A DNA stretch of 64,000 nt, taken from Microbacteriaceae bacterium MWH-Ta3. Lineage in GTDB: Bacteria; Actinomycetota; Actinomycetes; Actinomycetales; Microbacteriaceae. The DNA lies in the NCBI GenBank assembly GCA_003053925.1, contig QBKD01000001.1:806001-870000 (forward strand), given 5' to 3'. Below are positions 1-64,000 of the stretch, in pieces. The first letter of the stretch is position 1; each line of letters opens with the position of its first letter. Both the position numbers and the translations under genes were made by a program. A model generated the notes under the pieces. It did not search any database. It saw nothing but the letters and a program-made list of their open reading frames with translations, and was not told the DNA's origin.

Positions 1-277
1 ACGGCGACAAAATGCTGATGGGTCCAATGGACAACGCCGCGTACAACAGGGTGATGGCAATCGCGCCAACGAAACCTGCCGCGAATCCCCAGCCCATAGC
101 CTCGGGCGTGAATTTCGCCCCGAAAATCAGCGATCCTAAAGACAGCAGGATGAGTCCCACGAACGCACCCACGGTCGTTACGACGATGGGGTTGATGCGG
201 CGCGACGCCATACCACCCACGAAGTCTGCGGTTCCATAGACGGCCGCCGCAGAAAGGCCGAGCACAACAGTGAGCAT
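1..277 (-). CDS. DMT/EamA-family transporter, N-terminal part (runs off the left edge)
   Basis: Reading leftward from the ATG at 277-275, 92 codons stay open to the window edge. The product begins MLTVVLGLSAAAVYGTADF and shows three hydrophobic segments (about residues 1-15, 32-50 and 66-85) broken by short polar turns such as MASRRINP. This pattern and the YGTADFVGG start are typical of EamA/DMT permeases, inner-membrane exporters of small metabolites. The substrate cannot be told. A TAGTCT hexamer 9 nt before the ATG could be its -10 element, giving an almost leaderless mRNA. It is transcribed divergently from cysK. Only the N-terminal half is present, so subfamily is open. Confidence 0.7.
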   Translation of the reverse strand, partial: MLTVVLGLSAAAVYGTADFVGGMASRRINPIVVTTVGAFVGLILLSLGSLIFGAKFTPEAMGWGFAAGFVGAIAITLLYAALSIGPISILSP

Positions 278-345
278 GATGCTTCCAGACTAGCGAAATG
301 GGCGTAACAGAAGGAAACACCCTGTCGCGCACGCGGCCCGCAACA

Positions 346-351
346 TAGGCT
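346..351 (+). promoter_or_regulatory. Putative cysK -10 element
   Basis: TAGGCT lies about 45 nt before the cysK start. TGTCGC at 323-328, 17 nt further up, could be a weak -35. The transcript would have a leader of roughly 38 nt carrying the GGAGG ribosome site, unlike the many leaderless genes in this window. Confidence 0.45.
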
Positions 352-395
352 GGAGGAAACTGCTCGCTCGTAATGATCTTCACGGAGGCAACACC

Positions 396-1328
396 ATGGC
401 TCGCATTCACAACGACATCACCGAAACGTTCGGAAACACCCCGCTCGTTCGCTTGAACAAGGTCACTGCGGGCTTGGGAGCCACCGTCCTGGCGAAGCTC
501 GAGTTCTTCAACCCCAGCTCGTCGGTCAAGGACCGTCTGGCCGTCGCGATTGTGGACGCTGCGGAAAAAGATGGGTCGCTGAAGCCCGGCGGAACGATTG
601 TCGAAGCCACGTCGGGTAACACCGGTATTGGTCTGGCCATGGTGGGTGCAGCCCGCGGCTACACCGTGGTACTGACGATGCCCGAGACCATGAGCATCGA
701 GCGACGTGCGCTTCTGCGCGGCTACGGTGCCGAATTGGTTCTGACCCCCGGCCCCGAGGGCATGAAGGGCGCCGTCTCGCGCGCCGAACAAATCGCCACC
801 GAACGCGGCGCCGTGCTGGCCCGCCAGTTCGAAAACGAAGCGAACGCGGCAATTCACCGCGCGACGACCGGCCCCGAGATCTGGAACGACACCGATGGTG
901 ACGTAGACATCTTTGTTGCGGGCGTGGGAACGGGTGGCACGGTCACGGGTACCGGCCAGTACCTCAAGGAGCGCAAGCCCGGCCTGCAGGTTGTCGCCGT
1001 CGAGCCCGCAGAATCGCCCATTCTCAATGGTGGAGCACCCGGCCCCCACAAGATCCAGGGAATCGGCGCAAACTTTGTCCCCGATGTTCTGGACCGTGAA
1101 ATCTACGACGAGGTCATCGACGTCAACGTTGCCGAAGCGGTCGAGGTCGCACGCCGACTGTCGACCGAAGAGGGCATCCTGGCGGGAATTTCGTCGGGCG
1201 CAACCGTGAAGGCAGCATTGGATCTGGCTGCTCGTCCCGAGAACGCCGGCAAGACGATTGTTGTGGTTGTCGCCTCGAATGGTGAACGTTATCTGTCGAC
1301 GGTGCTGTTCGAGGGTATCCTCGATTAA
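396..1328 (+). CDS. cysK: Cysteine synthase A (O-acetylserine sulfhydrylase)
   Basis: PLP enzyme that makes cysteine from O-acetylserine and sulfide in the cytosol. The 310-residue length is normal for CysK. The PLP lysine is K45 in SSSVKDR, the substrate loop TSGNTG is at 72-77, and the phosphate-binding GTGGT is near 177-181. The start is supported by a GGAGG ribosome site 10 nt upstream. The next gene, cysE, begins on the base after this stop codon, so the two are probably co-transcribed and translationally coupled. Together they form the two-step serine-to-cysteine pathway. Identity is clear; distinction from CysM rests on the strong CysK-like motifs and the cysE partner. Confidence 0.96.
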
Positions 1329-1844
1329 GTGAACCCCTTTTCCCGCCTTCGTGAAGACATAACTGAAGCGAAGAGGCGGGACCCCGCGGCACGTCACGGG
1401 TTGGAAGTTTTCCTGGTGTCCAGCGGCCTGCATGCAGTGTGGGGTTATCGCTTCGCGCACATGCTGTGGAAATGGCGTCTGCGCCTCATCGCGCGCATGG
1501 TGTCACAGCTGGTGAGGTTCCTGACGGGCGTCGAGATTCACCCGGGCGCCACCATCGGCCGCCGCTTGTTTATTGACCACGGCATGGGCGTTGTCATCGG
1601 TGCAACCGCCATCATCGGCGACGACGTGCTGTTGTTTCACGGAGTCACTCTGGGTGGTCGCGGTATCGAGAAGGACTGCCGCCGTCATCCCACCGTGGGT
1701 CACCGCGTGGAGATCGGTGCGAATGCCACCGTGCTGGGCCCGGTTCACATTCACGACGATGCGCGCATCGGCGCAAATGCCGTGGTGCTGGTCGATGTCC
1801 CGATGGGCAAAACCGCTGTGGGCGTACCTGCGCGTATTGTGTGA
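1329..1844 (+). CDS. cysE: Serine O-acetyltransferase, short EpsC-type
   Basis: Transfers acetyl from acetyl-CoA to serine, giving the O-acetylserine used by CysK next door. At 171 residues it is the short SAT form without the extended N-terminal helical domain of the E. coli enzyme. Left-handed beta-helix hexapeptide repeats run from about residue 60 ([13 protein letters not shown], then [10 protein letters not shown]) to the C-terminus, with the LFHGVTLGG motif near residue 100. GTG start directly abuts the cysK TAA. The protein ends VGVPARIV, without the longer tail ending in Ile that docks into CysK in enterobacteria, so formation of the classical cysteine synthase complex is uncertain. 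Confidence 0.93.
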
Positions 1845-1881
1845 TGTGCCCACCATTATTCGGACGTAGAGGAGCGTAGTC

Positions 1882-2595
1882 GTGATCAAGTTCATCACCC
1901 GCATCCTGTTTCCGCCGTTGATTCGTCTGTTCTTCGCGGCACGAATCGTGGGCCGTAAAAATATGCCGGCGCACGGTGGCGTGATTATCGCCTCGAATCA
2001 CTTGTCGTTCTTTGACAGTGTGATCATCACGATTATGTCGAGGCGCGCCGTCTCGTTCCTGGCAAAGGCCGAATACTTTACGGGCACTGGTTTCAAGGGT
2101 TGGCTGTCCAAGGCATTCTTCGAATCCATCAGTGCGATTCCCGTCGAGCGCGGTTCGGCCAATGCCGCACAGGATGCGCTGGATGCGGGACTCGACCGAA
2201 TTCGCGACGGCGAGGCATTCGCGATGTACCCCGAGGGAACGCGGTCGTTGGACGGCCGTCTATACCGCGGCAAGACCGGTGTGGCGTGGCTGGCAATGAC
2301 GGCGGGTGTGCCCGTGGTTCCCGTTGCGCTGACCGGCACCGACAAGATTCAGCCGGTGGGGTCGAAGGGTATCCGACCCGCGAAGTTGACCATCCAGTAC
2401 GGTCAGCCCATGGATCTCTCCGTTTTCGGTGATGCGACAAGCGGCAAGGCGCGGCGCGAAGCGACCGATGCCATCATGGACGCTATTCAGAAAATGTCGG
2501 GTCAGGAATACGCGGGAATCTACAACGAAAAGCCTGCGACGACGATTGCCAAGAAGGTCAAGCGTCTGTTCCGCGGTCGTGCCCCGCTGACATAG
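1882..2595 (+). CDS. plsC: 1-acyl-sn-glycerol-3-phosphate acyltransferase (PlsC family)
   Basis: Membrane-associated acyltransferase that adds the second acyl chain to lysophosphatidic acid, making phosphatidic acid for phospholipids. The HX4D catalytic motif is NHLSFFD (H40, D45) and the glycerol-phosphate motif is YPEGTRS near residue 115. A hydrophobic N-terminus (residues 4-22) probably anchors it. The basic C-terminal tail (KKVKRLFRGR) is typical of actinobacterial members. The GTG start has an AGAGGAG ribosome site 8 nt upstream. It sits 37 nt after cysE, so it may read through from the cys operon or have its own promoter. Substrate range (lysophosphatidate versus other acceptors) cannot be fixed from sequence. 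Confidence 0.9.
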   Translation: MIKFITRILFPPLIRLFFAARIVGRKNMPAHGGVIIASNHLSFFDSVIITIMSRRAVSFLAKAEYFTGTGFKGWLSKAFFESISAIPVERGSANAAQDALDAGLDRIRDGEAFAMYPEGTRSLDGRLYRGKTGVAWLAMTAGVPVVPVALTGTDKIQPVGSKGIRPAKLTIQYGQPMDLSVFGDATSGKARREATDAIMDAIQKMSGQEYAGIYNEKPATTIAKKVKRLFRGRAPLT

Positions 2596-2639
2596 CGGGC
2601 AGCTCTTCGCACTTACAGTTCAGTAGCGCCCTCAGGCTG

Positions 2640-3014
2640 CTACTCGGTCTGTTCCTGCTGTGCGGCAATTTCCGCACGTACGGCGTCCATATCCAGACCC
2701 TTAATCTGATCGATCAGATCGTTGAGTGCCGGGCCGGGCAGTGCGCCCGCCTGGTTGAACAACAGGATTCCATCGCGGAATGCCATGAGGGTGGGAATGG
2801 ACCGAATGCCGGCCATGGCCGCAAGATCCTGTTCGGCCTCGGTGTCGACCTTGGCGAACGTGACGTCGGGGTGCTGTTCGCTGGCGGACTCAAAAATGGG
2901 ACCGAACTGGCGGCACGGACCGCACCACTCCGCCCAAAAATCCACCAACACGATGGAGTTGTCGCCGACGACGGTCGACTCGAAGCCGGCGCGGTCAAGA
3001 TTTACGGTTGCCAT
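2640..3014 (-). CDS. trxA: Thioredoxin
   Basis: Small 124-residue dithiol oxidoreductase with the canonical WCGPC active site (C31, C34) and the cis-proline loop RSIPTLMAF. A C-terminal extension of about 20 residues rich in Glu and Gln goes beyond the usual 105-residue fold. The start has an AAAGGAG ribosome site. Upstream lies a perfect 16-bp palindrome of CsoR/CstR type, so its expression is probably controlled by copper or by reactive sulfur species rather than being purely constitutive. It is transcribed alone, since the next gene upstream (the histidine kinase) ends before the palindrome. It may be a specialised thioredoxin, not the main cellular one. Confidence 0.93.
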   Translation of the reverse strand: MATVNLDRAGFESTVVGDNSIVLVDFWAEWCGPCRQFGPIFESASEQHPDVTFAKVDTEAEQDLAAMAGIRSIPTLMAFRDGILLFNQAGALPGPALNDLIDQIKGLDMDAVRAEIAAQQEQTE

Positions 3015-3046
3015 GGGGTTCTCCTTTTACACAATTGTTTTTTACG

Positions 3047-3062
3047 ATACCCCATGGGGTAT
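3047..3062 (-). promoter_or_regulatory. CsoR/CstR-type operator in front of trxA
   Basis: ATACCCCATGGGGTAT is a perfect palindrome 32 nt before the trxA start. It fits the TACCC-N4-GGGTA layout bound by CsoR-family repressors (copper-sensing CsoR/RicR, persulfide-sensing CstR). A partial copy, ACCCCATGG, overlaps the trxA start codon at 3011-3019. No CsoR-family gene lies in the window, so the regulator must be elsewhere. Confidence 0.6.
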
Positions 3063-3066
3063 TCAT

Positions 3067-4860
3067 CTATTCCCGGATGTCGGCGGAATCGCCCGCATCC
3101 GCACGAGTACTAATGTCAAACGTACCCACGACAAGGTCATTCTCGCAGGTGAGGTTCCACGACATCGTGAGCTCATCGTAGGTCTTCATGCCCAACCCCG
3201 ACACCGATTCGTCGCTGGGACGATCGCCGTTGTTTGTCACGGTCACACGCACAACATCGTTTTCCGTTGCCGTAATCTCGATGCGTACCTCGGTGGCCGC
3301 GCCATGGCGGATGGCGTTGGTGATGGCTTCGGTACCGACAATCAGCACGGCTTCGTTTGCCTCGGCGTTCGCGGATACGAGGGCATGCGCCTCGGTGTCG
3401 GCCACCAACGTGATGGCGCACAGGCCCGCCCAAAAATCACGCAAACGCGCGAGTTCTGCCAGACAATCTACGGGATTCTGCGGCGCCGAATACCCCGATT
3501 GTTCGAGCCCGGCGAGCGTCTCGTGCACTCGCTCCGCCTCGCGGTCGTTAAGTTCGCCCTCACGGGCGGCAAGGAATCGTATTTCGGCGTGCAGTCGTGA
3601 TTGAACGGTGGAATGCAGGTGGTGTGCGCGTCGACGTTGTTCCAGCCACGTCGTGCGTCGGTACACCGACACGATGTGTTCCAGTTCGCGGCGCGAATCG
3701 CGGAATGACTGCTCGATTTGTTCACGGCGCACGGTGAAAACAGCGTGCGAGGTGAACGCAACGGCAACAAAGGGCATGGCGATCACCGCAATGACAATTG
3801 AGACGGGATAGTCGGTGATGGGTCTGCCCAACACCTCGAGAGAGACGAAGAACAACACCGCAGCTACCTCGTGCGCCACGACGCTGATAATCGCGAGCGG
3901 AATCGGGCGTAACGCAAATGACCCCAAAAGCGTACGCGTAAGCTCAAGCACGAATACGAGACAGCCGGCGAACAGCAGTGTGATGGTAAAGCCGGGCCAC
4001 GCCCCGAAGAACTCCATCGATGCAGGAGTCAGCACACCAAACACGAGGATTGCCGTCCACGCGGGCTCAATCGCGTTCCATAACGGAGTCGCGGTCCACA
4101 CGGGCTTCGCCGATCGCAGGTAGGTGCGGGTGGGGGGAAGCTCGTCAGGGCGAATTTCGGCGAGGCTGTGGCTGAGCGGACGCACGACGGTGTCGACCAA
4201 CGACGATAGCTCGATCAGAATCGCGGCCCGCGTTTCGGGCGAATTGAGCGCCAACATGCGGCGAATGCGTTCCACAACCGGACTGATCGCGGTGATGGTG
4301 CGCTCGGAGAGGTCATCGCGGAAAGTCACAAGGGTGCGGAGCGCCTGCTCGCGTCGTTCGCTCAATTGGGCCAAAGTGCGTTGAAGCGAATCCACCCGTT
4401 CGCGATGCGAGACAACTCCGTGTAGCACCACGGCGTTAATTCCATAGACGAGAGGCAGGCTCGTCGCGCTACCAATGACGCGCTCGGTGACTTGGGCAAG
4501 TTCCGGCAGTCCCCACGCGGTGACGACACCGGACATCACCCAGCCGCGCGCGGCGCCCACCGACATCAACCACGCCGTGACTATGCCCGAACGGCGCGTT
4601 CGACGCCACACAAGTTTGACGACCCAGCGTGTGGCAAAGGCCAACGCCACGCTCACCGCGGTGGACAGCGCCGATAGCGTCAGCGCCGAGCCCAGGTCGC
4701 TTTGCCCGTTACGCACGAATTCGGCAGCGAAAATTAGGATGATGCCGGACACGCCGTAAAGCAGAATCACGCGGTTCGACACAACGAGGTCTGACGTGAA
4801 CGCCTCGCGAATCGAGTCCGTCAGTCGCGAGGTGTCGGAAAGCCTACGATTCGCGGCCAT
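3067..4860 (-). CDS. Membrane sensor histidine kinase of a NarL-type two-component system
   Basis: Integral membrane kinase of 597 residues. Two hydrophobic blocks (about residues 30-150 and 255-380) hold several membrane segments, separated by a helical linker. A likely phospho-acceptor region, AHHLHSTVQSRLH, lies near residue 410, followed by a HATPase domain with N-box EAITNAIRHG (about 505) and GLGMKTYDE (about 550). It pairs with the LuxR-type response regulator just upstream, whose 3' end it overlaps by 17 nt. An ATG at 4860 was chosen because it gives the start MAANRRLSD and the tight overlap; the frame stays open farther up but without coding character. The acceptor motif differs from the usual HisKA_3 LHD pattern. 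The signal sensed is unknown. Confidence 0.8.
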   Translation of the reverse strand: MAANRRLSDTSRLTDSIREAFTSDLVVSNRVILLYGVSGIILIFAAEFVRNGQSDLGSALTLSALSTAVSVALAFATRWVVKLVWRRTRRSGIVTAWLMSVGAARGWVMSGVVTAWGLPELAQVTERVIGSATSLPLVYGINAVVLHGVVSHRERVDSLQRTLAQLSERREQALRTLVTFRDDLSERTITAISPVVERIRRMLALNSPETRAAILIELSSLVDTVVRPLSHSLAEIRPDELPPTRTYLRSAKPVWTATPLWNAIEPAWTAILVFGVLTPASMEFFGAWPGFTITLLFAGCLVFVLELTRTLLGSFALRPIPLAIISVVAHEVAAVLFFVSLEVLGRPITDYPVSIVIAVIAMPFVAVAFTSHAVFTVRREQIEQSFRDSRRELEHIVSVYRRTTWLEQRRRAHHLHSTVQSRLHAEIRFLAAREGELNDREAERVHETLAGLEQSGYSAPQNPVDCLAELARLRDFWAGLCAITLVADTEAHALVSANAEANEAVLIVGTEAITNAIRHGAATEVRIEITATENDVVRVTVTNNGDRPSDESVSGLGMKTYDELTMSWNLTCENDLVVGTFDISTRADAGDSADIRE

Positions 4861-5479
4861 GGAGTGCGACCCAGTAGTACCGTGCCAACGCGACGCGACC
4901 GTTCGCCGACGGGTCAAGCTCGAGAGCCGCGCTGATACGCTGCAACATCTTCTCCACGGCGCGCACCGAAGTATCGCGCGCGGCAGCAATTTCTTCGTTG
5001 GTTTTGCCCTCGGCCACGAGAGTCAGCACCGTGACCTGTGTGTCCGACAGATTGCGCAGTGGCGATGTTTCGGGTAACGGGCGCAAGCCTTTGGCGGCGG
5101 GTGATAGCGCAGATGCCACCGCTTCGCTGAGCGCATTCGGGCTACCCAGCTCGGATTTCACCAGGTAGGCGGCATTTTTCGGAATAGCCGCCCAGGACGC
5201 ACCGGAGATACGGGGATCGCGCAGGTTCGTAAGAAACACCACACCGATGTCGGGTGACTGAGTGCGAATGCGCTGCACAACGTCGATGCCGTTAGGGCCG
5301 GTTCCCAAATCGATGTCGGCCACAATCAAGTCAAAGGTGCGACTCGTGAACTGTGTAAAGGCATCCATTGCCGAACACGCCTCGATGACATCGAAACCAT
5401 CATCCGCCAACAGGCGGGCAATGAGACTGCACAGAAGTGGCTCGTCTTCGACGACGAGTGCTGTGCGGGAAACGGTCAT
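4844..5479 (-). CDS. Response regulator, NarL/LuxR type
   Basis: Two-domain DNA-binding regulator of 211 residues. The receiver domain has the acidic pocket VVEDEP (E11-D12-E13) and the phospho-acceptor D55 in VADIDLG. A C-terminal LuxR-type helix-turn-helix covers about residues 140-200 (LSDTQVTVLTLVAEGKTNEEIA, then a recognition helix with SVRAVEKMLQ). It shares a 4-nt ATGA overlap with the membrane gene upstream and overlaps the kinase gene downstream, so all three are one operon. It is probably phosphorylated by the downstream kinase. The conserved receiver lysine appears to be in YLVKSEL. Target genes are unknown. Confidence 0.88.
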   Translation of the reverse strand: MTVSRTALVVEDEPLLCSLIARLLADDGFDVIEACSAMDAFTQFTSRTFDLIVADIDLGTGPNGIDVVQRIRTQSPDIGVVFLTNLRDPRISGASWAAIPKNAAYLVKSELGSPNALSEAVASALSPAAKGLRPLPETSPLRNLSDTQVTVLTLVAEGKTNEEIAAARDTSVRAVEKMLQRISAALELDPSANGRVALARYYWVALHGRES

Positions 5480-6330
5480 GGCTTCGATTGTGCCAGAGCC
5501 TTCTGCAGTTCGGACTCCACATAATCGGTTGCGGACAGTTGGGCGGCCTCGGCGCCCTCGATCACGCGCGCCGCGAGGTCACCGCGCAGAGTAACGCGCA
5601 CGACCGCGGCCTCGGGGTGCTGGTCGTCGGTGTCGCCGCGGGTGCGCAGAATAAGCGCGGTCACGGGAAGTGCAATGGTGCCCAAGGCATCAAGAATGGC
5701 GATCACGCCGAAGAGTCGCCAGTACACGTCGGCAACCGTCTCGCCGGGGAATTCTCCGTCGGTAAGGATGGGCGGAAAGACCATGACGGCCACAAGCGTG
5801 ATCATCAGCAGCGTGGAACTCAGGGCAACGCGCATCCATTGACGGGGTGCATTCGACAACAGCAACATGAGGTTCGCGTGCGCGAAGGACACCGCCGTGA
5901 TCGTGCTGATGGCAAACACCTTGGTGATCGTCATGTACACGTTTTGCAGGTCCTCGGCCCATTCATAGGTGTTGTAGTTCCACCACACCAGCGTGAGTGC
6001 AGCCGCGAGCCCCACGGCGCTGGCGGCGATTCCGGCCCAACCCACTGCGCGCACGTCGCGTCCGATGATGGCCAGATGGCACAGGGCGGTAATGGAATAG
6101 CCAGCAATGGCGAGGGTCGACAGCAGTGTTTTGCCTTGAATTTCGCCGAACTCGCCGCCGGACAGCAGCGTGACAATTCCAATGAGTGCGGTGATGACAA
6201 GCGACACAATGATGACCCACACCACGATGCGGCGGATGCCCTTGAGCGTCTGTTCTGCTGTGGCGGTCGTGTGCGTGGCTTCGGTGGAACCGGCGACCGA
6301 AGGAACCGTGTCATTCTGATTGCTGTTCAT
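5476..6330 (-). CDS. Six-helix membrane protein leading a two-component operon
   Basis: I do not recognise the family. The 284-residue protein has a polar Ser/Thr-rich N-terminus (about 30 residues), then about six hydrophobic segments (near residues 33-56, 70-90, 98-116, 135-157, 168-188 and 208-226). A cytosolic tail of about 50 residues includes VVRVTLRGDLAARVIEGAE and SATDYVESELQKAL, which resembles a ribbon-helix-helix type module. It overlaps the response regulator by 4 nt, so it probably acts with the two-component system as an accessory sensor or a controlled membrane protein. A TAGGCT hexamer exactly 6 nt before the ATG suggests leaderless transcription. Confidence 0.6.
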   Translation of the reverse strand: MNSNQNDTVPSVAGSTEATHTTATAEQTLKGIRRIVVWVIIVSLVITALIGIVTLLSGGEFGEIQGKTLLSTLAIAGYSITALCHLAIIGRDVRAVGWAGIAASAVGLAAALTLVWWNYNTYEWAEDLQNVYMTITKVFAISTITAVSFAHANLMLLLSNAPRQWMRVALSSTLLMITLVAVMVFPPILTDGEFPGETVADVYWRLFGVIAILDALGTIALPVTALILRTRGDTDDQHPEAAVVRVTLRGDLAARVIEGAEAAQLSATDYVESELQKALAQSKP

Positions 6331-6423
6331 GTCCTCAGCCTAAACCCGTCTGCTGGCGGGCGGAAGTGCACGGGTGCAGCCCGATGTTAAAGCCCAGGTT
6401 GAAGGTTTTGCCGAATTGTGGGG

Positions 6424-6429
6424 TACACT
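6424..6429 (+). promoter_or_regulatory. Putative -10 element of the DEAD-box helicase gene
   Basis: TACACT in the context GGGTACACTGGG lies about 190 nt before the chosen helicase start. The transcript would carry an untranslated leader of roughly 150-180 nt (about 6436-6617), with no other gene between. Long leaders are common for cold-inducible helicases such as E. coli deaD. I see no clear riboswitch or strong hairpin in the leader. Confidence 0.4.
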
Positions 6430-6617
6430 GGGAAAGTCGGCCTGAGACACCGCAGTTTGTGCGGATGGGTTTGTGAGTCTCGTGGGTCGGTTCGGCGGCA
6501 ATAATGCTTCCGATAGTCACTGTTTCGTGAATCGGCCCTCGATCGATGTTCGCTCGGGATCTGTAGCGCTGTGTTGTGTGTGCGCGCATGAATCTTAATT
6601 CAACCCAGAAATCTGTT

Positions 6618-8723
6618 ATGCCTAAAAACAAGAAGCCTGCCGGCGGCCGTCCGGCGAAGAATTATGTTCCCAAGGGTGCCAGCTCGGCATCGCGCCCCTC
6701 GTTCGGTGGCACCGCTCGTGGCGCTGCTGGATCGAAGCCTGGTGCGCGTAGTGCTGGTCACCGTGGATTCCGCGAAGAAGTAGCGGGCCGCAAGGACCGT
6801 TGGAGCCCCGAAGAGCGCGCCGCTCGCGGCGCTCGTCCGGTACGCGATGACCGTGGTACGTTTGCGCCTCGCGACGACCGTTCCGCGGAACGCCCCCGTT
6901 TCGACCGTGACGCACGCCCCGCGCGTGATGACCGCGGTTACGGTGCACGCGATGACCGTCCTCGTTACGACCGTGACGCACGTCCGGCCCGCGATGACCG
7001 TGGTTTCGCGCCTCGTGGCGAACGCCCCCGCTTTGATCGAGATGCGCGTCCCGCTCGCGACGATCGTGGCTTTGCGCCTCGTGAAGACCGTGGCGACCGT
7101 CCCCGTTTCGACCGTAACGCACGCCCCGCGCGTGACGACCGCGGATATGGCGCACGCGATGACCGTCCTCGTTACGACCGTGACGCACGTCCGGCCCGAG
7201 AAGACCGTCCCCGTTTCGACCGTTCGGCCGAGCGTCCCGCACGCGACGATCGTGGCTTTGCGCCTCGTGAAGACCGTGGCGACCGTCCCCGCTTTGACCG
7301 TGGTGGAGACCGCCCCGCGCGTTCGGGTGGATTTGGTTCGCGTGACCGCTTTGACCGCGAAGACCGTCCCCGTTTCGGTGGGCCTGACCGCGGTGGCCGT
7401 GGCGGATTCGACCGCAGCACTGAGCGCCCCGCTCGACGTGACTCGGACTTCTACCCCAGCAAGTCCGAGGGCGAGCGTTTCGTTCCCGCCGACGATGTTG
7501 TGCTGGAGCGCCTCGAGGCACAGGCCATCACCGCTGACGACACCGCTGGTGTGTCGTTCTCGGAACTGGGTCTGGGCGACAACATCTGCCGCCAGCTGGC
7601 AACCATGGGTGCGGCCTCGCCGTTCCCCATCCAGGCCGCGACCATTCCCGTCGCATTGACGGGTAAGGACGTGCTGGGTCGCGGTAAGACCGGTTCGGGT
7701 AAGACCATCGCCTTCGGTGCGCCGCTTGTCGAGCGCCTGATGGAGAACAACGGTGGCCGTGGCCGCAAGCAGGGACGCGGCGCTCGCGCGCTGATCTTGG
7801 CCCCCACGCGCGAACTGGCTATGCAGATTGACCGCACGGTTCAGCCCATCGCCCGTTCCGTCGGCCTGTTCACCGCAACGATCGTGGGTGGAATGCCCCA
7901 GCAGTCGCAGGTGATGAGCCTGCGCCGCGGTGTAGACATCCTTATTGCGACCCCCGGTCGTCTGGAGGACCTCGCGAATCAGGGTCACATCGACCTCGCC
8001 GACATTCAGATCACCGTTCTGGACGAGGCCGACCACATGTGCGACCTCGGCTTCCTCGAGCCCGTGCAGCGCATTCTGCGCGCAACCGACCCCGAGGGCC
8101 AGCGCATGCTGTTCTCGGCAACCCTTGACAAGGGTGTTGCCGCAATCGTGGACGAGTTCCTGACCGAACCCAGCGTTCACGAGGTCACGGGCGAAGACCA
8201 GGCCAGCTCGACAATTGACCACCGCGTCTTCGTGGTGGACCAGCGCGACAAGATCAACATCATCCAGGAACTGGTTGACCGCGACGGCAAGACGCTGATC
8301 TTCACGCGTACCCGTGCGTTTGCCGAGCAGCTGGCCGATGAAATCGACGACGCGGGTATCCGCGCGACGAGCCTCCACGGCGACCTCAACCAGTCGCGTC
8401 GTACCCGCAACCTGCAGTTGCTGACCAGCGGTCGTGTCAACGTCCTGGTGGCAACCGATGTTGCAGCACGCGGTATTCACGTGGACGACATTGACCTGGT
8501 TGTTCAGGCCGATGCCCCCGACGAGTACAAGACGTACATGCACCGTTCGGGCCGTACCGGCCGTGCCGGCAAGGAAGGCAAGGTGGTCACATTGATTACC
8601 AAGGCTCGCCAGCGTCGCATGAGCGACCTGCTGAACCGTGCGGAAATCAACGTCGACATGGCCATGGTTCGCCCCGGCGACCGTGTTATTGCTGAGGTTT
8701 CCGGAATGGATTCCGAGCGCTAA
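6618..8723 (+). CDS. DEAD-box ATP-dependent RNA helicase with Arg/Asp-rich repetitive N-terminus
   Basis: RNA helicase for RNA unwinding, likely in ribosome assembly or RNA decay. An N-terminal tract (about residues 50-275) is low-complexity, built from repeats such as RPRFDRDARPARDDRG. The helicase core follows: Walker A KTGSGKT (about 357), PTRELA, TPGRLEDL, DEAD, SAT, ARGIHVDD and HRSGRTGRAG. There is no long C-terminal RNA-binding tail, so the charged repeats at the front may do that job. Start is uncertain: ATG 6618 (MPKNKKPAGG) looks natural, while ATG 6588 and GTG 6576 are in frame and upstream; none has a clear ribosome site. A strong terminator follows at 8739-8772. Confidence 0.93.
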   Translation: MPKNKKPAGGRPAKNYVPKGASSASRPSFGGTARGAAGSKPGARSAGHRGFREEVAGRKDRWSPEERAARGARPVRDDRGTFAPRDDRSAERPRFDRDARPARDDRGYGARDDRPRYDRDARPARDDRGFAPRGERPRFDRDARPARDDRGFAPREDRGDRPRFDRNARPARDDRGYGARDDRPRYDRDARPAREDRPRFDRSAERPARDDRGFAPREDRGDRPRFDRGGDRPARSGGFGSRDRFDREDRPRFGGPDRGGRGGFDRSTERPARRDSDFYPSKSEGERFVPADDVVLERLEAQAITADDTAGVSFSELGLGDNICRQLATMGAASPFPIQAATIPVALTGKDVLGRGKTGSGKTIAFGAPLVERLMENNGGRGRKQGRGARALILAPTRELAMQIDRTVQPIARSVGLFTATIVGGMPQQSQVMSLRRGVDILIATPGRLEDLANQGHIDLADIQITVLDEADHMCDLGFLEPVQRILRATDPEGQRMLFSATLDKGVAAIVDEFLTEPSVHEVTGEDQASSTIDHRVFVVDQRDKINIIQELVDRDGKTLIFTRTRAFAEQLADEIDDAGIRATSLHGDLNQSRRTRNLQLLTSGRVNVLVATDVAARGIHVDDIDLVVQADAPDEYKTYMHRSGRTGRAGKEGKVVTLITKARQRRMSDLLNRAEINVDMAMVRPGDRVIAEVSGMDSER
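6847..7440 (+). repeat. Coding tandem-like repeats in the helicase N-terminus
   Basis: Blocks such as CGTCCCCGTTTCGACCGT and GACGCACGTCCGGCCCGCGA recur many times with small changes, encoding RPRFDR, DARPARDDRG, GFAPREDRGD and similar units. The repeats stay in frame and vary at synonymous sites, so they are a protein repeat and could expand or contract by recombination. Confidence 0.85.
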
Positions 8724-8738
8724 GCTTTCCCCGTTTCA

Positions 8739-8772
8739 CAGAACACCCCGTGCCTTGGCGCGGGGTGTTCTG
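8739..8772 (+). terminator. Intrinsic terminator after the helicase gene
   Basis: A 12-bp perfect stem (CAGAACACCCCG with CGGGGTGTTCTG) closes a 10-nt loop 15 nt after the stop codon. The T-tract is weak. Confidence 0.75.
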
Positions 8773-8857
8773 CTATTTCCGGCGTCGTCGCGCCGCGTCG
8801 TCGCGCACATCCCGTGCATGCGTCGTGACGGATATTAACCGGTTGTAGAATTTACTT

Positions 8858-9622
8858 ATGACTGGAACATTAATCTCCAGATCCCCTTCGACGTCCATCC
8901 CGACCGCCGCAGTGAATCGCCGCAAGGTTGGCCGTCCGCGAAAGGACTCGAACACGCCCTCGGTGCGTGAGTCTCTGATTGCGCTCACCCGCCAAGAAGT
9001 CGCGGCGCACGGACCACTCGCCGTCAACGCGCGTACCGTGTGCATGCTGGCCGGTGTGACCTTTGCCAATGTGAACTACAACTTTGGTACCTGGAACGGG
9101 CTGTTGGCCGAGGCGGCCGCGGCAACCTATGTGGACTTTGTGGAATCGATCTGGGCGCAGGTCCAGGCAGCACCACACGACGCCGAGGCGCGTTTCCGCG
9201 CGTGGGTGTCGGCACAGGTTACGTGGCATCAGGCGAATCCCGGGTGGGGCGCATTCTTCGTCTTCCCCGTATCCGCCGAGGTTCCCGCTCAGCTAATGCG
9301 CGAAAAGGCCGGAAAGACTATTTCGGGCTACTTCACGCTTAACCTGGCCCGCCTGGGATCTTTGGTGCGCGATCTGCGCGATGGCACGGTGTCGGATTTT
9401 CCCTATGACACCAACAACTTCCCTCGTGCAGAAATGGCACAGGACACCGATCTCGTGTTGCGTGCGAATAGCATCGGCTGGTCCATTATGGGCTTGGCGG
9501 TCTGGAAGGCCGGCAGCCACGTCCAGCGCGATCAGGTCCCCGAAATTGATCGATTCGAGGCGCAGATCGAGGAATTCCACATTGCCGAACTCATCGCGAG
9601 TGCCCGCCGAGGAGCCCACTAA
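8858..9622 (+). CDS. TetR-like transcriptional regulator
   Basis: DNA-binding regulator of 254 residues, longer than most TetR proteins. An N-terminal basic segment RRKVGRPRKDS (about 21-31), similar to an AT-hook, precedes the helix-turn-helix (about residues 55-80, with ARTVCMLAGVTFANVNYNFG). The rest is an all-helical ligand or dimer domain. A TAGAAT hexamer ends exactly 6 nt before the ATG, indicating a leaderless transcript, with the 8-bp palindrome AACCGGTT at 8837-8844 just before it, a possible autoregulatory site. The methyltransferase gene starts on the base after its stop, so it is a likely target. The ligand is unknown. Confidence 0.75.
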   Translation: MTGTLISRSPSTSIPTAAVNRRKVGRPRKDSNTPSVRESLIALTRQEVAAHGPLAVNARTVCMLAGVTFANVNYNFGTWNGLLAEAAAATYVDFVESIWAQVQAAPHDAEARFRAWVSAQVTWHQANPGWGAFFVFPVSAEVPAQLMREKAGKTISGYFTLNLARLGSLVRDLRDGTVSDFPYDTNNFPRAEMAQDTDLVLRANSIGWSIMGLAVWKAGSHVQRDQVPEIDRFEAQIEEFHIAELIASARRGAH

Positions 9623-10108
9623 GTGGCCTCTGGATCGGAAACTCCGCGCGTCACTATCGTGACGGGGTGGGTGTTCGTCATTGCGCAGTTCACCCTGTTG
9701 GGTGCGTTGATGTTTTTGCCAGCGGCACCGGCGGAGGCAATGCCCGACGCCGGGCGCTGGTTGGCCGTTGCGTTGCAGGCGGCGGGCGGCATCCTCGTGG
9801 TGACGGCCCTGGTGCAGTTGGGGTCCAGCGCAACGGCGACTCCCGTGCCCACCGCGAAGTCAACATTGCGCACCTCGGGGCTCTATTCGCGGGTGCGTCA
9901 TCCGATTTACACCGGACTTTTTGCCATTGCGTTGGGCCTGGTTCTGTCGGGTGCGACAGGTGGCCACGCCATTATTGCGGTGGCCTTCGTGGTGCTTATG
10001 AATGTCAAGGCTCGATTTGAAGAGGCGCTGCTGCAGCACAAATACGAGTCCTATGCCGACTACATGGCGCGCACGGGACGTTTTTTTCCGCGAATCCACC
10101 GCGGCTAG
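9623..10108 (+). CDS. Isoprenylcysteine carboxyl methyltransferase-family membrane protein
   Basis: Integral membrane protein of 161 residues with about four hydrophobic segments. The C-terminal half carries the family signature: GLYSRVRHPIYTG (about 87-99), then KARFEEALL and YADYMARTGRFFP, which bind S-adenosylmethionine in ICMT/PEMT-like enzymes. Bacterial members mostly have unknown substrates (lipids or small molecules). GTG start follows the TetR stop codon with no gap, so the pair is one operon and the regulator probably controls it. No protein-prenylation role is implied. Confidence 0.75.
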   Translation: MASGSETPRVTIVTGWVFVIAQFTLLGALMFLPAAPAEAMPDAGRWLAVALQAAGGILVVTALVQLGSSATATPVPTAKSTLRTSGLYSRVRHPIYTGLFAIALGLVLSGATGGHAIIAVAFVVLMNVKARFEEALLQHKYESYADYMARTGRFFPRIHRG

Positions 10109-10126
10109 CGCGCGTAAACTGGCGGT

Positions 10127-13100
10127 GTGAATGCTGACCAGTCGCCCGTCCTTGCCTCCGTTGCGACATCGGCATCGATTGATATGAGTGCCGCGGTCAT
10201 GCCGGCACGTTCGCAGGCGCTCCTGGACGCGATGGCGCAACGCGTGGTGATTTCCGATGGCGCCATGGGCACCATGCTGCAAGAGGCGAATCCCTCGCTG
10301 GATGACTACCGTCAACTGGAGGGCTGTAACGAGATCCTCAATGTCACGCGCCCCGACATTATCCGATCCATTCACGACGCCTATCTGGAAACCGGTGTGG
10401 ACTGCCTGGAATCCAACACCTTCGGTGCGAACTGGTCCAATCTGTCGGACTACGGCATCGAGGACCGTATCGAGGAACTCGCGCGCGAGGGCGCCGCGAT
10501 TGCCCGTGCCAGCGCCGATGCGTTCGAGGCGGCTGATGGCCGTGTGCGCTGGGTGCTGGGATCGATGGGCCCCGGAACAAAGCTGCCCAGCCTGGGCCAC
10601 ACCACCTACGCGCACCTGAAGGACACCTTTGCGGAACAGGCGCGCGGTCTCATCGCGGGTGGCACGGATGCCTTCATGATCGAGACCTCGCAGGATCTAC
10701 TGCAGACCAAGGCGGCGGTGAACGGCTGCAAGCAGGCGATTAACAAAACGGGCATTCGGTTGCCGATTTTTGTTGAGGTCACCGTCGAGACGACGGGCAC
10801 CATGCTGATGGGTTCCGAAATCGGTGCGGCGCTGACGGCACTTGAGCCCCTGGGAATCGACGCAATCGGCCTGAACTGCGCCACGGGTCCTGCCGAAATG
10901 TCCGAGCACCTGCGCCACCTGTCGAAGTATTCGACGGTGCCCGTCATGGTCATGCCGAACGCAGGTCTTCCCGTATTGGGGCCGAACGGCGCAACATATC
11001 CACTGACCCCCGATCAGCTTGCAACGGCACACGAACAGTTCGTAAAGGAATTCGGGCTTGCGCTGGTGGGTGGGTGCTGTGGCACCACGCCCGCGCACAT
11101 GAAGGCAGTCGTCGACCGCATTGGCGGTACGCGCGTTCTGACCCGCACGGTGGAATCCGACCCCGGTGTTGCCAGCCTGTACCAGCATGTGCCGTTTGAT
11201 CAGGATAACGCGTACCTTGCGATCGGCGAGCGCACGAACTCGAACGGATCCAAGGCTTTCCGCGAAGCGATGCTGGCCGAGAACTGGGATGACTGCGTGG
11301 ACATCGCTCGCAACCAGATTCGCGACGGCGCACACCTGTTGGATGTCTGCGTCGATTACGTGGGCCGTGATGGCGTTGCTGATATCCGTCAGGTCGTGTC
11401 GCGCTTTGCCAGCGCCTCGACCCTTCCCCTGGTGATCGATTCGACCGAGCCCGAGGTGATTCGCGCGGGCATGGAGCTGATTGGTGGCCGCCCGGTCGTG
11501 AACTCGGTGAACTTCGAGGACGGCGATGGCCCCGAATCACGGTTCGGCCGCATCATGCCGTTGGTCAAGGAGCACGGAGCCGCCGTCATTGCTCTGACGA
11601 TTGACGAAGAGGGCCAGGCCCGCACGGCCGAGGGCAAGGTGCGGATTGCGACTCGATTGATTGACACCCTCGTGAACGAGTGGGGAATGCGTGTCAGCGA
11701 CATCATTGTGGACTGTCTGACCTTCCCCATTGCCACCGGCCAAGAGGAAACACGCCGCGACGGCATCGAAACCATCGCCGCAATCCGGCAAATCACCGAT
11801 CGGTATCCCGGCATCCACACCACGCTGGGCGTGTCCAACGTGTCGTTCGGGTTGAACCCTGCGGCGCGCGTTGTGCTGAATTCCGTGTTTCTGCACGAGG
11901 CGGTCGAGGCGGGCCTCGATTCCGCCATTGTCGATGCCGCCAAGATTCGCCCGCTGGCGAGCCTCACCGAGGAACAGCGTGCGGTTGCACTGGACCTGGT
12001 CTGGGACCGGCGTGAGTGGGACGCCGAGGGCAACCTCACGTATGACCCGCTGGAAAAGATGCTCGACCTGTTCGCGGGTGTCGACACCGCCGCGATTCGC
12101 GACCAGCGCGCGGCGGAACTTGCCGCACTGCCCGTCACGGAACGTCTGGCCCGACGCATCATCGACGGCGAGCCGAAGGGACTCGAGGCGGATCTGGACC
12201 TTGCGCGCGCCGACGGCGTGACAGCCCTAGAAATCATTAACGACCACCTATTGGCCGGAATGCAGGTGGTGGGCGAACGCTTCGGTAAGGGTGAAATGCA
12301 GTTGCCCTTCGTGCTGCAATCCGCCGAGGTCATGAAGACGGCCGTGGCGTTGCTGGAGCCACACATGGAGAAATCCGAGGCCGCGGGCAAGGGCACCATT
12401 GTGCTGGCGACTGTGCGCGGCGATGTGCATGACATCGGCAAGAACCTCGTGGATATCATTCTGACCAACAACGGGTACGACGTGGTCAATATCGGCATCA
12501 AGCAATCGATCAACGACATCATTGCCGCGGCCGAGGAACACAACGCAGACGTCATCGGCATGAGCGGACTGTTGGTGAAGTCGACGGTCGTGATGAAGGA
12601 AAACCTGCAGGAACTGAACACCCGAGGCCTGGCGCAACGCTGGCCCGTGATTTTGGGCGGTGCCGCACTCACCCGTTCCTATGTCGAGGACGACCTGGCC
12701 GATATCTTCGAGGGCACCGTGCGGTACGCCCGCGACGCATTCGAGGGCCTGGCGCTGATGGAACCCCTGGTGGCAATCGCCCGAGGTGCGGCCCCCGATT
12801 CGGTGGGACTACCGGCGCTGAAGAAGCGCATTCACAAGCCCAGCACCTTGGTGATGACGGAACCGGACAATATGCCCGCTCGTTCCGACGTCGCGGCGGA
12901 CAACCCGGTCCCCGTGCCGCCGTTCTGGGGCACCCGCATTGTCAAGGGCGTGCAGTTGGGTGATTACGCCGCGTTCCTCGACGAGCGCGCCACGTTCATG
13001 GGTCAGTGGGGCTTGAAGCCAAGCCGGGCCGAGGACGGCGCCTCGTATGACGAACTGGTCGAGACCGAGGGTCGGCCGCGCCTGCGCTATTGGCTGGATC

Positions 13101-13768
13101 GCATTCTGGCCGAAGGCATGTTGGATGCCTCTGTGGTCTATGGCTACTTCCCCGCATATTCCGAGGGCGACGACATGGTGATTCTGCATCACGGCGACGA
13201 CCCCACCGGTGTGTTGGGCGCCCCGGGACTGCTGGCCCCCGATGGCGGATTGGGCGGCACTCTGGGAGCCGAGCGTGTGCGTTTCACCTTCCCGCGTCAG
13301 CGCCGCGACCGCCACCTGTGCTTGTCGGACTTCGTGCGCTCGCGCGAATCCGGGCAGATCGATGTTGTCGCGTTCCAGTTGGTGACCGTGGGTGCAACCG
13401 TGGACACCTTCACCGCACAGATGTTCGCGGCCAATCAGTACCGCGATTACATGGAATTGAACGGCCTGGCCATGCAGTTGACCGAGGCGCTCGCCGAATA
13501 CTGGCACTCGCGCGTTCGTGCCGAACTGGGGTTCGCCTCGGAAGAGCCGAACGATCTGGCGGGAATGTTCAAGTTGGATTATCGAGGCGCGCGCTTCAGT
13601 TTGGGATACCCTGCGTGCCCCGACATGGAGGACCGTCGCACAGTTGTCGACCTGCTGAAGCCCGAGCGCGTGGGGGTGGAATTGTCCGAGGAATTGCAGC
13701 TGCACCCCGAACAGTCCACCGACGCGATGGTGTTCCATCACCCCGAGGCGAAGTACTTCTCGGTCTAG
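10127..13768 (+). CDS. metH: Cobalamin-dependent methionine synthase
   Basis: Transfers the methyl group of methyltetrahydrofolate via cobalamin to homocysteine. All four MetH modules are present in 1213 residues: homocysteine domain with zinc cysteines GLNC (about 248) and GGCCGT (about 314), the pterin domain (about 350-620), the B12 cap and binding domain with DVHDIGKN (base-off histidine near 767), and the SAM reactivation domain (about 950-1213, with RPRLRYWLDRI). GTG start is supported by TAAACT exactly 6 nt upstream (leaderless). No cobalamin riboswitch fits in the 18-nt gap before it. The neighbouring ECF uptake cassette may supply its cofactor. Confidence 0.97.
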   Translation: MNADQSPVLASVATSASIDMSAAVMPARSQALLDAMAQRVVISDGAMGTMLQEANPSLDDYRQLEGCNEILNVTRPDIIRSIHDAYLETGVDCLESNTFGANWSNLSDYGIEDRIEELAREGAAIARASADAFEAADGRVRWVLGSMGPGTKLPSLGHTTYAHLKDTFAEQARGLIAGGTDAFMIETSQDLLQTKAAVNGCKQAINKTGIRLPIFVEVTVETTGTMLMGSEIGAALTALEPLGIDAIGLNCATGPAEMSEHLRHLSKYSTVPVMVMPNAGLPVLGPNGATYPLTPDQLATAHEQFVKEFGLALVGGCCGTTPAHMKAVVDRIGGTRVLTRTVESDPGVASLYQHVPFDQDNAYLAIGERTNSNGSKAFREAMLAENWDDCVDIARNQIRDGAHLLDVCVDYVGRDGVADIRQVVSRFASASTLPLVIDSTEPEVIRAGMELIGGRPVVNSVNFEDGDGPESRFGRIMPLVKEHGAAVIALTIDEEGQARTAEGKVRIATRLIDTLVNEWGMRVSDIIVDCLTFPIATGQEETRRDGIETIAAIRQITDRYPGIHTTLGVSNVSFGLNPAARVVLNSVFLHEAVEAGLDSAIVDAAKIRPLASLTEEQRAVALDLVWDRREWDAEGNLTYDPLEKMLDLFAGVDTAAIRDQRAAELAALPVTERLARRIIDGEPKGLEADLDLARADGVTALEIINDHLLAGMQVVGERFGKGEMQLPFVLQSAEVMKTAVALLEPHMEKSEAAGKGTIVLATVRGDVHDIGKNLVDIILTNNGYDVVNIGIKQSINDIIAAAEEHNADVIGMSGLLVKSTVVMKENLQELNTRGLAQRWPVILGGAALTRSYVEDDLADIFEGTVRYARDAFEGLALMEPLVAIARGAAPDSVGLPALKKRIHKPSTLVMTEPDNMPARSDVAADNPVPVPPFWGTRIVKGVQLGDYAAFLDERATFMGQWGLKPSRAEDGASYDELVETEGRPRLRYWLDRILAEGMLDASVVYGYFPAYSEGDDMVILHHGDDPTGVLGAPGLLAPDGGLGGTLGAERVRFTFPRQRRDRHLCLSDFVRSRESGQIDVVAFQLVTVGATVDTFTAQMFAANQYRDYMELNGLAMQLTEALAEYWHSRVRAELGFASEEPNDLAGMFKLDYRGARFSLGYPACPDMEDRRTVVDLLKPERVGVELSEELQLHPEQSTDAMVFHHPEAKYFSV

Positions 13769-13805
13769 GTTCCCGCTGCGCGAGCGAGCGAGTGGCTGGC
13801 TGGCG

Positions 13806-14573
13806 TTAGATGCGGTCGAGCTTCGCACGGCGCAACGCCGACAGGGCGATCGGCCCCACCACAATCAGCCCGATGGTGGTGGTCACGGCACGAACGGTGT
13901 CCCAGGTGAGTGTTGATGTCAGCAGCGTGTAGGCGGCAAAGTGCTCGAGGTTTACCGCCAGCGGCGCACCCGGCACATACCCCAGCGTGGTGGTCGAGCC
14001 GACGGCAAAGGGCCAGAACCACAAATTCATGATGGCGCCAAACAGATACGACGCCACGATTCCATAGGCGACAAGCATCGCCGTGACTCGAATCGAGGTG
14101 CGGCTTTCCGTCACACGCGGCAGCAACCCGGCGCCCGCAGACACCCACCCCGCCGCAAACATTTGGAAGGCGGTCCAGGGACCGAAGCCGCCCATGAGGA
14201 CGGCCGATGTGGCGATCGTCAACATGCCGAGCAACAGGCCGAACCGAGGGCCGAAGGCATATCCCGCGAGTATCAACACGATGAACACGGCCTCCATGCC
14301 GCCGACTCCGGTGCTGGCGATGCGCACGGCCGAACCGACCGCCGCCAGCACACCCAACAGGGCTATGGCCTTGGCGCTGTCCACCGCCCGATCCAGCAGC
14401 AATGCCACGGCTACAACCAGGGCGGGGACGAGGGCCACAACGATGACCGGACTCGCAATGTCGCCATCATCGATGCGGGCGGGAAATACCAGCGGCCACG
14501 CGAATGCGGCCAGCGCACTTACCGAGGCGACGGCCAGGGGAGCGGTGGTGATCCACCCACGGGTTTCTGTCAT
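13806..14573 (-). CDS. ECF transporter S component, candidate cobalamin-type
   Basis: Substrate-binding membrane subunit of an energy-coupling factor importer: 255 residues with about six to seven hydrophobic segments. The central stretch GVGGMEAVFIVLILAGYAFG and LTIATSAVLMGGFGPWTAFQM is typical of ECF S components of the CbrT-like group found near B12 genes in actinobacteria. The ATG at 14573 overlaps the stop of the fused T-A-A gene (ATGA), so the two are translationally coupled; the frame continues 7 codons upstream. Proximity to metH makes cobalamin or a precursor the best guess, but queuosine and other vitamin S components look similar. Confidence 0.75.
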   Translation of the reverse strand: MTETRGWITTAPLAVASVSALAAFAWPLVFPARIDDGDIASPVIVVALVPALVVAVALLLDRAVDSAKAIALLGVLAAVGSAVRIASTGVGGMEAVFIVLILAGYAFGPRFGLLLGMLTIATSAVLMGGFGPWTAFQMFAAGWVSAGAGLLPRVTESRTSIRVTAMLVAYGIVASYLFGAIMNLWFWPFAVGSTTTLGYVPGAPLAVNLEHFAAYTLLTSTLTWDTVRAVTTTIGLIVVGPIALSALRRAKLDRI

Positions 14574-16381
14574 GTCGGCACCTCGGTGGACCACAGGTCA
14601 TCGACCGATACGGCGCCCGGCGCCTCGAGGGGCACGACTCGGGCATTCAGACGCGCACTGAATTCGAGGTCATGAGTCGCGATAATCACGTGGGTGGTTG
14701 TGGCGCACTGCTGGAGCACCGCCGCTATGCGCTGTCGAGAGGCGGGGTCGAGCCCGCGAGTGGGTTCGTCGACGAGCAGAATTGCGGGCGCGTGCGCCGT
14801 TTGGAGGGAAACGGCCAGCACCAGTTGTTCCCCCGCGGACAGATCGTGCGGATGCGCCGAGCTGGTGGCCACACCGGGTGCAATGTTCTGCAGGTGCGCG
14901 AGCGTCGTGCCCGTGGGAAGCCGCCGTGCGCGATCGTTTCGGCGGCAGTCGGCGGCAACGGAATCGGCGAACACAATATCGGCGGGGCGCTCGGGAACCA
15001 GTGCGCTGCCCGCCGACGCGGCCACCGCTCGCAACAAGGTGGACTTACCCGCACCGTTCGGGCCGCACACCGCGACGAGTCGGTCGTTGGGCTCGAGGTT
15101 AGAGATGGCGGCGTGCGGTGCGGCTGTGTCGTTCGAATCAGCGAAATTCGCCACGGCGGTTGGGGCACCCACCCGAGCCCACCCGCCCTCGAGGTGAACC
15201 ACGTGCGTGGCAACGTGCGCCAGCGAGGCAGTGCGGTGTTCGGCAATCACCAGGGCGATTTCGGTTGTGCGGGCAATGCGCGTGAGGACCGCCAGCACGC
15301 GGGCACGCGCCTCGAGGTCCAAATCGGCCAATGGTTCATCCAGTACCAACACCGTGGGCTGGGACACCAGGGCAACGGCGATGGCCACCAGCGTCGCTTC
15401 GCCGGCGGACAGGTGTTCAATCGGGCGCGCGGCAAGATGATCGAGGCCGAGTTCCCGCGTAATCGTGGCGGCCCGATATTCGGCGGCATCAAGGTCGCCC
15501 ACGCACAGATCGATGCCCGCCCGAAGTTCCTCGCGCACCGACGTCGCGATGAAGGCCGAGCGCGGATTCTGGGGGACATACGCCACAAAATGCGCGGTTT
15601 CCCGAGGTGCAACCGCACGTCGATCCACGCCCCCGACACGCAGCATCCCCGACTGTTCGCCGCCATCCAGATGCTGAAAAAGTCCGACAATCGCGCGTAG
15701 TAGCGTGGTTTTGCCCGACCCGGTATCGCCGGCGACCAGCGTGACCGAACCCGGTGGGCACGACCATGCGTCGATCTGAACGATCGCCCGATCGCCGATG
15801 CTCAAGCGCAGGTTTCGCGCCTCGATGGGGAATTCGCACACCCCGGTGGGCGGCGACGCAGTCCGGCCGAATCCGCGCGATTCGAGCGCTCCGGCAACGG
15901 TGACCGCGTGCTCGACGGTCCATGACAAAACGGGAGACAGAATCCAGATTCCAGGCCGCAGACCGCGCCACCGTCCGGCCTGACGTACACGGGTGACCGC
16001 CGCGACCAGCACGGGAAATGTGGCCAAGGCTATGCCGGCTGCGGTCAGAATTGCGCGGCCGGGGCCTGCCGGGCGAACGCGCAGCAGCAGGGTGCGTACG
16101 TCGAGGATGGTGCCGATCACGCCGAACAGCAGAATGATCGCCGCGAAGGGCAGTGCGCTGATTGCCGCATCGCCGATTCCATCCGTCGTGATTGTTCCAC
16201 CGACGGACACGGTGGTGAAGGGTGCGGGCAAGCGCAGGTGCGGTAGCTCGGCCAGCACACTGCCGTCACCGTTCGCGCCACCAAATGCCACGCGATACAG
16301 CACGCGAATACCCACGAAGCCCAGGGCGAACCACGCCGAAAGCCACAGGGGCTTCAGTCCGTGCGGCGCCAGGCGGGACAT
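14570..16381 (-). CDS. ECF transporter T component fused to two ATPase domains
   Basis: One 603-residue protein appears to combine three ECF subunits. Residues 1-180 are membrane helices with the EcfT-type coupling motif ALESRGFG near 165-172. The first ATPase has Walker A GDTGSGKTT (about 216), signature LSAGEATLVA (about 322) and Walker B VLVLDEPLADLD (about 344). The second has GPNGAGKST (about 439), LSAGEQLVLA (about 512) and ILLVDEPTRGLD (about 534). Only three clear helices are visible in the T part, against the usual five or so, but LSWTVEHAV may add a coupling helix. With the downstream S component this makes a complete importer. Encoded between the lipoprotein and S-component genes. 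Confidence 0.85.
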   Translation of the reverse strand: MSRLAPHGLKPLWLSAWFALGFVGIRVLYRVAFGGANGDGSVLAELPHLRLPAPFTTVSVGGTITTDGIGDAAISALPFAAIILLFGVIGTILDVRTLLLRVRPAGPGRAILTAAGIALATFPVLVAAVTRVRQAGRWRGLRPGIWILSPVLSWTVEHAVTVAGALESRGFGRTASPPTGVCEFPIEARNLRLSIGDRAIVQIDAWSCPPGSVTLVAGDTGSGKTTLLRAIVGLFQHLDGGEQSGMLRVGGVDRRAVAPRETAHFVAYVPQNPRSAFIATSVREELRAGIDLCVGDLDAAEYRAATITRELGLDHLAARPIEHLSAGEATLVAIAVALVSQPTVLVLDEPLADLDLEARARVLAVLTRIARTTEIALVIAEHRTASLAHVATHVVHLEGGWARVGAPTAVANFADSNDTAAPHAAISNLEPNDRLVAVCGPNGAGKSTLLRAVAASAGSALVPERPADIVFADSVAADCRRNDRARRLPTGTTLAHLQNIAPGVATSSAHPHDLSAGEQLVLAVSLQTAHAPAILLVDEPTRGLDPASRQRIAAVLQQCATTTHVIIATHDLEFSARLNARVVPLEAPGAVSVDDLWSTEVPT

Positions 16382-16390
16382 GATCCGGTG

Positions 16391-16912
16391 TTATCCCTCG
16401 GGCGTCGGTGTTGCGCCGCCCGTGCTGAACACCAAGCCCAGGGCGTCACCCGACTTCACAATCTGGGTGTCGATGCCTTCCATGGCATATCCCCATTCGT
16501 CAACACCCGCCTGTTTGATCCACAGCGCCCAGTATGCGAAAGCCGGAGGCATCGTGTCGCAGGTTTCGGTGTACGGTTCTTCGCCCTCAACGGTGAACGG
16601 TGTGTCGCTGGCGGGCAGGCCATTGACGCGGCAAATGACGGCGGTGCCGTACTCCACGGTGCCCTCGGTGGTGATACCCACCAATTCGAGGGCCTCGGCC
16701 GCGGTCACGGGTTCGTCGTTCGAGAACGACGCGCAGGTGTTAATCGGGTCGGCGCCCAGGATGTCGAACGAGACGGAAATTGCCACGCCCGCACAATCCG
16801 GGACTGCCGTGGGTGCGGTGACGGCGGGCTCTGGCGCGGTGGTGCACCCGCCGAGGGCAATCAGGGCCGCGACGGCGACGACAATCGAGGCGCGAACGCG
16901 GGTTCCAGACAT
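16391..16912 (-). CDS. Secreted lipoprotein with DUF4430/transcobalamin-like character
   Basis: 173-residue predicted lipoprotein: a hydrophobic signal segment ends in the lipobox ALGGC (C23), then a Pro/Thr/Ala linker. The mature part has VSFDILG, TCASF, CRVNGLPA and a C-terminal stretch AYWALWIKQAG...WGYAMEGI...VKSGDALGLVF. This layout resembles the small beta domain (DUF4430, transcobalamin C-terminal-like, or the SCO2322-type proteins) found beside ECF importers in actinobacteria; this match is from memory, not a search. Four mature cysteines besides C23 could pair. The start at 16912 has an AAGGAG site. It heads the ECF operon and may capture the substrate at the cell surface. Confidence 0.55.
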   Translation of the reverse strand: MSGTRVRASIVVAVAALIALGGCTTAPEPAVTAPTAVPDCAGVAISVSFDILGADPINTCASFSNDEPVTAAEALELVGITTEGTVEYGTAVICRVNGLPASDTPFTVEGEEPYTETCDTMPPAFAYWALWIKQAGVDEWGYAMEGIDTQIVKSGDALGLVFSTGGATPTPEG

Positions 16913-17009
16913 GGGGCTCCTTGAACGTGGTGTGCGAATCGAGCAACACATCACGATCGACGCGCGCAGAACCCCATTTTATCGGGAATTATGGCACTCT
17001 TACGTGCGG

Positions 17010-19031
17010 CTAGTGCACCCCGCCGCACACGGCAATCGCACCCACCGGCGACGTTGCCGTGCGCGCCAGTGCGACAACCACGTGTCCGTACGGTTCACGC
17101 CATTCGCTGTGGATGCGGTGCGATTCGTGTGCAGGTACATCGGCCCAGGCCTCGAATCCGCCGCCGTCCCGCGGTGTCACCGTGGCCGCAACTCCATTGA
17201 CATATACCTGTGCCTCGGTGACGTCCGATTCGGTTTCCACCGTCACGCGCTGGTTGCCTCCTTCGAGTTCGGTCAGGCTGGTGGTGATAATCAGATCGTG
17301 TGCGGCATCGGAAGAGTCGGTAGCCAGCGGCGACCACTCCGCACCCGACAATTCCGGTGTGCGCGGCGGCGCCGTACGACGCTGGCGAAGGTGATCGAAT
17401 GCCCAGCCATATGACAGCAGGGCGCTGTCGTCATAGGCGCGGCCCGCGAAAGTCAAGCCAACGGGCATCCCAATATCCGCCATGATGCCCATCGGAACCG
17501 TCACGGTGGGAATACCCAGGTGACGGGGAACGAGGTTTCCGTTCGATACCCACACGCCGTTGCGCCAAGCGAGGTCGGCGGATTCGGGGTTCACATCGGC
17601 ATCGGCCGGTCCCACGTCGGCGGCGGCGGGGAACACAACGGCATCGAGCCCCAGATCGCTCATCCACTGTTCCAGATCCACCTGGCGTGCGCGTTCCAGC
17701 CCGCGGACACCGTCGGCGAGGGTCGGGATTTCAGTCAACCCGGGAACACCATCCGTGCGTGCGCGCCAGACGTACTCGCGCAGGTCCACGTCTTCGGGGG
17801 CGAACCGGTGCAGGTGCGCCTCGTATCGACCCGGCAAGGCGCCCGTGGGTTTGGGGAAAATCTTCTCGGGGTCCACATCGGCCAAGGAGTGCAGGCCCGG
17901 GTCGTTGTTCGCCTCGAGGAAATCGTTCCATCCGAACATCGACAGATCGAACAATTCACGCTCGGCAAAGTAAGCGGGTACGAATCCGCGCGCCACAAGG
18001 TTTCGGGCGTTCGCCCCGTGGCTCTCGTAGTTTGCAACGACGGGAAAGTCCACCTCGACCACCGATGCACCGGCGGCCTCGAGGTCGGCACGCGCCGCCT
18101 CCCAGAGCGCAATCACCGATTCGCGCGTCTCGATGCGGTCGGTGCTGGACACGTCTTTATTGATGTACATCCGAGGCACACCGAAACGTTTTCCGGCCAG
18201 CACTCGGCTCTTGCGCAAATACCCATATGATCCGGGCCGAACGGTGCTGCTGGCAGGAATCATGACCCAGGGCTGTGTGCGCCAAAAGTCACCGCGGGTG
18301 TTTGCATCATCCGCCACGACAACTTCGAGAACGGCCAGCATGTCGTCCATGGTGCGCGTGTGGGGAACGACAACATCCATGGTGGGAACCAGCGGCCAGT
18401 TGCCGCGCACCGAAATCAAGCCGCGCGAGGGCGTGTACGCGCACAAGCCATTATTTGATGCGGGGGCACGCCCCGACGACCAAGTCTCTTCACCTAAACC
18501 GAACGCGGCAAAACTTGCCGCCGTCGCGGTTCCCGAACCGTTGGATGATCCCGAGCCAAACGCCGCAGTCAGATACTCGGCGTTGTAGGGGCTTTCGGCA
18601 CGACCATACAGGCCTCGCTGCATTCCGCCATTCGCCATGGGTGGCATGTTCGTGAGTCCCACGAGCACGGCACCGGCAGCGCGTAATTGGGCAATGGTGA
18701 ACGCGTCGTCGGTAGCCACGAGGTCGGCAAAGGCGGGGGACCCCGATGCGACGGTCAACCCGCGAGCCTTGTAGCTGTTTTTCGCGGTGTACGGAATTCC
18801 GTCCAGTTCGGACAGCACCTCGCCACGGGCGCGTCGTTCATCGGATGCGCGGGCATCGGCGAAGGCCTCGGGATTCATGACAGGGACGGCGTTCAGTGTG
18901 ATGCCGTGCCGGTCGAAATGCGCGATCCGATTCAGGTACGCGGCCAGCAATTCCACACTCGAAATCTGACCGCTGTCTAGGTCTGTGCGCAGCTCGGCAA
19001 TGCTTTTCTCAACAACGTCGTAGTGATGCAT
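17010..19031 (-). CDS. Amidase-signature family hydrolase with extra C-terminal domain
   Basis: Cytosolic-looking 673-residue hydrolase of amides (exact substrate unknown). The Ser-cisSer-Lys triad can be placed at K84 (YTAKNSYK), a serine in GSGSSNGSG (about 160-166) and nucleophile S186 in WSSGRAPAS. The signature is slightly divergent, with EETWSS in place of the usual TGGS. After the amidase core (about residue 560) a beta-rich domain of about 100 residues follows, with VTVETESDVTEAQVYVNGVAATV, unusual for the family. TATTCT lies exactly 6 nt before the ATG, so the transcript is probably leaderless. Transcribed alone. Confidence 0.85.
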   Translation of the reverse strand: MHHYDVVEKSIAELRTDLDSGQISSVELLAAYLNRIAHFDRHGITLNAVPVMNPEAFADARASDERRARGEVLSELDGIPYTAKNSYKARGLTVASGSPAFADLVATDDAFTIAQLRAAGAVLVGLTNMPPMANGGMQRGLYGRAESPYNAEYLTAAFGSGSSNGSGTATAASFAAFGLGEETWSSGRAPASNNGLCAYTPSRGLISVRGNWPLVPTMDVVVPHTRTMDDMLAVLEVVVADDANTRGDFWRTQPWVMIPASSTVRPGSYGYLRKSRVLAGKRFGVPRMYINKDVSSTDRIETRESVIALWEAARADLEAAGASVVEVDFPVVANYESHGANARNLVARGFVPAYFAERELFDLSMFGWNDFLEANNDPGLHSLADVDPEKIFPKPTGALPGRYEAHLHRFAPEDVDLREYVWRARTDGVPGLTEIPTLADGVRGLERARQVDLEQWMSDLGLDAVVFPAAADVGPADADVNPESADLAWRNGVWVSNGNLVPRHLGIPTVTVPMGIMADIGMPVGLTFAGRAYDDSALLSYGWAFDHLRQRRTAPPRTPELSGAEWSPLATDSSDAAHDLIITTSLTELEGGNQRVTVETESDVTEAQVYVNGVAATVTPRDGGGFEAWADVPAHESHRIHSEWREPYGHVVVALARTATSPVGAIAVCGGVH

Positions 19032-19095
19032 TCGCCCAGAATACGCGAGCGCTCACACCGAGACGGTGCGTTTCGGCGCAAAAATGCGTGTGGCG

Positions 19096-19707
19096 TCAGA
19101 CCGCTGCATCAAATGTGTCGAGGCGCGCAACAAGTCCGTCGTGCACCGCCGGCCACTCGTCCACGGTGATGGAATACACGGCGGTATTGCGCAGGGTTCC
19201 GTTGGGCATCACCATGTCGTTTCGCAGCATGCCGTCCAGCTGTGCGCCCAGTTTGCTGATGGCCGCGCGCGATTGTGCGTTCTTTTCGTGTGTACGCAAT
19301 TCCACAGCGTTGCAGCGCAGCACCTCGAAGGCGTAGGCCAACATCAGCATCTTCATTTCGGGGTTAATGCCCGTTCCCTGCGTGCTGGTGGCCAACCATG
19401 TGGATCCAATTTCCACCTTGAAGTTCTCGAGCCGCATATTCATGAAGGTGGTCATGCCGACGGCGCGATTTGTCGCGCGGTCGATGACGGCGAACGGCAT
19501 CATGGTGCCGGATTCGTACAGGCCCAACCGCCGGTCGATTTCTGCCGACATCGAGGCGCCGTCGGGAATAAAGGTGTACCAGAGCTCGTGCAGGTTGCCG
19601 TCGGCCTCGGCGGAAACCAGGTCTGTTGCGTGCCGCTGTTCCAGCGGTTCGAGGCGCACGAAGTCGCCTTCGAGAACGGGCATGTCGGGAAGCGGCGAGT
19701 GGCTCAT
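19096..19707 (-). CDS. GNAT-family acetyltransferase, RimJ/RimL-like
   Basis: 203-residue acetyltransferase. It begins with LEGDFVRLEPLEQRHATDL, has the mid-region RAVGMTTFMNMRLENFKVEIG and the acetyl-CoA loop STWLATSTQGTGINPEMK, followed by AFEVLRCNAVELRTHEKNAQSRAAISKLGA. This matches the RimJ/RimL type that modifies protein N-termini or small amines. ATG 19707 was chosen because TACACT ends exactly 6 nt upstream (leaderless) and it aligns with the family start; the frame stays open upstream without coding character. The acceptor is unknown. Confidence 0.85.
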   Translation of the reverse strand: MSHSPLPDMPVLEGDFVRLEPLEQRHATDLVSAEADGNLHELWYTFIPDGASMSAEIDRRLGLYESGTMMPFAVIDRATNRAVGMTTFMNMRLENFKVEIGSTWLATSTQGTGINPEMKMLMLAYAFEVLRCNAVELRTHEKNAQSRAAISKLGAQLDGMLRNDMVMPNGTLRNTAVYSITVDEWPAVHDGLVARLDTFDAAV

Positions 19708-19741
19708 GTGTTCAGTGTAGAAGTGCTGCGGTGGGCCAGCA

Positions 19742-20950
19742 CTATCGAATAGCGGCCGTGACGCCGGCGGTTGGCTCGAGGCGAATCCACTGTCCCGACT
19801 CGGCAGAACGTTCCGCGGCGTCGACAACTCGAGCCGCGGCAACGGCGTCGTGAATGTTCGAGTTCACGTGCCGCACACCCACGACCGATTCCAGGAACTT
19901 CCGTGCCTCGATGACCTTGAGATCATCAAAGCCCATGCTTGTGCCCGCGCCCGGCTGGAAGTGCGCGAAGTCACCAAAGCCGGGGGCGGCCATCACGCGC
20001 TGGTATCCCTGTAGATCGCCGGTGCGGCCGATCGCAACTTCGAGTTCATTCATGCGTTCGAAGTCCCATTTCAGCGAGCCCTCGGTGCCGTAAATTTCGA
20101 TGTTGTACGCCGCGCGTGGACCCACAGCAACGCGCGAAGCCTCGAGCGTGCCAATGGCGCCCGCGCCCTCCGCATCATTGCGGAATCGCACCATCATGGC
20201 GACGTAGTCCTCGTTTTCGACAGGTCCCAATTCGCCACCCTCGATGACGTCGAAGTGGGTGCCCGTACCCATCTGCTGGATGGGGCGGTGCGTGTGAATG
20301 GTCGAGGTCATGCCCGAGACCTCGGCGATCGGTCCGACAACATAGTGAACAAGATCGGCCAAGTGGCCCATCAGGTCGCCTAGAACGCCGCTACCTGCAA
20401 GAGCGCGGGTGAAGCGCCATGACAGTGCGCCGTTGGGTTCGGCGGAATAATCGGCAAAGAACGTGCCGCGAATGTTTGTGATGCGGCCGAGCGCGCCGCT
20501 GGACACCAGCTGCTTCGCCTTCTCGATGGCGGGGGCGTGGCGGTAGTTAAACCCGATGCTTGACACCACGCCGGCGGCATTGGCGGCGGCTTCGACCGCG
20601 AGGGTCTCGTCGACACCACGACCGACGGGCTTTTCAATCCAGAATGCTTTGCCTGCTTGGGCGGCGGCAATACCGATTTCCGCGTGCAGGAAGTTGGGTG
20701 CGCAAATTGACACCACGTCGACGTCGGGGTGGTTCAGCACCTCGTGGTAATCCAGAGTTGATTCGGCGTATCCCAACACATCACGCGCGTAATCCGCACG
20801 GGACTGAGCAGTGTCCGCGGCAATGACGAGTCGAGGCTTGATGCCCAGTTCGGGGTACACGACGGGTACAGATTGGTAGGCGCGGCTGTGGACTTTGCCC
20901 ATCCAGCCCACGCTGACAAGACCAACGCCAATTTCGGTGGGGGTAGACAT
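19742..20950 (-). CDS. Gfo/Idh/MocA-family NAD(P)-dependent oxidoreductase
   Basis: Sugar or inositol dehydrogenase-like enzyme of 402 residues. The N-terminal Rossmann fold starts GVGLVSVGWMGKVHSRAY; the conserved EKP motif (WIEKPVGRG, about residue 110) carries the catalytic lysine, and GDLMGHLADLVHY (about 190) the conserved aspartate and histidines. The start has a GAGAGG-like ribosome site. Two LacI-type operator sequences lie in the 85-nt gap upstream, next to a LacI gene, so it is probably induced by a sugar-like compound. Which sugar or polyol it oxidises cannot be told. Confidence 0.88.
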   Translation of the reverse strand: MSTPTEIGVGLVSVGWMGKVHSRAYQSVPVVYPELGIKPRLVIAADTAQSRADYARDVLGYAESTLDYHEVLNHPDVDVVSICAPNFLHAEIGIAAAQAGKAFWIEKPVGRGVDETLAVEAAANAAGVVSSIGFNYRHAPAIEKAKQLVSSGALGRITNIRGTFFADYSAEPNGALSWRFTRALAGSGVLGDLMGHLADLVHYVVGPIAEVSGMTSTIHTHRPIQQMGTGTHFDVIEGGELGPVENEDYVAMMVRFRNDAEGAGAIGTLEASRVAVGPRAAYNIEIYGTEGSLKWDFERMNELEVAIGRTGDLQGYQRVMAAPGFGDFAHFQPGAGTSMGFDDLKVIEARKFLESVVGVRHVNSNIHDAVAAARVVDAAERSAESGQWIRLEPTAGVTAAIR

Positions 20951-20969
20951 CGTACGGTGGCCTCTCTTT

Positions 20970-20981
20970 TGGAACGTTCCA
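20970..20981 (-). promoter_or_regulatory. LacI-family operator, site A
   Basis: TGGAACGTTCCA is a perfect palindrome with the central CG typical of LacI/GalR operators. It lies 20 nt before the oxidoreductase start, where bound repressor would block transcription. The adjacent lacI-type gene is the natural partner. Confidence 0.7.
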
Positions 20982-20988
20982 GATTGAG

Positions 20989-21000
20989 GGAAACGTTACC
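20989..21000 (-). promoter_or_regulatory. LacI-family operator, site B
   Basis: GGAAACGTTACC is a near-palindrome around AACGTT with one mismatched pair. Its centre is 19 nt from that of site A, so two dimers could bind nearly on the same face of the helix. Confidence 0.5.
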
Positions 21001-21035
21001 ACCAAATTTTCTGAATGCAATACCTGGAGCGAAAA

Positions 21036-22061
21036 CTACGCGCGGATTGCCGTGCTCGACGAACCACGAACGGTGATGGTCGGAGTCACCAGCACCTCGG
21101 TGCCTCGCGCGGCTGCCATGGCGTCAGCATCCATGACAAGTGCGCTCGCGGTTCGCGCGATGTCTGTCGGGCGCTGATCCACCGACGTCAGTGACACCAA
21201 ATCCAGCTGCGCAATGTAGGTGTTGTCGTATCCCGTCACCGCAACGGGCGGATTCCCTGCCGCAACGGAACGTGCGACCGCATTCTGCACGCCAAATGCC
21301 ACATTGTCGTTGTAACACACCAGGGCGGTGGGGCGAGGGGTATTCGCCAATGCGCGCTGCGCAGCCTCGAATCCGCTGAGTTCGTCCATCGACGAACCGG
21401 TTGACTCCCGGGTAATGTCAAGCCCCTGCGAAAGTCCTGCCTCCGCGGCCGCAGCCCACCGCATGTCGGCCACGGGTCGGCCCTCGGGGCCAATGTAGGT
21501 CACCCGGCTGTGACCCCGGTCCACGAGGTGGCGGACGATGTCGGTCATAGCCGCGCTGTCATCGCTGCGAATGGATACGGCGTTGGGCAGATCCGAGGCC
21601 GCGGCCAGCGCCACCACAATGGGGAAGTCTGCGGGCAGCGCCTGGAACGGGGCGTGGTTGGGCAGGCCGCCTACGATACAAAGGCTGGAAGGCCGCAGGT
21701 CCAGCAGGTGTTGAATGGGTTCCGGATCCAATTCGGGACCGGTCGCGCCCGCGACGACCGATGCCGTTGCGACGAAACTGAACACCCCTGCACGGGACAA
21801 TTCCTGCCGAGCGATGTCGGCGATCTCTGTGAACAGTGGGTTGTGGAAGTCAGCGACGATGATGCCCACAAAGCCACCCGAGCGCGAACGCAACGACCGC
21901 GCCCACGCGTTGGGTGTGTAGCCCAGTTCGGTCGCGGCGGCGAGTACTGCCTCGCGGCGCTTCGCACTGACACCGTCGGGCGACGAAAACACCATTGCCG
22001 CCAGAGACTTCGACACCCCGGCGCGCTCGGCCACATCGAGGATGGTGGGGCGTTTCGTCAT
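21036..22061 (-). CDS. LacI-family transcriptional regulator
   Basis: 341-residue repressor. The N-terminal helix-turn-helix is clear (TILDVAERAGVSKSLAAMVF, hinge helix at about 45-58), followed by a periplasmic-binding-protein-like effector domain starting GGFVGIIVADFHNPLF. The C-terminal part has the usual ALVCYNDNVAFGVQNA and VTGYDNTYIAQLDLVSLTSVDQ. ATG at 22061 is 2 nt after the stop of the DMT transporter, so the two form an operon. The downstream oxidoreductase has two LacI-type operators and is the likely target. The effector is probably a sugar or polyol; no sugar ABC transporter is in view. Confidence 0.92.
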   Translation of the reverse strand: MTKRPTILDVAERAGVSKSLAAMVFSSPDGVSAKRREAVLAAATELGYTPNAWARSLRSRSGGFVGIIVADFHNPLFTEIADIARQELSRAGVFSFVATASVVAGATGPELDPEPIQHLLDLRPSSLCIVGGLPNHAPFQALPADFPIVVALAAASDLPNAVSIRSDDSAAMTDIVRHLVDRGHSRVTYIGPEGRPVADMRWAAAAEAGLSQGLDITRESTGSSMDELSGFEAAQRALANTPRPTALVCYNDNVAFGVQNAVARSVAAGNPPVAVTGYDNTYIAQLDLVSLTSVDQRPTDIARTASALVMDADAMAAARGTEVLVTPTITVRGSSSTAIRA

Positions 22062-22063
22062 GA

Positions 22064-22951
22064 TTACGACTTTAACCGAATGCGTACGGCAATTGCTGCG
22101 CACAGAATCACCGCAATGCCGCCCACGGCGGTTTGCCAGGTGATTACTTCGCCCACCAACAACGCGGCCCACACGATGCTCATCACGGGTTGAGTCAGCT
22201 GAATTTGGCTGACCGTGGTCATGGGTCCGATGGCCAATCCGCGATACCACGCAAAGAATCCCAGGAACATACTGATCACGCCGAGGTAGGCGAACGCCGC
22301 CCAGTGAACGGGCTCAGCGGCGGGTGGGTCGTTCACGACGGCCGTCACGGTCAGAGTCACCATGATGGGTGCTGAAAGAACCAGCGCCCACGAAACGGTC
22401 TGCCATGATCCCAGCTCCCGCGCTAACAAACCGCCCTCGGCATAGCCAATCGCCGCCGAGCCGACTGCGCCAAACAGCAGAAGATCGGACCACTCAAGGC
22501 CCGCTAAACCGCCCGTGCGCATCGAGGCGAATCCGACAGCGGCGACAGCACCGAGCCCGGCAAATATCCAAAAAGGCGCGCGCGGGCGCTCGTGGCCACG
22601 AACGACCGCCATCACTGCTGTGGCCGCGGGAAGCAAGGCGATGACGACGGCACCGTGACTGGCGGGTGCTGTCGTCAGCGCAAACGACGTAAGCAGCGGA
22701 AACCCCAACACGATTCCTCCTGCAATGACCGCAAGTCGGCGCCACTGCCGCACTGTGGGAAGCGTTTGACGCGTAATGGCCAACGCCAGTGCAGCGAGCA
22801 CTGCAGCGACGACGGCACGGGCAGACCCAATAAACAACGGGGACAGGCCTCCGACCGCGATTTTTGTTAACGGCACGGTGAACGAGAACGCGGCAACTCC
22901 GACGAATCCCCACCACATTCCTGTGCGCGCGGTTCCGTGTGTCAAGGACAT
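22064..22951 (-). CDS. DMT/EamA-family transporter
   Basis: 295-residue membrane protein with about ten hydrophobic helices in two EamA halves; the second half contains YLGVISMFLGFFAWYRGLA and a conserved end helix. Likely exporter of a small metabolite. TAGGCT ends exactly 6 nt before the ATG, so a leaderless transcript is likely. It is followed after 2 nt by the LacI gene, so it may be part of the same regulon as the oxidoreductase. The substrate is unknown. Confidence 0.88.
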   Translation of the reverse strand: MSLTHGTARTGMWWGFVGVAAFSFTVPLTKIAVGGLSPLFIGSARAVVAAVLAALALAITRQTLPTVRQWRRLAVIAGGIVLGFPLLTSFALTTAPASHGAVVIALLPAATAVMAVVRGHERPRAPFWIFAGLGAVAAVGFASMRTGGLAGLEWSDLLLFGAVGSAAIGYAEGGLLARELGSWQTVSWALVLSAPIMVTLTVTAVVNDPPAAEPVHWAAFAYLGVISMFLGFFAWYRGLAIGPMTTVSQIQLTQPVMSIVWAALLVGEVITWQTAVGGIAVILCAAIAVRIRLKS

Positions 22952-23000
22952 TCATCGAGCCTATTGCGACGGTACGCGCTTCTGTTGCCGAATATGTTTC

Positions 23001-23564
23001 CTAAGCCGAGCCGTCGAGACTTGCGAGCACAAATCGCTCCAATGCCTTTGCCTCGTCAACAAAGTACGCACCTCGGTCTATTCGCTCTGCTGCCGCCGCC
23101 ACCGAACCAAAAATCATGCTGCTGACGGCTGTTGGGTTTTCGCTCCCGAGGTCGCCCAACGGGCTAATGAGGCTTGTCATAAACAGGGCATGCATGGCGC
23201 GCGTCATGCCGCGCTGGTCCTCCGGCAGCGACTCTAATGAAATCTGTCGAATTATTCGATGGTTTGCACTCGACAAGTGAGCCAAACAATAATGAACCCA
23301 AATGCGAACCTGCTCCAAAGGATCGCTAATGCCGCGCATGAGACGGTCGATTTCGTTAGATAAGTCGGCCATTTCGTTGATGACCAACTCGCCTAACACG
23401 TGCTCGCGTGAGGCGAAGTACTGATATATCGCAGGCCTCGAGAGCCCCGTCATGCGACCCAAAGAAGCCATCGAAACTGCCTCTGGCCCCGAGTCCTCGA
23501 CAACACTGAGCGCGGCACGAAGGATTGCATCGTGTCGCTCGTCGTACACACGGGGAGATGGCAT
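23001..23564 (-). CDS. TetR-family regulator at the end of the hem operon
   Basis: 187-residue regulator. The helix-turn-helix lies at about residues 28-50 (SMASLGRMTGLSRPAIYQYF), followed by helical effector domain. It is the last gene of the leftward hemA-C-D-B-L series, 37 nt after hemL, with a possible GAGAAAGGA ribosome site upstream. A perfect inverted repeat of TetR type occurs in the hemA/hemE promoter, about 5.3 kb away, making local control of heme synthesis, perhaps by heme or a porphyrin, a reasonable hypothesis. No experimental link is known to me. Confidence 0.85.
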   Translation of the reverse strand: MPSPRVYDERHDAILRAALSVVEDSGPEAVSMASLGRMTGLSRPAIYQYFASREHVLGELVINEMADLSNEIDRLMRGISDPLEQVRIWVHYCLAHLSSANHRIIRQISLESLPEDQRGMTRAMHALFMTSLISPLGDLGSENPTAVSSMIFGSVAAAAERIDRGAYFVDEAKALERFVLASLDGSA

Positions 23565-23601
23565 CGATAGCTAGTGTAGGTCCTTTCTCTCAGGGCAAAA
23601 G

Positions 23602-24912
23602 TTACGCTTCGACACGAGCCGCCGCACGAGCCGCAAGAGGGAGCACTCGTTCGAGTTCGCTCATGTCGTCATCGGTGAGAGCGGCGGACACGAACCACGC
23701 TTCGAATGCCGAGGGGGGAATGGAAATGCCGTTTTCCAATAGAGCATGAAAAAAGGCTGCGAAGGCTCGCGTGTCCTGAGCTTGCGCATCAGAGAAGTTC
23801 CGGACGGGTTTGTCGGTAAAGAAAAAAGAAAAGAGGTTGCCAGCCGCCTGGTGTCGATGGGGCACGCCCGCGGTGGAAAGTGCGTGGGTGACAAGTCCGC
23901 CGACTTCATCGGCCCGCCGATCGAGATGGGCGTACAGTTCGTCGGTGCACAACGCCAACGTTGCCAAGCCCGCTGTTGTTGCTACCGGGTTTCCGCTGAG
24001 CGTCCCCGCTTGATAGACGCTGCCGAGGGGTGCCAGGAGCTCCATCACATCCGCTCTGCCGCCGACCGCTGCGAGCGGCAGCCCTCCACCGATAACTTTG
24101 CCAAAGGTGAAAAGGTCGGGTTCGATCTCTTCTTCGCGGGCAAACTTTCCGTACCAACCGGCCGCTGAAATTCTAAAACCCGTCATCACCTCGTCAAAGA
24201 TCAGCAATGCGTGATGTTGTCGAGTGAGTTCATATACGTGCTTCACAAAACCGCTGTCGGGAGGGACTACACCCATATTTGCGGGCGCAGGCTCGGTGAT
24301 AACTGCCGCAATGGACGGGCCAAACTCGTGGAACACGTGCGTGACTGCGGCGAAATCATTAAATGGAATCACGACAGTGTCGGCGACAGAGCCATCCGTG
24401 ACACCAGGAGAATTGCGGAGTCCCAGCGTCGCGACTCCTGACCCTGCGCTAACCAACATGGAATCTGCATGACCGTGATAGCAGCCCGAAAACTTAACAA
24501 TTAACGATCGACCTGTTGCCGCCCGCGCGAGGCGCACAGCGGTCATCACGGCTTCCGTCCCCGACGAAACGAAGCGCACACGTTCGCAAGCAGGTACCCG
24601 CCGCGCTATCTCTTCTGCCAATTCGACTTCGTGGGGTCCCGGTGCGCCAAAAGAAAAAGACTTCCCCATTACCGCGTGAACCGCCTCAATGACATCGGGG
24701 TGCGCGTGGCCCGCAATCATGGGGCCCCACGACCCAATGAAATCGACATATGACCTTCCGTCTACATCGGTTACACGAGAACCTGATCCAGAAACCATAT
24801 AACGAGGAGTGCCACCCACGGAGGCAAATGCACGCACGGGAGAGCTCACTCCACCGGGGATGACTCTCAATGCCCGTTCGTGCCACGTGCGAGAGTTGGC
24901 GGTCTGGGTCAT
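23602..24912 (-). CDS. hemL: Glutamate-1-semialdehyde 2,1-aminomutase
   Basis: PLP enzyme that converts glutamate-1-semialdehyde to 5-aminolevulinate, the second step of the C5 pathway. At 436 residues it is full length. K272 in TFGKVIGGG binds PLP; the conserved [13 protein letters not shown] and FDEVMTGFR motifs are present. The ATG overlaps the hemB stop (ATGA), so translation is coupled. Fifth gene of the leftward hem operon. Confidence 0.97.
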
Positions 24913-25898
24913 GGTTGAACCTTTCTTGTGACAGAGCGCGAATATTCGAGTGCCCAGTAGGTGCAGACGAGGTGAGCTCCTGCACGTCGTACGGAATGAA
25001 GAATCTCGGCGATTGCGCGGTCACGGTCGATAAGGCCGTGCGCGGCTGCCAACTCAACCATTGTCATTTCCCCCGACACCACATAGGCCGCAATGGGAAT
25101 GGTGGTGCTGTCCGCAGCTTCGCGCACAACGTCGAGGTAGCTGAGGGCGGGTTTGACCATGACGATGTCGGCGCCTTGTTCACAATCCAGTGCGATTTCA
25201 CGCATCGATTCACGCCGATTTCGGGGATCTTGCTGATAGGCCAAGCGGTCCCCGGTAAGCGTAGACTCAACCGCATCGCGGAATGGTCCGTAAAACGCGG
25301 AAGCGTATTTGGCTGCATAGGCAAGAATTCCGACGTTGGTGTAGCCCTGCTCATCTAAAGCTGACCGAATTGCTCCCACCTGGCCATCCATCATTCCGCT
25401 TGTCCCGACCATGTGGGCCCCCGCCTTGGCAAGTGCCACTGCCATAGCACAGTAGTGGTCAAGGGTTGCATCGTTGTCGACGATTCCCGAACCATCGACC
25501 ACACCACAATGACCATCTATGGTGAATTCATCAAGGCACAAATCTGCAATAATCACCAGCGAATCGCCCACATGGGTTCGTGCGGCGCTAACGGCCACAT
25601 TGAGAATCCCTTCGGGGTCACACGCCGCGGAGCCGACCGCATCGCGTTCCGAGGGGACACCGAAAAGCATGACGGATTTAACGCCCGCGTCCACGAGCTC
25701 GTCAAGTATAGACCGCATGCTGGCCACTGTGTGCTGAAAAACTCCCGGCATCGACGGTATCGGTGTAGGCGTCGAGGTGCCCTCTTTGACGAAGAGAGGC
25801 TGAATCAGATGACGTGGTTCCAGACTCGACTCCGCGACCAGTTCACGTATGGCCGGGGTTGCGCGCAATCTCCGCGGTCGCTGCACGATGGAATGCAT
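24909..25898 (-). CDS. hemB: Porphobilinogen synthase (5-aminolevulinate dehydratase)
   Basis: Condenses two 5-aminolevulinates to porphobilinogen. 329 residues, starting [17 protein letters not shown]. Active-site lysines lie in [14 protein letters not shown] and [10 protein letters not shown]. The metal site reads [11 protein letters not shown]: the middle cysteine of the usual Cys triad is aspartate, a state between zinc and magnesium types. VSGEMTM replaces the common VSGEYAM. ATG 25898 has a GAGAAAGG site upstream and is 4 nt after the hemD stop; the frame is open 14 codons farther but that overlaps hemD. Function is not in doubt; metal use is open. Confidence 0.96.
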
Positions 25899-25902
25899 GG
25901 GG

Positions 25903-26649
25903 TCAACCTTTCTCGAGTACTTCGGCAATAGTGCTCGCAACTGTTTCAGGCAATGGATTGGATGCGATCGCAGTCGCCACGAGACCTGCGACAGACATGT
26001 GTTTAGCCGTGGTGTGGCCTGCAGCGATTAACGCAACGTGCGGCGGCGGCGTACCCACAAAAGAGGCAAAAGCGTGTGCCGCACTCGGCGAGCGAAAGAG
26101 CACGGCGTCAATTGCCCCGCCGGCAATGGATGCCACCGAGGGAGGTTCATCGTTGACCGCTTGGGTGTCATAAAAAGTCTCTTCGACGACATGAATTCCG
26201 CGCACACGTAATTCGTTTGGGAGGGTCTTCATCGACCGCGTGCCCGTCGGAATAACCACCGTTGTCGGCGATGTTCCACGGAGTTGGGTGGCCAGGTCTG
26301 CCGAATCGAAGCGATCAGGCACAAGAACGTCCGTCACGCCAAAGGGTCTCATCGCCTGCGCAGTTGATGAACCTACGGCCGCGATTCGTACTCGCTCGAC
26401 GTCGCCAAGTGCTGCGGAGAGTCGAACGGCATCGACTTGCCTGGACCACATCTCGAATGCATTTACGGATGTCACCGCCAGCCAGGTCAACTCGTTATTT
26501 TCGAGAATCGTCAACAAGCGCTCCGCGCCCTGAGGGTTCGCCACCATGCTTATCGTGAGGTAAGGGTCGATGGTCGATGTCAGCCCGCGTTGGGCGAGTG
26601 CGGCGCGATCGTCCTCGTTCCGATTGGCCCGAATGAGCAACACGTTCAT
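25903..26649 (-). CDS. hemD: Uroporphyrinogen-III synthase
   Basis: Cyclises hydroxymethylbilane to uroporphyrinogen III with inversion of ring D. HemD sequences are weakly conserved; assignment rests on length (248 residues), start MNVLLIRANRNEDDRAA, the WLAVTSVNAFEMW segment (about 65-77), IAAVGSSTAQAMRPFG (about 96-111), and on its place between hemC and hemB. The ATG overlaps the hemC stop by 4 nt. The open frame upstream is the hemC shadow and was excluded. Confidence 0.88.
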   Translation of the reverse strand: MNVLLIRANRNEDDRAALAQRGLTSTIDPYLTISMVANPQGAERLLTILENNELTWLAVTSVNAFEMWSRQVDAVRLSAALGDVERVRIAAVGSSTAQAMRPFGVTDVLVPDRFDSADLATQLRGTSPTTVVIPTGTRSMKTLPNELRVRGIHVVEETFYDTQAVNDEPPSVASIAGGAIDAVLFRSPSAAHAFASFVGTPPPHVALIAAGHTTAKHMSVAGLVATAIASNPLPETVASTIAEVLEKG

Positions 26650-27572
26650 AGGAATGATGCCCTTTCTCGCAAAGGAGATTGGTTGAGCGAGTCGGCTACG
26701 TCGAGCCCGAGAAGGAATGCTGCTTTCTCGGGCTCGTCTGACAAGGCAGTTGCTCGTTCGATGCGGACATATTCCCCCGTGTGTTCGACCGCAAGTTCCG
26801 CACACAACACAATGTCCTGTCCGACAATTCGCGCGTGGCCGCCGATTGCGGTGGAGCAGCCCGCGCCGACTCCGATAAGTAAGGCCTGTTCTGCCACCGC
26901 CGTAACTCGCGCTTGGGAATCGTCGAGCACCTGCAGCAGCCGCGATACTGCCGTGTCCGATGCACGACATTCAATTGCCAGCGCCCCCTGACGCGGCGCG
27001 GGGAGAAAGGCGTCCACATCCAATGTCTCGCTGATCGCGTCCTCAAGTCCAACTCGGCGAAGGCCGGCCAGGGCAAGAATCGTCGCGTCATATTCGCCGT
27101 CATGCACCTTGCGAATGCGTGTGTCAATGTTGCCGCGGATCGGAGCGAGCTCGAGGTCTGGGCGAAGTCTGCGAATTCCCGCGGCACGCCGCGGTGAAGA
27201 TGTTCCCACGCGCGACCCCGGCGCAAGCGCATCGAGCGATTGCCCGCCTCGTGAAACGAGAACATCTCGTGCATCCTCGCGCGTCGGGACGCACGCCAGC
27301 ATGATGTCGGGATGAGGAGCAGCAGGTAGATCCTTCATCGAGTGCACGATGAAATCCACACGACCGGCGATTAACTCGTCGCGAAGAGCAGATACAAAGA
27401 TTCCTGGTGTTGTGTGCGCCGAGAGCGGAGCTGTCGAGCGATCGCCTTCGCTCACAATATGAACTTCCTCAATTCGGATTTCGGGATTCCGTGACATGAG
27501 CGCAGCGGTGAAGAGTCGCGTTTGAGTCAGTGCCAGCAGGCTCGCTCGTGTCCCGACGCATAGCTCAACCAT
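26646..27572 (-). CDS. hemC: Hydroxymethylbilane synthase (porphobilinogen deaminase)
   Basis: Polymerises four porphobilinogens to hydroxymethylbilane. 308 residues, with GTRASLLALTQT at the start, HSMKDLPA (about 80), the GTSSPRRAAGIRRLRPDL region, ILALAGLRR and the dipyrromethane-cofactor cysteine in GVGAGCSTAIGGHA. ATG 27572 overlaps the end of hemA by 8 nt. The open frame extends 24 codons upstream, inside hemA, and was rejected because the known protein family begins here. Confidence 0.96.
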   Translation of the reverse strand: MVELCVGTRASLLALTQTRLFTAALMSRNPEIRIEEVHIVSEGDRSTAPLSAHTTPGIFVSALRDELIAGRVDFIVHSMKDLPAAPHPDIMLACVPTREDARDVLVSRGGQSLDALAPGSRVGTSSPRRAAGIRRLRPDLELAPIRGNIDTRIRKVHDGEYDATILALAGLRRVGLEDAISETLDVDAFLPAPRQGALAIECRASDTAVSRLLQVLDDSQARVTAVAEQALLIGVGAGCSTAIGGHARIVGQDIVLCAELAVEHTGEYVRIERATALSDEPEKAAFLLGLDVADSLNQSPLRERASFL

Positions 27573-28818
27573 CGTGTTCGACCTCCAAATCGAATAACGC
27601 TGACAGTGCTCGCGCGTATTCACCCACGTTTCCGTGCTGAGCAAACTCTTTTGCCCTGTGAGTCGGGGTGTGTAACCACGAATTCGTAACCCGCATCAGC
27701 GATCGACGAACAGTTTCCGCCTCTGAGTCGCCGCGTCGCCGGCGAACGGCGTCGGTTTCGGATTCCACCGCATTTTCAATTTGCTGGCGGAGAGCAACGA
27801 TGAAGGGATCGATGCTTCGCGACCGCACGTGGGCTTCAAATTCGTCAACGGACGCTGTGACAATTCGGATGGCGCTCTCGATGCTTTCCGAATGTTGGGG
27901 AGAAATCTGCCGACGAATTGTCTCGAGGGTGATGACCGTACAGTGGGGCAGATTAGCAATAGTGGGGTCGATGTCGGTCGGCAGTGCGACGTCGATGAAC
28001 AACATCGGGGTGACCCGCTCGGACCGAATGAATGCCTGCACGACGTCGTCGGCGGTGATAGCAATACCGGGTATGCCACTTGCCCCAATGACGACGTCCG
28101 CGGTTTCCAGGACGGCGTGAACTGCGGTGGCTCCCACGCTCTCAATACCGTGAACCTCGGCAAAGCTTTCCGCCCTTCCGGAACGTGATATCACGCTGAT
28201 GCGGCCGATGGCTCGCCGCTTCAGCGCGGCCGTCACAATGCGGGCATAGGCGCCCGTTCCCACGACCACGGCATGAGCCGAGTCAAATGTTGTGCCCGTG
28301 GATTCTGCGATGCCCAGGGCCTCGGCAATAATCGATCGCCCCGATGTACCAAGACCGGTCGCGTGGGACACGCTCTTTGATACCCGAGCGGCAGCGCGAA
28401 AGAGATCGTAAAGACGCGGAGTGCAGGTGTTGCTGTGTTGCGCATAATCGAGGGCTCGAGTGACTTGGCCCGAAATCTCGTCTTCGCCAATCACCATGGA
28501 TTCGAGTCCAGAAGCAACAGAGAAGGCATGTCGCGTGACGTGCTGACCGGACATTATTCGAAATGTGCGTCGCACCTCTATTGCGTCTTCGCCAAGAGCA
28601 TCTGCCAGACGCGGAAGAGCTGCCTCGACGATAGTGTCAACGGATTTCCCGTCTAAATAAATTTCGAAGCGGTTACAGGTCGCAACGACGACACATCCGG
28701 CGATGAGCTCTGGTGCCTCGGCGAGGCGTGAGTACACCGCATTCGCCCGACCCTGAAAACGCTCGAGATAGGGGAGGGGCGTGTCGTGGAAGTCGGCAGC
28801 AAGGCACACAATCGTCAC
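27565..28818 (-). CDS. hemA: Glutamyl-tRNA reductase
   Basis: First and committed step of C5 tetrapyrrole synthesis: reduces glutamyl-tRNA(Glu) to glutamate-1-semialdehyde. 417 residues; catalytic cysteine C48 is in VVATCNRFEIYLD. The NADPH domain follows (VVVGTGAYARIVTAAL), then a helical dimer domain. The GTG at 28818 was chosen because TACGGT ends exactly 6 nt upstream (leaderless) and the family start aligns; the frame runs 21 codons further up. The start codon itself lies inside the inverted repeat at 28817-28829, so a repressor there would block initiation. Leads the hemACDBL-tetR operon. Confidence 0.95.
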   Translation of the reverse strand: MTIVCLAADFHDTPLPYLERFQGRANAVYSRLAEAPELIAGCVVVATCNRFEIYLDGKSVDTIVEAALPRLADALGEDAIEVRRTFRIMSGQHVTRHAFSVASGLESMVIGEDEISGQVTRALDYAQHSNTCTPRLYDLFRAAARVSKSVSHATGLGTSGRSIIAEALGIAESTGTTFDSAHAVVVGTGAYARIVTAALKRRAIGRISVISRSGRAESFAEVHGIESVGATAVHAVLETADVVIGASGIPGIAITADDVVQAFIRSERVTPMLFIDVALPTDIDPTIANLPHCTVITLETIRRQISPQHSESIESAIRIVTASVDEFEAHVRSRSIDPFIVALRQQIENAVESETDAVRRRRGDSEAETVRRSLMRVTNSWLHTPTHRAKEFAQHGNVGEYARALSALFDLEVEHDG

Positions 28819-28829
28819 GGTGTCACCGT
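28817..28829. promoter_or_regulatory. Inverted repeat over the hemA -10 and start codon
   Basis: ACGGTGTCACCGT is a perfect 6+1+6 inverted repeat. It covers the hemA GTG and most of its -10 hexamer TACGGT (28825-28830). It could bind a repressor, or be a coincidence of promoter and start signals. Confidence 0.4.
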
Positions 28830-28842
28830 AACAAGGGCATGT

Positions 28843-28857
28843 CTGACACAGTGTCAG
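28843..28857. promoter_or_regulatory. Candidate TetR-type operator between hemA and hemE
   Basis: CTGACACAGTGTCAG is a perfect 7+1+7 inverted repeat in the 73-nt divergent promoter region. It overlaps the expected -35 zone of hemA and lies upstream of hemE, so one bound dimer could control both arms of the heme cluster. The TGACA-N-TGTCA form is typical of TetR-family operators and a TetR gene ends the hemA operon. Confidence 0.55.
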
Positions 28858-28891
28858 CCATCCTTTTGCCCGCACCTTCACACTGTCGGGT

Positions 28892-29977
28892 GTGACTCTC
28901 GGACCTCACCATCCCCTCAACACCGGCGCGACATCGGAATCTCGACTCGTGGTTTCGTTACGCGGCAACCGAACAGTTCCATTGCCTGTCTGGTTTATGC
29001 GCCAGGCGGGGCGGTCACTGCCGGAATACCGCGCAGTGCGTGAGGGCATCTCGATGCTGGAAAGTTGTCTTACGCCACAAATTGTCCACGAAATTACGCT
29101 GCAGCCTGTGCGCCGACACGGTGTCGATGCGGCAATTTTCTTCTCGGACATTGTGATTCCGCTCAAACTGGCGGGAATTGGGGTAGACATCGTGGCGGGA
29201 GTCGGCCCCGTAATTGCGAATCCCATTCGCTCGAGCGCAGATCTGGAAAGACTCACACCTATCTCCTCAGCCTCGTTGACGCCAATTCGGCAGGCCGCGA
29301 AGAGCGTGGTTCAGGATCTGGGTCACATTCCTTTGATTGCGTTCGGCGGTGCGCCCTTCACGTTGGCGTCGTACCTCATCGAAGGTGGGCCTTCGCGCGA
29401 CCTTCCTGTTTCGCGCGCAATGATGCGTGAAAATCCCGAACTCTGGGAGACCATCCTCACGTGGTGTGCCGAAATCACGGCGAGCTTTATCGAGGCACAA
29501 GTAATTTCTGGTGCCAGCGCATTTCAAGTGTTCGACAGTTGGGCCGGGAAGTTAAGGCCGGATGAATATCGCCGATATGCCGCGCCTTACAGTCGCCATC
29601 TTCTCGATTCACTTAGCCATCTTGTAGACGCATCGGGCCAGCGCGTGCCACGCATTCATTTTGGTGTGGGCACATCTGGCATCCTGCGTGATATGGCTGA
29701 CGTAGGTGCTACTGCGCTCGGTGTAGATGCCGCGACGCATTTGGCTGATGTCGAAAAATTAGTAGGCCGACGACTGCCAATTCAGGGCAACATTGATCCA
29801 GGCATGTTGGACGCCCCGTGGAGTGAACTTTCGAAGCATATTGATGACGTTCTTGAATCCGGCCGAAACGCGCCCGGTCACGTTGTGAATTTGGGGCATG
29901 GCGTGCCGCCGACGACTGATCCTGAGGTTCTGACGCGCATCGTCACCTATGTCCACGAGGTAACCGCGTCATGGTGA
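28892..29977 (+). CDS. hemE: Uroporphyrinogen decarboxylase
   Basis: Decarboxylates the four acetate side chains of uroporphyrinogen III to give coproporphyrinogen III. 361 residues with the signature PVWFMRQAGRSLPEYR (about 32-47), FFSDIVIPLKLAGIGVD and GNIDPGML near the C-terminus. The only near start is GTG 28892; a CACACT hexamer 7 nt upstream could be a weak -10. First gene of the rightward hemE-hemY-hemQ-hemH operon; its end overlaps hemY by 7 nt. Confidence 0.96.
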   Translation: MTLGPHHPLNTGATSESRLVVSLRGNRTVPLPVWFMRQAGRSLPEYRAVREGISMLESCLTPQIVHEITLQPVRRHGVDAAIFFSDIVIPLKLAGIGVDIVAGVGPVIANPIRSSADLERLTPISSASLTPIRQAAKSVVQDLGHIPLIAFGGAPFTLASYLIEGGPSRDLPVSRAMMRENPELWETILTWCAEITASFIEAQVISGASAFQVFDSWAGKLRPDEYRRYAAPYSRHLLDSLSHLVDASGQRVPRIHFGVGTSGILRDMADVGATALGVDAATHLADVEKLVGRRLPIQGNIDPGMLDAPWSELSKHIDDVLESGRNAPGHVVNLGHGVPPTTDPEVLTRIVTYVHEVTASW

Positions 29978-31302
29978 CGCACATTGTTGTTGGTGCCGGG
30001 ATTGCGGGTCTGATGGCTGCGCGAGAAGCCGCTATTCGAAATGAACAGGTGATCGTGGTGGAGGCGACGCCCCAGCCCGGCGGGCTCGTTCACTCAGTTA
30101 CTCTTGCCGGAATAACAGTGGACGCAGGCGCGGAAGCGTTTTCGATCACCGATGATGCCGTGCTCGCTCTGTGCGCAGAGCTCAACCTCGATGACGTCGA
30201 GTTCGCTGCAGAATCGGGTTCATGTATTGTCTCGGGGCCTGACCGGTATGACATTCCCAAAGGTGTCTTTGGTATCCCAACGAGCATCGGCGAACTCCGC
30301 GCAGTGGCCGTGCTATCCGACGCAGAAATAGAGCATGCTCGTCAGCTGGATAGTGCGCCCTTGACGCACATTTCCGAAACGATTTCTGTGGCAAATCTGG
30401 TTCGCGCGCGACTTGGTGAACCGATTCTCGAAAAATTTGTGCGGCCGATTGTGGCGGGAGTGCACGGTGGCGCGGTCGAGGACATCGAGGTACGCGCACT
30501 TGTTCCTCGACTCCTCCCCGAGCTGCGCCGCACCGGGTCGCTCTGTTCTGCGGCACACAATGTTCGGGGATTGTCGGCCGCGCCGGGGGCCGCTGTTGCG
30601 ACAATTCGAGGCGGGCTGACGCGGCTTATCGACGCGTTGGTGGGAGATCTCAGTTGCCGAGGCGTGAAGGTACTGACCTCCATCGCCGTTGATGCTGTTA
30701 CAAAATCCAACGGGTACTGGCGTGTCGAGGCGGACGGGGTGACTCTGGGGTACGCGGATCGCGTCACTCTTGCGGTTCCCGCATATCGCGCCGCGGTTAT
30801 TGTTGCCGGATTCCCGGCGCTAGCTCGGGCGCTTGACACTATTAATTACAGTGACGCTACTGTGGGGATTGCCGTTGTCCACGCACCCCAACTTGACACA
30901 TTTCCCCTGAAATCGGGCGCTTTGGTGGTTGGCGACCCGCTGGTTAAGGCCACCACACACGTGACCGCTAAGTGGCCGTGGCGATCCGGAGAACTACCGC
31001 ACCCTGTGCACATCCTTCGATTCAGTTTTGATGGTGCCGCGTCGCGGTCAGAAGCTGCACAGCAGTTGATTGAGCGGGGCGTTCACTGCATGTACGGTCT
31101 TGATTCACATGCCATTCTCGATTCTCACATCGTGCGGTGGCCTCGCTCGCTAGTCGCCCCCGTGGCCAGTCATTCTGCGCGAATTAATCAGATTCGGGAT
31201 ATCGCTGAGAAGGCGGGCATTTTTCTCGTCGGCTCCTACATGAACGGTAACGGCGTGACGGGAATTGTTCGTTCTGCTCTAAATGAAAGGACTTCCGTAT
31301 GA
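29971..31302 (+). CDS. hemY: Coproporphyrinogen III oxidase (oxygen-dependent, HemY/CgoX type)
   Basis: FAD flavoenzyme that oxidises coproporphyrinogen III to coproporphyrin III in the Gram-positive coproporphyrin pathway. 443 residues; the dinucleotide motif VVGAGIAGLMAAREA opens the protein, then VVEATPQPGGLVHS. C-terminal FAD region holds FLVGSYMNGNGVTG. Classed with protoporphyrinogen oxidases, but the presence of hemQ next door points to coproporphyrinogen as substrate. ATG lies in the end of hemE and its stop overlaps hemQ (ATGA). Confidence 0.92.
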   Translation: MVTHIVVGAGIAGLMAAREAAIRNEQVIVVEATPQPGGLVHSVTLAGITVDAGAEAFSITDDAVLALCAELNLDDVEFAAESGSCIVSGPDRYDIPKGVFGIPTSIGELRAVAVLSDAEIEHARQLDSAPLTHISETISVANLVRARLGEPILEKFVRPIVAGVHGGAVEDIEVRALVPRLLPELRRTGSLCSAAHNVRGLSAAPGAAVATIRGGLTRLIDALVGDLSCRGVKVLTSIAVDAVTKSNGYWRVEADGVTLGYADRVTLAVPAYRAAVIVAGFPALARALDTINYSDATVGIAVVHAPQLDTFPLKSGALVVGDPLVKATTHVTAKWPWRSGELPHPVHILRFSFDGAASRSEAAQQLIERGVHCMYGLDSHAILDSHIVRWPRSLVAPVASHSARINQIRDIAEKAGIFLVGSYMNGNGVTGIVRSALNERTSV

Positions 31303-31985
31303 CCATGCAAGCGACCATTGATGTCATAAACGAGACCATTCGGTACACAAACTGGACCGTGTACCGCCGAATGGGGCGGACCTTCGGCAACTCAGTCGAA
31401 TCAGAAGTCGCCGATTGGGTTGAATCGTGTCGCCTTCGCGGAATAGAGGTTCGAGGAATTTACGACCTACGCGCATTTCGTGGTGACGCGGACATTATGG
31501 TGTGGACGCACGCGCCGAGTGCAGCGGACATCCAGCACGCTCTGCGGATGTTTGAACGGACGACGTTCGGGCGCGCGTTCACTCCACAGTGGTCGGGTAT
31601 GGGAATGCATCGGCCCGCGGAATTTAATCGCTCCCACGTGCCGGGTTTCATGTTGGGTGCAGAGCCCCGTGAGTGGTTGTGTATGTATCCATTCGTGCGA
31701 TCGTATGACTGGTACCTCCTTCCACAGGACGATCGATCGAGGATGCTTGTCGAGCACGGTGCCGCTGGGCACAAATATGCGGGGATTGTCTCGAGCACTG
31801 TCGCTGCTTTCGCTTTGGGCGACTACGAATGGCTGCTCGCTCTCGAGTCGTCTGAATTGCACGAAATTGTCGACATGATGCGGGAGTTGCGATACACCGA
31901 GGCCCGACGGCACGTTCGCGAGGAGGTTCCGTTTTTCACGGGACGACGAATCAACCTAGAAACGATGGGAGAACTATTCGCATGA
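31299..31985 (+). CDS. hemQ: Coproheme decarboxylase (HemQ/ChdC)
   Basis: Last step of the coproporphyrin-dependent pathway: decarboxylates two propionates of coproheme to make heme b, using peroxide. 228 residues of the chlorite-dismutase fold. The catalytic tyrosine of the family is Y130 in MYPFVRSYDWY and the proximal histidine is H158 in HGAAGHKYAGI. Overlaps hemY and hemH by 4 nt each, so all are coupled. Its presence defines the pathway and excludes the protoporphyrin route as the main one. Confidence 0.95.
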   Translation: MTMQATIDVINETIRYTNWTVYRRMGRTFGNSVESEVADWVESCRLRGIEVRGIYDLRAFRGDADIMVWTHAPSAADIQHALRMFERTTFGRAFTPQWSGMGMHRPAEFNRSHVPGFMLGAEPREWLCMYPFVRSYDWYLLPQDDRSRMLVEHGAAGHKYAGIVSSTVAAFALGDYEWLLALESSELHEIVDMMRELRYTEARRHVREEVPFFTGRRINLETMGELFA

Positions 31986-33076
31986 GCTATGACGCTATCC
32001 TCTTGACCTCATTTGGCGGGCCCGAAGGGCCCGATGACGTGATGCCCTATCTCGAGCGCGTTACGGCCGGGCGGGGAGTTCCCTACGATCGCCTTGTCGA
32101 GGTATCGCACCACTACATGGCTCTCGGTGGTGTCAGCCCCATTAATGAGCAAAACCGCCAATTGCTCAGCGCAATGCGCGAGCGTTTTCCCGAGCGCGGT
32201 ATCAATATTCCGATCTATTGGGGAAACCGAAACAGTGCGCCGTACTTTGCTGATGTGGTCAAGGAAATGTTTGACGCGGGGCACCGTCGGGTGCTCGCCT
32301 GGGTGACCAGTGCATATTCGTCGTATTCCGGTTGTCGTCAGTATCGCGAAAATCTGCACGAGGCTCTCGCGACACACAACCTCGTCGCCCAGATGACGAT
32401 TGACAAGGTGCGTCATTATTTTGATCACCCAGGATTTCTGACACCCGTCATCGAAGGCGTGTCCAGCGCTCTGCGCGAAACCCTAGATGCTGGACATGGC
32501 ACCGAAAACACTGTGGTGCTGTTCGCAACGCATTCCATTCCGAGCGCAATGGGCGAAACTAGTGGTCCGCCGCATCGTCGGACAGAATTTTCGATGCCCG
32601 GCGGAGCCTACGCAGCCCAGCACGAAGCGGCGGCTCAGGTCGTGATGAATGCAGTGTTGTCCGAGCACGGGTCTTCGACTGTGGATTGGCAATTGGTGTA
32701 CCAATCCCGAAGCGGCAGCCCGCATGTCCCGTGGCTCGAGCCTGACGTCAACGATGCGATCGCCGAGGCCGCGCGGCAGGGTAAATCCGCCGTAATTGTC
32801 GTTCCCATTGGTTTCGTGAGCGATCATGTCGAAGTTATTTGGGATCTGGATAATGAGGCGAAAGAAACCGCACAACAATTCGGAGTGATGTTCCGCCGTA
32901 CGCCCACTCCCGGTACACACCCTGCCTTTGTCGACGGAATTGCGAGCCTTGTACTCGAGCGTTTGTCAGCGGCGCCGAAGCAGGCGCTTACGAATTTAGG
33001 GCCGTGGCCGGGGCAATGTGCGGTGGGTTGCTGTCCGAACCTGCGCCGCGAACTACCTGTTATTTCCGAAGGCTAG
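31982..33076 (+). CDS. hemH: Coproporphyrin ferrochelatase (HemH/CpfC) with Fe-S cysteines
   Basis: Inserts ferrous iron into coproporphyrin III. 364 residues: TSFGGPEGPDDVMPYL at the start, TSAYSSYSGCRQY, and the catalytic histidine region FATHSIPSAMG. Cysteines C118, C346, C350 and C351 (the last three in CAVGCCPN) fit the [2Fe-2S] set of actinobacterial ferrochelatases. Last gene of the rightward hem operon; a strong terminator follows 24 nt after the stop. Confidence 0.95.
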   Translation: MSYDAILLTSFGGPEGPDDVMPYLERVTAGRGVPYDRLVEVSHHYMALGGVSPINEQNRQLLSAMRERFPERGINIPIYWGNRNSAPYFADVVKEMFDAGHRRVLAWVTSAYSSYSGCRQYRENLHEALATHNLVAQMTIDKVRHYFDHPGFLTPVIEGVSSALRETLDAGHGTENTVVLFATHSIPSAMGETSGPPHRRTEFSMPGGAYAAQHEAAAQVVMNAVLSEHGSSTVDWQLVYQSRSGSPHVPWLEPDVNDAIAEAARQGKSAVIVVPIGFVSDHVEVIWDLDNEAKETAQQFGVMFRRTPTPGTHPAFVDGIASLVLERLSAAPKQALTNLGPWPGQCAVGCCPNLRRELPVISEG

Positions 33077-33099
33077 ATCGTTCGCAGCGTTAAACAACA

Positions 33100-33125
33100 A
33101 AGCCCCCGAGTAATCGGGGGCTTTC
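33100..33125. terminator. Bidirectional terminator between hemH and tRNA-Phe
   Basis: AAAGCCCCCGA, loop, TCGGGGGCTTT forms an 11-bp stem around a 4-nt loop, with T runs on both strands. It can end the hemH mRNA rightward and the tRNA-Phe transcript leftward. Confidence 0.88.
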
Positions 33126-33129
33126 GCTG

Positions 33130-33202
33130 TGGCTCCGACCGGCATCGATCCGGTGACCTTTCGATTTTCAGTCGAACGCTCTACCAACTGAGCTACAGAG
33201 CC
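33130..33202 (-). tRNA. tRNA-Phe (GAA)
   Basis: A 73-nt cloverleaf: acceptor GGCTCTG pairs with CGGAGCC, D-arm TAGCTCAGTTGGTAGAGC, anticodon loop CTGAAAA (anticodon GAA), T-arm ending CCGGTCG-type stem with GATCGATGC; discriminator A. CCA is not encoded. Last of three tRNAs on this strand. Confidence 0.95.
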
Positions 33203-33224
33203 AGGGAGTGGATGTCCCTAGATG

Positions 33225-33248
33225 CAAAAGCCCCTCGTGAAAGGGGCT
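33225..33248 (-). terminator. Hairpin between tRNA-Asp and tRNA-Phe
   Basis: Leftward, AGCCCCT, six-nucleotide loop, AGGGGCT then TTTTG. It follows tRNA-Asp by 10 nt and would end its transcript, or be an RNA-processing signal, so tRNA-Phe may have its own promoter. Confidence 0.7.
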
Positions 33249-33258
33249 GTCGCAACCG

Positions 33259-33332
33259 CGACCCTGACGGGACTTGAACCCGCGACCTCCGCCGTGACAG
33301 GGCGGCACGCTAACCAACTGCGCTACAGGGCC
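33259..33332 (-). tRNA. tRNA-Asp (GTC)
   Basis: A 74-nt cloverleaf: acceptor GGCCCTG with CAGGGTC, anticodon loop CTGTCAC (GTC), T-arm GCGGGTTCAAGTCCCGT, discriminator G. CCA not encoded. Flanked by tRNA-Glu upstream and tRNA-Phe downstream. Confidence 0.95.
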
Positions 33333-33360
33333 TTGCTTTATTCAATTGTATGACCTGGAG

Positions 33361-33433
33361 TGACCCCAACGGGATTCGAACCCGTGCTACTGCCGTGAAA
33401 GGGCAGCGTCCTAGGCCACTAAACGATGGGGCC
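33361..33433 (-). tRNA. tRNA-Glu (TTC)
   Basis: A 73-nt cloverleaf: acceptor GGCCCCA with TGGGGTC, anticodon loop CTTTCAC (TTC), T-arm ACGGGTTCGAATCCCGT, discriminator A. It supplies both translation and, through HemA, the heme pathway encoded next door. Confidence 0.95.
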
Positions 33434-33535
33434 GTGCTACTGCTTGCGCAGCAACCTTCACGAGTTTAGGGGGTAATTCACGAAAAGGCAAACCGCCCGC
33501 CATTCGGAAATACCGAGGACCTCGATTTTCGCGGG

Positions 33536-33541
33536 TACTCT
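33536..33541 (+). promoter_or_regulatory. Putative -10 element of the M23 peptidase gene
   Basis: TACTCT in GCGGGTACTCTGG, the same 10-nt context (CGGGTACTCT) as the ftsH promoter at 36971-36980. The transcript would have a leader of about 20 nt with a GAAAGG ribosome site. Confidence 0.55.
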
Positions 33542-33567
33542 GGAATTTCGTGGCGAAAGGAAACTCG

Positions 33568-34761
33568 ATGATTGGTCGCCGATTGGCGGTGGGTGTGACG
33601 GCACTCGCTCTTGCCTCATCCCTCCTTCTGAGCCCCACCCTGCGCGATGTCAGTTACGCGGCCACCTACCCCAGCTGGCAGGACGTGCTGGATGCCCGCA
33701 ACGACGAGGCCGCAAAGAAGCGCGCGATCGCCCAATTACAGGGACTTCTGGACACCCTCACTGCGGCAGCGGACGAGGCGCAAGCCGAAGCCCAGCGCCT
33801 GGGAACGATCTTCCAGGAAGCTCAACAGAAATTTGACGAGGCCGCGTTCAAGGCGGATCAGCTGCAGCAGGCGGCCGACGCCGCATCGCAGGAAGCGGAC
33901 GACTCGCGCCTGCGTGCCGGCCAGTTCATTTCCGAACTCGCCCGTGTGGGTTCGGTCGACCTCTCGACCAGCCTGTTGTCGGATGCCTCCGGCGCCGAGG
34001 ATCTGCTGTCGCGCCTCGGATTCGCGTCGATTATCGCCGAGCAGGCTGACGGCATTTACGAGCGCGCGATGCAGGATCAAAACACCGCGCAGTCGCTGAC
34101 CGATCAGGCAACGGTGGCGCGCGAATTGCGTGACGAGCTGCGTGCCGAGGCCGAAGCCGCATTCACCGAGGCGCAGACCGCCGCCATTGCGGCGCAGGCG
34201 GCACTGGACGAGCAGTTGGCGCACGAGGCCACCCTGCGCGCTCAGTTGGCGACCCTGATCGAAAACCGCAAGGCCACGGAAGAGGAATTCCAGGAGGGCG
34301 TCGAGGCGGCCAACAACCAGCAGGGTTCGGATCTGCCCGCGGGTTCGATTTCCGCGTCGGGCTGGGCAAACCCCACTTCGGGTTACATTTCCAGCAACTA
34401 CGGATACCGCGTGCACCCGATTTACGGGTACGTCATCTTCCACGCCGGCACCGACGTGGCGTCAGGTTGTGGAACGAACATTTATGCTGCGGCAGCGGGC
34501 ACCGTAATTTACGCCGGCTGGAATGGCGGCTACGGCAACTTCATCATGATTGATCACGGTAACGGCATCACCACCAGCTATGGCCACAGCAGCTCGCTGC
34601 TTGTTCGGTACGGTGACCGCGTGTCCGCAGGAACCCACATTTCGGAAATGGGTACCACGGGTAGTTCCACCGGCTGCCACCTGCACTTCGAGGTTCGCCG
34701 CAGTGGCACCACCACCGACCCGGTGGCGTTCCTGCGCGGCCAGGGTGCCAGCCTCGGCTAA
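33568..34761 (+). CDS. Secreted M23 metallopeptidase with coiled-coil domain
   Basis: Cell-wall hydrolase or activator, 397 residues. A signal peptide (MIGRRLAVGVTALALASSLL, cleavage near AYA-ATYP) leads to a long Ala/Glu/Gln-rich coiled coil (about residues 45-255). The LytM/M23 domain follows (about 275-390): zinc ligands in FHAGTDVA and HLHFEVRR, with YGHSSSL. This build resembles EnvC/NlpD-like or CwlO-like division hydrolases. ATG 33568 has GAAAGG 7 nt upstream; a GTG 18 nt earlier lacks a site. Confidence 0.9.
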   Translation: MIGRRLAVGVTALALASSLLLSPTLRDVSYAATYPSWQDVLDARNDEAAKKRAIAQLQGLLDTLTAAADEAQAEAQRLGTIFQEAQQKFDEAAFKADQLQQAADAASQEADDSRLRAGQFISELARVGSVDLSTSLLSDASGAEDLLSRLGFASIIAEQADGIYERAMQDQNTAQSLTDQATVARELRDELRAEAEAAFTEAQTAAIAAQAALDEQLAHEATLRAQLATLIENRKATEEEFQEGVEAANNQQGSDLPAGSISASGWANPTSGYISSNYGYRVHPIYGYVIFHAGTDVASGCGTNIYAAAAGTVIYAGWNGGYGNFIMIDHGNGITTSYGHSSSLLVRYGDRVSAGTHISEMGTTGSSTGCHLHFEVRRSGTTTDPVAFLRGQGASLG

Positions 34762-34775
34762 TTCACACGCTTCTT

Positions 34776-34824
34776 AACGACCGAGGCGGGCCACACGATT
34801 ACCGTGTGACCCGCCTCGGTCGTT
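34776..34824. terminator. Bidirectional terminator between convergent M23 and ppa genes
   Basis: A long inverted repeat: ACGACCGAGGCGGG pairs with CCCGCCTCGGTCGT, and an inner CACACG pairs with CGTGTG across one mismatch. About 20 bp of stem serve both converging genes. Confidence 0.85.
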
Positions 34825-34833
34825 GTTAATGTC

Positions 34834-35319
34834 TTAGTGGCCGGGGAATCGGGCGATACCCTCTTCGACAATGGCTTCCGCCTCGGCGCGACCCTGCCAG
34901 CCCTCGGTCTTGACCCACTTGCCGGGCTCTAGGTCCTTGTAGTGCTCGAAGAAGTGTTCGATTTCCTTCTTCGTGTACTCGGGGATGTCATCGATGTCCT
35001 GAATGTGGCTCCAGCGAGGATCCTTGTCCGGCACGGCGATGACCTTGGCATCGCTGCCGCCGTCGTCGGTCATGTTGAACACGGCAACGGGGCGAACCTT
35101 CACGCCCACGCCGGGGAACAGGGGGTAGTCCAGCAGCACGAGCACGTCGACGGGGTCACCATCGAGTCCCAGGGTGTTCTCGAAGTATCCGTAGTCGGTG
35201 GGGTACACGAACGTCGTGTACAGCACGCGGTCCAGGTACACGCGACCGGTTTCGTGGTCGACTTCGTACTTGTTGCGGCTTCCCTTGGGGATTTCAATTA
35301 CGGCGGCGTATCCGGCCAT
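34834..35319 (-). CDS. ppa: Inorganic pyrophosphatase
   Basis: Soluble family I pyrophosphatase, 161 residues, hydrolysing PPi released by biosynthesis. The signature [10 protein letters not shown] (about 53-62) supplies metal-binding aspartates; [11 protein letters not shown] and [11 protein letters not shown] are conserved. AAGGAG ribosome site before ATG. Divergent from tilS across 43 nt. It converges on the M23 gene at a shared terminator. Confidence 0.97.
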
Positions 35320-35362
35320 GAGTGCTCCTTCAGTGTGAACTGTTCTGGGGTAACCTTACCGC

Positions 35363-36379
35363 GTGAGCGACCCCACCCCTCCGCGTTTACCGCGGCTTTC
35401 GCCGTCGGTTGCGGCGGTGCGCCACGGGGTTCGCTCGGTCGTTTCCGAGGCCGCACGGACCGGGTCTTCCGACCGGCCCGCCGTGATTGTGGTGGCCTTT
35501 TCCGGTGGCGCCGATTCGACGGCTCTGTTGCGTGCGGCATTATTCGAGGCCGCTGACCTGCCCCTTCGCGTCATCGCGGTCAGTGTCGACCACGGTCTTC
35601 AGGCGGGGTCCGACGCAGTGGCTGCGGCCGCCGCCGAACGCGCCCTCGCGTGGGGCGCGCACGAGGCGATTGTTGAGCGCGTGAGCGTCGGAACCGAAGG
35701 TGGGATGGAGGCCGCCGCGCGCACGGCCCGGTACGAGGCCCTTGACCGGGTCGCCGCGGAACACGCCGCCGTCGCAATTCTGTTGGGTCACACCTTTGAC
35801 GATCAGGCCGAAACCGTGCTGTTGGGCCTCACGCGCGGGTCTGGCCCGCACAGCATTCGTGGCATGCCCGCTGCGGACGGCCTTTACCGACGCCCGCTGC
35901 TGAACGTGCGCCGCGAAAACACCCGCGCCGCGTGCGATGCAGAATCCGCGGAGTTCTGGGACGACCCGCACAACACCAATAACGATTTCACGCGCGTGCG
36001 TATTCGCAATACAGTTCTGCCGATGCTCGAGGCCGAACTGGGCCCCGGTGTGGCCTCGGCGTTGGTGCGCACCGCGCGATTGGTATCCGACGACGACGAC
36101 GCTCTCGATAACTTCGCCGAGGCAATCGTCGATGACGTGGCCGCCTCACGCGATGGCCACCTCGCCATCCCCGTCGCCACAATCGCCGACCAGCCACGCG
36201 CCATCCGCTCGCGCGTCATTCGCCTGTGTGCGGGGCGCGCCTTCGGTGCATCGATGTCGCTGGTGCATACGGATGCCATCGATGCGTTGGTCACGGATTG
36301 GCGCGGGCAGAAACCGCTGAACGTTCCCGGCGGTAATGTGGAACGACACGGGGGTCACCTCGTGTTCACGCCAGCGTAG
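35363..36379 (+). CDS. tilS: tRNA(Ile)-lysidine synthetase
   Basis: Modifies C34 of tRNA-Ile(CAU) to lysidine so that it reads AUA. 338 residues; the PP-loop SGGADS is at 47-52 and LGHTFDDQAETVLLGLTRGSGP contains the family's second motif. The C-terminal part is short, as in other actinobacteria. GTG start with TAACCT exactly 6 nt upstream (leaderless). First of the long series tilS-hpt-ftsH-fol genes. Confidence 0.95.
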   Translation: MSDPTPPRLPRLSPSVAAVRHGVRSVVSEAARTGSSDRPAVIVVAFSGGADSTALLRAALFEAADLPLRVIAVSVDHGLQAGSDAVAAAAAERALAWGAHEAIVERVSVGTEGGMEAAARTARYEALDRVAAEHAAVAILLGHTFDDQAETVLLGLTRGSGPHSIRGMPAADGLYRRPLLNVRRENTRAACDAESAEFWDDPHNTNNDFTRVRIRNTVLPMLEAELGPGVASALVRTARLVSDDDDALDNFAEAIVDDVAASRDGHLAIPVATIADQPRAIRSRVIRLCAGRAFGASMSLVHTDAIDALVTDWRGQKPLNVPGGNVERHGGHLVFTPA

Positions 36380-36388
36380 AAGGACACC

Positions 36389-36940
36389 ATGCGGTACAAC
36401 GACATCAGCGACGATCTGGACGAACTGGTTGTCAGCGAGGAACAAATCCTTGCCCGACTCGAGGAACTGGCGCGCGAGGTCGAACGCGATTACGAGGGCA
36501 GCACGCCCCTGATCCTGGGTGTTCTCAAGGGTGCGGTCATGGTCGTGTCGGACTTCGTGCGTGCGCTGCGTATTCACGCCGAGATGGACTGGATGGCCGT
36601 GTCGTCATACGGCAACGGCACCGTGTCCAGCGGCGTTGTGAAAATTTTGAAAGACCTCGACACCGATGTCACAGGGCGCGATGTCCTGATTGTCGAGGAC
36701 ATCATCGATTCGGGCCTGACCCTGGCGTGGCTTCGTGACAACCTCATGAGTCGCGGCGCACGTTCCGTGAAAATTCTCACCGCGCTGCGCAAGCCGGATG
36801 CCGTGGTGTCGGATGTTGTCCCCGACTACTTGGGTTTCGACATCCCGAACAAGTTCATTGTGGGCTACGGCTGCGACTATGCCGAGAAGTACCGCAACCT
36901 TCGCGACGTTGCGGTACTCGCACCGCACATGTACTCCTAG
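36389..36940 (+). CDS. hpt: Hypoxanthine phosphoribosyltransferase
   Basis: Purine salvage enzyme, 183 residues, making IMP or GMP from hypoxanthine or guanine and PRPP. PRPP-binding motif VLIVEDIIDSGLT is near residue 93-105; LGVLKGAVMV and the C-terminal DIPNKFIVGYGCDYAEKYRNL are typical. GAAGGA ribosome site. Lies 9 nt after tilS, a conserved pairing with ftsH downstream. Confidence 0.96.
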   Translation: MRYNDISDDLDELVVSEEQILARLEELAREVERDYEGSTPLILGVLKGAVMVVSDFVRALRIHAEMDWMAVSSYGNGTVSSGVVKILKDLDTDVTGRDVLIVEDIIDSGLTLAWLRDNLMSRGARSVKILTALRKPDAVVSDVVPDYLGFDIPNKFIVGYGCDYAEKYRNLRDVAVLAPHMYS

Positions 36941-36974
36941 AGCGAATTCTTGGCTCGCGCTCAACAATCGCGGG

Positions 36975-36980
36975 TACTCT
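36975..36980 (+). promoter_or_regulatory. Putative ftsH -10 element
   Basis: TACTCT in CGCGGGTACTCTGG, same context as at 33536. Gives a leader of about 33 nt for ftsH. Confidence 0.5.
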
Positions 36981-37019
36981 GGCCACTAAGACTTTCTAAT
37001 CAACGGAGTGATTGAGCGA

Positions 37020-38987
37020 ATGAAGAAGATGCTGCGCGGACCGTGGCTGTACATTGCCGCAGGACTCACCATCGTGTGGCTGGGTTTCTCGCTGCTGACG
37101 CAGGTTACCTATGCCCCCGTGTCGACCAAGGAGGGCCTCGAGTTCCTCGCGTCGGGCGATGTCAAGGCGGTCACCGTCACCGATTTCGAACAGCGCGTCG
37201 ACATGGAATTGTCGGTTGCCGATGAAAAGTACGGCACCTTCGTTCAGTTCTACTACGTGTACCCCCGTGGCGCCGAGGTGCTTGCAGCAATCACGGATGC
37301 CAACCCCGAAAAGTTCACCGACAAGGTTCCCAAAGAGGAATGGTGGATGTCCCTTCTGGGGCTGCTGTTCCCGTTCCTGCTGATTGCCGGCCTGTTCTGG
37401 TTCCTCATGATGCGCAGTGGTGGCGGCGCCGGTGGCGCGATGCAGTTCGGCCGTTCGCGCGCCAAGCTGTTCACCAAGGAATCGCCGCAGGTTACCTTCC
37501 ACGATGTCGCCGGTTCGGACGAGGCCATCGAGGAACTCAACGAAATCAAGGACTTCCTGAAGGAGCCCGAACGTTTCCAGAAGGTTGGTGCTCGAATCCC
37601 GAAGGGCGTGCTGTTGTACGGCCCTCCCGGAACGGGTAAGACTCTGTTGGCGCGCGCCGTCGCGGGCGAGGCCGGCGTTCCTTTCTATTCGATCTCCGGT
37701 TCCGATTTCGTCGAAATGTTCGTGGGTGTGGGTGCAAGCCGCGTGCGCGACCTTTTCCAGGTCGCCAAGGAAAACGCTCCCGCGATCATCTTCATCGACG
37801 AAATCGATGCCGTCGGTCGTCACCGCGGTGCCGGAATGGGTGGCGGTCACGACGAACGCGAGCAGACCCTCAACCAGTTGCTGGTGGAAATGGACGGCTT
37901 CGACCCCAAGGCGAACGTCATCATGATTGCCGCCACGAACCGTCCCGACATCCTCGACCCCGCGCTGCTGCGTCCCGGTCGTTTCGACCGCCAGATTCAG
38001 GTGGATGCACCTGATTCGAAGGGCCGCGCGCAGATTTTGGCCGTGCACTCCAAGGGCAAGCCCATGGACAAGTCCGTCGACCTCGAGGTTCTGGCGCGCA
38101 AAACTCCCGGATACACCGGCGCCGACCTGGCCAATGTCATTAACGAAGCTGCGTTGCTGACGGCTCGTTTAGGAAAGACCCACATCACCAACGAGACCCT
38201 GGACGAGGCGGTGGACCGCGTGATGGCGGGACCGCAGCGGCGTTCGCGCGTGATGAAGGACAAGGAACGCCTGATCACCGCGTACCACGAGGGTGGGCAC
38301 GCTCTGGCCGCCGCCGCAATGAACAATTCGGATCCGGTCACCAAGGTCACGATTCTGCCGCGTGGTCGCGCCTTGGGTTACACGATGGTCGTTCCCATCG
38401 ACGACAAGTACTCGATCACGCGTAATGAACTGCTCGACCAGTTGACCTATGCCATGGGTGGTCGCGTTGCTGAGGAAATCGTGTTCCACGACCCCACTAC
38501 GGGCGCCTCGAACGACATTGAAAAGGCTACAAACATTGCCCGCCGCATGGTGACCGAATTCGGCATGAGCGCGAGCATCGGTGCGGTCAAGCTGGGCGCT
38601 GCCAGCGGCGAAATGTTCCTGGGCCGCGACATGGGCCACGGACGCGATTATTCCGAGACCCTCGCGCAGCAGATCGACGCCGAAATTCGTGCGCTGGTGG
38701 ATAACGCTCACGACGAGGCCTGGAAGGTCCTGAACGACAACCGCGCGATCCTCGATCGCCTGGCGACCGAGCTTCTGGAAAAGGAAACGCTCGACCACCA
38801 CCAGCTTGCCGAGATCTTTGCCGACGTGAAGAAGCTGCCGCAGCGCCGTCAGTGGCTGTCCAGCACGGCTCGTCCCGTGTCGAAAAAGCCGCCCGTGGCC
38901 GTGCCCGCTCGGGCCGAAAAGCCGGTCGAGAAGCCCAAGCGCGTGCGCGCACCGCGCAAGCCCAAGACGGACGCCGCCGCGGAATAA
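37020..38987 (+). CDS. ftsH: ATP-dependent zinc metalloprotease FtsH
   Basis: Membrane-anchored AAA+ protease for quality control of membrane and short-lived proteins. 655 residues: two N-terminal membrane helices (about 9-27 and 105-128) flank an external domain; AAA motifs Walker A GPPGTGKT (201-208), Walker B FIDEID and the SRH; zinc motif HEGGH (423-427). A basic Pro/Lys-rich tail (about 625-655) is unusual in sequence. ATG 37020 was preferred over GTG 37008 because a GGAG lies 11 nt before it. Confidence 0.96.
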
Positions 38988-38991
38988 TTTC

Positions 38992-39570
38992 ATGACTGTG
39001 CAGCACGAGCGCATCGCCGCAGCGGTTCGCGACATCCTCGACGCGATTGGCGAGGACGTGTCGCGGCCCGGTTTGGCGGATACGCCGGCACGTGTAGCCG
39101 ATGCCTTCGCTGAACTGTATTCCGGCGTGGGTATCGACCCCGTCGCGATGTTAATCGAACCTGGTTCGTGCGCCGATGTCGATTCGCACGACACCGTGAT
39201 TGTGCGCGGCATTCGGTTCCGCTCCATGTGCGAACACCACCTGTTGCCGTTTCACGGCATCGCACACGTGGCATACGTTCCCGAATCCACTGTGGTGGGG
39301 TTGGGACGCATCGCACGGCTTGTCGATATCGTGTCGTCGCGGCCGCAGGTTCAGGAACGCCTGGGGCAGGAAATCGCCGAGGCGCTGATCCGTGGTGTCC
39401 ACGCGCGTGGAACTCTCGTCGTGCTGGAGGCAACGCATGAATGTGTTGCGGCCCGTGGATCGCGCCAAGAATCGGCGCGTGCAGTAACGGTGTCATCCTC
39501 GGGTGAACTGGCAATTCCTGCCGCCCGAGACGCGACCCTCGTCCTCATGGGCGCACCCGGTGGCGACTAA
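38992..39570 (+). CDS. folE: GTP cyclohydrolase I
   Basis: First step of tetrahydrofolate synthesis: GTP to dihydroneopterin triphosphate. 192 residues. Zinc ligands in SMCEHHLLPFHG and HECVAARG; conserved VGLGRIARLVD and RPQVQERLG. Starts 4 nt after ftsH stop and overlaps folP by 11 nt. Confidence 0.96.
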   Translation: MTVQHERIAAAVRDILDAIGEDVSRPGLADTPARVADAFAELYSGVGIDPVAMLIEPGSCADVDSHDTVIVRGIRFRSMCEHHLLPFHGIAHVAYVPESTVVGLGRIARLVDIVSSRPQVQERLGQEIAEALIRGVHARGTLVVLEATHECVAARGSRQESARAVTVSSSGELAIPAARDATLVLMGAPGGD

Positions 39571-40369
39571 CACCGCGGTGTGGGGTGTGCTGAATGTCAC
39601 CCCCGATTCTTTTAGCGATGGTGGACTGTGGCTCGACCCCGCGGCCGCCGTCGAACACGCACACGCCATGATTGCGGCAGGTGCCTCGGTTATCGATGTG
39701 GGCGGTGAATCCACTCGTCCGGGTGCTGCCCGGGTGGAAGCCGACGACGAAGAACGCCGAGTCGTTCCTGTCATTCACGCCCTTGCGCAAAGCGGAATTA
39801 CGGTATCGGTCGACACCATGCGCGCCACGGTCGCACGTGCGGCGATGGCCGCCGGAGCCACGTACATCAATGATGTATCGGGCGGCCTCGCGGACCCCGA
39901 CATGGCCGAAGTCGCAGCGGAAACCGGCGCAATCTTTGTCGCCATGCATTGGCGAGCGCAATCGGATGTCATGGACGACCGTGCCGATTACACCGATGTC
40001 GTCAGCGAGGTCCTTGCCGAACTGTCGGAACGCACCGCGGCCTTGCGCGCTGCGGGAATACCCGCCAGCAAGCTATGGATTGACCCCGGCCTGGGTTTTG
40101 CAAAAACTGCAGAGCACAATTGGGCCCTGCTACAGGCTCTGCCCCGGCTGAACGCACTGGGTTTTCCCGTTCTCGTCGGTGCCTCGCGCAAGCGATTCTT
40201 GGCGGAATTCGCGGAAAACCCCGCCGATCGTGATCTGCCCACTGCCGTCATCAGTGCGCTGGCAGCAATGACGGGTGTGGCGGCCGTGCGCGTTCACGAT
40301 GTTGCGTCCAGCGCAACGGCCATTCAAGTGGCAGAGTTGTGGTCGAACGGAGGCCACAATGTCGGATGA
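39560..40369 (+). CDS. folP: Dihydropteroate synthase
   Basis: Joins 4-aminobenzoate to the pterin pyrophosphate; sulfonamide target. 269 residues with VLNVTPDSFSDGG near the start, IDVGGESTRPGA, INDVSGG, LWIDPGLGFAKT and GASRKRFL. GTG 39560 chosen as start (overlap of 11 nt with folE); the open frame extends further into folE but without family match. Confidence 0.96.
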   Translation: MATNTAVWGVLNVTPDSFSDGGLWLDPAAAVEHAHAMIAAGASVIDVGGESTRPGAARVEADDEERRVVPVIHALAQSGITVSVDTMRATVARAAMAAGATYINDVSGGLADPDMAEVAAETGAIFVAMHWRAQSDVMDDRADYTDVVSEVLAELSERTAALRAAGIPASKLWIDPGLGFAKTAEHNWALLQALPRLNALGFPVLVGASRKRFLAEFAENPADRDLPTAVISALAAMTGVAAVRVHDVASSATAIQVAELWSNGGHNVG

Positions 40370-40712
40370 GATTCGCGTGCGCGGATTACGCGTTTTTGCT
40401 CATCACGGTGTCTTCGATTTTGAGCGCGCGAATGGTCAGGACTTCCTCATCGATATCGACGCCCGTGTGTCGCTAGACGACACCCGTGACGACATCGCGC
40501 GCACCATTCACTATGGCGACCTGTGTATGGCGGTCAAGGCGGCGGTGGAAACCGATCCCGTGGATCTGATCGAGACGGTGGCCGAGCGCGTCGCATCGGT
40601 GGCCCTCGGCATGGGCGCCGAATCGGTCCGCGTCGAGGTCCATAAACCCAACGCACCCATTCCCGCCGAGTTTGCCGATGTGTCGGTGCAGATCGAACGG
40701 TCGCGCGCATGA
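40359..40712 (+). CDS. folB: Dihydroneopterin aldolase
   Basis: Converts dihydroneopterin to 6-hydroxymethyl-dihydropterin. 117 residues: RVRGLRVFAHHGVFDFERANGQ at the start, TIHYGDLC, and VRVEVHKPNAPIP near the end. Overlaps folP by 11 nt and folK by 4 nt. Confidence 0.95.
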   Translation: MSDEIRVRGLRVFAHHGVFDFERANGQDFLIDIDARVSLDDTRDDIARTIHYGDLCMAVKAAVETDPVDLIETVAERVASVALGMGAESVRVEVHKPNAPIPAEFADVSVQIERSRA

Positions 40713-41176
40713 CGCACTCCGTCATCGCACTCGGCGCGAATCTGGGCGATCGCCACGCCACGCTGCATGCGGCGCTGGCCGCGGTCGACATGTTACCCGG
40801 CACCACAGTGACCGCGGTGTCGTCGTTCCGCGAAACCGTCGCCCTCACTACCGCGGGACTCGATGAATCGAAGCCCGCCTATCTCAATGCCGTTGCCACG
40901 CTCGAAACCACGTTGTCGGCGCATGCTCTGTTGGCTGCGCTGCACGACATCGAGTCACAGCACGGCCGCCTGCGGCTGGAACGGTGGGGTGACCGCACAC
41001 TGGACCTCGACCTGATCACCTGGGGGGACCTCATCGAGGACGGCAACCTCGTGGTGCCGCATCCCCGTGCGCACGAGCGCGACTTTGTGTTGGTTCCCTG
41101 GCTCGAAATCGAACCCGACGCCGTTCTTCCCGGTCGTGGGTTTGTGCGCGACATCGTGGCGGAGGCGGGAGCATGA
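40709..41176 (+). CDS. folK: 2-amino-4-hydroxy-6-hydroxymethyldihydropteridine pyrophosphokinase
   Basis: Activates hydroxymethyl-dihydropterin with pyrophosphate for FolP. 155 residues: ALGANLGDRHATLHAAL, PAYLNAVATLET, ERWGDRTLDLDLITWGD and VPHPRAHERDFVLVPW are hallmark motifs. ATGA overlaps at both ends. Confidence 0.96.
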   Translation: MTHSVIALGANLGDRHATLHAALAAVDMLPGTTVTAVSSFRETVALTTAGLDESKPAYLNAVATLETTLSAHALLAALHDIESQHGRLRLERWGDRTLDLDLITWGDLIEDGNLVVPHPRAHERDFVLVPWLEIEPDAVLPGRGFVRDIVAEAGA

Positions 41177-41664
41177 GCCGCACCTCGCCACTGTCGCTGT
41201 TGATTGCCACCCTGGTCGGTGCGATTATCGGGTTCGGCGTCGATGCGTTCCTCGTGGGTCGTGGCGGTTCCGTGTACCTGGTTCCGTGGGAATTCGCCAC
41301 GCTGCTGGCGGCTCTTGCTGTCGTCACGGTGGTGTTGGGAATCGGTGTGCGCCGTTCGCTGCAGCCGAAATCCCGCTGGCGAGAACTGCGCCCGCGCGCG
41401 GTCGATGTGCTTCGATTCGTCAAGACGATGGCCGTGGCCGGCGCCTTCGAGGCCGGATACCTTGCCGGCTTCCTGGTCTATATGCTGAGCCGCCCCATCG
41501 TGCCGGATTACGCCGTCCCCTCGGCGGTGGGGACTGTCATCGCCGCGGTTATGTTGGTGATCGCCGCGCTCGTCGCCGAACGGCTGTGCGAACTTCCACC
41601 GCCCACCGATCCCGATGCCGAGCCCTCGTCCGGTTCTGGCGCGCCACATGGTGAACCCGCATGA
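41173..41664 (+). CDS. DUF3180-family membrane protein
   Basis: 163-residue membrane protein with four hydrophobic helices (about 7-27, 40-60, 92-113, 118-137) and a Pro/Ser-rich tail. It matches the actinobacterial DUF3180 family, found right after folK in many Micrococcales. Coupled by ATGA overlaps to folK and the next gene. Function unknown. Confidence 0.75.
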   Translation: MSRTSPLSLLIATLVGAIIGFGVDAFLVGRGGSVYLVPWEFATLLAALAVVTVVLGIGVRRSLQPKSRWRELRPRAVDVLRFVKTMAVAGAFEAGYLAGFLVYMLSRPIVPDYAVPSAVGTVIAAVMLVIAALVAERLCELPPPTDPDAEPSSGSGAPHGEPA

Positions 41665-42413
41665 TCACACCGGGGCGACTCGATGTCGGTTTAGTGGGAA
41701 CCGGCAAGGCAATTCCCGTGATGGCGCGTGCGCTGGCGGGTGCGGGGCACTTTGCCTGGACCATCACCGAGCCACTTCCCGCCGATCGGGAACGCGTCGT
41801 GTCGATGCTGCGCGGCGTCTCGATTCGTTCGGCTGCCGAGGTCATCCAGGCCTCGGATTTGGTAGTTCTGTGTGTCGACGACGGTTCGTTGCCACAGTTG
41901 GTGGAGTCGCTCGCGGGGTATTGGAAGCCCGGTCAAATCGTGCTGCACACCAGCCTGGAACACGGAATTGATGTTCTGCAGCCCGCGGCGAACGAGGGTG
42001 TCATTCCCTTGGCTGTCAGTCCCATCATTGAATTCACGGGAACCTCGCTGGATCTGCACCGCATGAAAGACGCACATTTTGCGGTCACGGCAACCCCCAT
42101 GGCCCTTCCCATTGCGCATGCCCTGACCGTCGAAATGGGCGGCGAGCCGCTGGTCGTTAACGAAGAAGACCGGGCCACATTCGCCGAGGCCGCAAGCTCG
42201 GTTGCGGATTTCACGCGCGCCATCATCGAACAGGCCGCATATCGGTTGACGGAAATCGGAGTCGAGCGGCCGGGAACCGTGCTGCGAGCATTGGCGCACT
42301 CGGCAGTCGAAGAGGCGCTGCGCCGTGCATCGGATGGTGCCGTCGATCCGATGGCAATGTGGCTCGAAGACGAACTGGATTCCCCCGACCGCGAGGACGA
42401 CACCGATGACTAA
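41661..42413 (+). CDS. Rossmann-like and DUF2520 domain oxidoreductase-like protein
   Basis: 250-residue protein: a Rossmann domain starting LDVGLVGTGKAIPVMARALAGAG, VVLCVDDGSLPQLV, and a helical C-terminal half with FAEAASSVADFTRAIIEQA. This DUF2520 type is related to 6-phosphogluconate/pyrroline-carboxylate reductase folds and precedes panC in many actinobacteria. A role in pantothenate synthesis is plausible but unproven. Acidic tail DRDEDDT-like end. Overlaps panC by 8 nt. Confidence 0.8.
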   Translation: MITPGRLDVGLVGTGKAIPVMARALAGAGHFAWTITEPLPADRERVVSMLRGVSIRSAAEVIQASDLVVLCVDDGSLPQLVESLAGYWKPGQIVLHTSLEHGIDVLQPAANEGVIPLAVSPIIEFTGTSLDLHRMKDAHFAVTATPMALPIAHALTVEMGGEPLVVNEEDRATFAEAASSVADFTRAIIEQAAYRLTEIGVERPGTVLRALAHSAVEEALRRASDGAVDPMAMWLEDELDSPDREDDTDD

Positions 42414-43176
42414 GGCCCTTGTGCCCACGATGGGCGCGTTGCATGACGGCCACCTCGCTTTGGTGAATCGCGCGCGCGAACTGGCCGACACCGTGGTGGT
42501 CTCGATTTTTGTAAACCCCACCCAGTTTGGTGCGGGTGAAGATTTCGACCGTTACCCGCGCACACTCGACGCCGACCGCGCACTGGTGGCAGGCCTGGCC
42601 GACGTGTTTGCGCCCACCGCTGACGAGGTCTACCCCGCCGATGCGCCACCCGTCGTTCTGCACGCAGGTGCGCGCGGCGACCTGTGGGAGGGCGCCGCCC
42701 GCCCCGGTCACTTCGACGGCGTGTTAACCGTGGTGAACCGACTATTCGAGATGGTGCGCCCCGACGTCGCTATTTTCGGTGAAAAGGACTGGCAGCAACT
42801 GGCGCTGATTCGCACCATGGCGGCCGAGCGACACCCGAGTATTCGCATCGAGGCGGTGCCGACCGTCCGCGAACCCGACGGCCTGGCGCTCTCCAGCCGC
42901 AATCGCTATCTGTCGGAAGACGAACGCCGCAGTGCCGCAGCCATCCCTACCGCATTCAAGGCGGTGGCCCGGCGTGGCGCGACACCCGAGGTTCTGGCCG
43001 CCGCGCGCGTGCATCTGCGCAACGCGGGCGTGAACCTCGATTATCTGAACACGGTCGATCCCGTGACTCTCGAGGTCACCGAAGCACCCGGTCCCGCTCG
43101 ACTGATCTTTGCGGGGATTGTCGGAACCACGCGACTGATTGATAACCAGGCTGTAGAGATCGTCGTCGAACGGTAA
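42406..43176 (+). CDS. panC: Pantothenate synthetase
   Basis: Condenses pantoate and beta-alanine to pantothenate. 256 residues with [14 protein letters not shown] near the start, [30 protein letters not shown] and LSSRNRYLS. About 20 residues shorter at the N-terminus than most PanC proteins, which have a leader helix before VPTMG. ATG 42406 is inside the end of the DUF2520 gene (8-nt overlap); no earlier ATG with coding sense is seen. Confidence 0.94.
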
Positions 43177-43201
43177 CCTAGAGCCGATAGGAAGGCACCG
43201 A

Positions 43202-44689
43202 ATGACCGACGTTACCGAACCCACTGCCGAAGATATTGTCGAGCAGAAGGCGGTTCGCCTGGCCAAGCGTGCCCGGCTGCTGGATGGTGGCGAGGCGTAC
43301 CCCGTCTCGGTGCCCGTGACTCACCAGATTGCCGATGTTCGTGCCGAACACGTGGGGCTCGATGCCGATGTCGCCACGGGCCACATGGTGGGCGTTGCCG
43401 GCCGTGTCGTGCACCTGCGCAACACGGGCAAACTGTGTTTCGCCGCAATCCAGAGCGGCGAGGGCGAGCGCCTGCAGGCGATGGTGTCGCTGGGCGAGGT
43501 AGGCGAGGAATCGCTCGAACGCTGGAAGGATTTGGTCGACTTGGGCGACCACCTGTTCGTTGCCGGCGAGGTCATCACCTCGAAGCGCGGTGAGCTCTCG
43601 ATCATGGTGAAGACCTGGGAAATTGCGGCAAAGGCGCTGCTTCCGCTTCCCAACATGCACTCGGAATTGAACGAGGAAACGCGCGTTCGCCAGCGGTACC
43701 TTGACCTCATTGTGCGCGAACAGGCGCGGTCGATGCCTCGAGTTCGAGCACTCACGATGAAGTCATTGCGAGCCACCTTCGATTCGCACAATTACCTCGA
43801 AGTTGAAACACCAATGCTGCAGACCATGCACGGTGGTGCCGCCGCTCGTCCGTTCATCACGCATTCGAACGCGTTCGACATGGAACTGTTCCTGCGTATC
43901 GCCCCCGAATTGTTCTTGAAGCGCGCGGTGGTCGGTGGCATCGATCGCGTGTTCGAGATCAACCGCAACTTCCGCAACGAGGGCGCCGACTCGACGCACA
44001 GCCCCGAATTCGCCATGCTCGAGGCATATTGCGCGTACGGCGACTACAACCAGATTGCCGACCTCACCCAGGAACTGATTCAGAACGCGGCGATGGCCGT
44101 TGCCGGTTCGCACGTGGTTACCTGGCACGATGGCACCGAATTTGATCTGGGTGGCGAATGGGATCGAATCAGCATGTACCACTCGCTGAGTGCCGCATGC
44201 GGTACCGAGATCACTCCGCAGACCTCGGTCGAGACCCTGGCCGCACTGGCCGATGCCGAGGGCGTGGAAGTTAAGCACCCCACTCACGGCAAGTACGTCG
44301 AGGAGCTGTGGGAGCACTTTGTGAAGGGTGACCTCGTGCGCCCCACGTTTGTCATGGACTTCCCGGTCGACACGTCACCGCTGGTTCGCGAGCACCGCAC
44401 CATTGCCGGCGTCGTCGAAAAGTGGGATCTGTACGTGCGCGGCTTTGAACTGGCGACGGGATATTCCGAGCTCGTCGACCCAGTCATTCAGCGCGAGCGA
44501 TTCGTGGAACAGGCGAAGCTTTCGGCTCGCGGCGATGTCGAGGCCATGCCGCTGGACGAAGAGTTCTTGCGCGCACTGGAGCACGGCATGCCGCCGAGCG
44601 GTGGCATGGGAATGGGCATGGACCGCTTGTTGATGGCCCTTACCGGGCTGGGTATCCGCGAGACGATTCTGTTCCCGCTCGTCAAATAG
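43202..44689 (+). CDS. lysS: Lysyl-tRNA synthetase (class II)
   Basis: Charges tRNA-Lys. 495 residues: OB-fold anticodon domain (about 55-160, with [17 protein letters not shown]), then class II core with motif 1 EVETPMLQ, motif 2 [11 protein letters not shown] and motif 3 [21 protein letters not shown] ribosome site before the ATG. It follows panC by 25 nt and closes the folate-pantothenate series. Confidence 0.97.
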
Positions 44690-44712
44690 CGGCTCGCGCA
44701 TAGACTGTCATC

Positions 44713-44889
44713 ATGATTGAAGACTTCTGGGCTAACGCGATCTTTTCGGTCACGCCCACGATTCTCATCGGGCTGATTTTCTGGTTCGCCATGCGTGCAA
44801 TTCTGCGTGCGGATCGCAACGAGCGTTCATCGCTTGCCCGGTACGAGCAGGAAGAGCGCGAACGGCGCAATTCCACGCCCCACGAGTAG
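44713..44889 (+). CDS. Small membrane protein of 58 residues
   Basis: A short gene: MIEDFWANAIFSVTPTILIG, one membrane helix (about residues 12-32), then a highly charged tail RADRNERSSLARYEQEERER. TAGACT ends exactly 6 nt before the ATG (leaderless). Codon use matches its neighbours and the frame closes cleanly before the ClgR-like sites. Similar tiny proteins occur between lysS and clpC in related actinobacteria as far as I recall. Function unknown. Confidence 0.65.
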   Translation: MIEDFWANAIFSVTPTILIGLIFWFAMRAILRADRNERSSLARYEQEERERRNSTPHE

Positions 44890-44892
44890 CCT

Positions 44893-44907
44893 TTCGCTCA
44901 CTGCGAA
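44893..44907 (+). promoter_or_regulatory. ClgR-like box 1 upstream of clpC
   Basis: TTCGC-N5-GCGAA is a perfect inverted repeat matching the CGC-N5-GCG core recognised by the actinobacterial Clp activator ClgR. It sits upstream of the predicted clpC -35. Confidence 0.55.
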
Positions 44908-44924
44908 TACGCAGCGCCCACCTA

Positions 44925-44937
44925 TCGCCAATAGCGA
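44925..44937 (+). promoter_or_regulatory. ClgR-like box 2 upstream of clpC
   Basis: TCGCCAATAGCGA holds CGC-N5-GCG with the CAATA spacer fitting the ClgR consensus CGCYNANRGCG. Centre is 31 bp from box 1, about three helical turns, and just upstream of the -35, the position of an activator. Confidence 0.6.
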
Positions 44938-44943
44938 ATACCC

Positions 44944-44972
44944 TGCCGTTTCCGCGCGCCCGTAGTTACCCT
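44944..44972 (+). promoter_or_regulatory. Putative clpC promoter
   Basis: TGCCGT (44944-44949), 17 nt, TACCCT (44967-44972). The transcript would have a leader of about 37 nt with an AAAGGAG ribosome site at 44998-45004. Confidence 0.5.
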
Positions 44973-45015
44973 CAAAGAGTGGCGTCGGGTGACGCGCAAA
45001 GGAGATGTCGTGGCA

Positions 45016-47520
45016 ATGTTTGAAAGATTCACCGATCGGGCACGTCGGGTTGTCGTCTTGGCGCAGGAAGAAGCCAAGCTTCTCAACCACAACTACATCG
45101 GCACCGAACACATCCTGCTCGGGCTGATTCGCGAGGGCGACGGCATTGCCGCCAAGGCGCTCGAATCGCTCGAGATCTCGCTCGAGGGCGTTCGTGAACA
45201 GGTGCAGGACATCATTGGCCAGGGTCAGCAGCAGCCGACCGGTCACATTCCTTTCACCCCGCGTGCGAAGAAGGTGCTGGAACTTTCCTTGCGCGAAGCG
45301 CTGCAGTTGGGCCACAACTACATCGGCACCGAACACATTCTTCTGGGCCTGATCCGCGAGGGCGAGGGCGTTGCTGCACAGGTGCTCGTGAAGCTGGGTG
45401 CGGAACTGGGCAAGGTGCGCCAGGCCGTTATCCAGATGCTCTCGGGTTTCCAGGGCAAGGAAACGGTCAACGTGGGTGGCGGCGACGCAACCCCAGACAA
45501 GGGCTCGCAGGTTCTGGATCAGTTTGGTCGTAACCTCACCCAGGCTGCCCGTGACGGCAAGCTGGATCCGGTTATTGGGCGCGAAAAAGAGATGGAACGC
45601 GTTATGCAGATTCTGTCGCGCCGCACCAAGAACAACCCGGTACTCGTCGGTGAGCCCGGTGTGGGTAAGACCGCGGTCGTCGAGGGCCTGGCCCAGGCCA
45701 TCGTGAAGGGCGAAGTTCCCGAAACCCTCAAGGACAAGCAGCTGTACACCCTTGATTTGGGTTCGCTCATTGCCGGCAGCCGTTACCGCGGTGACTTCGA
45801 AGAGCGCCTGAAGAAGGTCATCAAGGAAATTCGCAACCGCGGCGACATCATCGTCTTCATTGACGAGATTCACGCGCTGGTGGGTGCCGGTTCGGCCGAG
45901 GGCGCGGTGGATGCGGCCAGCATTCTGAAGCCCATGCTGGCTCGTGGTGAACTGCAGACCATTGGTGCCACCACTCTGGACGAATACCGCAAGTACTTCG
46001 AAAAGGATGCCGCGCTGGAACGCCGTTTCCAGCCCGTCACCGTGAACCAGCCGTCGGTTGCGCACACCATCAATATTTTGAAGGGTCTGCGCGATCGCTA
46101 CGAGGCATTCCACAAGGTGTCCATCACCGACGACGCCATTGTGGCGGCCGCGACTCTGGCCGACCGCTATGTACAAGACCGCTTCCTGCCGGACAAGGCC
46201 ATCGACCTGATCGACGAGGCCGGCGCACGCCTGCGCCTGTCGATCCTGTCGTCGCCGCCGGAACTGCGTGAGTTCGACGACAAGATTGCCGCTGTCCGCG
46301 CGAAGAAGGAAAAGTCCATCGAGGATCAGGACTTCGAGGGCGCTGCCACCTTCCGTGACGAAGAGAAGAAGCTTTTGGGCGAACGCCTGCGCCTCGAGAA
46401 GGAATGGCGCTCGGGCGGCAAGGGCGAAACGGGCACCGTGGACGAGGGCCTGGTCGCCGAGGTTCTTGCTCAGGCCACGGGAATTCCCGTGTTCAAGCTG
46501 ACCGAGGCCGAAAGCGCCCGCCTGCTCATGATGGAGAAGTCGCTGCACCAGCGCATCATTGGCCAGGAAGAAGCCATTTCGGTTCTATCGCGCACCATCC
46601 GTCGTACCCGTGCCGGCCTTAAGGACCCCAAGCGCCCCTCGGGATCGTTCATCTTCGCCGGTCCTACCGGTGTCGGTAAGACCGAGTTGGCCAAGGCGCT
46701 GGCGGAATTCCTGTTCGACGACGAAGACGCACTGATCTCGTTGGACATGAGCGAGTACGGCGAGAAGCACACCGCCTCGCGTCTGTTCGGTGCCCCTCCC
46801 GGATACGTGGGATTCGACGAGGGCGGCCAGCTGACCGAACGCGTGCGTCGTAAGCCATTCAGTGTCGTGCTGTTCGACGAGATCGAGAAGGCTCACCCCG
46901 ATATCTTCAACTCGTTGCTGCAGGTTCTGGAAGAAGGCCGTCTGACCGATGGTCAGGGTCGTGTGATCGACTTCAAGAACACCGTCATCATTATGACCAC
47001 CAACCTGGGTACCAAGGACATCACGGGTGGCCCCGTGGGCTTCACCCTGGAAGGCAACGCGGAACAGACCTACAAGGCCATGCGCTCGAAGGTCGTCGAG
47101 GAACTGAAGAAGCACTTCCGCCCCGAATTCCTCAACCGTGTGGATGAAACCATCGTGTTCCCGCAGCTGTCGCAGGACGAACTGTTGCAGATCGTCGATC
47201 TGTATGTCCGCAGATTGCGCGAGCGCATGATGGACCGCGACATGACCCTGGATGTCACCGACGCCGCCAAGCGCCAGTTGCTGGCGATTGGCTGGGATCC
47301 CATGCTGGGTGCGCGCCCGTTGCGCCGTGCCATGCAGTCCGAGGTCGAAGACATGCTGTCGGAAAAGATCCTGCACAACGAATTGGCCGGCGGCCAGCAC
47401 GTTCTGGTGGACTTCAACGGCGACGAGTTCACGGCAACCCCGAAGGACACCATGCCTCGTGGTGTGGAGCCCGAGGTGGAACCAGGCGAGCCCGCTACCG
47501 AGGCGCACCCCGCCGAATAA
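45016..47520 (+). CDS. clpC: ATP-dependent Clp protease ATPase subunit ClpC
   Basis: AAA+ unfoldase that feeds ClpP. 834 residues: two N-terminal Clp-N repeats (about 1-145), first ATPase with GEPGVGKT (about 212), UVR segment (about 420-455), second ATPase with GPTGVGKT (about 550) and a C-terminal D2-small domain with acidic tail. Starts [20 protein letters not shown] as in the family. An in-frame GTG two codons earlier is at a better distance from AAAGGAG and is a real alternative start. Preceded by two ClgR-like boxes, followed by a strong terminator. Confidence 0.97.
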
Positions 47521-47540
47521 TCACACGCACAGTGTCACAC

Positions 47541-47577
47541 GAAGAATGCCCCAGCCCACTTGGCTGGGGCATTCTTC
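47541..47577 (+). terminator. Strong terminator after clpC
   Basis: GAAGAATGCCCCAGCC pairs perfectly with GGCTGGGGCATTCTTC across a 5-nt loop (16-bp stem). The next gene's -10 (TAGAAT, 47579-47584) starts one base after it. Confidence 0.85.
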
Positions 47578-47590
47578 GTAGAATGGGGGC

Positions 47591-48148
47591 ATGACTTTCA
47601 CCGTGCGACGTGCCCGCACCAGCGACGTTCGCGCGATTCAGGAACTCATTGCACCCCACGTTGTTGAACGGGCCATTCTCGATAAAGATCCCGTTGTACT
47701 CTACGAATCCATCCAACAATTCCTTGTTGTCGAGGATTCGGCCGGCACTGTGGTGGGGTGCGGCGCGGTCCACGTCATGTGGGAAGACCTCGGCGAGGTG
47801 CGCACCTTGATTGTGGCCAACGATGTTCGCGGAACCGGGGTTGGGCGCATGCTGCTGTCGGCCCTCGAAGATGCTGCGCGTGAACTGGGACTTCAGCGCC
47901 TGTTCTGCCTGACATTCCAAACAGACTTCTTCCGCGCCGCGGGATACATTCCCATTGGCGAGGCGGGCGACGACCTGACAAATTCCGAGGGCCGGCCGCT
48001 GGTCGATCACGAGGGTCGTCTGTTGGTGTCGCCCGATGTCTATGCCGAACTCATGCGGTCGCCCGATGAGGGCATCGCCGAGTTCCTGGACTTGGCACAC
48101 GTCAAACCCAACACTCTGGGCAACACGCGCATGCTGAAGCTGCTGTAG
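47591..48148 (+). CDS. Amino-acid N-acetyltransferase, ArgA-like GNAT protein
   Basis: 185-residue GNAT enzyme. Begins VRRARTSDVRAIQELIAP, has VGCGAVHVMWEDLGEVRTLIV (about 55-75), acetyl-CoA loop VRGTGVGRMLL and FFRAAGYIPIGE. This resembles the short N-acetylglutamate synthases of actinobacteria (as in Mycobacterium), which start arginine synthesis. A different amino acid acceptor is possible. TAGAAT exactly 6 nt before ATG (leaderless). Confidence 0.75.
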   Translation: MTFTVRRARTSDVRAIQELIAPHVVERAILDKDPVVLYESIQQFLVVEDSAGTVVGCGAVHVMWEDLGEVRTLIVANDVRGTGVGRMLLSALEDAARELGLQRLFCLTFQTDFFRAAGYIPIGEAGDDLTNSEGRPLVDHEGRLLVSPDVYAELMRSPDEGIAEFLDLAHVKPNTLGNTRMLKLL

Positions 48149-48212
48149 TTCGGCGCAGAAATATCGGCGCGCCCTCACCGTGCGGCCAGGCGCTCGCAGG
48201 TAATCTGCGGAT

Positions 48213-48785
48213 ATGTCGTCGATTCTTGTTCCCGCAGGTCCGTTGCCCGCTGCCGTGTATTGGCGCCGCCGCGGCATCGCGATTGCGGCGATTGTGGCAC
48301 TCGTGTGGACCATCTCGGCGTTCTTCCCGCAAGGGGAAAACCCGGCGACGACTGCCACCCCCGAGGCCACCGACTCGGCGCCCGCGGTCACCGCGTGTGA
48401 TCCCGCAGTGGTGACCCTGGTGGCGATTGCCGATAAGAATTCCTATGCGGCATCGGAAAAGCCACAGTTTTCGATGACCATTACCAATTCCGGTGCGGTG
48501 GACTGCATCCTCGAGGTGGGAACCGACAAGCAGCGCTATGTCGTGACCAGCGGCGACGAAGTCATTTGGGATTCCAGCGTGTGCCAGGAAGGCGCCGAGG
48601 CGCTGTCCCTGACGTTCGCGGCGGGCGAGACCAAGCAGCCCGCGAACCTGGCGTGGAGCCGGTTGCGCTCCAGTTCCTGTGGCGCGGATGCCCCCGCGGC
48701 TGTTGGCGGCGGCGCCAGCTATCACCTGTCAGTCTTCCTTGGCGACGTGAAGTCCGCCGAGACCGTGCAGTTCATGCTGTTCTAG
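48213..48785 (+). CDS. Membrane-anchored extracytoplasmic protein, unknown function
   Basis: 190 residues: a single N-terminal membrane helix (about 22-41), a Thr/Ala/Pro-rich linker, then a beta-rich domain with YAASEKPQFSMTITNSGAVDC and TFAAGETKQPANLAW, similar to DUF4232/BsuPI-like immunoglobulin folds. Four cysteines in the outer domain may form two disulfides. TAATCT exactly 6 nt before the ATG (leaderless). Its function is unknown; it is followed by the secreted protease gene. Confidence 0.7.
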   Translation: MSSILVPAGPLPAAVYWRRRGIAIAAIVALVWTISAFFPQGENPATTATPEATDSAPAVTACDPAVVTLVAIADKNSYAASEKPQFSMTITNSGAVDCILEVGTDKQRYVVTSGDEVIWDSSVCQEGAEALSLTFAAGETKQPANLAWSRLRSSSCGADAPAAVGGGASYHLSVFLGDVKSAETVQFMLF

Positions 48786-48817
48786 GCACTTCGAGGGATT
48801 CTCGCTAGTCTGGGGAG

Positions 48818-50506
48818 ATGAACATCAGACCCCTTCGCTGGATCGCCGCGGCCTCTATTGCGCTGTTCGCCGTCCAACCCGTAGTTGCCCAGGCAACACC
48901 GACCGTGGCGCCGATTATCGGTGGCACCACTACCGCCATTACCGCAGTGCCCTGGCAGGTGGGAATTCTCGGTGGCACTGGCGATGCCTTCCAGAACCAG
49001 TTCTGTGGTGGTTCCATCATGAACGCGGAATGGGTCATCACTGCCGCGCATTGTGTAGTGGATGAATTCGGTTCACCCATAGAGCCACCTCTCTGGGTAT
49101 TTGCTGGTGCAGCCAGTTTGGATGACACCTCGGGTGCAAATGAATATGAAGTGGACGGAGTGTACGTTCACCCCGATTACGTGGGTGGCGACTCCGACAT
49201 AGCGCTACTTCACGTGGCGCAGCCGCTTCCGCTGAACGGCACAACCATGAAGGCTATTGCGCTTCCGATCCACCAAGACCCCGACTTCTGGCCCATGCGC
49301 GGAACCGATGTTGTGGTGTCGGGTTGGGGCAACATCAGTACAACTGATACGGACTACCCCACCGATCTGTACAAGACGACCCTTGACGTCATTTCGGGGC
49401 CGCTCACGGCTGGCTGCGAAAACTACGGTACCGATGGCTGGAACTACATCACCGAACTGTGTGTTGGCGTGCCAACGACCGGCGGCCGCGACACCTGTCA
49501 GGGTGACTCAGGTGGGCCCTATGCCATCAAGGACGGCAACACCTGGACACTCGCCGGAGTCACCTCGTGGGGCGACGGCTGTGCAGTAGCGGGTTCGCCT
49601 GGAATTGCATCGCGTGTCACGACATTTGTAGACTGGCTCGTCCCCGATCTCACGAGTGCAACACTCACGAACAACGGCGACACCGGTGATAACTCCAACC
49701 GAAACAGCTACGACTTCAGTTGGGAGTATGCCACCGGATCGGCTGTGGCCGACCCCGCCGCTGCCCGACTTGAATATTCCACTGACGGCGGAACATCGTG
49801 GGAGCTATTCAATTCCGATGCAGACGAATTGACGGGTAACGGGCTTAACGGCTGGGGTCCGGCGAATGCGATCTTCCGAATGGCGGCTGTGAACGAACTG
49901 AACCGTGTCAACGGCCCGTATCGCTGGACGGTGTTGGGCGATTACACGGTTCCTTCGGCGCCTCAGTCCGCAGCGGCGACGGTGAGCGGTACGACGGCCA
50001 CCATCACGTGGTCGGCTCCTGCTAATTCTGGTAACTTGCCGTCAACGGGGTACATCGTCACGGCAAACCCCGGCGGGGCAACCTGTGCCACCACTAACCG
50101 CACCTGCACCATCGCGGGACTTCCCCTGGGTGTTGCGCACACCTTCTCGGTAGTCGCGACAAACGTGCAGGGCTGGAGCACGCGCTCGGGTTCGTCGAAC
50201 GCCGTTACGGCGCGCACGGTCCCTTCGGCTCCGCGATTCCTGCAAGTGCGCAGCGCCACATCGCGATCGGTGTGGTTGCAGTGGTCGCTGCCCGCCTCTA
50301 CGGGTGGCGCAACCGTAACGGACTACCGCGTGTACTACAAGACGGCTACCGGAGCGTGGCGACGTGTGACCGGTGACCCGGTCAGTACTTCGCGCAGCTA
50401 CACCTTTACGCGCCCCTCGCGGGCGAAGCTGTGGTTCAAGGTCGTTGCAGTGAACAGCGTGGGTGTCAGCGTGGCCTCGACCACGGTGTCGACTCCGGCA
50501 CGATAA
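48818..50506 (+). CDS. Secreted trypsin-like serine protease with fibronectin type III-like repeats
   Basis: 562-residue exported protease. Signal peptide about 1-26; mature-type N-terminus IIGGTT at 33. Catalytic H78 (ITAAHC), aspartate near 126 (DSDIALLH) and serine near 230 (CQGDSGGP). After the S1 domain comes a region of about 110 residues with VNELNRVNGPYRWTV, then two FN3-like repeats (PSAPQSAAATVSG..., PSAPRFLQVRSATS...). TAGTCT exactly 6 nt before the ATG (leaderless). The 3' half uses slightly more varied codons. Probably degrades external protein; no clear anchor, so released. Confidence 0.9.
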   Translation: MNIRPLRWIAAASIALFAVQPVVAQATPTVAPIIGGTTTAITAVPWQVGILGGTGDAFQNQFCGGSIMNAEWVITAAHCVVDEFGSPIEPPLWVFAGAASLDDTSGANEYEVDGVYVHPDYVGGDSDIALLHVAQPLPLNGTTMKAIALPIHQDPDFWPMRGTDVVVSGWGNISTTDTDYPTDLYKTTLDVISGPLTAGCENYGTDGWNYITELCVGVPTTGGRDTCQGDSGGPYAIKDGNTWTLAGVTSWGDGCAVAGSPGIASRVTTFVDWLVPDLTSATLTNNGDTGDNSNRNSYDFSWEYATGSAVADPAAARLEYSTDGGTSWELFNSDADELTGNGLNGWGPANAIFRMAAVNELNRVNGPYRWTVLGDYTVPSAPQSAAATVSGTTATITWSAPANSGNLPSTGYIVTANPGGATCATTNRTCTIAGLPLGVAHTFSVVATNVQGWSTRSGSSNAVTARTVPSAPRFLQVRSATSRSVWLQWSLPASTGGATVTDYRVYYKTATGAWRRVTGDPVSTSRSYTFTRPSRAKLWFKVVAVNSVGVSVASTTVSTPAR

Positions 50507-50531
50507 CTGCCTACGAACGCACGCACCAGAA

Positions 50532-50559
50532 GATGCGCCTCGGGAGACCGGGGCGCATC
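50532..50559. terminator. Bidirectional terminator between protease and radA
   Basis: GATGCGCCTCGG, GAGA tetraloop, CCGGGGCGCATC forms a 12-bp stem with one G-T wobble between two converging genes. Confidence 0.8.
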
Positions 50560-50569
50560 GTCGTTGGGC

Positions 50570-51922
50570 CTAAAACTCGGGATCGTGTTTCGGTGCAACT
50601 GCACCGCGCGCAAATGCTCGGCGCACCGCCTCGGCAATTTGGGTGGCGCTGTTGTCAATGACGGTGACGAACCCAAAACGGCGGGCCTCGGCCGCGCGAT
50701 GGGCGGCCGACGTGACGGCGCGAATTTCACCAGAGAGGCTGATTTCGCCAACCGCGACCACGGTTGCGGGCAGTGCGACATCGCGCGCAGCACTGGCAAT
50801 CGCCAGGGCTATCGCCAGGTCGGCGCCGGGTTCCGTCACGGTGATTCCGCCGACCGTCGACACATAGACATCGGAAGACTGCAGGGGAATCTTTGCGCGG
50901 CGCTCGAGCACGGCCAGCAGCATCGCAACGCGCGAGGAATCGACGCCGTTCGTCACGCGGCGGGGTTGCGGTGCCGAGGAGGGCACAACTAGGGCTTGGA
51001 TTTCGACGGGCAGCGCGCGGCGGCCCTCGACGGCAATCGTGGTGCAGGTGCCGCTGACCGGCGCACCCGTCGCCGAACGAAACAGTGCCGAGGGATCAGG
51101 CACTTCGGCAATACCGCTGCCCACCATCTCGAAGCAGCCCACCTCGTCGGTGGGGCCAAAGCGATTCTTCAGGGCACGCACGAAACGCAATGCCGTTTGG
51201 CGGTCGCCCTCGAAGTGCACCACGACATCGACCAGATGTTCCAGCGTGCGAGGGCCGGCAATGGTGCCGTCTTTGGTCACGTGGCCGACCAGAAGAATGG
51301 GCAGGCCGCGATCCTTCGCCACGCGCACCAGGGTCGCCGACACCTCGCGCACCTGTGACACACCACCGGCCAAGCCATCGATGGAATCGGAGGAGACGGT
51401 CTGCACCGAATCGACAATCAGCAGATCGGGTTTCACGGAGTCAATGTGGCCCAGGACCGTGCCGAGGTTCGTTTCGGCGGCCAAGAACAGGGTGTCCACC
51501 AGAGCGCCCGTGCGCTCGGCGCGCAGGCGTACCTGCCCCACGGACTCTTCGGCACTGACGTACAGAACCGTGGCGCCGGTTGCGGCCACGCGGCTGGCGA
51601 CATCAAGAAGCAGGGTGGACTTGCCCACGCCAGGCTCACCCGACACCAGAATTGCGACCCCAGGGACAATACCGCCACCCAGCACGCGATCGAATTCGCC
51701 AATGCCCGTGGGCCGGTGATCCGTGTTATTTGTCTGGATCGACGTAATCGATACGGCCTGGCGGGAATCGGGCACTCGTGCGGCAGTCGTACGGCCGCCG
51801 GTCGATTCGGTTGCGACCTCGATAACCGTGGACCACTGCTGACATTCACCGCACCGGCCTACCCACTTCGTGGTGGTCCACCCACATTCGGTGCAGCGGA
51901 AAGGAGTCGTAACGCGAGCCAT
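50570..51922 (-). CDS. radA: DNA repair protein RadA
   Basis: RecA-like ATPase helping recombination branch migration. 450 residues: zinc finger C10-x2-C13...C24-x2-C27, Walker A GEPGVGKSTLL (about 90), the RadA motif KNRFG (LKNRFGPTDEVGCFEM, about 262) and a Lon-like C-terminal domain. TACGCT exactly 6 nt before the ATG (leaderless). Converges with the protease gene at a shared terminator. Confidence 0.97.
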   Translation of the reverse strand: MARVTTPFRCTECGWTTTKWVGRCGECQQWSTVIEVATESTGGRTTAARVPDSRQAVSITSIQTNNTDHRPTGIGEFDRVLGGGIVPGVAILVSGEPGVGKSTLLLDVASRVAATGATVLYVSAEESVGQVRLRAERTGALVDTLFLAAETNLGTVLGHIDSVKPDLLIVDSVQTVSSDSIDGLAGGVSQVREVSATLVRVAKDRGLPILLVGHVTKDGTIAGPRTLEHLVDVVVHFEGDRQTALRFVRALKNRFGPTDEVGCFEMVGSGIAEVPDPSALFRSATGAPVSGTCTTIAVEGRRALPVEIQALVVPSSAPQPRRVTNGVDSSRVAMLLAVLERRAKIPLQSSDVYVSTVGGITVTEPGADLAIALAIASAARDVALPATVVAVGEISLSGEIRAVTSAAHRAAEARRFGFVTVIDNSATQIAEAVRRAFARGAVAPKHDPEF

Positions 51923-51998
51923 GCCACCAGCGTAGGCGAGACCCCCGATACGCGGCGCCGATTTTTACACAGCGGCAGATTAGGGTACAGTTTTACAC

Positions 51999-52088
51999 GG
52001 TACCGTGTCCGAGCGGCCGAAGGAGCATGTCTCGAAAACATGTGAGGGTGCAAGTCCTCCGTGGGTTCAAATCCCACCGGTACCGCCA
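51999..52088 (+). tRNA. tRNA-Ser (CGA), CCA encoded
   Basis: A 90-nt class II tRNA: acceptor GGTACCG with CGGTACC, anticodon loop with CGA, long variable arm, T-arm GTGGGTTCAAATCCCAC, discriminator G and encoded CCA. The encoded CCA differs from the three tRNAs at 33 kb. Confidence 0.95.
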
Positions 52089-52108
52089 CAAGATGCCCTG
52101 GCATCACG

Positions 52109-52136
52109 ATCCCCTGAACCGTTTGGTTCGGGGGAT
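52109..52136 (+). terminator. Terminator after tRNA-Ser
   Basis: ATCCCCTGAACC, GTTT loop, GGTTCGGGGGAT, then TTTGT, a 12-bp stem with one wobble pair, 20 nt after the tRNA. Confidence 0.8.
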
Positions 52137-52184
52137 TTGTGCGTTAACTGCCGCGAGTAATGGGACGGACTCGATACAACGAAA

Positions 52185-52214
52185 CGAGGGGCTCCGGCGA
52201 ACCGGAACCCCTCG
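52185..52214 (-). terminator. Terminator after the surface protein gene
   Basis: Reading leftward, CGAGGGG...CCGG, loop, CCGG...CCCCTCG then TTTCGTT. The stem has a 2-nt internal mismatch. It begins 15 nt after the gene's stop. Confidence 0.75.
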
Positions 52215-52229
52215 AATGAATGTGTGTGA

Positions 52230-53315
52230 CTAGGCGCGTGCGCGGCGGCGTGCAACAACCGTTGCGGCTGCTGCACCCAACAGGCCGAGTGCAATCCACA
52301 GAGTCGAAACATCGGCACCGGTCTCTGCCAACTCTTCCTCCACAGGCTCTACGGTCTCAATCGGACCCCAGTTGAGTACGTTGGCGCCCTCGGGCAGGCC
52401 ACGAACCAGACGGCCCGAGAAGTCGTCGAACTCGGCGGCGTCGGCAACGAGGTCGGCGACCGTCTCGGGGGACAGGCTTTCATCGTTGGCGTATTCGTCC
52501 GCAACCAGCATGTCGGGGTTCCAGCCGGTGAAGTACACCAGGTGAGCAGTTTCGCCCGCGGCAACAGTGAAGGTTTCGGTATTGGTGTAGTAGCTGTCCC
52601 CGTTTGTGGGGTCAACGAGGTAGGTCAGAATTTCGCCTCCTGCATTACCCCATGCCAGGCTGCCGGGTGCGTCGTCAATCTCGTTGTGCACGATCCACTG
52701 GGCGCCGAGGCTGTTCAACAAATCACGGTTTTCCGCGACTTCTGCTGCTTCTGCAGCAATGACGGTCTCGTCGAAGTTCTGGTATCCCGCGAGAGTGCCC
52801 GTTGATCCGAAGTTCGTGTATGTCTGAACGGACAGATCGGTGATGTCGCTGCCCGAGTTGTTGACAATCGTCAATGTTGAACGGACCAGGTCGCCGGCGG
52901 GGCCGTAGATGCGAACATTTGCGTGAATATCGACATCAGTGTTGCTTACTGCGGTCCAACGTGTGGTGCAGTCCAAAACCAGATCGCCGTCATCTGACAC
53001 GGTGACGTCAACGTCTTCAACTGCGGCACAGGCATAATCGGTCTCGTTGAGTCCCAGGGTGGGCGAGGTGACCTTGAAGCGGAGGTTTCCATCCCAAATA
53101 TCGGTGTACACGCCACCAGTCTCGGCGCCGAGTGCGACAACAGAGTCACCGAGCTGCACGTCGTTGATGTACATGCTGGTGCCAATATTCCAGGAACGTC
53201 CATACCCAAAATCAATGTTGTTGCCGTCCCACGGAGAGGCGAGGGCGGGTGCAGCAGTCGCAACGACGAGTGCCGTCGCAACCGATGCCGAAAGCACGAG
53301 TGAGCGCTTTTTCAT
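52230..53315 (-). CDS. Sortase-anchored surface protein (LAETG motif)
   Basis: 361 residues: Sec signal peptide (about 1-27, ending ALAS), a long beta-rich extracellular region with acidic and Asn/Thr-rich segments (VRIYGPAGDLVRSTLTIVNNSGSDI), then the wall-sorting signal LAETG at 329-333, a hydrophobic helix and the basic end RRRARA. LAxTG is the motif used by class E sortases in high-GC actinobacteria. AAAGGA ribosome site. A perfect palindrome TGCCATTAATGGCA lies in the leader. The function of the outer domain is unknown. Confidence 0.85.
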   Translation of the reverse strand: MKKRSLVLSASVATALVVATAAPALASPWDGNNIDFGYGRSWNIGTSMYINDVQLGDSVVALGAETGGVYTDIWDGNLRFKVTSPTLGLNETDYACAAVEDVDVTVSDDGDLVLDCTTRWTAVSNTDVDIHANVRIYGPAGDLVRSTLTIVNNSGSDITDLSVQTYTNFGSTGTLAGYQNFDETVIAAEAAEVAENRDLLNSLGAQWIVHNEIDDAPGSLAWGNAGGEILTYLVDPTNGDSYYTNTETFTVAAGETAHLVYFTGWNPDMLVADEYANDESLSPETVADLVADAAEFDDFSGRLVRGLPEGANVLNWGPIETVEPVEEELAETGADVSTLWIALGLLGAAAATVVARRRARA

Positions 53316-53340
53316 GGTGAAATCCTTTCGAGGGGTGGTC

Positions 53341-53354
53341 TGCCATTAATGGCA
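53341..53354. promoter_or_regulatory. Palindrome in the leader of the surface protein gene
   Basis: TGCCATTAATGGCA is a perfect 14-bp palindrome just downstream of a likely -10 (TACTCT, complement of 53366-53371) and 26 nt before the start codon. Good place for a repressor. Confidence 0.45.
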
Positions 53355-53442
53355 AGTCTGTGCCTAGAGTACCCGATTATGGGAGATTCTCAGGGGCCAG
53401 CGAGGAATCGGAATCGCATCGAAATATTCCGCCCAAAAAATT

Positions 53443-53476
53443 CACGGAAATGTTCGCTGTGGCGAACATTTCCGTG
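53443..53476 (-). terminator. Terminator after aspS
   Basis: A perfect 15-bp inverted repeat CACGGAAATGTTCGC / GCGAACATTTCCGTG with a 4-nt loop. Leftward it is followed by AATTTTTTGG, a T6 tract, as expected for the aspS transcript. Confidence 0.8.
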
Positions 53477-53510
53477 TTATTCTGGTTTAGACCTTTTCGA
53501 AGGGGGTCTG

Positions 53511-53545
53511 AAGGGCCGGGGTGCAAACTCCGGCCCTTTCTTTAT
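53511..53545 (+). terminator. GC-rich hairpin with rightward T-tract
   Basis: AAGGGCCGG and CCGGCCCTT form a 9-bp stem with a 10-nt loop, followed rightward by TCTTTAT. A smaller hairpin AGACC/GGTCT lies just before (53489-53509). No rightward gene ends here, so it may end a small RNA (see findings) or serve only as a structured part of the aspS 3' end. Confidence 0.5.
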
Positions 53546-53548
53546 GCC

Positions 53549-54889
53549 CTACGGCAGAAGTCGGTTGGGGCCGCGGAACAGGTACGTCGTTTCGCGGATA
53601 GAAGGCAGGCCCAGCAGCAGCATCAGGAAGCGGGCCAGGCCCATTCCGAAACCACCGTGCGGGGGCACGCCGTGGCGGAAGAAGTCCAGGTAGAAGTCCA
53701 GTTCCTCGGGGTCGAGTCCCTTTTCCTTTGCCTGCTCGATCAAGACATCAACGCGGTGTTCGCGCTGAGCGCCGGTCGAAATTTCGGTGCCGTTGTAGAT
53801 TAGGTCGTACGAGTTCGTGACCGAACCGTCACCCTCGCGGCGCATGTGATAGAACGGGCGAATGTTGGTGAAGTAGTCGGTGACGAACACGAAGTCGTGG
53901 CCCAGCTCTTCCTTCACGTAGGCCGACAGCTGGCGCTCGCCTTCGGGGTCGAGGTCACCGTCCGCACGAGGAACCGTGTATCCGCGGGCCTTCAGAATCT
54001 CGTGCGCGTCGGCCAGAGTGATGCGGGGGAAGGGCAGCGTGGGCACCTGGACCTCGATCCCGTATGCCGCCTGAATAGCCTCGCCGTGCTTCTCGGCAAC
54101 AGCGGTCAGGCCGGCCACGACGACCGACTCGTGCATGGCCATGACGTCTTCGTGGGATTCCACCCACGACATCTCGGCATCCACCGAGGTGAATTCCGTG
54201 GCGTGACGCGAGGTGAACGAGGGGTCGGCGCGGAACGCCGGACCAATCTCGAAGATTGCGCCGAAACCAGCGGGCTGCGCCATCTGCTTGAAGAACTGGG
54301 GGCTCTGTGCCAAGTATGCCTTGGTCTCGAAGTAGTCCATCTCGAACAGTTCCGCACGAGACTCCGAGGCCGATGCCATCAACTTGGGCGTGTGCAGTTC
54401 GATGAAGTCGTTGTCGACCCACCAGCAGCGCATGGCGTGTTCAAACGTGGTCTGCACGCGGAAGATCAGGTTGGCGTCGGGACGACGCAGGTCAAGGAAG
54501 CGCCAGTCCATGCGCTTGTCCACGCTGGAATCCTCGGCGATGGGGGGCTCGGGCTGCGCCTCGGTGACGACGGTTAGGCTGTCGATCTTGACCTCGAGCC
54601 CACCGAGCTTCACGCGCTCGTCGGCCTTCAGCTGTCCGGTGACGGTAATAAAGGTGCCGGCGTTCAGCGCCGAAATCGTTTCGGTCAATGCCAGACGCTC
54701 GGCGGCGTTGTCGACCTCGGGGTCCAATTCGCGAATCGCGGGGTTCACCAGCTGCACGGCACCCGACTCGTCGCGCAGGATGACAAACTGCACCTTCTTT
54801 TGGTCGCGAACCGTATCGACCCAGCCGCTGACAACAACGGGGCCATCGGGCAGTGCGGACAGGGCAGAGACACGGGTACGAGAAGTCAT
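53549..54889 (-). CDS. aspS: Aspartyl-tRNA synthetase, archaeal-type
   Basis: Charges tRNA-Asp, and perhaps tRNA-Asn. 446 residues, without the large GAD insertion of the usual bacterial AspRS of about 590 residues. OB-fold (about 18-100) then class II core: motif 1 region FIELHTPKLM, LAQSPQFFKQ, motif 2-type FEIGPAFRADPSFTSRHATEF, and motif 3 GGFGMGLARFLMLLLG. Such enzymes are often non-discriminating. ATG 54889 chosen; TTG 54898 is also in frame. TAAACT ends 8 nt before the ATG. Confidence 0.92.
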   Translation of the reverse strand: MTSRTRVSALSALPDGPVVVSGWVDTVRDQKKVQFVILRDESGAVQLVNPAIRELDPEVDNAAERLALTETISALNAGTFITVTGQLKADERVKLGGLEVKIDSLTVVTEAQPEPPIAEDSSVDKRMDWRFLDLRRPDANLIFRVQTTFEHAMRCWWVDNDFIELHTPKLMASASESRAELFEMDYFETKAYLAQSPQFFKQMAQPAGFGAIFEIGPAFRADPSFTSRHATEFTSVDAEMSWVESHEDVMAMHESVVVAGLTAVAEKHGEAIQAAYGIEVQVPTLPFPRITLADAHEILKARGYTVPRADGDLDPEGERQLSAYVKEELGHDFVFVTDYFTNIRPFYHMRREGDGSVTNSYDLIYNGTEISTGAQREHRVDVLIEQAKEKGLDPEELDFYLDFFRHGVPPHGGFGMGLARFLMLLLGLPSIRETTYLFRGPNRLLP

Positions 54890-54955
54890 AATCGTCAAGT
54901 TTAGTCAGGGCAACCGCGGGACTAGCCGCCATGCGCGCTGGGTACACTGGTATTC

Positions 54956-55606
54956 GTGACTGCCGACTACGTGCACCTCGTGCGACACGGTGAGGTTAAC
55001 AACCCGAAGGGCATTCTGTATGGCCAACTTCCCGGGTTCGGCCTCACTGATTTTGGCCGTACTCTGGCGGAAAATGCAACGGAACTTTTGGAAGATGTTG
55101 CCGTCTCGGCCGTGTGGTCGAGCCCGCTGCAACGAGCGTTGGAATCCGCCGAACCGTGGGAAGAGCGCACGGGTCACAGCGTCATTATCGACGAGCGTCT
55201 GATTGAGCCGTGGAACAACTTTGAAGGCATGAACCTGAGGCGCGGCCGCGCCATCGCGCGCAACCCGCGTCTGTGGCCCGCGCTGTGGAACCCGTTCCGC
55301 CCGTCGTGGGGCGAGCCCTATGCATCAATTGCCACCCGAATGCTCGAGGCCATGGCCGATGCCGTGGACTCCGTCGAATCCGGTCATGTCGTGATTGTCA
55401 GCCACCAGTTGCCCATTTGGACGGTGCACCGGGAAATTGCGGGGCGACCGCTGTGGCACAACCCCGCGAACCGCCGTTGCGCGTTGTCGTCGATCACCTC
55501 GTTTCGCGTGGACGACTGGCAGAGCCCCGACCGCGGAGAATTCGTCGAGGTCGATTATCAGGAACCGCGCGGCAGCAGCCGAGCACGGGATTTGGGGGCG
55601 GTGTAG
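54956..55606 (+). CDS. Histidine phosphatase family protein
   Basis: 216 residues with the phosphoglycerate-mutase-like core: LVRHGEV (R10, H11), SSPLQRALESAE, second histidine in VVIVSHQLPIW. Broad-range phosphatase; the substrate is unknown. GTG start; TACACT lies 7 nt upstream, so near-leaderless. The next gene starts on the base after its stop, so it heads the cytochrome c maturation operon, as in other actinobacteria where this gene precedes resA. Confidence 0.88.
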   Translation: MTADYVHLVRHGEVNNPKGILYGQLPGFGLTDFGRTLAENATELLEDVAVSAVWSSPLQRALESAEPWEERTGHSVIIDERLIEPWNNFEGMNLRRGRAIARNPRLWPALWNPFRPSWGEPYASIATRMLEAMADAVDSVESGHVVIVSHQLPIWTVHREIAGRPLWHNPANRRCALSSITSFRVDDWQSPDRGEFVEVDYQEPRGSSRARDLGAV

Positions 55607-56218
55607 ATGATGCGCGGTGGTGCGGGTCGTATCGGGGCGGCCCTCGTTGCTCTGGGCGTGGTGGTCGCGCTGTCCGGGTGCGCAAACACCGATCCACTGG
55701 CGGAACAGTTCCGCAACGGTGGCCAGCAAAATTACATTTCGGGTGACGGCGCCAACACGGTGATCGCCGAGGTGAATCGCGATGCGCCCGTGGAGTTCGC
55801 GGTGGAGCTGGCCGACGGCACTCCGCTGAACGCCGAGGATCTGCGGGGTTCCGTTGTCGTCGTGAACTTTTGGTATTCGTCATGCCCGCCCTGCCGCCTC
55901 GAGGCCCCCGAGTTGGCGGCGCTCGCCACCGAGTACGCCGATGCCAACGTGCGCTTTCTGGGTGTGAACGTCTATGACGGCGCACCTGCTGCGGCGGCAT
56001 TCGAAAAGACTTTCGGTATTCCGTATCCCTCCGTGTTGGATGTCGAGACGGGCGCGATGCGCTTGGCGTTTGCGGGATCGGTTCCGCCCAACGCTGTTCC
56101 GGTCACGCTGGTTCTTGATGCACAGGGCCGAGTGGCCGCACGCATCTCGGGCATTGTGTCCGAGCCCTCCATTCTGCGCGGCATGATCGATGACCGACTG
56201 GCCGAGGCCACGTCATGA
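55607..56218 (+). CDS. TlpA/ResA-like thioredoxin lipoprotein
   Basis: Extracytoplasmic thiol-disulfide protein for cytochrome c maturation. 203 residues: lipoprotein signal ending LSGC (C25), then the TlpA fold with active site CPPC (C93, C96) in WYSSCPPCRLEAPE and a cis-Pro loop. Likely reduces apocytochrome c cysteines, getting electrons from CcdA encoded next. ATGA overlap with ccdA. Confidence 0.92.
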   Translation: MMRGGAGRIGAALVALGVVVALSGCANTDPLAEQFRNGGQQNYISGDGANTVIAEVNRDAPVEFAVELADGTPLNAEDLRGSVVVVNFWYSSCPPCRLEAPELAALATEYADANVRFLGVNVYDGAPAAAAFEKTFGIPYPSVLDVETGAMRLAFAGSVPPNAVPVTLVLDAQGRVAARISGIVSEPSILRGMIDDRLAEATS

Positions 56219-56967
56219 CACCTGACGCCGTCGGCGAAATCGTTTATTCGGGTGGGCTCATCGCGGCGCTACCTGTGGCGTTTGTGGCGGGGTTGCTTGC
56301 GTTCCTGTCGCCCTGTGTGTTGCCGCTTATTCCCGGGTACCTCGCGTACATCGGCGGAGTCAACCCCACCGCAGATGCATCGCCCACTGCCCGTCGCCGA
56401 ACCGTGCTGGGCATGATCGGTTTCGTTAGTGGATTTGGTGTGGTCTTCATCTCGCTCTCCATCGTCTTCGGAGCCCTCGGCCTCATGCTGTTGCCGTGGC
56501 TCGACCTGATTCTGCGCGTGTCGGGTGCGGTCATCATCGTGATGGGCATCGTGTTTATCGGCGGGATTCCCTTCCTGCAGCGCGACCTTAAGCCCGAGTG
56601 GCGCACGCGCGCCGGCATCTGGGGTGCGCCGTTCCTGGGAATCGTCTTTGCCCTGGGCTGGGTGCCCTGCATTGGGCCCACCTTGATTGCCGTTCAAACG
56701 TTGGCTCTGGACAGCGCGAGTGTTCCGCGCGCTGCGGCCCTGGGTGTTGCCTACTGGTTGGGGCTTGCGCTGCCCTTTGTGTTGGTCGCCATTCTGCTGC
56801 AGCGTGCAACCGCCACTCTGTCGTGGCTGCGTCGACACATTCGCACCATCAACATCGCGGGTGGTGTTCTGCTGATGATCATCGGTGTGCTCATGGTGAT
56901 CGGTGTCTGGCGCGATGTGCTGTCGTGGATGGGGGTGATCATCAGTGGCTTCACTCCCGCCCTCTGA
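56215..56967 (+). CDS. ccdA: Cytochrome c biogenesis protein CcdA
   Basis: Membrane protein of 250 residues with six helices that carries reducing power outward from cytosolic thioredoxin. Conserved FLSPCVLPLIPGYL and LGWVPCIGPTL each hold one redox cysteine. Overlaps resA-like and resB genes at both ends (4 and 23 nt). Confidence 0.95.
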   Translation: MTPDAVGEIVYSGGLIAALPVAFVAGLLAFLSPCVLPLIPGYLAYIGGVNPTADASPTARRRTVLGMIGFVSGFGVVFISLSIVFGALGLMLLPWLDLILRVSGAVIIVMGIVFIGGIPFLQRDLKPEWRTRAGIWGAPFLGIVFALGWVPCIGPTLIAVQTLALDSASVPRAAALGVAYWLGLALPFVLVAILLQRATATLSWLRRHIRTINIAGGVLLMIIGVLMVIGVWRDVLSWMGVIISGFTPAL

Positions 56968-58618
56968 TACTTCGGGCCACGAGGGCGCCAGCTCGGGTGA
57001 GCGCATTGGTGGCCAACCCGCTGACCTGGATAAGGACACCCTGTCGTTCGACACACCGGGTGCACCGCGAAAGAATCGCAACGCGGGCGCAATCATCAAT
57101 CCCCGATTGGGTGCGTTGGGCTTTGCCCGTTTCGTGTGGCGACTACTGACATCGATGCGCACTGCGCTGATTCTGCTGGTGTTGTTGGCCGTCGCCGCGA
57201 TTCCCGGGTCGCTCGTGCCGCAACGCTCGAGCGATCCGAACGGTGTCGTGCAATTCCGAACAAACGACCCCGAACTGTTCGAGTTCTACGACAGCCTCTC
57301 GCTCTTCGATACCTACACATCGCCCTGGTTCTCGGCGATTTACCTGTTGCTCTTTATTTCGCTCATTGGCTGCATCCTGCCGCGCACCTCGTATCACTGG
57401 AAAGTGTTATTCGAGGCCCCGCCCGCGGTGCCGACGTCGTTCGCCCGGCTCGAGGTCACGCGCACGCATCGCGTCGAGGCAGATTTGAACGCGGCACTGG
57501 ACGCTGCTGCGGCAGCGCTGCGGTCCGCGCGGTACCGGGTGGTTCGCGAGGGCTCGGCGGTGCGCGCCGAGCGCGGGTACATGCGGGAAACCGGCAACCT
57601 CGTGTTCCACGTGGCGCTGGTGGGAATTCTGGCGACCCTTGGGTTTGCCAGCGGCTTCGGGTGGTCGGGGCAGCGCGTGATTGTCGAGGGACAGGCGTTC
57701 ACCAACCAGTTGTCGTCGTATGACAGTTTCAATCCGGGCCGATTCTTTGATGAAAACGCCCTCGAGCCCTACGGCGTGCGGCTCAACACCTTTACACCCG
57801 AATACGTGATGGACGAATCCAAGGGCTCGTGGATGCCGATCGATTACACGGCCGATGTGACCGTCACCGAGGGGCAAACATCATCCGGGGCGGCACTGAA
57901 GGTCAACGAACCGCTGTCTGTGGGCGGCACCAGCATGTATTTGCTGGGCAACGGTTTTGCGCCCGAAATCACCGTGCGTGCGCCCGACGGAACCGTCGTG
58001 TTCCAACAACCTGTCGTGTTCCTCAGTCAGGATGCGAACCTCACGAGCCTGGGCGTGGTGAAGATTCCCGACGGCTTGGCAGAACAGGTGGGCATGAAGG
58101 GGTTCTTCTATCCCACGGCCACCATGCTGAGCTCCGGCGCATTGGCGTCGAGCAACCCCGAGCCGCTCAACCCCACGCTGACCTTCAACATTTACACCGG
58201 CGACCTGGGTCTGGACCAAGGCGTGCCGCGCAATGTGTACGAATTGAATACCGATGACATGACGCAGATCGCGGGTCGTCACACTGACGTCGATGTTGAA
58301 CTGGCGTTGGGTGATTCGTTCGAACTGCCCGGTGGGCTGGGCACGATCGAGTTCAGTGGACTGCGTCGGTTCATCGGCGTGGACATTCAGCACGACCCCA
58401 CGCAACTGGGTGTCGGCATTTCGACGGCTCTCGCCATCGCGGGATTGCTGGTGTCATTCAGCACGCGCCGCCGCCGCGTCTGGGTGGTGGCCACCGCAAA
58501 GGGCTCCGCCACCGAACTGTCGTGGGGCGCCCAGTCGCGCACCGATGACCCACGTCTTGCCGCAAGCACTGATGCACTGATCGCCCGCATAGTTCCGACC
58601 GATAAGGTGTCCTCGTAA
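56945..58618 (+). CDS. resB: Cytochrome c biogenesis protein ResB
   Basis: Part of the system II heme lyase with CcsA. 557 residues: a polar N-terminal tail (about 55 residues), then helices around 65-90, 130-148 and 215-235, a large external domain and a final helix near 500. TSMRTALILLVLLAVAAIPGSLVPQ is a family hallmark. GTG start inside ccdA. Its TAA overlaps the ATG of ccsA by one base. Confidence 0.92.
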   Translation: MASLPPSDTSGHEGASSGERIGGQPADLDKDTLSFDTPGAPRKNRNAGAIINPRLGALGFARFVWRLLTSMRTALILLVLLAVAAIPGSLVPQRSSDPNGVVQFRTNDPELFEFYDSLSLFDTYTSPWFSAIYLLLFISLIGCILPRTSYHWKVLFEAPPAVPTSFARLEVTRTHRVEADLNAALDAAAAALRSARYRVVREGSAVRAERGYMRETGNLVFHVALVGILATLGFASGFGWSGQRVIVEGQAFTNQLSSYDSFNPGRFFDENALEPYGVRLNTFTPEYVMDESKGSWMPIDYTADVTVTEGQTSSGAALKVNEPLSVGGTSMYLLGNGFAPEITVRAPDGTVVFQQPVVFLSQDANLTSLGVVKIPDGLAEQVGMKGFFYPTATMLSSGALASSNPEPLNPTLTFNIYTGDLGLDQGVPRNVYELNTDDMTQIAGRHTDVDVELALGDSFELPGGLGTIEFSGLRRFIGVDIQHDPTQLGVGISTALAIAGLLVSFSTRRRRVWVVATAKGSATELSWGAQSRTDDPRLAASTDALIARIVPTDKVSS

Positions 58619-59493
58619 TGGAAAATCTCGTTGCCTATTCGCTTCTTGCCACCTATTCGACGATGGCGCTGTACACGTTGGCATTCGTGTTGTTTACCGT
58701 CGACCTCGCGCTTCGAGCGGACACCGAGGCGGGGCAGAAGCCCACGCGGTGGTTGCGCAGTGCGATGGCCCTGTTGATTCTGGGCTGGGTGCTGCACGGT
58801 GTCGCCACCGTCACGCGCGGTATTGCGGCCGCCCGAGTTCCGTGGGCCAACATGTTCGAATTCGGCCTGACCGCTACGTTCGTGCTGGTGGGTGTGTTCC
58901 TCGGCGTGCAGTTCTGGCGCGATCTGCGCTTTGTCGGTGCGTTCGTCTCGGGCCTCGCGCTGTTGGCGCTGGGCATCGTGACGGTGAATTTCTATGTCGA
59001 TGTCGTGCCGCTGCCCCCCGCGCTGCAGTCTGTGTGGCTGGTCATTCACGTGTGCGTCGCGGTCTTGGGTACGGGATTTTTCGCCACGGGTGCCGCCATC
59101 TCGGCCGCACAAATCTTCCAGGAACTCCACGAAGAGAAGCGTCTTTCGGGGCGCAACTGGGCATTCCTGCGTGCGTTCCCCGAGGCAACCGTTCTGGAGA
59201 CGTTGGCGTACCGCATCAACGTAATCGGCTTTGTCTTCTGGACCTTCACCCTGGTGGCCGGTGCCATTTGGGCGGAAAGAGCCTGGGGTCGCTATTGGGG
59301 CTGGGACACCAAAGAGGTCTGGACGTTCATCATCTGGATTCTGTTCGCCGCCTACATTCATTCCCGAGCTACTCGAGGTTGGCGTGGTCGTTCCGCGGCA
59401 ATCCTGTCACTGGTCGCTTTCGGCGCCGTCATCTTCAACTACACCATCGTGAACCTCTTCTTCAAGGGGCTCCACGTGTACTCGGGGCTCTAG
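58618..59493 (+). CDS. ccsA: Cytochrome c biogenesis protein CcsA (CcsB in actinobacteria)
   Basis: Heme-handling channel of system II. 291 residues with about eight helices and the WWD-type heme motif WGRYWGWDTKEVWT near residue 225, with conserved histidines (VLHGVA, VIHVCV and AAYIHSRA). Last gene of the operon; its TAG stop shares the palindrome CTAG with the stop of the opposite menC. Confidence 0.94.
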   Translation: MENLVAYSLLATYSTMALYTLAFVLFTVDLALRADTEAGQKPTRWLRSAMALLILGWVLHGVATVTRGIAAARVPWANMFEFGLTATFVLVGVFLGVQFWRDLRFVGAFVSGLALLALGIVTVNFYVDVVPLPPALQSVWLVIHVCVAVLGTGFFATGAAISAAQIFQELHEEKRLSGRNWAFLRAFPEATVLETLAYRINVIGFVFWTFTLVAGAIWAERAWGRYWGWDTKEVWTFIIWILFAAYIHSRATRGWRGRSAAILSLVAFGAVIFNYTIVNLFFKGLHVYSGL

Positions 59494-60488
59494 GCCTCAT
59501 CCGCCAGCACGCCGTACACGCGTGTGATGCGGTCGGTCCACCACGCGGTGCGTTCGGCCGTGGCGGCGTAGTCGCGGCAGGCGTCGTCATCCACAACGAT
59601 GTCGCGCGCCTCGATTTCGCCATCTACCGCGCGCAGGGGATGTGCGGTCACGTCGCCTCCCAGTAGAGCCGCCGTGGCCAACCCGCAGTCGAAATCGAGC
59701 ACGGGCACGCGCGTGGCCAAATCAATTCCCGCGGCCAGGCCCACCGAGGATTCCAGTGCGCTGGAAATCACGACCGGCAATCCGGCGTCGGCCACAATCC
59801 GCAGCGCACGCGAAACTCCGCCGAGCGGTGCGCATTTGATGACGAGAATATCGGCGGCCCCCGCTCGTGCAACGGCGAGGGGGTCACTGGCTTTGCGCAC
59901 GCTTTCATCCGCCGCGATCGGAATGCCCATGCGATGCACGCGATCGCGTAGTTCGGCCAGCTCGTCGATTCGCATGCACGGCTGTTCCACGTATTCGAGG
60001 TCGAAGTGTTCCAAGGCGCGAAACGCGTGTTCCGCCTCGTCGACATTCCAGGCGCCGTTAGCATCGAGGCGGATCCGCCCGGCCGCGCCCATCCACTGCC
60101 GCGCGGCACGCACGCGGGCAACGTCGTCGTCCAGCGTCTGACCAGGCTCGCCGACCTTGATTTTGACCGTTCGAAAATCTCCGTACAGATCCAACACCGC
60201 GGCGACGTGTTCGGGGGGAACGGCAGGCAGGGTGGCATTCACGGCGATGGTGTCGCGCACCCGCGGCGGAACGGGAGCGTCCGAGCCCCACCCCTGTTCA
60301 ATCGTGGCGCGCAACCACTCCGCCGATTCGGCGTCGTCGTATTCGGCGAAAGGCGCAAACTCTGCCCACCCGCGCGGGCCACGCACCAGGGCCGTTTCGC
60401 GCACGGATAATCCGCGGAAAGTGGTGACGAGCGGCAGTGCGACAACGCGCACCGCGGACAACAGATCATCCAGCGCAGGAAGGCTCAT
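59490..60488 (-). CDS. menC: o-Succinylbenzoate synthase
   Basis: Enolase-superfamily dehydratase of menaquinone synthesis. 332 residues: KxK acid/base lysines in TVKIKVGEPG, metal ligands in LDANGAW, YVEQPC and AADES, then VIKCAPLGG. TAGGTT exactly 6 nt before ATG (leaderless). Transcribed opposite to menB/E/A, across 36 nt from menB. Confidence 0.94.
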   Translation of the reverse strand: MSLPALDDLLSAVRVVALPLVTTFRGLSVRETALVRGPRGWAEFAPFAEYDDAESAEWLRATIEQGWGSDAPVPPRVRDTIAVNATLPAVPPEHVAAVLDLYGDFRTVKIKVGEPGQTLDDDVARVRAARQWMGAAGRIRLDANGAWNVDEAEHAFRALEHFDLEYVEQPCMRIDELAELRDRVHRMGIPIAADESVRKASDPLAVARAGAADILVIKCAPLGGVSRALRIVADAGLPVVISSALESSVGLAAGIDLATRVPVLDFDCGLATAALLGGDVTAHPLRAVDGEIEARDIVVDDDACRDYAATAERTAWWTDRITRVYGVLADEA

Positions 60489-60524
60489 GACACAAACCTA
60501 GTGCGCCCTCGGTAACCTTGTCCC

Positions 60525-61433
60525 ATGACCACCGTCAGCGATATTTTCGACGCCACGCAGTGGGCGTCGGTTCCCGGTTTCGATGCCCTCACGGATGTCA
60601 CCTATCACCACGCAATCAGCGGTGGGGTGGCGCGTATTGCCTTCAACCGCCCCGAGGTACGTAACGCGTTCCGCCCACACACCGTCGACGAACTGTATGC
60701 GGTTCTCGATGACGCGAGGCTCAACCCCACTATCGGCGTCATCCTGTTGACCGGCAACGGGCCGTCGGCGAAGGACGGCGGCTGGGCGTTCTGTTCGGGT
60801 GGCGATCAGCGCATTCGCGGGCGTGACGGCTACAAATACGCCGAGGGCGAGACGCGCGACACCATCGATGCGGCGCGCAACGGGCGTTTGCACATTCTGG
60901 AGGTACAGCGCCTCATTCGCTTCATGCCCAAGGTTGTCATCGCCGTGATTCCTGGCTGGGCTGCGGGGGGCGGGCACTCGTTGCACGTTGTCGCCGACCT
61001 GTCGATTGCCAGTCGTGAACACGCGCGGTTCAAGCAGACCGATGCCACCGTGGGGTCGTTCGATGCGGGGTACGGCAGCGCCTACTTTGCTCGTCAGGTA
61101 GGCCAGAAGTTCGCGCGCGAGGTCTTCTTCCTCGCCGACGAATACGACGCCCAGCGCGCATACGAAATGGGCGCGGTGAATGCCGTGGTCGACCACGCCG
61201 ACCTCGAATCCGCCGCCCTCGCCTGGGCACGCCGCATTCTGACCCAAAGCCCCACCGCTATTCGCATGTTGAAATTCGCGTTCAATGCGGTCGACGACGG
61301 CCTGGTGGGTCAGCAGGTTTTTGCGGGCGAAACCACGCGATTGGCATACGGAACCGATGAAGCGGTCGAGGGCCGCGATGCATTCCTGCAGAAGCGCGAA
61401 CCCGATTGGTCGCCGTATCCCTGGCAGGTCTAG
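60525..61433 (+). CDS. menB: 1,4-Dihydroxy-2-naphthoyl-CoA synthase
   Basis: Crotonase-fold enzyme that closes the naphthoquinone ring. 302 residues with the MenB region CSGGDQRIRGRDGYKY (about 90-105), oxyanion GWAAGGGHSLHVV, and GYGSAYFARQVG. TAACCT exactly 6 nt before ATG (leaderless). Directly followed by menE with no gap. Confidence 0.96.
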   Translation: MTTVSDIFDATQWASVPGFDALTDVTYHHAISGGVARIAFNRPEVRNAFRPHTVDELYAVLDDARLNPTIGVILLTGNGPSAKDGGWAFCSGGDQRIRGRDGYKYAEGETRDTIDAARNGRLHILEVQRLIRFMPKVVIAVIPGWAAGGGHSLHVVADLSIASREHARFKQTDATVGSFDAGYGSAYFARQVGQKFAREVFFLADEYDAQRAYEMGAVNAVVDHADLESAALAWARRILTQSPTAIRMLKFAFNAVDDGLVGQQVFAGETTRLAYGTDEAVEGRDAFLQKREPDWSPYPWQV

Positions 61434-62561
61434 GTGGCGCTGACACCGCTGCACGCCGTAGCCCACGACGATATCGAGGCGATTCGTCGGGCGTATGCCG
61501 AGGCGCGGGCGGGTGCCTCGGCGTTCATGGTGACAGCGGATGGGCGCCTTCCCGCCGACATCGCGCCCGAGGTAGAACCCGGTGTTGCCGTGGTCGTGCA
61601 GACCAGTGGGTCCACCGACCACCCGAAACGTGTGGCGTTGACCGTCGATGCGCTCGAGGCCTCGGCCTCAGCCACGCGGGAACGCATCGGTGCCGCCCGT
61701 TGGATTTTGGCCGTCCCCACTACGTACATTGCGGGACTCATGGTGGTGGTGCGGTCGATTTTCGATGCACGCGGATTGGTGGTCCTGCCGAGTGGCCGAT
61801 TTACCGTCGAGGCGCTCGCCACCGCCGTCCGCGACGCCGGTCGCGAACATCCGCTGGCGGTTTCGCTCGTCCCCGCGCAACTGGGGACAGTGGTCGAGGC
61901 ACTGGAATCCGACCGCACGCGATGGGCGGGCCTCGCGGACATCGACACGATTCTTGTGGGTGGGCAGGCGCTGGCCGCAGACCTGCGTGCGCGGGCCTCG
62001 GATCTGGGCCTGCGCATTGTGCGGACCTACGGTTCGGCAGAAACGGCGGGCGGGGTTGTCTACGACGGCCGGCCCATCGGCGACACCGCGATCGAATCGG
62101 TGGACGGAATTCTGCAGATTGCGTCGTCATCGCTGGCGCTGGGCTATCTGAACGACGAAGGTCGCACCGCCGAAACGTTCGTGACCCGAGGCGGCCGCCG
62201 CTGGTTCCGCACCACCGATGTGGGTACCGTCGTGGATGGCGTTGTGACCGTCACCGGTCGTGCCGACGACATCATTATTTCGGGCGGAATCAAGGTGTCG
62301 CTGGCCGAACTGGAGCGGCTCGTGCAGACGCTGGAATCCACCGCCCACGCCACCTGGTTTGCGGAACCGACGTGGGGCCAGGTTCCCGCCGTCGTGAGTG
62401 AACACGAACTGGATCGCGCGGCCGTCCGTGACCTCGTCGAGGCAACCCTGGGCAAGGCGGCGCGGCCCTATCGCTTCGTGGTGTCGCCCATTCCGCGACT
62501 GGAATCCGGCAAGCCCGACCGACGCGAACTCTTCGCGATGGTCGAACGGGCCACGGATTAG
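61434..62561 (+). CDS. menE: o-Succinylbenzoate-CoA ligase
   Basis: AMP-forming ligase giving o-succinylbenzoyl-CoA. 375 residues, short as in actinobacteria: nucleotide loop TSGSTDHPKRVAL (about 60), RTYGSAETAGG (about 200), TTDVG, and C-terminal lysine in SGKPDRRELF. GTG start directly after the menB TAG. Confidence 0.93.
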   Translation: MALTPLHAVAHDDIEAIRRAYAEARAGASAFMVTADGRLPADIAPEVEPGVAVVVQTSGSTDHPKRVALTVDALEASASATRERIGAARWILAVPTTYIAGLMVVVRSIFDARGLVVLPSGRFTVEALATAVRDAGREHPLAVSLVPAQLGTVVEALESDRTRWAGLADIDTILVGGQALAADLRARASDLGLRIVRTYGSAETAGGVVYDGRPIGDTAIESVDGILQIASSSLALGYLNDEGRTAETFVTRGGRRWFRTTDVGTVVDGVVTVTGRADDIIISGGIKVSLAELERLVQTLESTAHATWFAEPTWGQVPAVVSEHELDRAAVRDLVEATLGKAARPYRFVVSPIPRLESGKPDRRELFAMVERATD

Positions 62562-62570
62562 ACTCGCAGC

Positions 62571-63584
62571 GTGGCCTCATCGAAATCGCGTTCTCCGAAG
62601 TCTGCTCGTTCCTCGAAGGGTCGTCCCGGCTCGCACCCCCGCAAGGGGTCGCCTGCCGACATGAGGCGCGCTGCGGCTACCGCACAACGCGCCACCACGG
62701 CCGATTGGATTCGGGCGGCCCGCCCCGCCACTCTCGGACTCGCATTTGCGCCCGTCGCCTTGGGCGCAGGGGCCGCCGATTACCTGTTTGACATCCTCGA
62801 TCTGCCTTTCTTGGAGCCCAAGCCGGTCACGCTCACGATTCTCGCCGTGCTTCTGGCCTTTGCGCTGCAGATCGGTGTCAACTTTGCCAACGACTATTCC
62901 GACGGAATTCGGGGAACCGACGCACGTCGTGTAGGCCCCGCTCGTTTGGTGGGTTCCGGTGCGGCCGCTCCGAAAACCGTGTTGCGTGTCGCGCTTGTTT
63001 TCTTCGGTGCTGCCGCCATCATCGGCGTCGCAATCACCGTCATCACGGGGCTGTGGTGGCTCCTCGCCGTGGGCGCCGCGGCCATCGTCGCGGCATGGTT
63101 TTACACGGGCGGCAAGCGGCCGTACGGTTATTTCGCGCTCGGTGAACTGGTGGTTTTTGTCTTCTTCGGGCTCGTGGCCACCACGGGAACCGCGTTCATT
63201 ATCACGGGCGAGATCTGGCTGGAAAGCATCCTGTTGGGCATTGCGCAGGGCTTCTTTGCCATGGCTGTGCTCCTGATCAACAACATGCGTGACCGCGCCA
63301 CTGATATTGATTCCGGCAAACGCACGCTGTCCGTGCGCATCGGTGTCGTGGCCAGCCGGGTGCTGTTTGCCTCGCTGGTGCTACTGCCGTACGTGATTCT
63401 TCTGTGGTTTGCCGTAACATTCTTTCTGGCGCCATTCGTCTATTTCACGTTGATATGTGCAGTCCCGACCGTTCTGATTGGCGTGATGTCGCGCAGCCCC
63501 AAGGACTACATCCTGGCGCTCAAGCTCACGGTCATCACGAGCCTGTTGTTTGCGGTGTCGCTCACCGCGGCACTCGCGAACTAG
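62571..63584 (+). CDS. menA: 1,4-Dihydroxy-2-naphthoate polyprenyltransferase
   Basis: UbiA-family membrane enzyme that adds the prenyl tail. 337 residues: a basic Ser/Arg/Lys-rich N-terminal extension of about 40 residues, then nine or so helices with the Asp-rich motifs NFANDYSDGIRGTD (about 105-118) and NNMRDRATDIDSGKRT. TAGACT exactly 6 nt before GTG 62571 (leaderless), which supports the long N-terminus over the in-frame ATG 62661. Confidence 0.94.
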   Translation: MASSKSRSPKSARSSKGRPGSHPRKGSPADMRRAAATAQRATTADWIRAARPATLGLAFAPVALGAGAADYLFDILDLPFLEPKPVTLTILAVLLAFALQIGVNFANDYSDGIRGTDARRVGPARLVGSGAAAPKTVLRVALVFFGAAAIIGVAITVITGLWWLLAVGAAAIVAAWFYTGGKRPYGYFALGELVVFVFFGLVATTGTAFIITGEIWLESILLGIAQGFFAMAVLLINNMRDRATDIDSGKRTLSVRIGVVASRVLFASLVLLPYVILLWFAVTFFLAPFVYFTLICAVPTVLIGVMSRSPKDYILALKLTVITSLLFAVSLTAALAN

Positions 63585-63594
63585 CGCCGACCGG

Positions 63595-63867
63595 CTATTC
63601 GTCGTCGTTGGCGGCGCGCTGCGCTGCCGCGATCTGCGAATCCTCGTGTGCGGTATCGGTGTCGGGCACCGGCTTTTCCACCCGCTGGCGCAGTGCGTCG
63701 GCGGCTTTTTGGCGCAGTGAACCCAAAAAGATGATGGACAGCGCAAAGGTGATGACGGTGGCGAACACTGCGCCCCACACCCAGTCGAAACCCATCAGCA
63801 ACAACAGTGCGAGTGCAACGATGAACATGCCGAGTCGAATGGCGGAGTACACAGCGAGTGGTTTCAC
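63595..63867 (-). CDS. Small membrane protein, DUF4229-like
   Basis: 90 residues with two membrane helices (about 7-24 and 29-48), then a charged tail ending AANDDE. GTG 63867 chosen since TACGAT ends exactly 6 nt upstream (leaderless); the frame is open farther but out of keeping with the family. Often next to menA in related bacteria. Function unknown. Confidence 0.75.
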   Translation of the reverse strand: MKPLAVYSAIRLGMFIVALALLLLMGFDWVWGAVFATVITFALSIIFLGSLRQKAADALRQRVEKPVPDTDTAHEDSQIAAAQRAANDDE

Positions 63868-63955
63868 GTTTCCATCGTAAATCCTCAACGGGACGGCGCC
63901 TCGCTGCCAGCGAATACGCCCGGTCGCCGTCGGGCCCTCTGGGTAGACTCGCACT

Positions 63956-64000
63956 GTGACTCGGTGGATAGTAATCGGAATTGTGGCGGTCCTCGCCATC
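63956..64000 (+). CDS. Start of a membrane protein (runs off the right edge)
   Basis: GTG at 63956 begins MTRWIVIGIVAVLAI, a hydrophobic stretch, and stays open to the edge. TAGACT ends exactly 6 nt upstream (leaderless), supporting a real gene. The start resembles phospholipase D N-terminal-type (PLDc_N) small membrane proteins that often follow menA, but only 15 codons are visible. Confidence 0.5.
   Translation, partial: MTRWIVIGIVAVLAI

Follow-up and report, generated by a model that had tools for sequence, protein, structure and literature searches.

A compact ECF transporter convergent with metH, carrying a DUF4430-like lipoprotein, is the probable vitamin B12 importer of a small-genome actinobacterium

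By current descriptions, ECF importers need no extracellular binding protein, and no ECF transporter is known to us that uses an extracellular capturing subunit. In acI Actinobacteria, riboswitch-preceded ECF modules have already been predicted to be B12 importers (PMC5301498), and B12 and cobinamide have been shown experimentally to be substrates of ECF-CbrT (PMC5997447). A Streptomyces-type operon has the order SCO2321, SCO2322, T, AA, and S (NCBIfam NF053823, NF040672). Vertebrate transcobalamins carry DUF4430 as their C-terminal domain (PMC4350170). When produced separately, the beta domain of human transcobalamin binds both cobalamin and cobinamide, and it associates with its alpha partner only in the presence of cobalamin (PMC5599065). 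The transporter described here is thus of a known kind, with a previously predicted role in B12 uptake; its new details are a compacted and fused form, a link to metH, a change in the second ATPase domain, an unpermuted lipoprotein, and a permuted relative of that lipoprotein.

The window is the whole stretch of DNA that was analysed, 64,000 nucleotides from Microbacteriaceae bacterium MWH-Ta3. On its minus strand, three contiguous and conserved genes (16912-13806) encode a lipoprotein, a fusion of the T component with two ATPase domains (T-A-A), and an S component. The host, an actinobacterium with a small genome, very probably relies on this cluster alone for vitamin B12 import. The exported lipoprotein (16391..16912, minus strand, 173 aa) begins at an ATG preceded by an AAGGAG ribosome-binding site and carries a signal peptide with an L-G-G-C lipobox at Cys23; its mature, DUF4430-like domain contains four conserved cysteines. 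Its stop codon lies 9 bp from the start of the T-A-A fusion (16381..14570, minus strand, 603 aa). The S component, the substrate-binding membrane subunit (13806..14573, minus strand), is most likely 255 aa long, because its ATG at 14573 overlaps the fusion's TGA stop codon; a start at GTG 14594, giving 262 aa, is less likely. Between the S stop and the end of metH (10127..13768, plus strand), which is read convergently, lie 37 bp; metH is a cobalamin-dependent methionine synthase gene with a full-length TIGR02082 match of 1357.7 bits. No sigma-70-like promoter stood out at the locus, and terminator-like sites occurred at chance level.

Several neighbouring genes were also noted. An amidase gene (17010-19031; NF005127, 932 bits) lies just upstream of the lipoprotein, and the C-terminal extension of its product, ~100 aa, weakly resembles a TcaA domain. 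Upstream of metH and on its strand are a TetR-like regulator (8858-9622) and a small gene resembling phospholipid/isoprenylcysteine methyltransferases (9623-10108), both possibly co-transcribed with metH.

Among 60 genomes searched, the T-A-A fusion occurs in the source genome (G000) and in G026, G041, G059, and G027, and an S-alignment search added six more T-A-A loci, all in the window's family. Used as a query for related loci, the fusion itself returned generic ATPases only. The order of lipoprotein, T-A-A, and S with a convergent metH is kept in all 11 T-A-A loci, with a spacing between cluster and metH of ~2.0-2.6 kb in G059, G157, and G137. A chance arrangement is excluded because the same lipoprotein and T-A-A(-S) cluster, convergent with metH, recurs in another 10 genomes, which belong to two families. 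The initial annotation, which had described a three-gene ECF importer beside metH, is borne out in both respects: the genes are real, contiguous, and conserved, and metH is a convergent neighbour whose linkage persists throughout the lineage.

The T part of the fusion (15842..16381, minus strand, ~residues 1-180) is CbiQ-like and still has the two Arg-Gly coupling motifs, RWRG and ESRG. It matches CbiQ (PF02361) below the cut-off (E 0.038), whereas a full-length aligned relative reaches 2.7e-9. Compared with 12 outgroup T proteins, it is shortened at both ends, lacking a C-terminal part and ~45 N-terminal residues that in relatives have the sequence of a hydrophobic helix. The first ATPase domain, NBD1 (15152..15826, minus strand, ~residues 186-410), contains Walker A GDTGSGKT, Q-loop YVPQ, signature LSAGE, and Walker B VLVLDEP. 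The second and shortened domain, NBD2 (14612..15109, minus strand, ~residues 425-590), contains Walker A GPNGAGKS, signature LSAGE, and Walker B ILLVDEP, with LVPE at its Q-loop. Both domains carry the Walker A, signature, and Walker B motifs of ABC ATPases, and the NBD2 Q-loop is non-canonical. At this position (window ~14970-15000), all 11 lineage members have Glu or Asp, in contrast to Gln in all 17 outgroup operons. Because the Gln of NBD2 is replaced while NBD1 keeps its own throughout the lineage, the motor may be asymmetric.

Fusion extends to the S component in 6 of the 11 loci (G041, G059, G157, G186, G294, G137), where a single T-A-A-S frame of 964-1196 codons is found. The S part of such single-chain transporters (L015, L016, L050, L051, L052, L055) cannot dissociate freely, and these chains bear on whether ECF transport needs S-component release. 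The system of this lineage is thus a compacted one, with no riboswitch, no adjacent toroid, a shortened T part, and T-A-A, sometimes T-A-A-S, fused into one chain.

The S component of the window is homologous to the A2 family, whose members pass PF12822/PF07155, while the window's S itself has no Pfam ECF match. A search of solved structures with it gave no match in the PDB at E values up to 10, CbrT included. Members of the S family occur in 156 of 297 genomes of the class. In G027, the S match (G027:C1:1062471-1063205; L017 near 8502) reads through an in-frame TAG close to its 3′ end, and the protein therefore probably ends early.

Evidence for the substrate comes from relatives of this S component. 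Cobalamin riboswitches were listed in 35 genomes outside the T-A-A lineage, and their positions were compared for the 34 S genes with available coordinates. In 31 of these 34 genes, an RF00174 match is found upstream in the same orientation, at a distance of 2828-5976 bp, against ~1% expected by chance per gene at that position; some of these matches fall below the Rfam gathering score, so that each is weak taken singly, but their placement departs widely from chance. The S component thus groups with a B12-riboswitch-controlled family, not with a non-B12 family, the grouping that the initial annotation had named as refuting its reading. Co-inheritance with metH points to the same substrate. 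In the window's family, f1, S is found in 10/10 genomes with metH and in 0/31 without it (Fisher 9e-10); these counts lack phylogenetic independence, and S and metH are linked in most cases. G024 nevertheless has the S operon at a distance of ~115 kb from metH.

No cobalamin riboswitch was found in the window or in G000, including in a search for a degenerate form. The absence of a riboswitch from the T-A-A lineage would fit a transporter for a substrate unrelated to B12, such as a metal or another vitamin, with the adjacency to metH being accidental, and homologous S components do match PF07155, which is named for riboflavin. This is nevertheless highly improbable in view of the B12 riboswitches upstream of the relatives of a co-inheritance with metH that includes the unlinked case, and of a linkage kept in two families. 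The cobalamin reading, proposed at the outset from the location beside metH, is well supported, and we infer with some force from the sequence comparisons that import proceeds via this cluster. In its fuller form, the preferred reading is highly likely: the cluster would be a dedicated importer of cobalamin, or of another complete corrinoid, that supplies MetH.

G000 was examined by family searches only, and these returned no FecCD (BtuC-type) permease, no MetE domain (PF01717), and no match to CbiC, a corrin-ring marker. The first and last results agree with the initial annotation, which had seen no other B12 gene in view and had named a separate BtuFCD system and de novo B12 genes as features to look for in the genome. 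The CbiC result also bears on import of an incomplete corrinoid, cobinamide or cobyrinate, in place of a complete cobamide. Such a substrate is suggested by the binding of cobinamide to transcobalamin-beta (PMC5599065) and its transport by ECF-CbrT (PMC5997447), and by the annotation of CbrUVT as a cobyrinate diamide uptake system (PMC8123684); a precursor of this kind would call for nucleotide-loop genes to finish it. CbiC was not found in the genome; an incomplete corrinoid may be imported but is the unlikely alternative, and a complete one remains the preferred substrate.

The methionine genes set G000 apart from its relatives. Both metH and S are absent from 5/5 same-genus genomes tested, and MetE is absent from 4/4. 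Because tested congeners lack metH, S, and MetE, G000 is unusual in its genus in that it can complete methionine, provided that B12 is imported; relative to that genus, the cluster has been gained or kept. G001, G008, G010, and G014, of the window's genus, have neither metH, MetE, nor S, and may need external methionine.

The lipoprotein is distantly related to DUF4430. In individual searches, Pfam returned no match to the lipoprotein, DUF4430 (PF14478) remaining below its gathering threshold, and NF040672 (SCO2322 family) scored 18.2 bits against the 85 required; the HMM comparison with these two families, put forward in the initial annotation, thus fell below the cut-off in both cases. Profiles were then compared, one from 17 exported operon proteins (the window's included) and one from 23 genuine DUF4430 domains from the phylum. 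They match collinearly over 90 columns in hhalign (Prob 93.5, E 2.4e-7) with a score of 46.9, whereas 100 column shuffles reached no more than 18.8. A repeat with a second pair of alignments gave a concordant result, the collinear match covering 90-98 columns overall. This comparison of sequence profiles argues for remote, collinear homology. The DUF4430 resemblance first claimed for the C-terminal half of the lipoprotein therefore holds, but it spans ~residues 43-165, nearly the whole mature protein. In other classes, several of the Pfam-positive DUF4430 genes adjoin T/A-A and S homologues (L098, L099, L100, L101), and both types of exported protein are present at L093 and L094. Structure prediction of the lipoprotein from its single sequence was uninformative (pLDDT 34).

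The lipoprotein family was also compared with SCO2322-type proteins of eight operons (L058-L062, L064, L065, L067). The alignment falls into two segments whose order is exchanged between the two families (Prob 96 and 93); with a doubled SCO2322 profile, the segments merge into a single collinear alignment of 128 columns (Prob 98.4, E 4.7e-15; score 101, shuffles at most 22). Because of this collinear joining, SCO2322-type domains are circular permutants of the window's lipoprotein domain. DUF4430 has the unpermuted order, as in the lipoprotein. The literature searched contained no publication on SCO2322 and no report of its permutation.

Outside the T-A-A lineage, the 18 loci read share an operon core of T, A-A, and S. 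An exported DUF4430-like or SCO2322-type protein accompanies 16 of these 18 and all 11 lineage loci, 27/29 together, most of the proteins counted having also built the profiles and those of G132, G267, G191, and G024 having been found afterwards; the exceptions are G292 and G337. Among ECF transporters in the literature read, such an extracellular subunit is unusual, though it is common in the window's ECF family, where the uncommon arrangement initially proposed is the rule. A SCO2321-like toroid of the squalene-cyclase superfamily adjoins 10/18 outgroup loci and 0/11 lineage loci. This toroid was considered as a transcobalamin alpha domain and rejected, as it matches squalene-hopene cyclases and not transcobalamin. 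Where both are present, the toroid and the beta-type protein resemble a split transcobalamin in layout only.

The likeliest role of the lipoprotein would be corrinoid capture. RtpR requires B12. In Lacticaseibacillus rhamnosus, a DUF4430 gene adjoins rtpR (PMC9963975), in line with the B12 connection of the domain in the vertebrate proteins. The DUF4430 profile reaches the solved transcobalamin-2 domain at E 0.089, and because this HMM link is weak, the vertebrate analogy is a lead and not a proof; the lipoprotein profile itself found nothing meaningful among PDB sequences and no relative there. Among the matches examined in the literature searched, no ECF transporter with a DUF4430 or transcobalamin-like partner is described, and none of the literature naming both DUF4430 and cobalamin concerns ECF. 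It is conceivable, at somewhat under an even chance, that the lipoprotein represents, as a separate bacterial protein, the counterpart of the beta domain of transcobalamin and intrinsic factor, capturing extracellular B12 for the S component, and that some outgroup operons encode a split version comprising a toroid and a beta-type protein, with SCO2322 permuted.

The same importer and substrate class could also operate with a lipoprotein that does not bind B12 and acts instead as a structural or gating partner of S. The weak link to transcobalamin-2 leaves room for such a role, as does the Lactobacillus ECF-CbrT, which transports B12 as T, two ATPases, and S (PMC5997447). Against it stand the exported protein of the same domain type that is retained in nearly every locus, even without a toroid, and the vertebrate domain that binds B12 alone (PMC5599065). 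A non-binding partner is accordingly plausible without being probable; it concerns the role of the lipoprotein only, and the confidences given to this and the other alternatives are not mutually exclusive.

With corrinoid capture as the preferred role, uptake would proceed in four steps. The surface-anchored lipoprotein would bind scarce corrinoid through its DUF4430-like domain and concentrate it at the membrane. From there, by what is known of ECF biology, the S component would take the corrinoid into its membrane cavity. Docking of S and ATP-driven release are established for ECF transporters; in the window's system, S would likewise dock on the T-A-A fusion as its motor, with release into the cell driven by ATP hydrolysis. 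MetH would then use the imported corrinoid to make methionine.

Receptor-assisted ECF uptake can be tested directly in this large actinobacterial family, which pairs ECF transporters with exported DUF4430-type proteins; so can the idea that vertebrate B12 carriers rely on a domain already serving B12 in bacteria. The family also bears on reduced-genome Actinobacteria, in which methionine synthesis would depend on B12 made by neighbours.

Known systems share parts of this arrangement to different degrees. BtuFCD is set apart by its FecCD permease, for which G000 has 0 matches. The B12-capturing surface lipoproteins of Bacteroides are similar by proposed function only, with no homology claimed, and they belong to a Gram-negative outer-membrane system, unlike the window's lipoprotein (PMC6143338). 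Compared with DUF4430 and the beta domain of transcobalamin and intrinsic factor, the window's lipoprotein is collinear with DUF4430 below the Pfam threshold, has four conserved cysteines, and lacks an alpha domain. ECF-CbrT of Lactobacillus delbrueckii has the ECF architecture in common with the window's system (PMC5997447), but it is a Group II transporter with a shared module and no described extracellular subunit, and its S component has no detectable similarity to that of the window. The acI modules and the Streptomyces-type operon are closer, with homologous S components and ATPases, an alignable T, and, encoded immediately before T, an exported domain of the same type, although the genomes compared here may differ from the acI strains of PMC5301498. 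The acI modules are preceded by cobalamin/AdoCbl riboswitches (PMC5301498), and relative to both systems the window's cluster has a fused T-A-A with a short T, neither toroid nor riboswitch, an unpermuted lipoprotein in place of SCO2322, Glu in place of Gln in the NBD2 Q-loop, and a link to metH.
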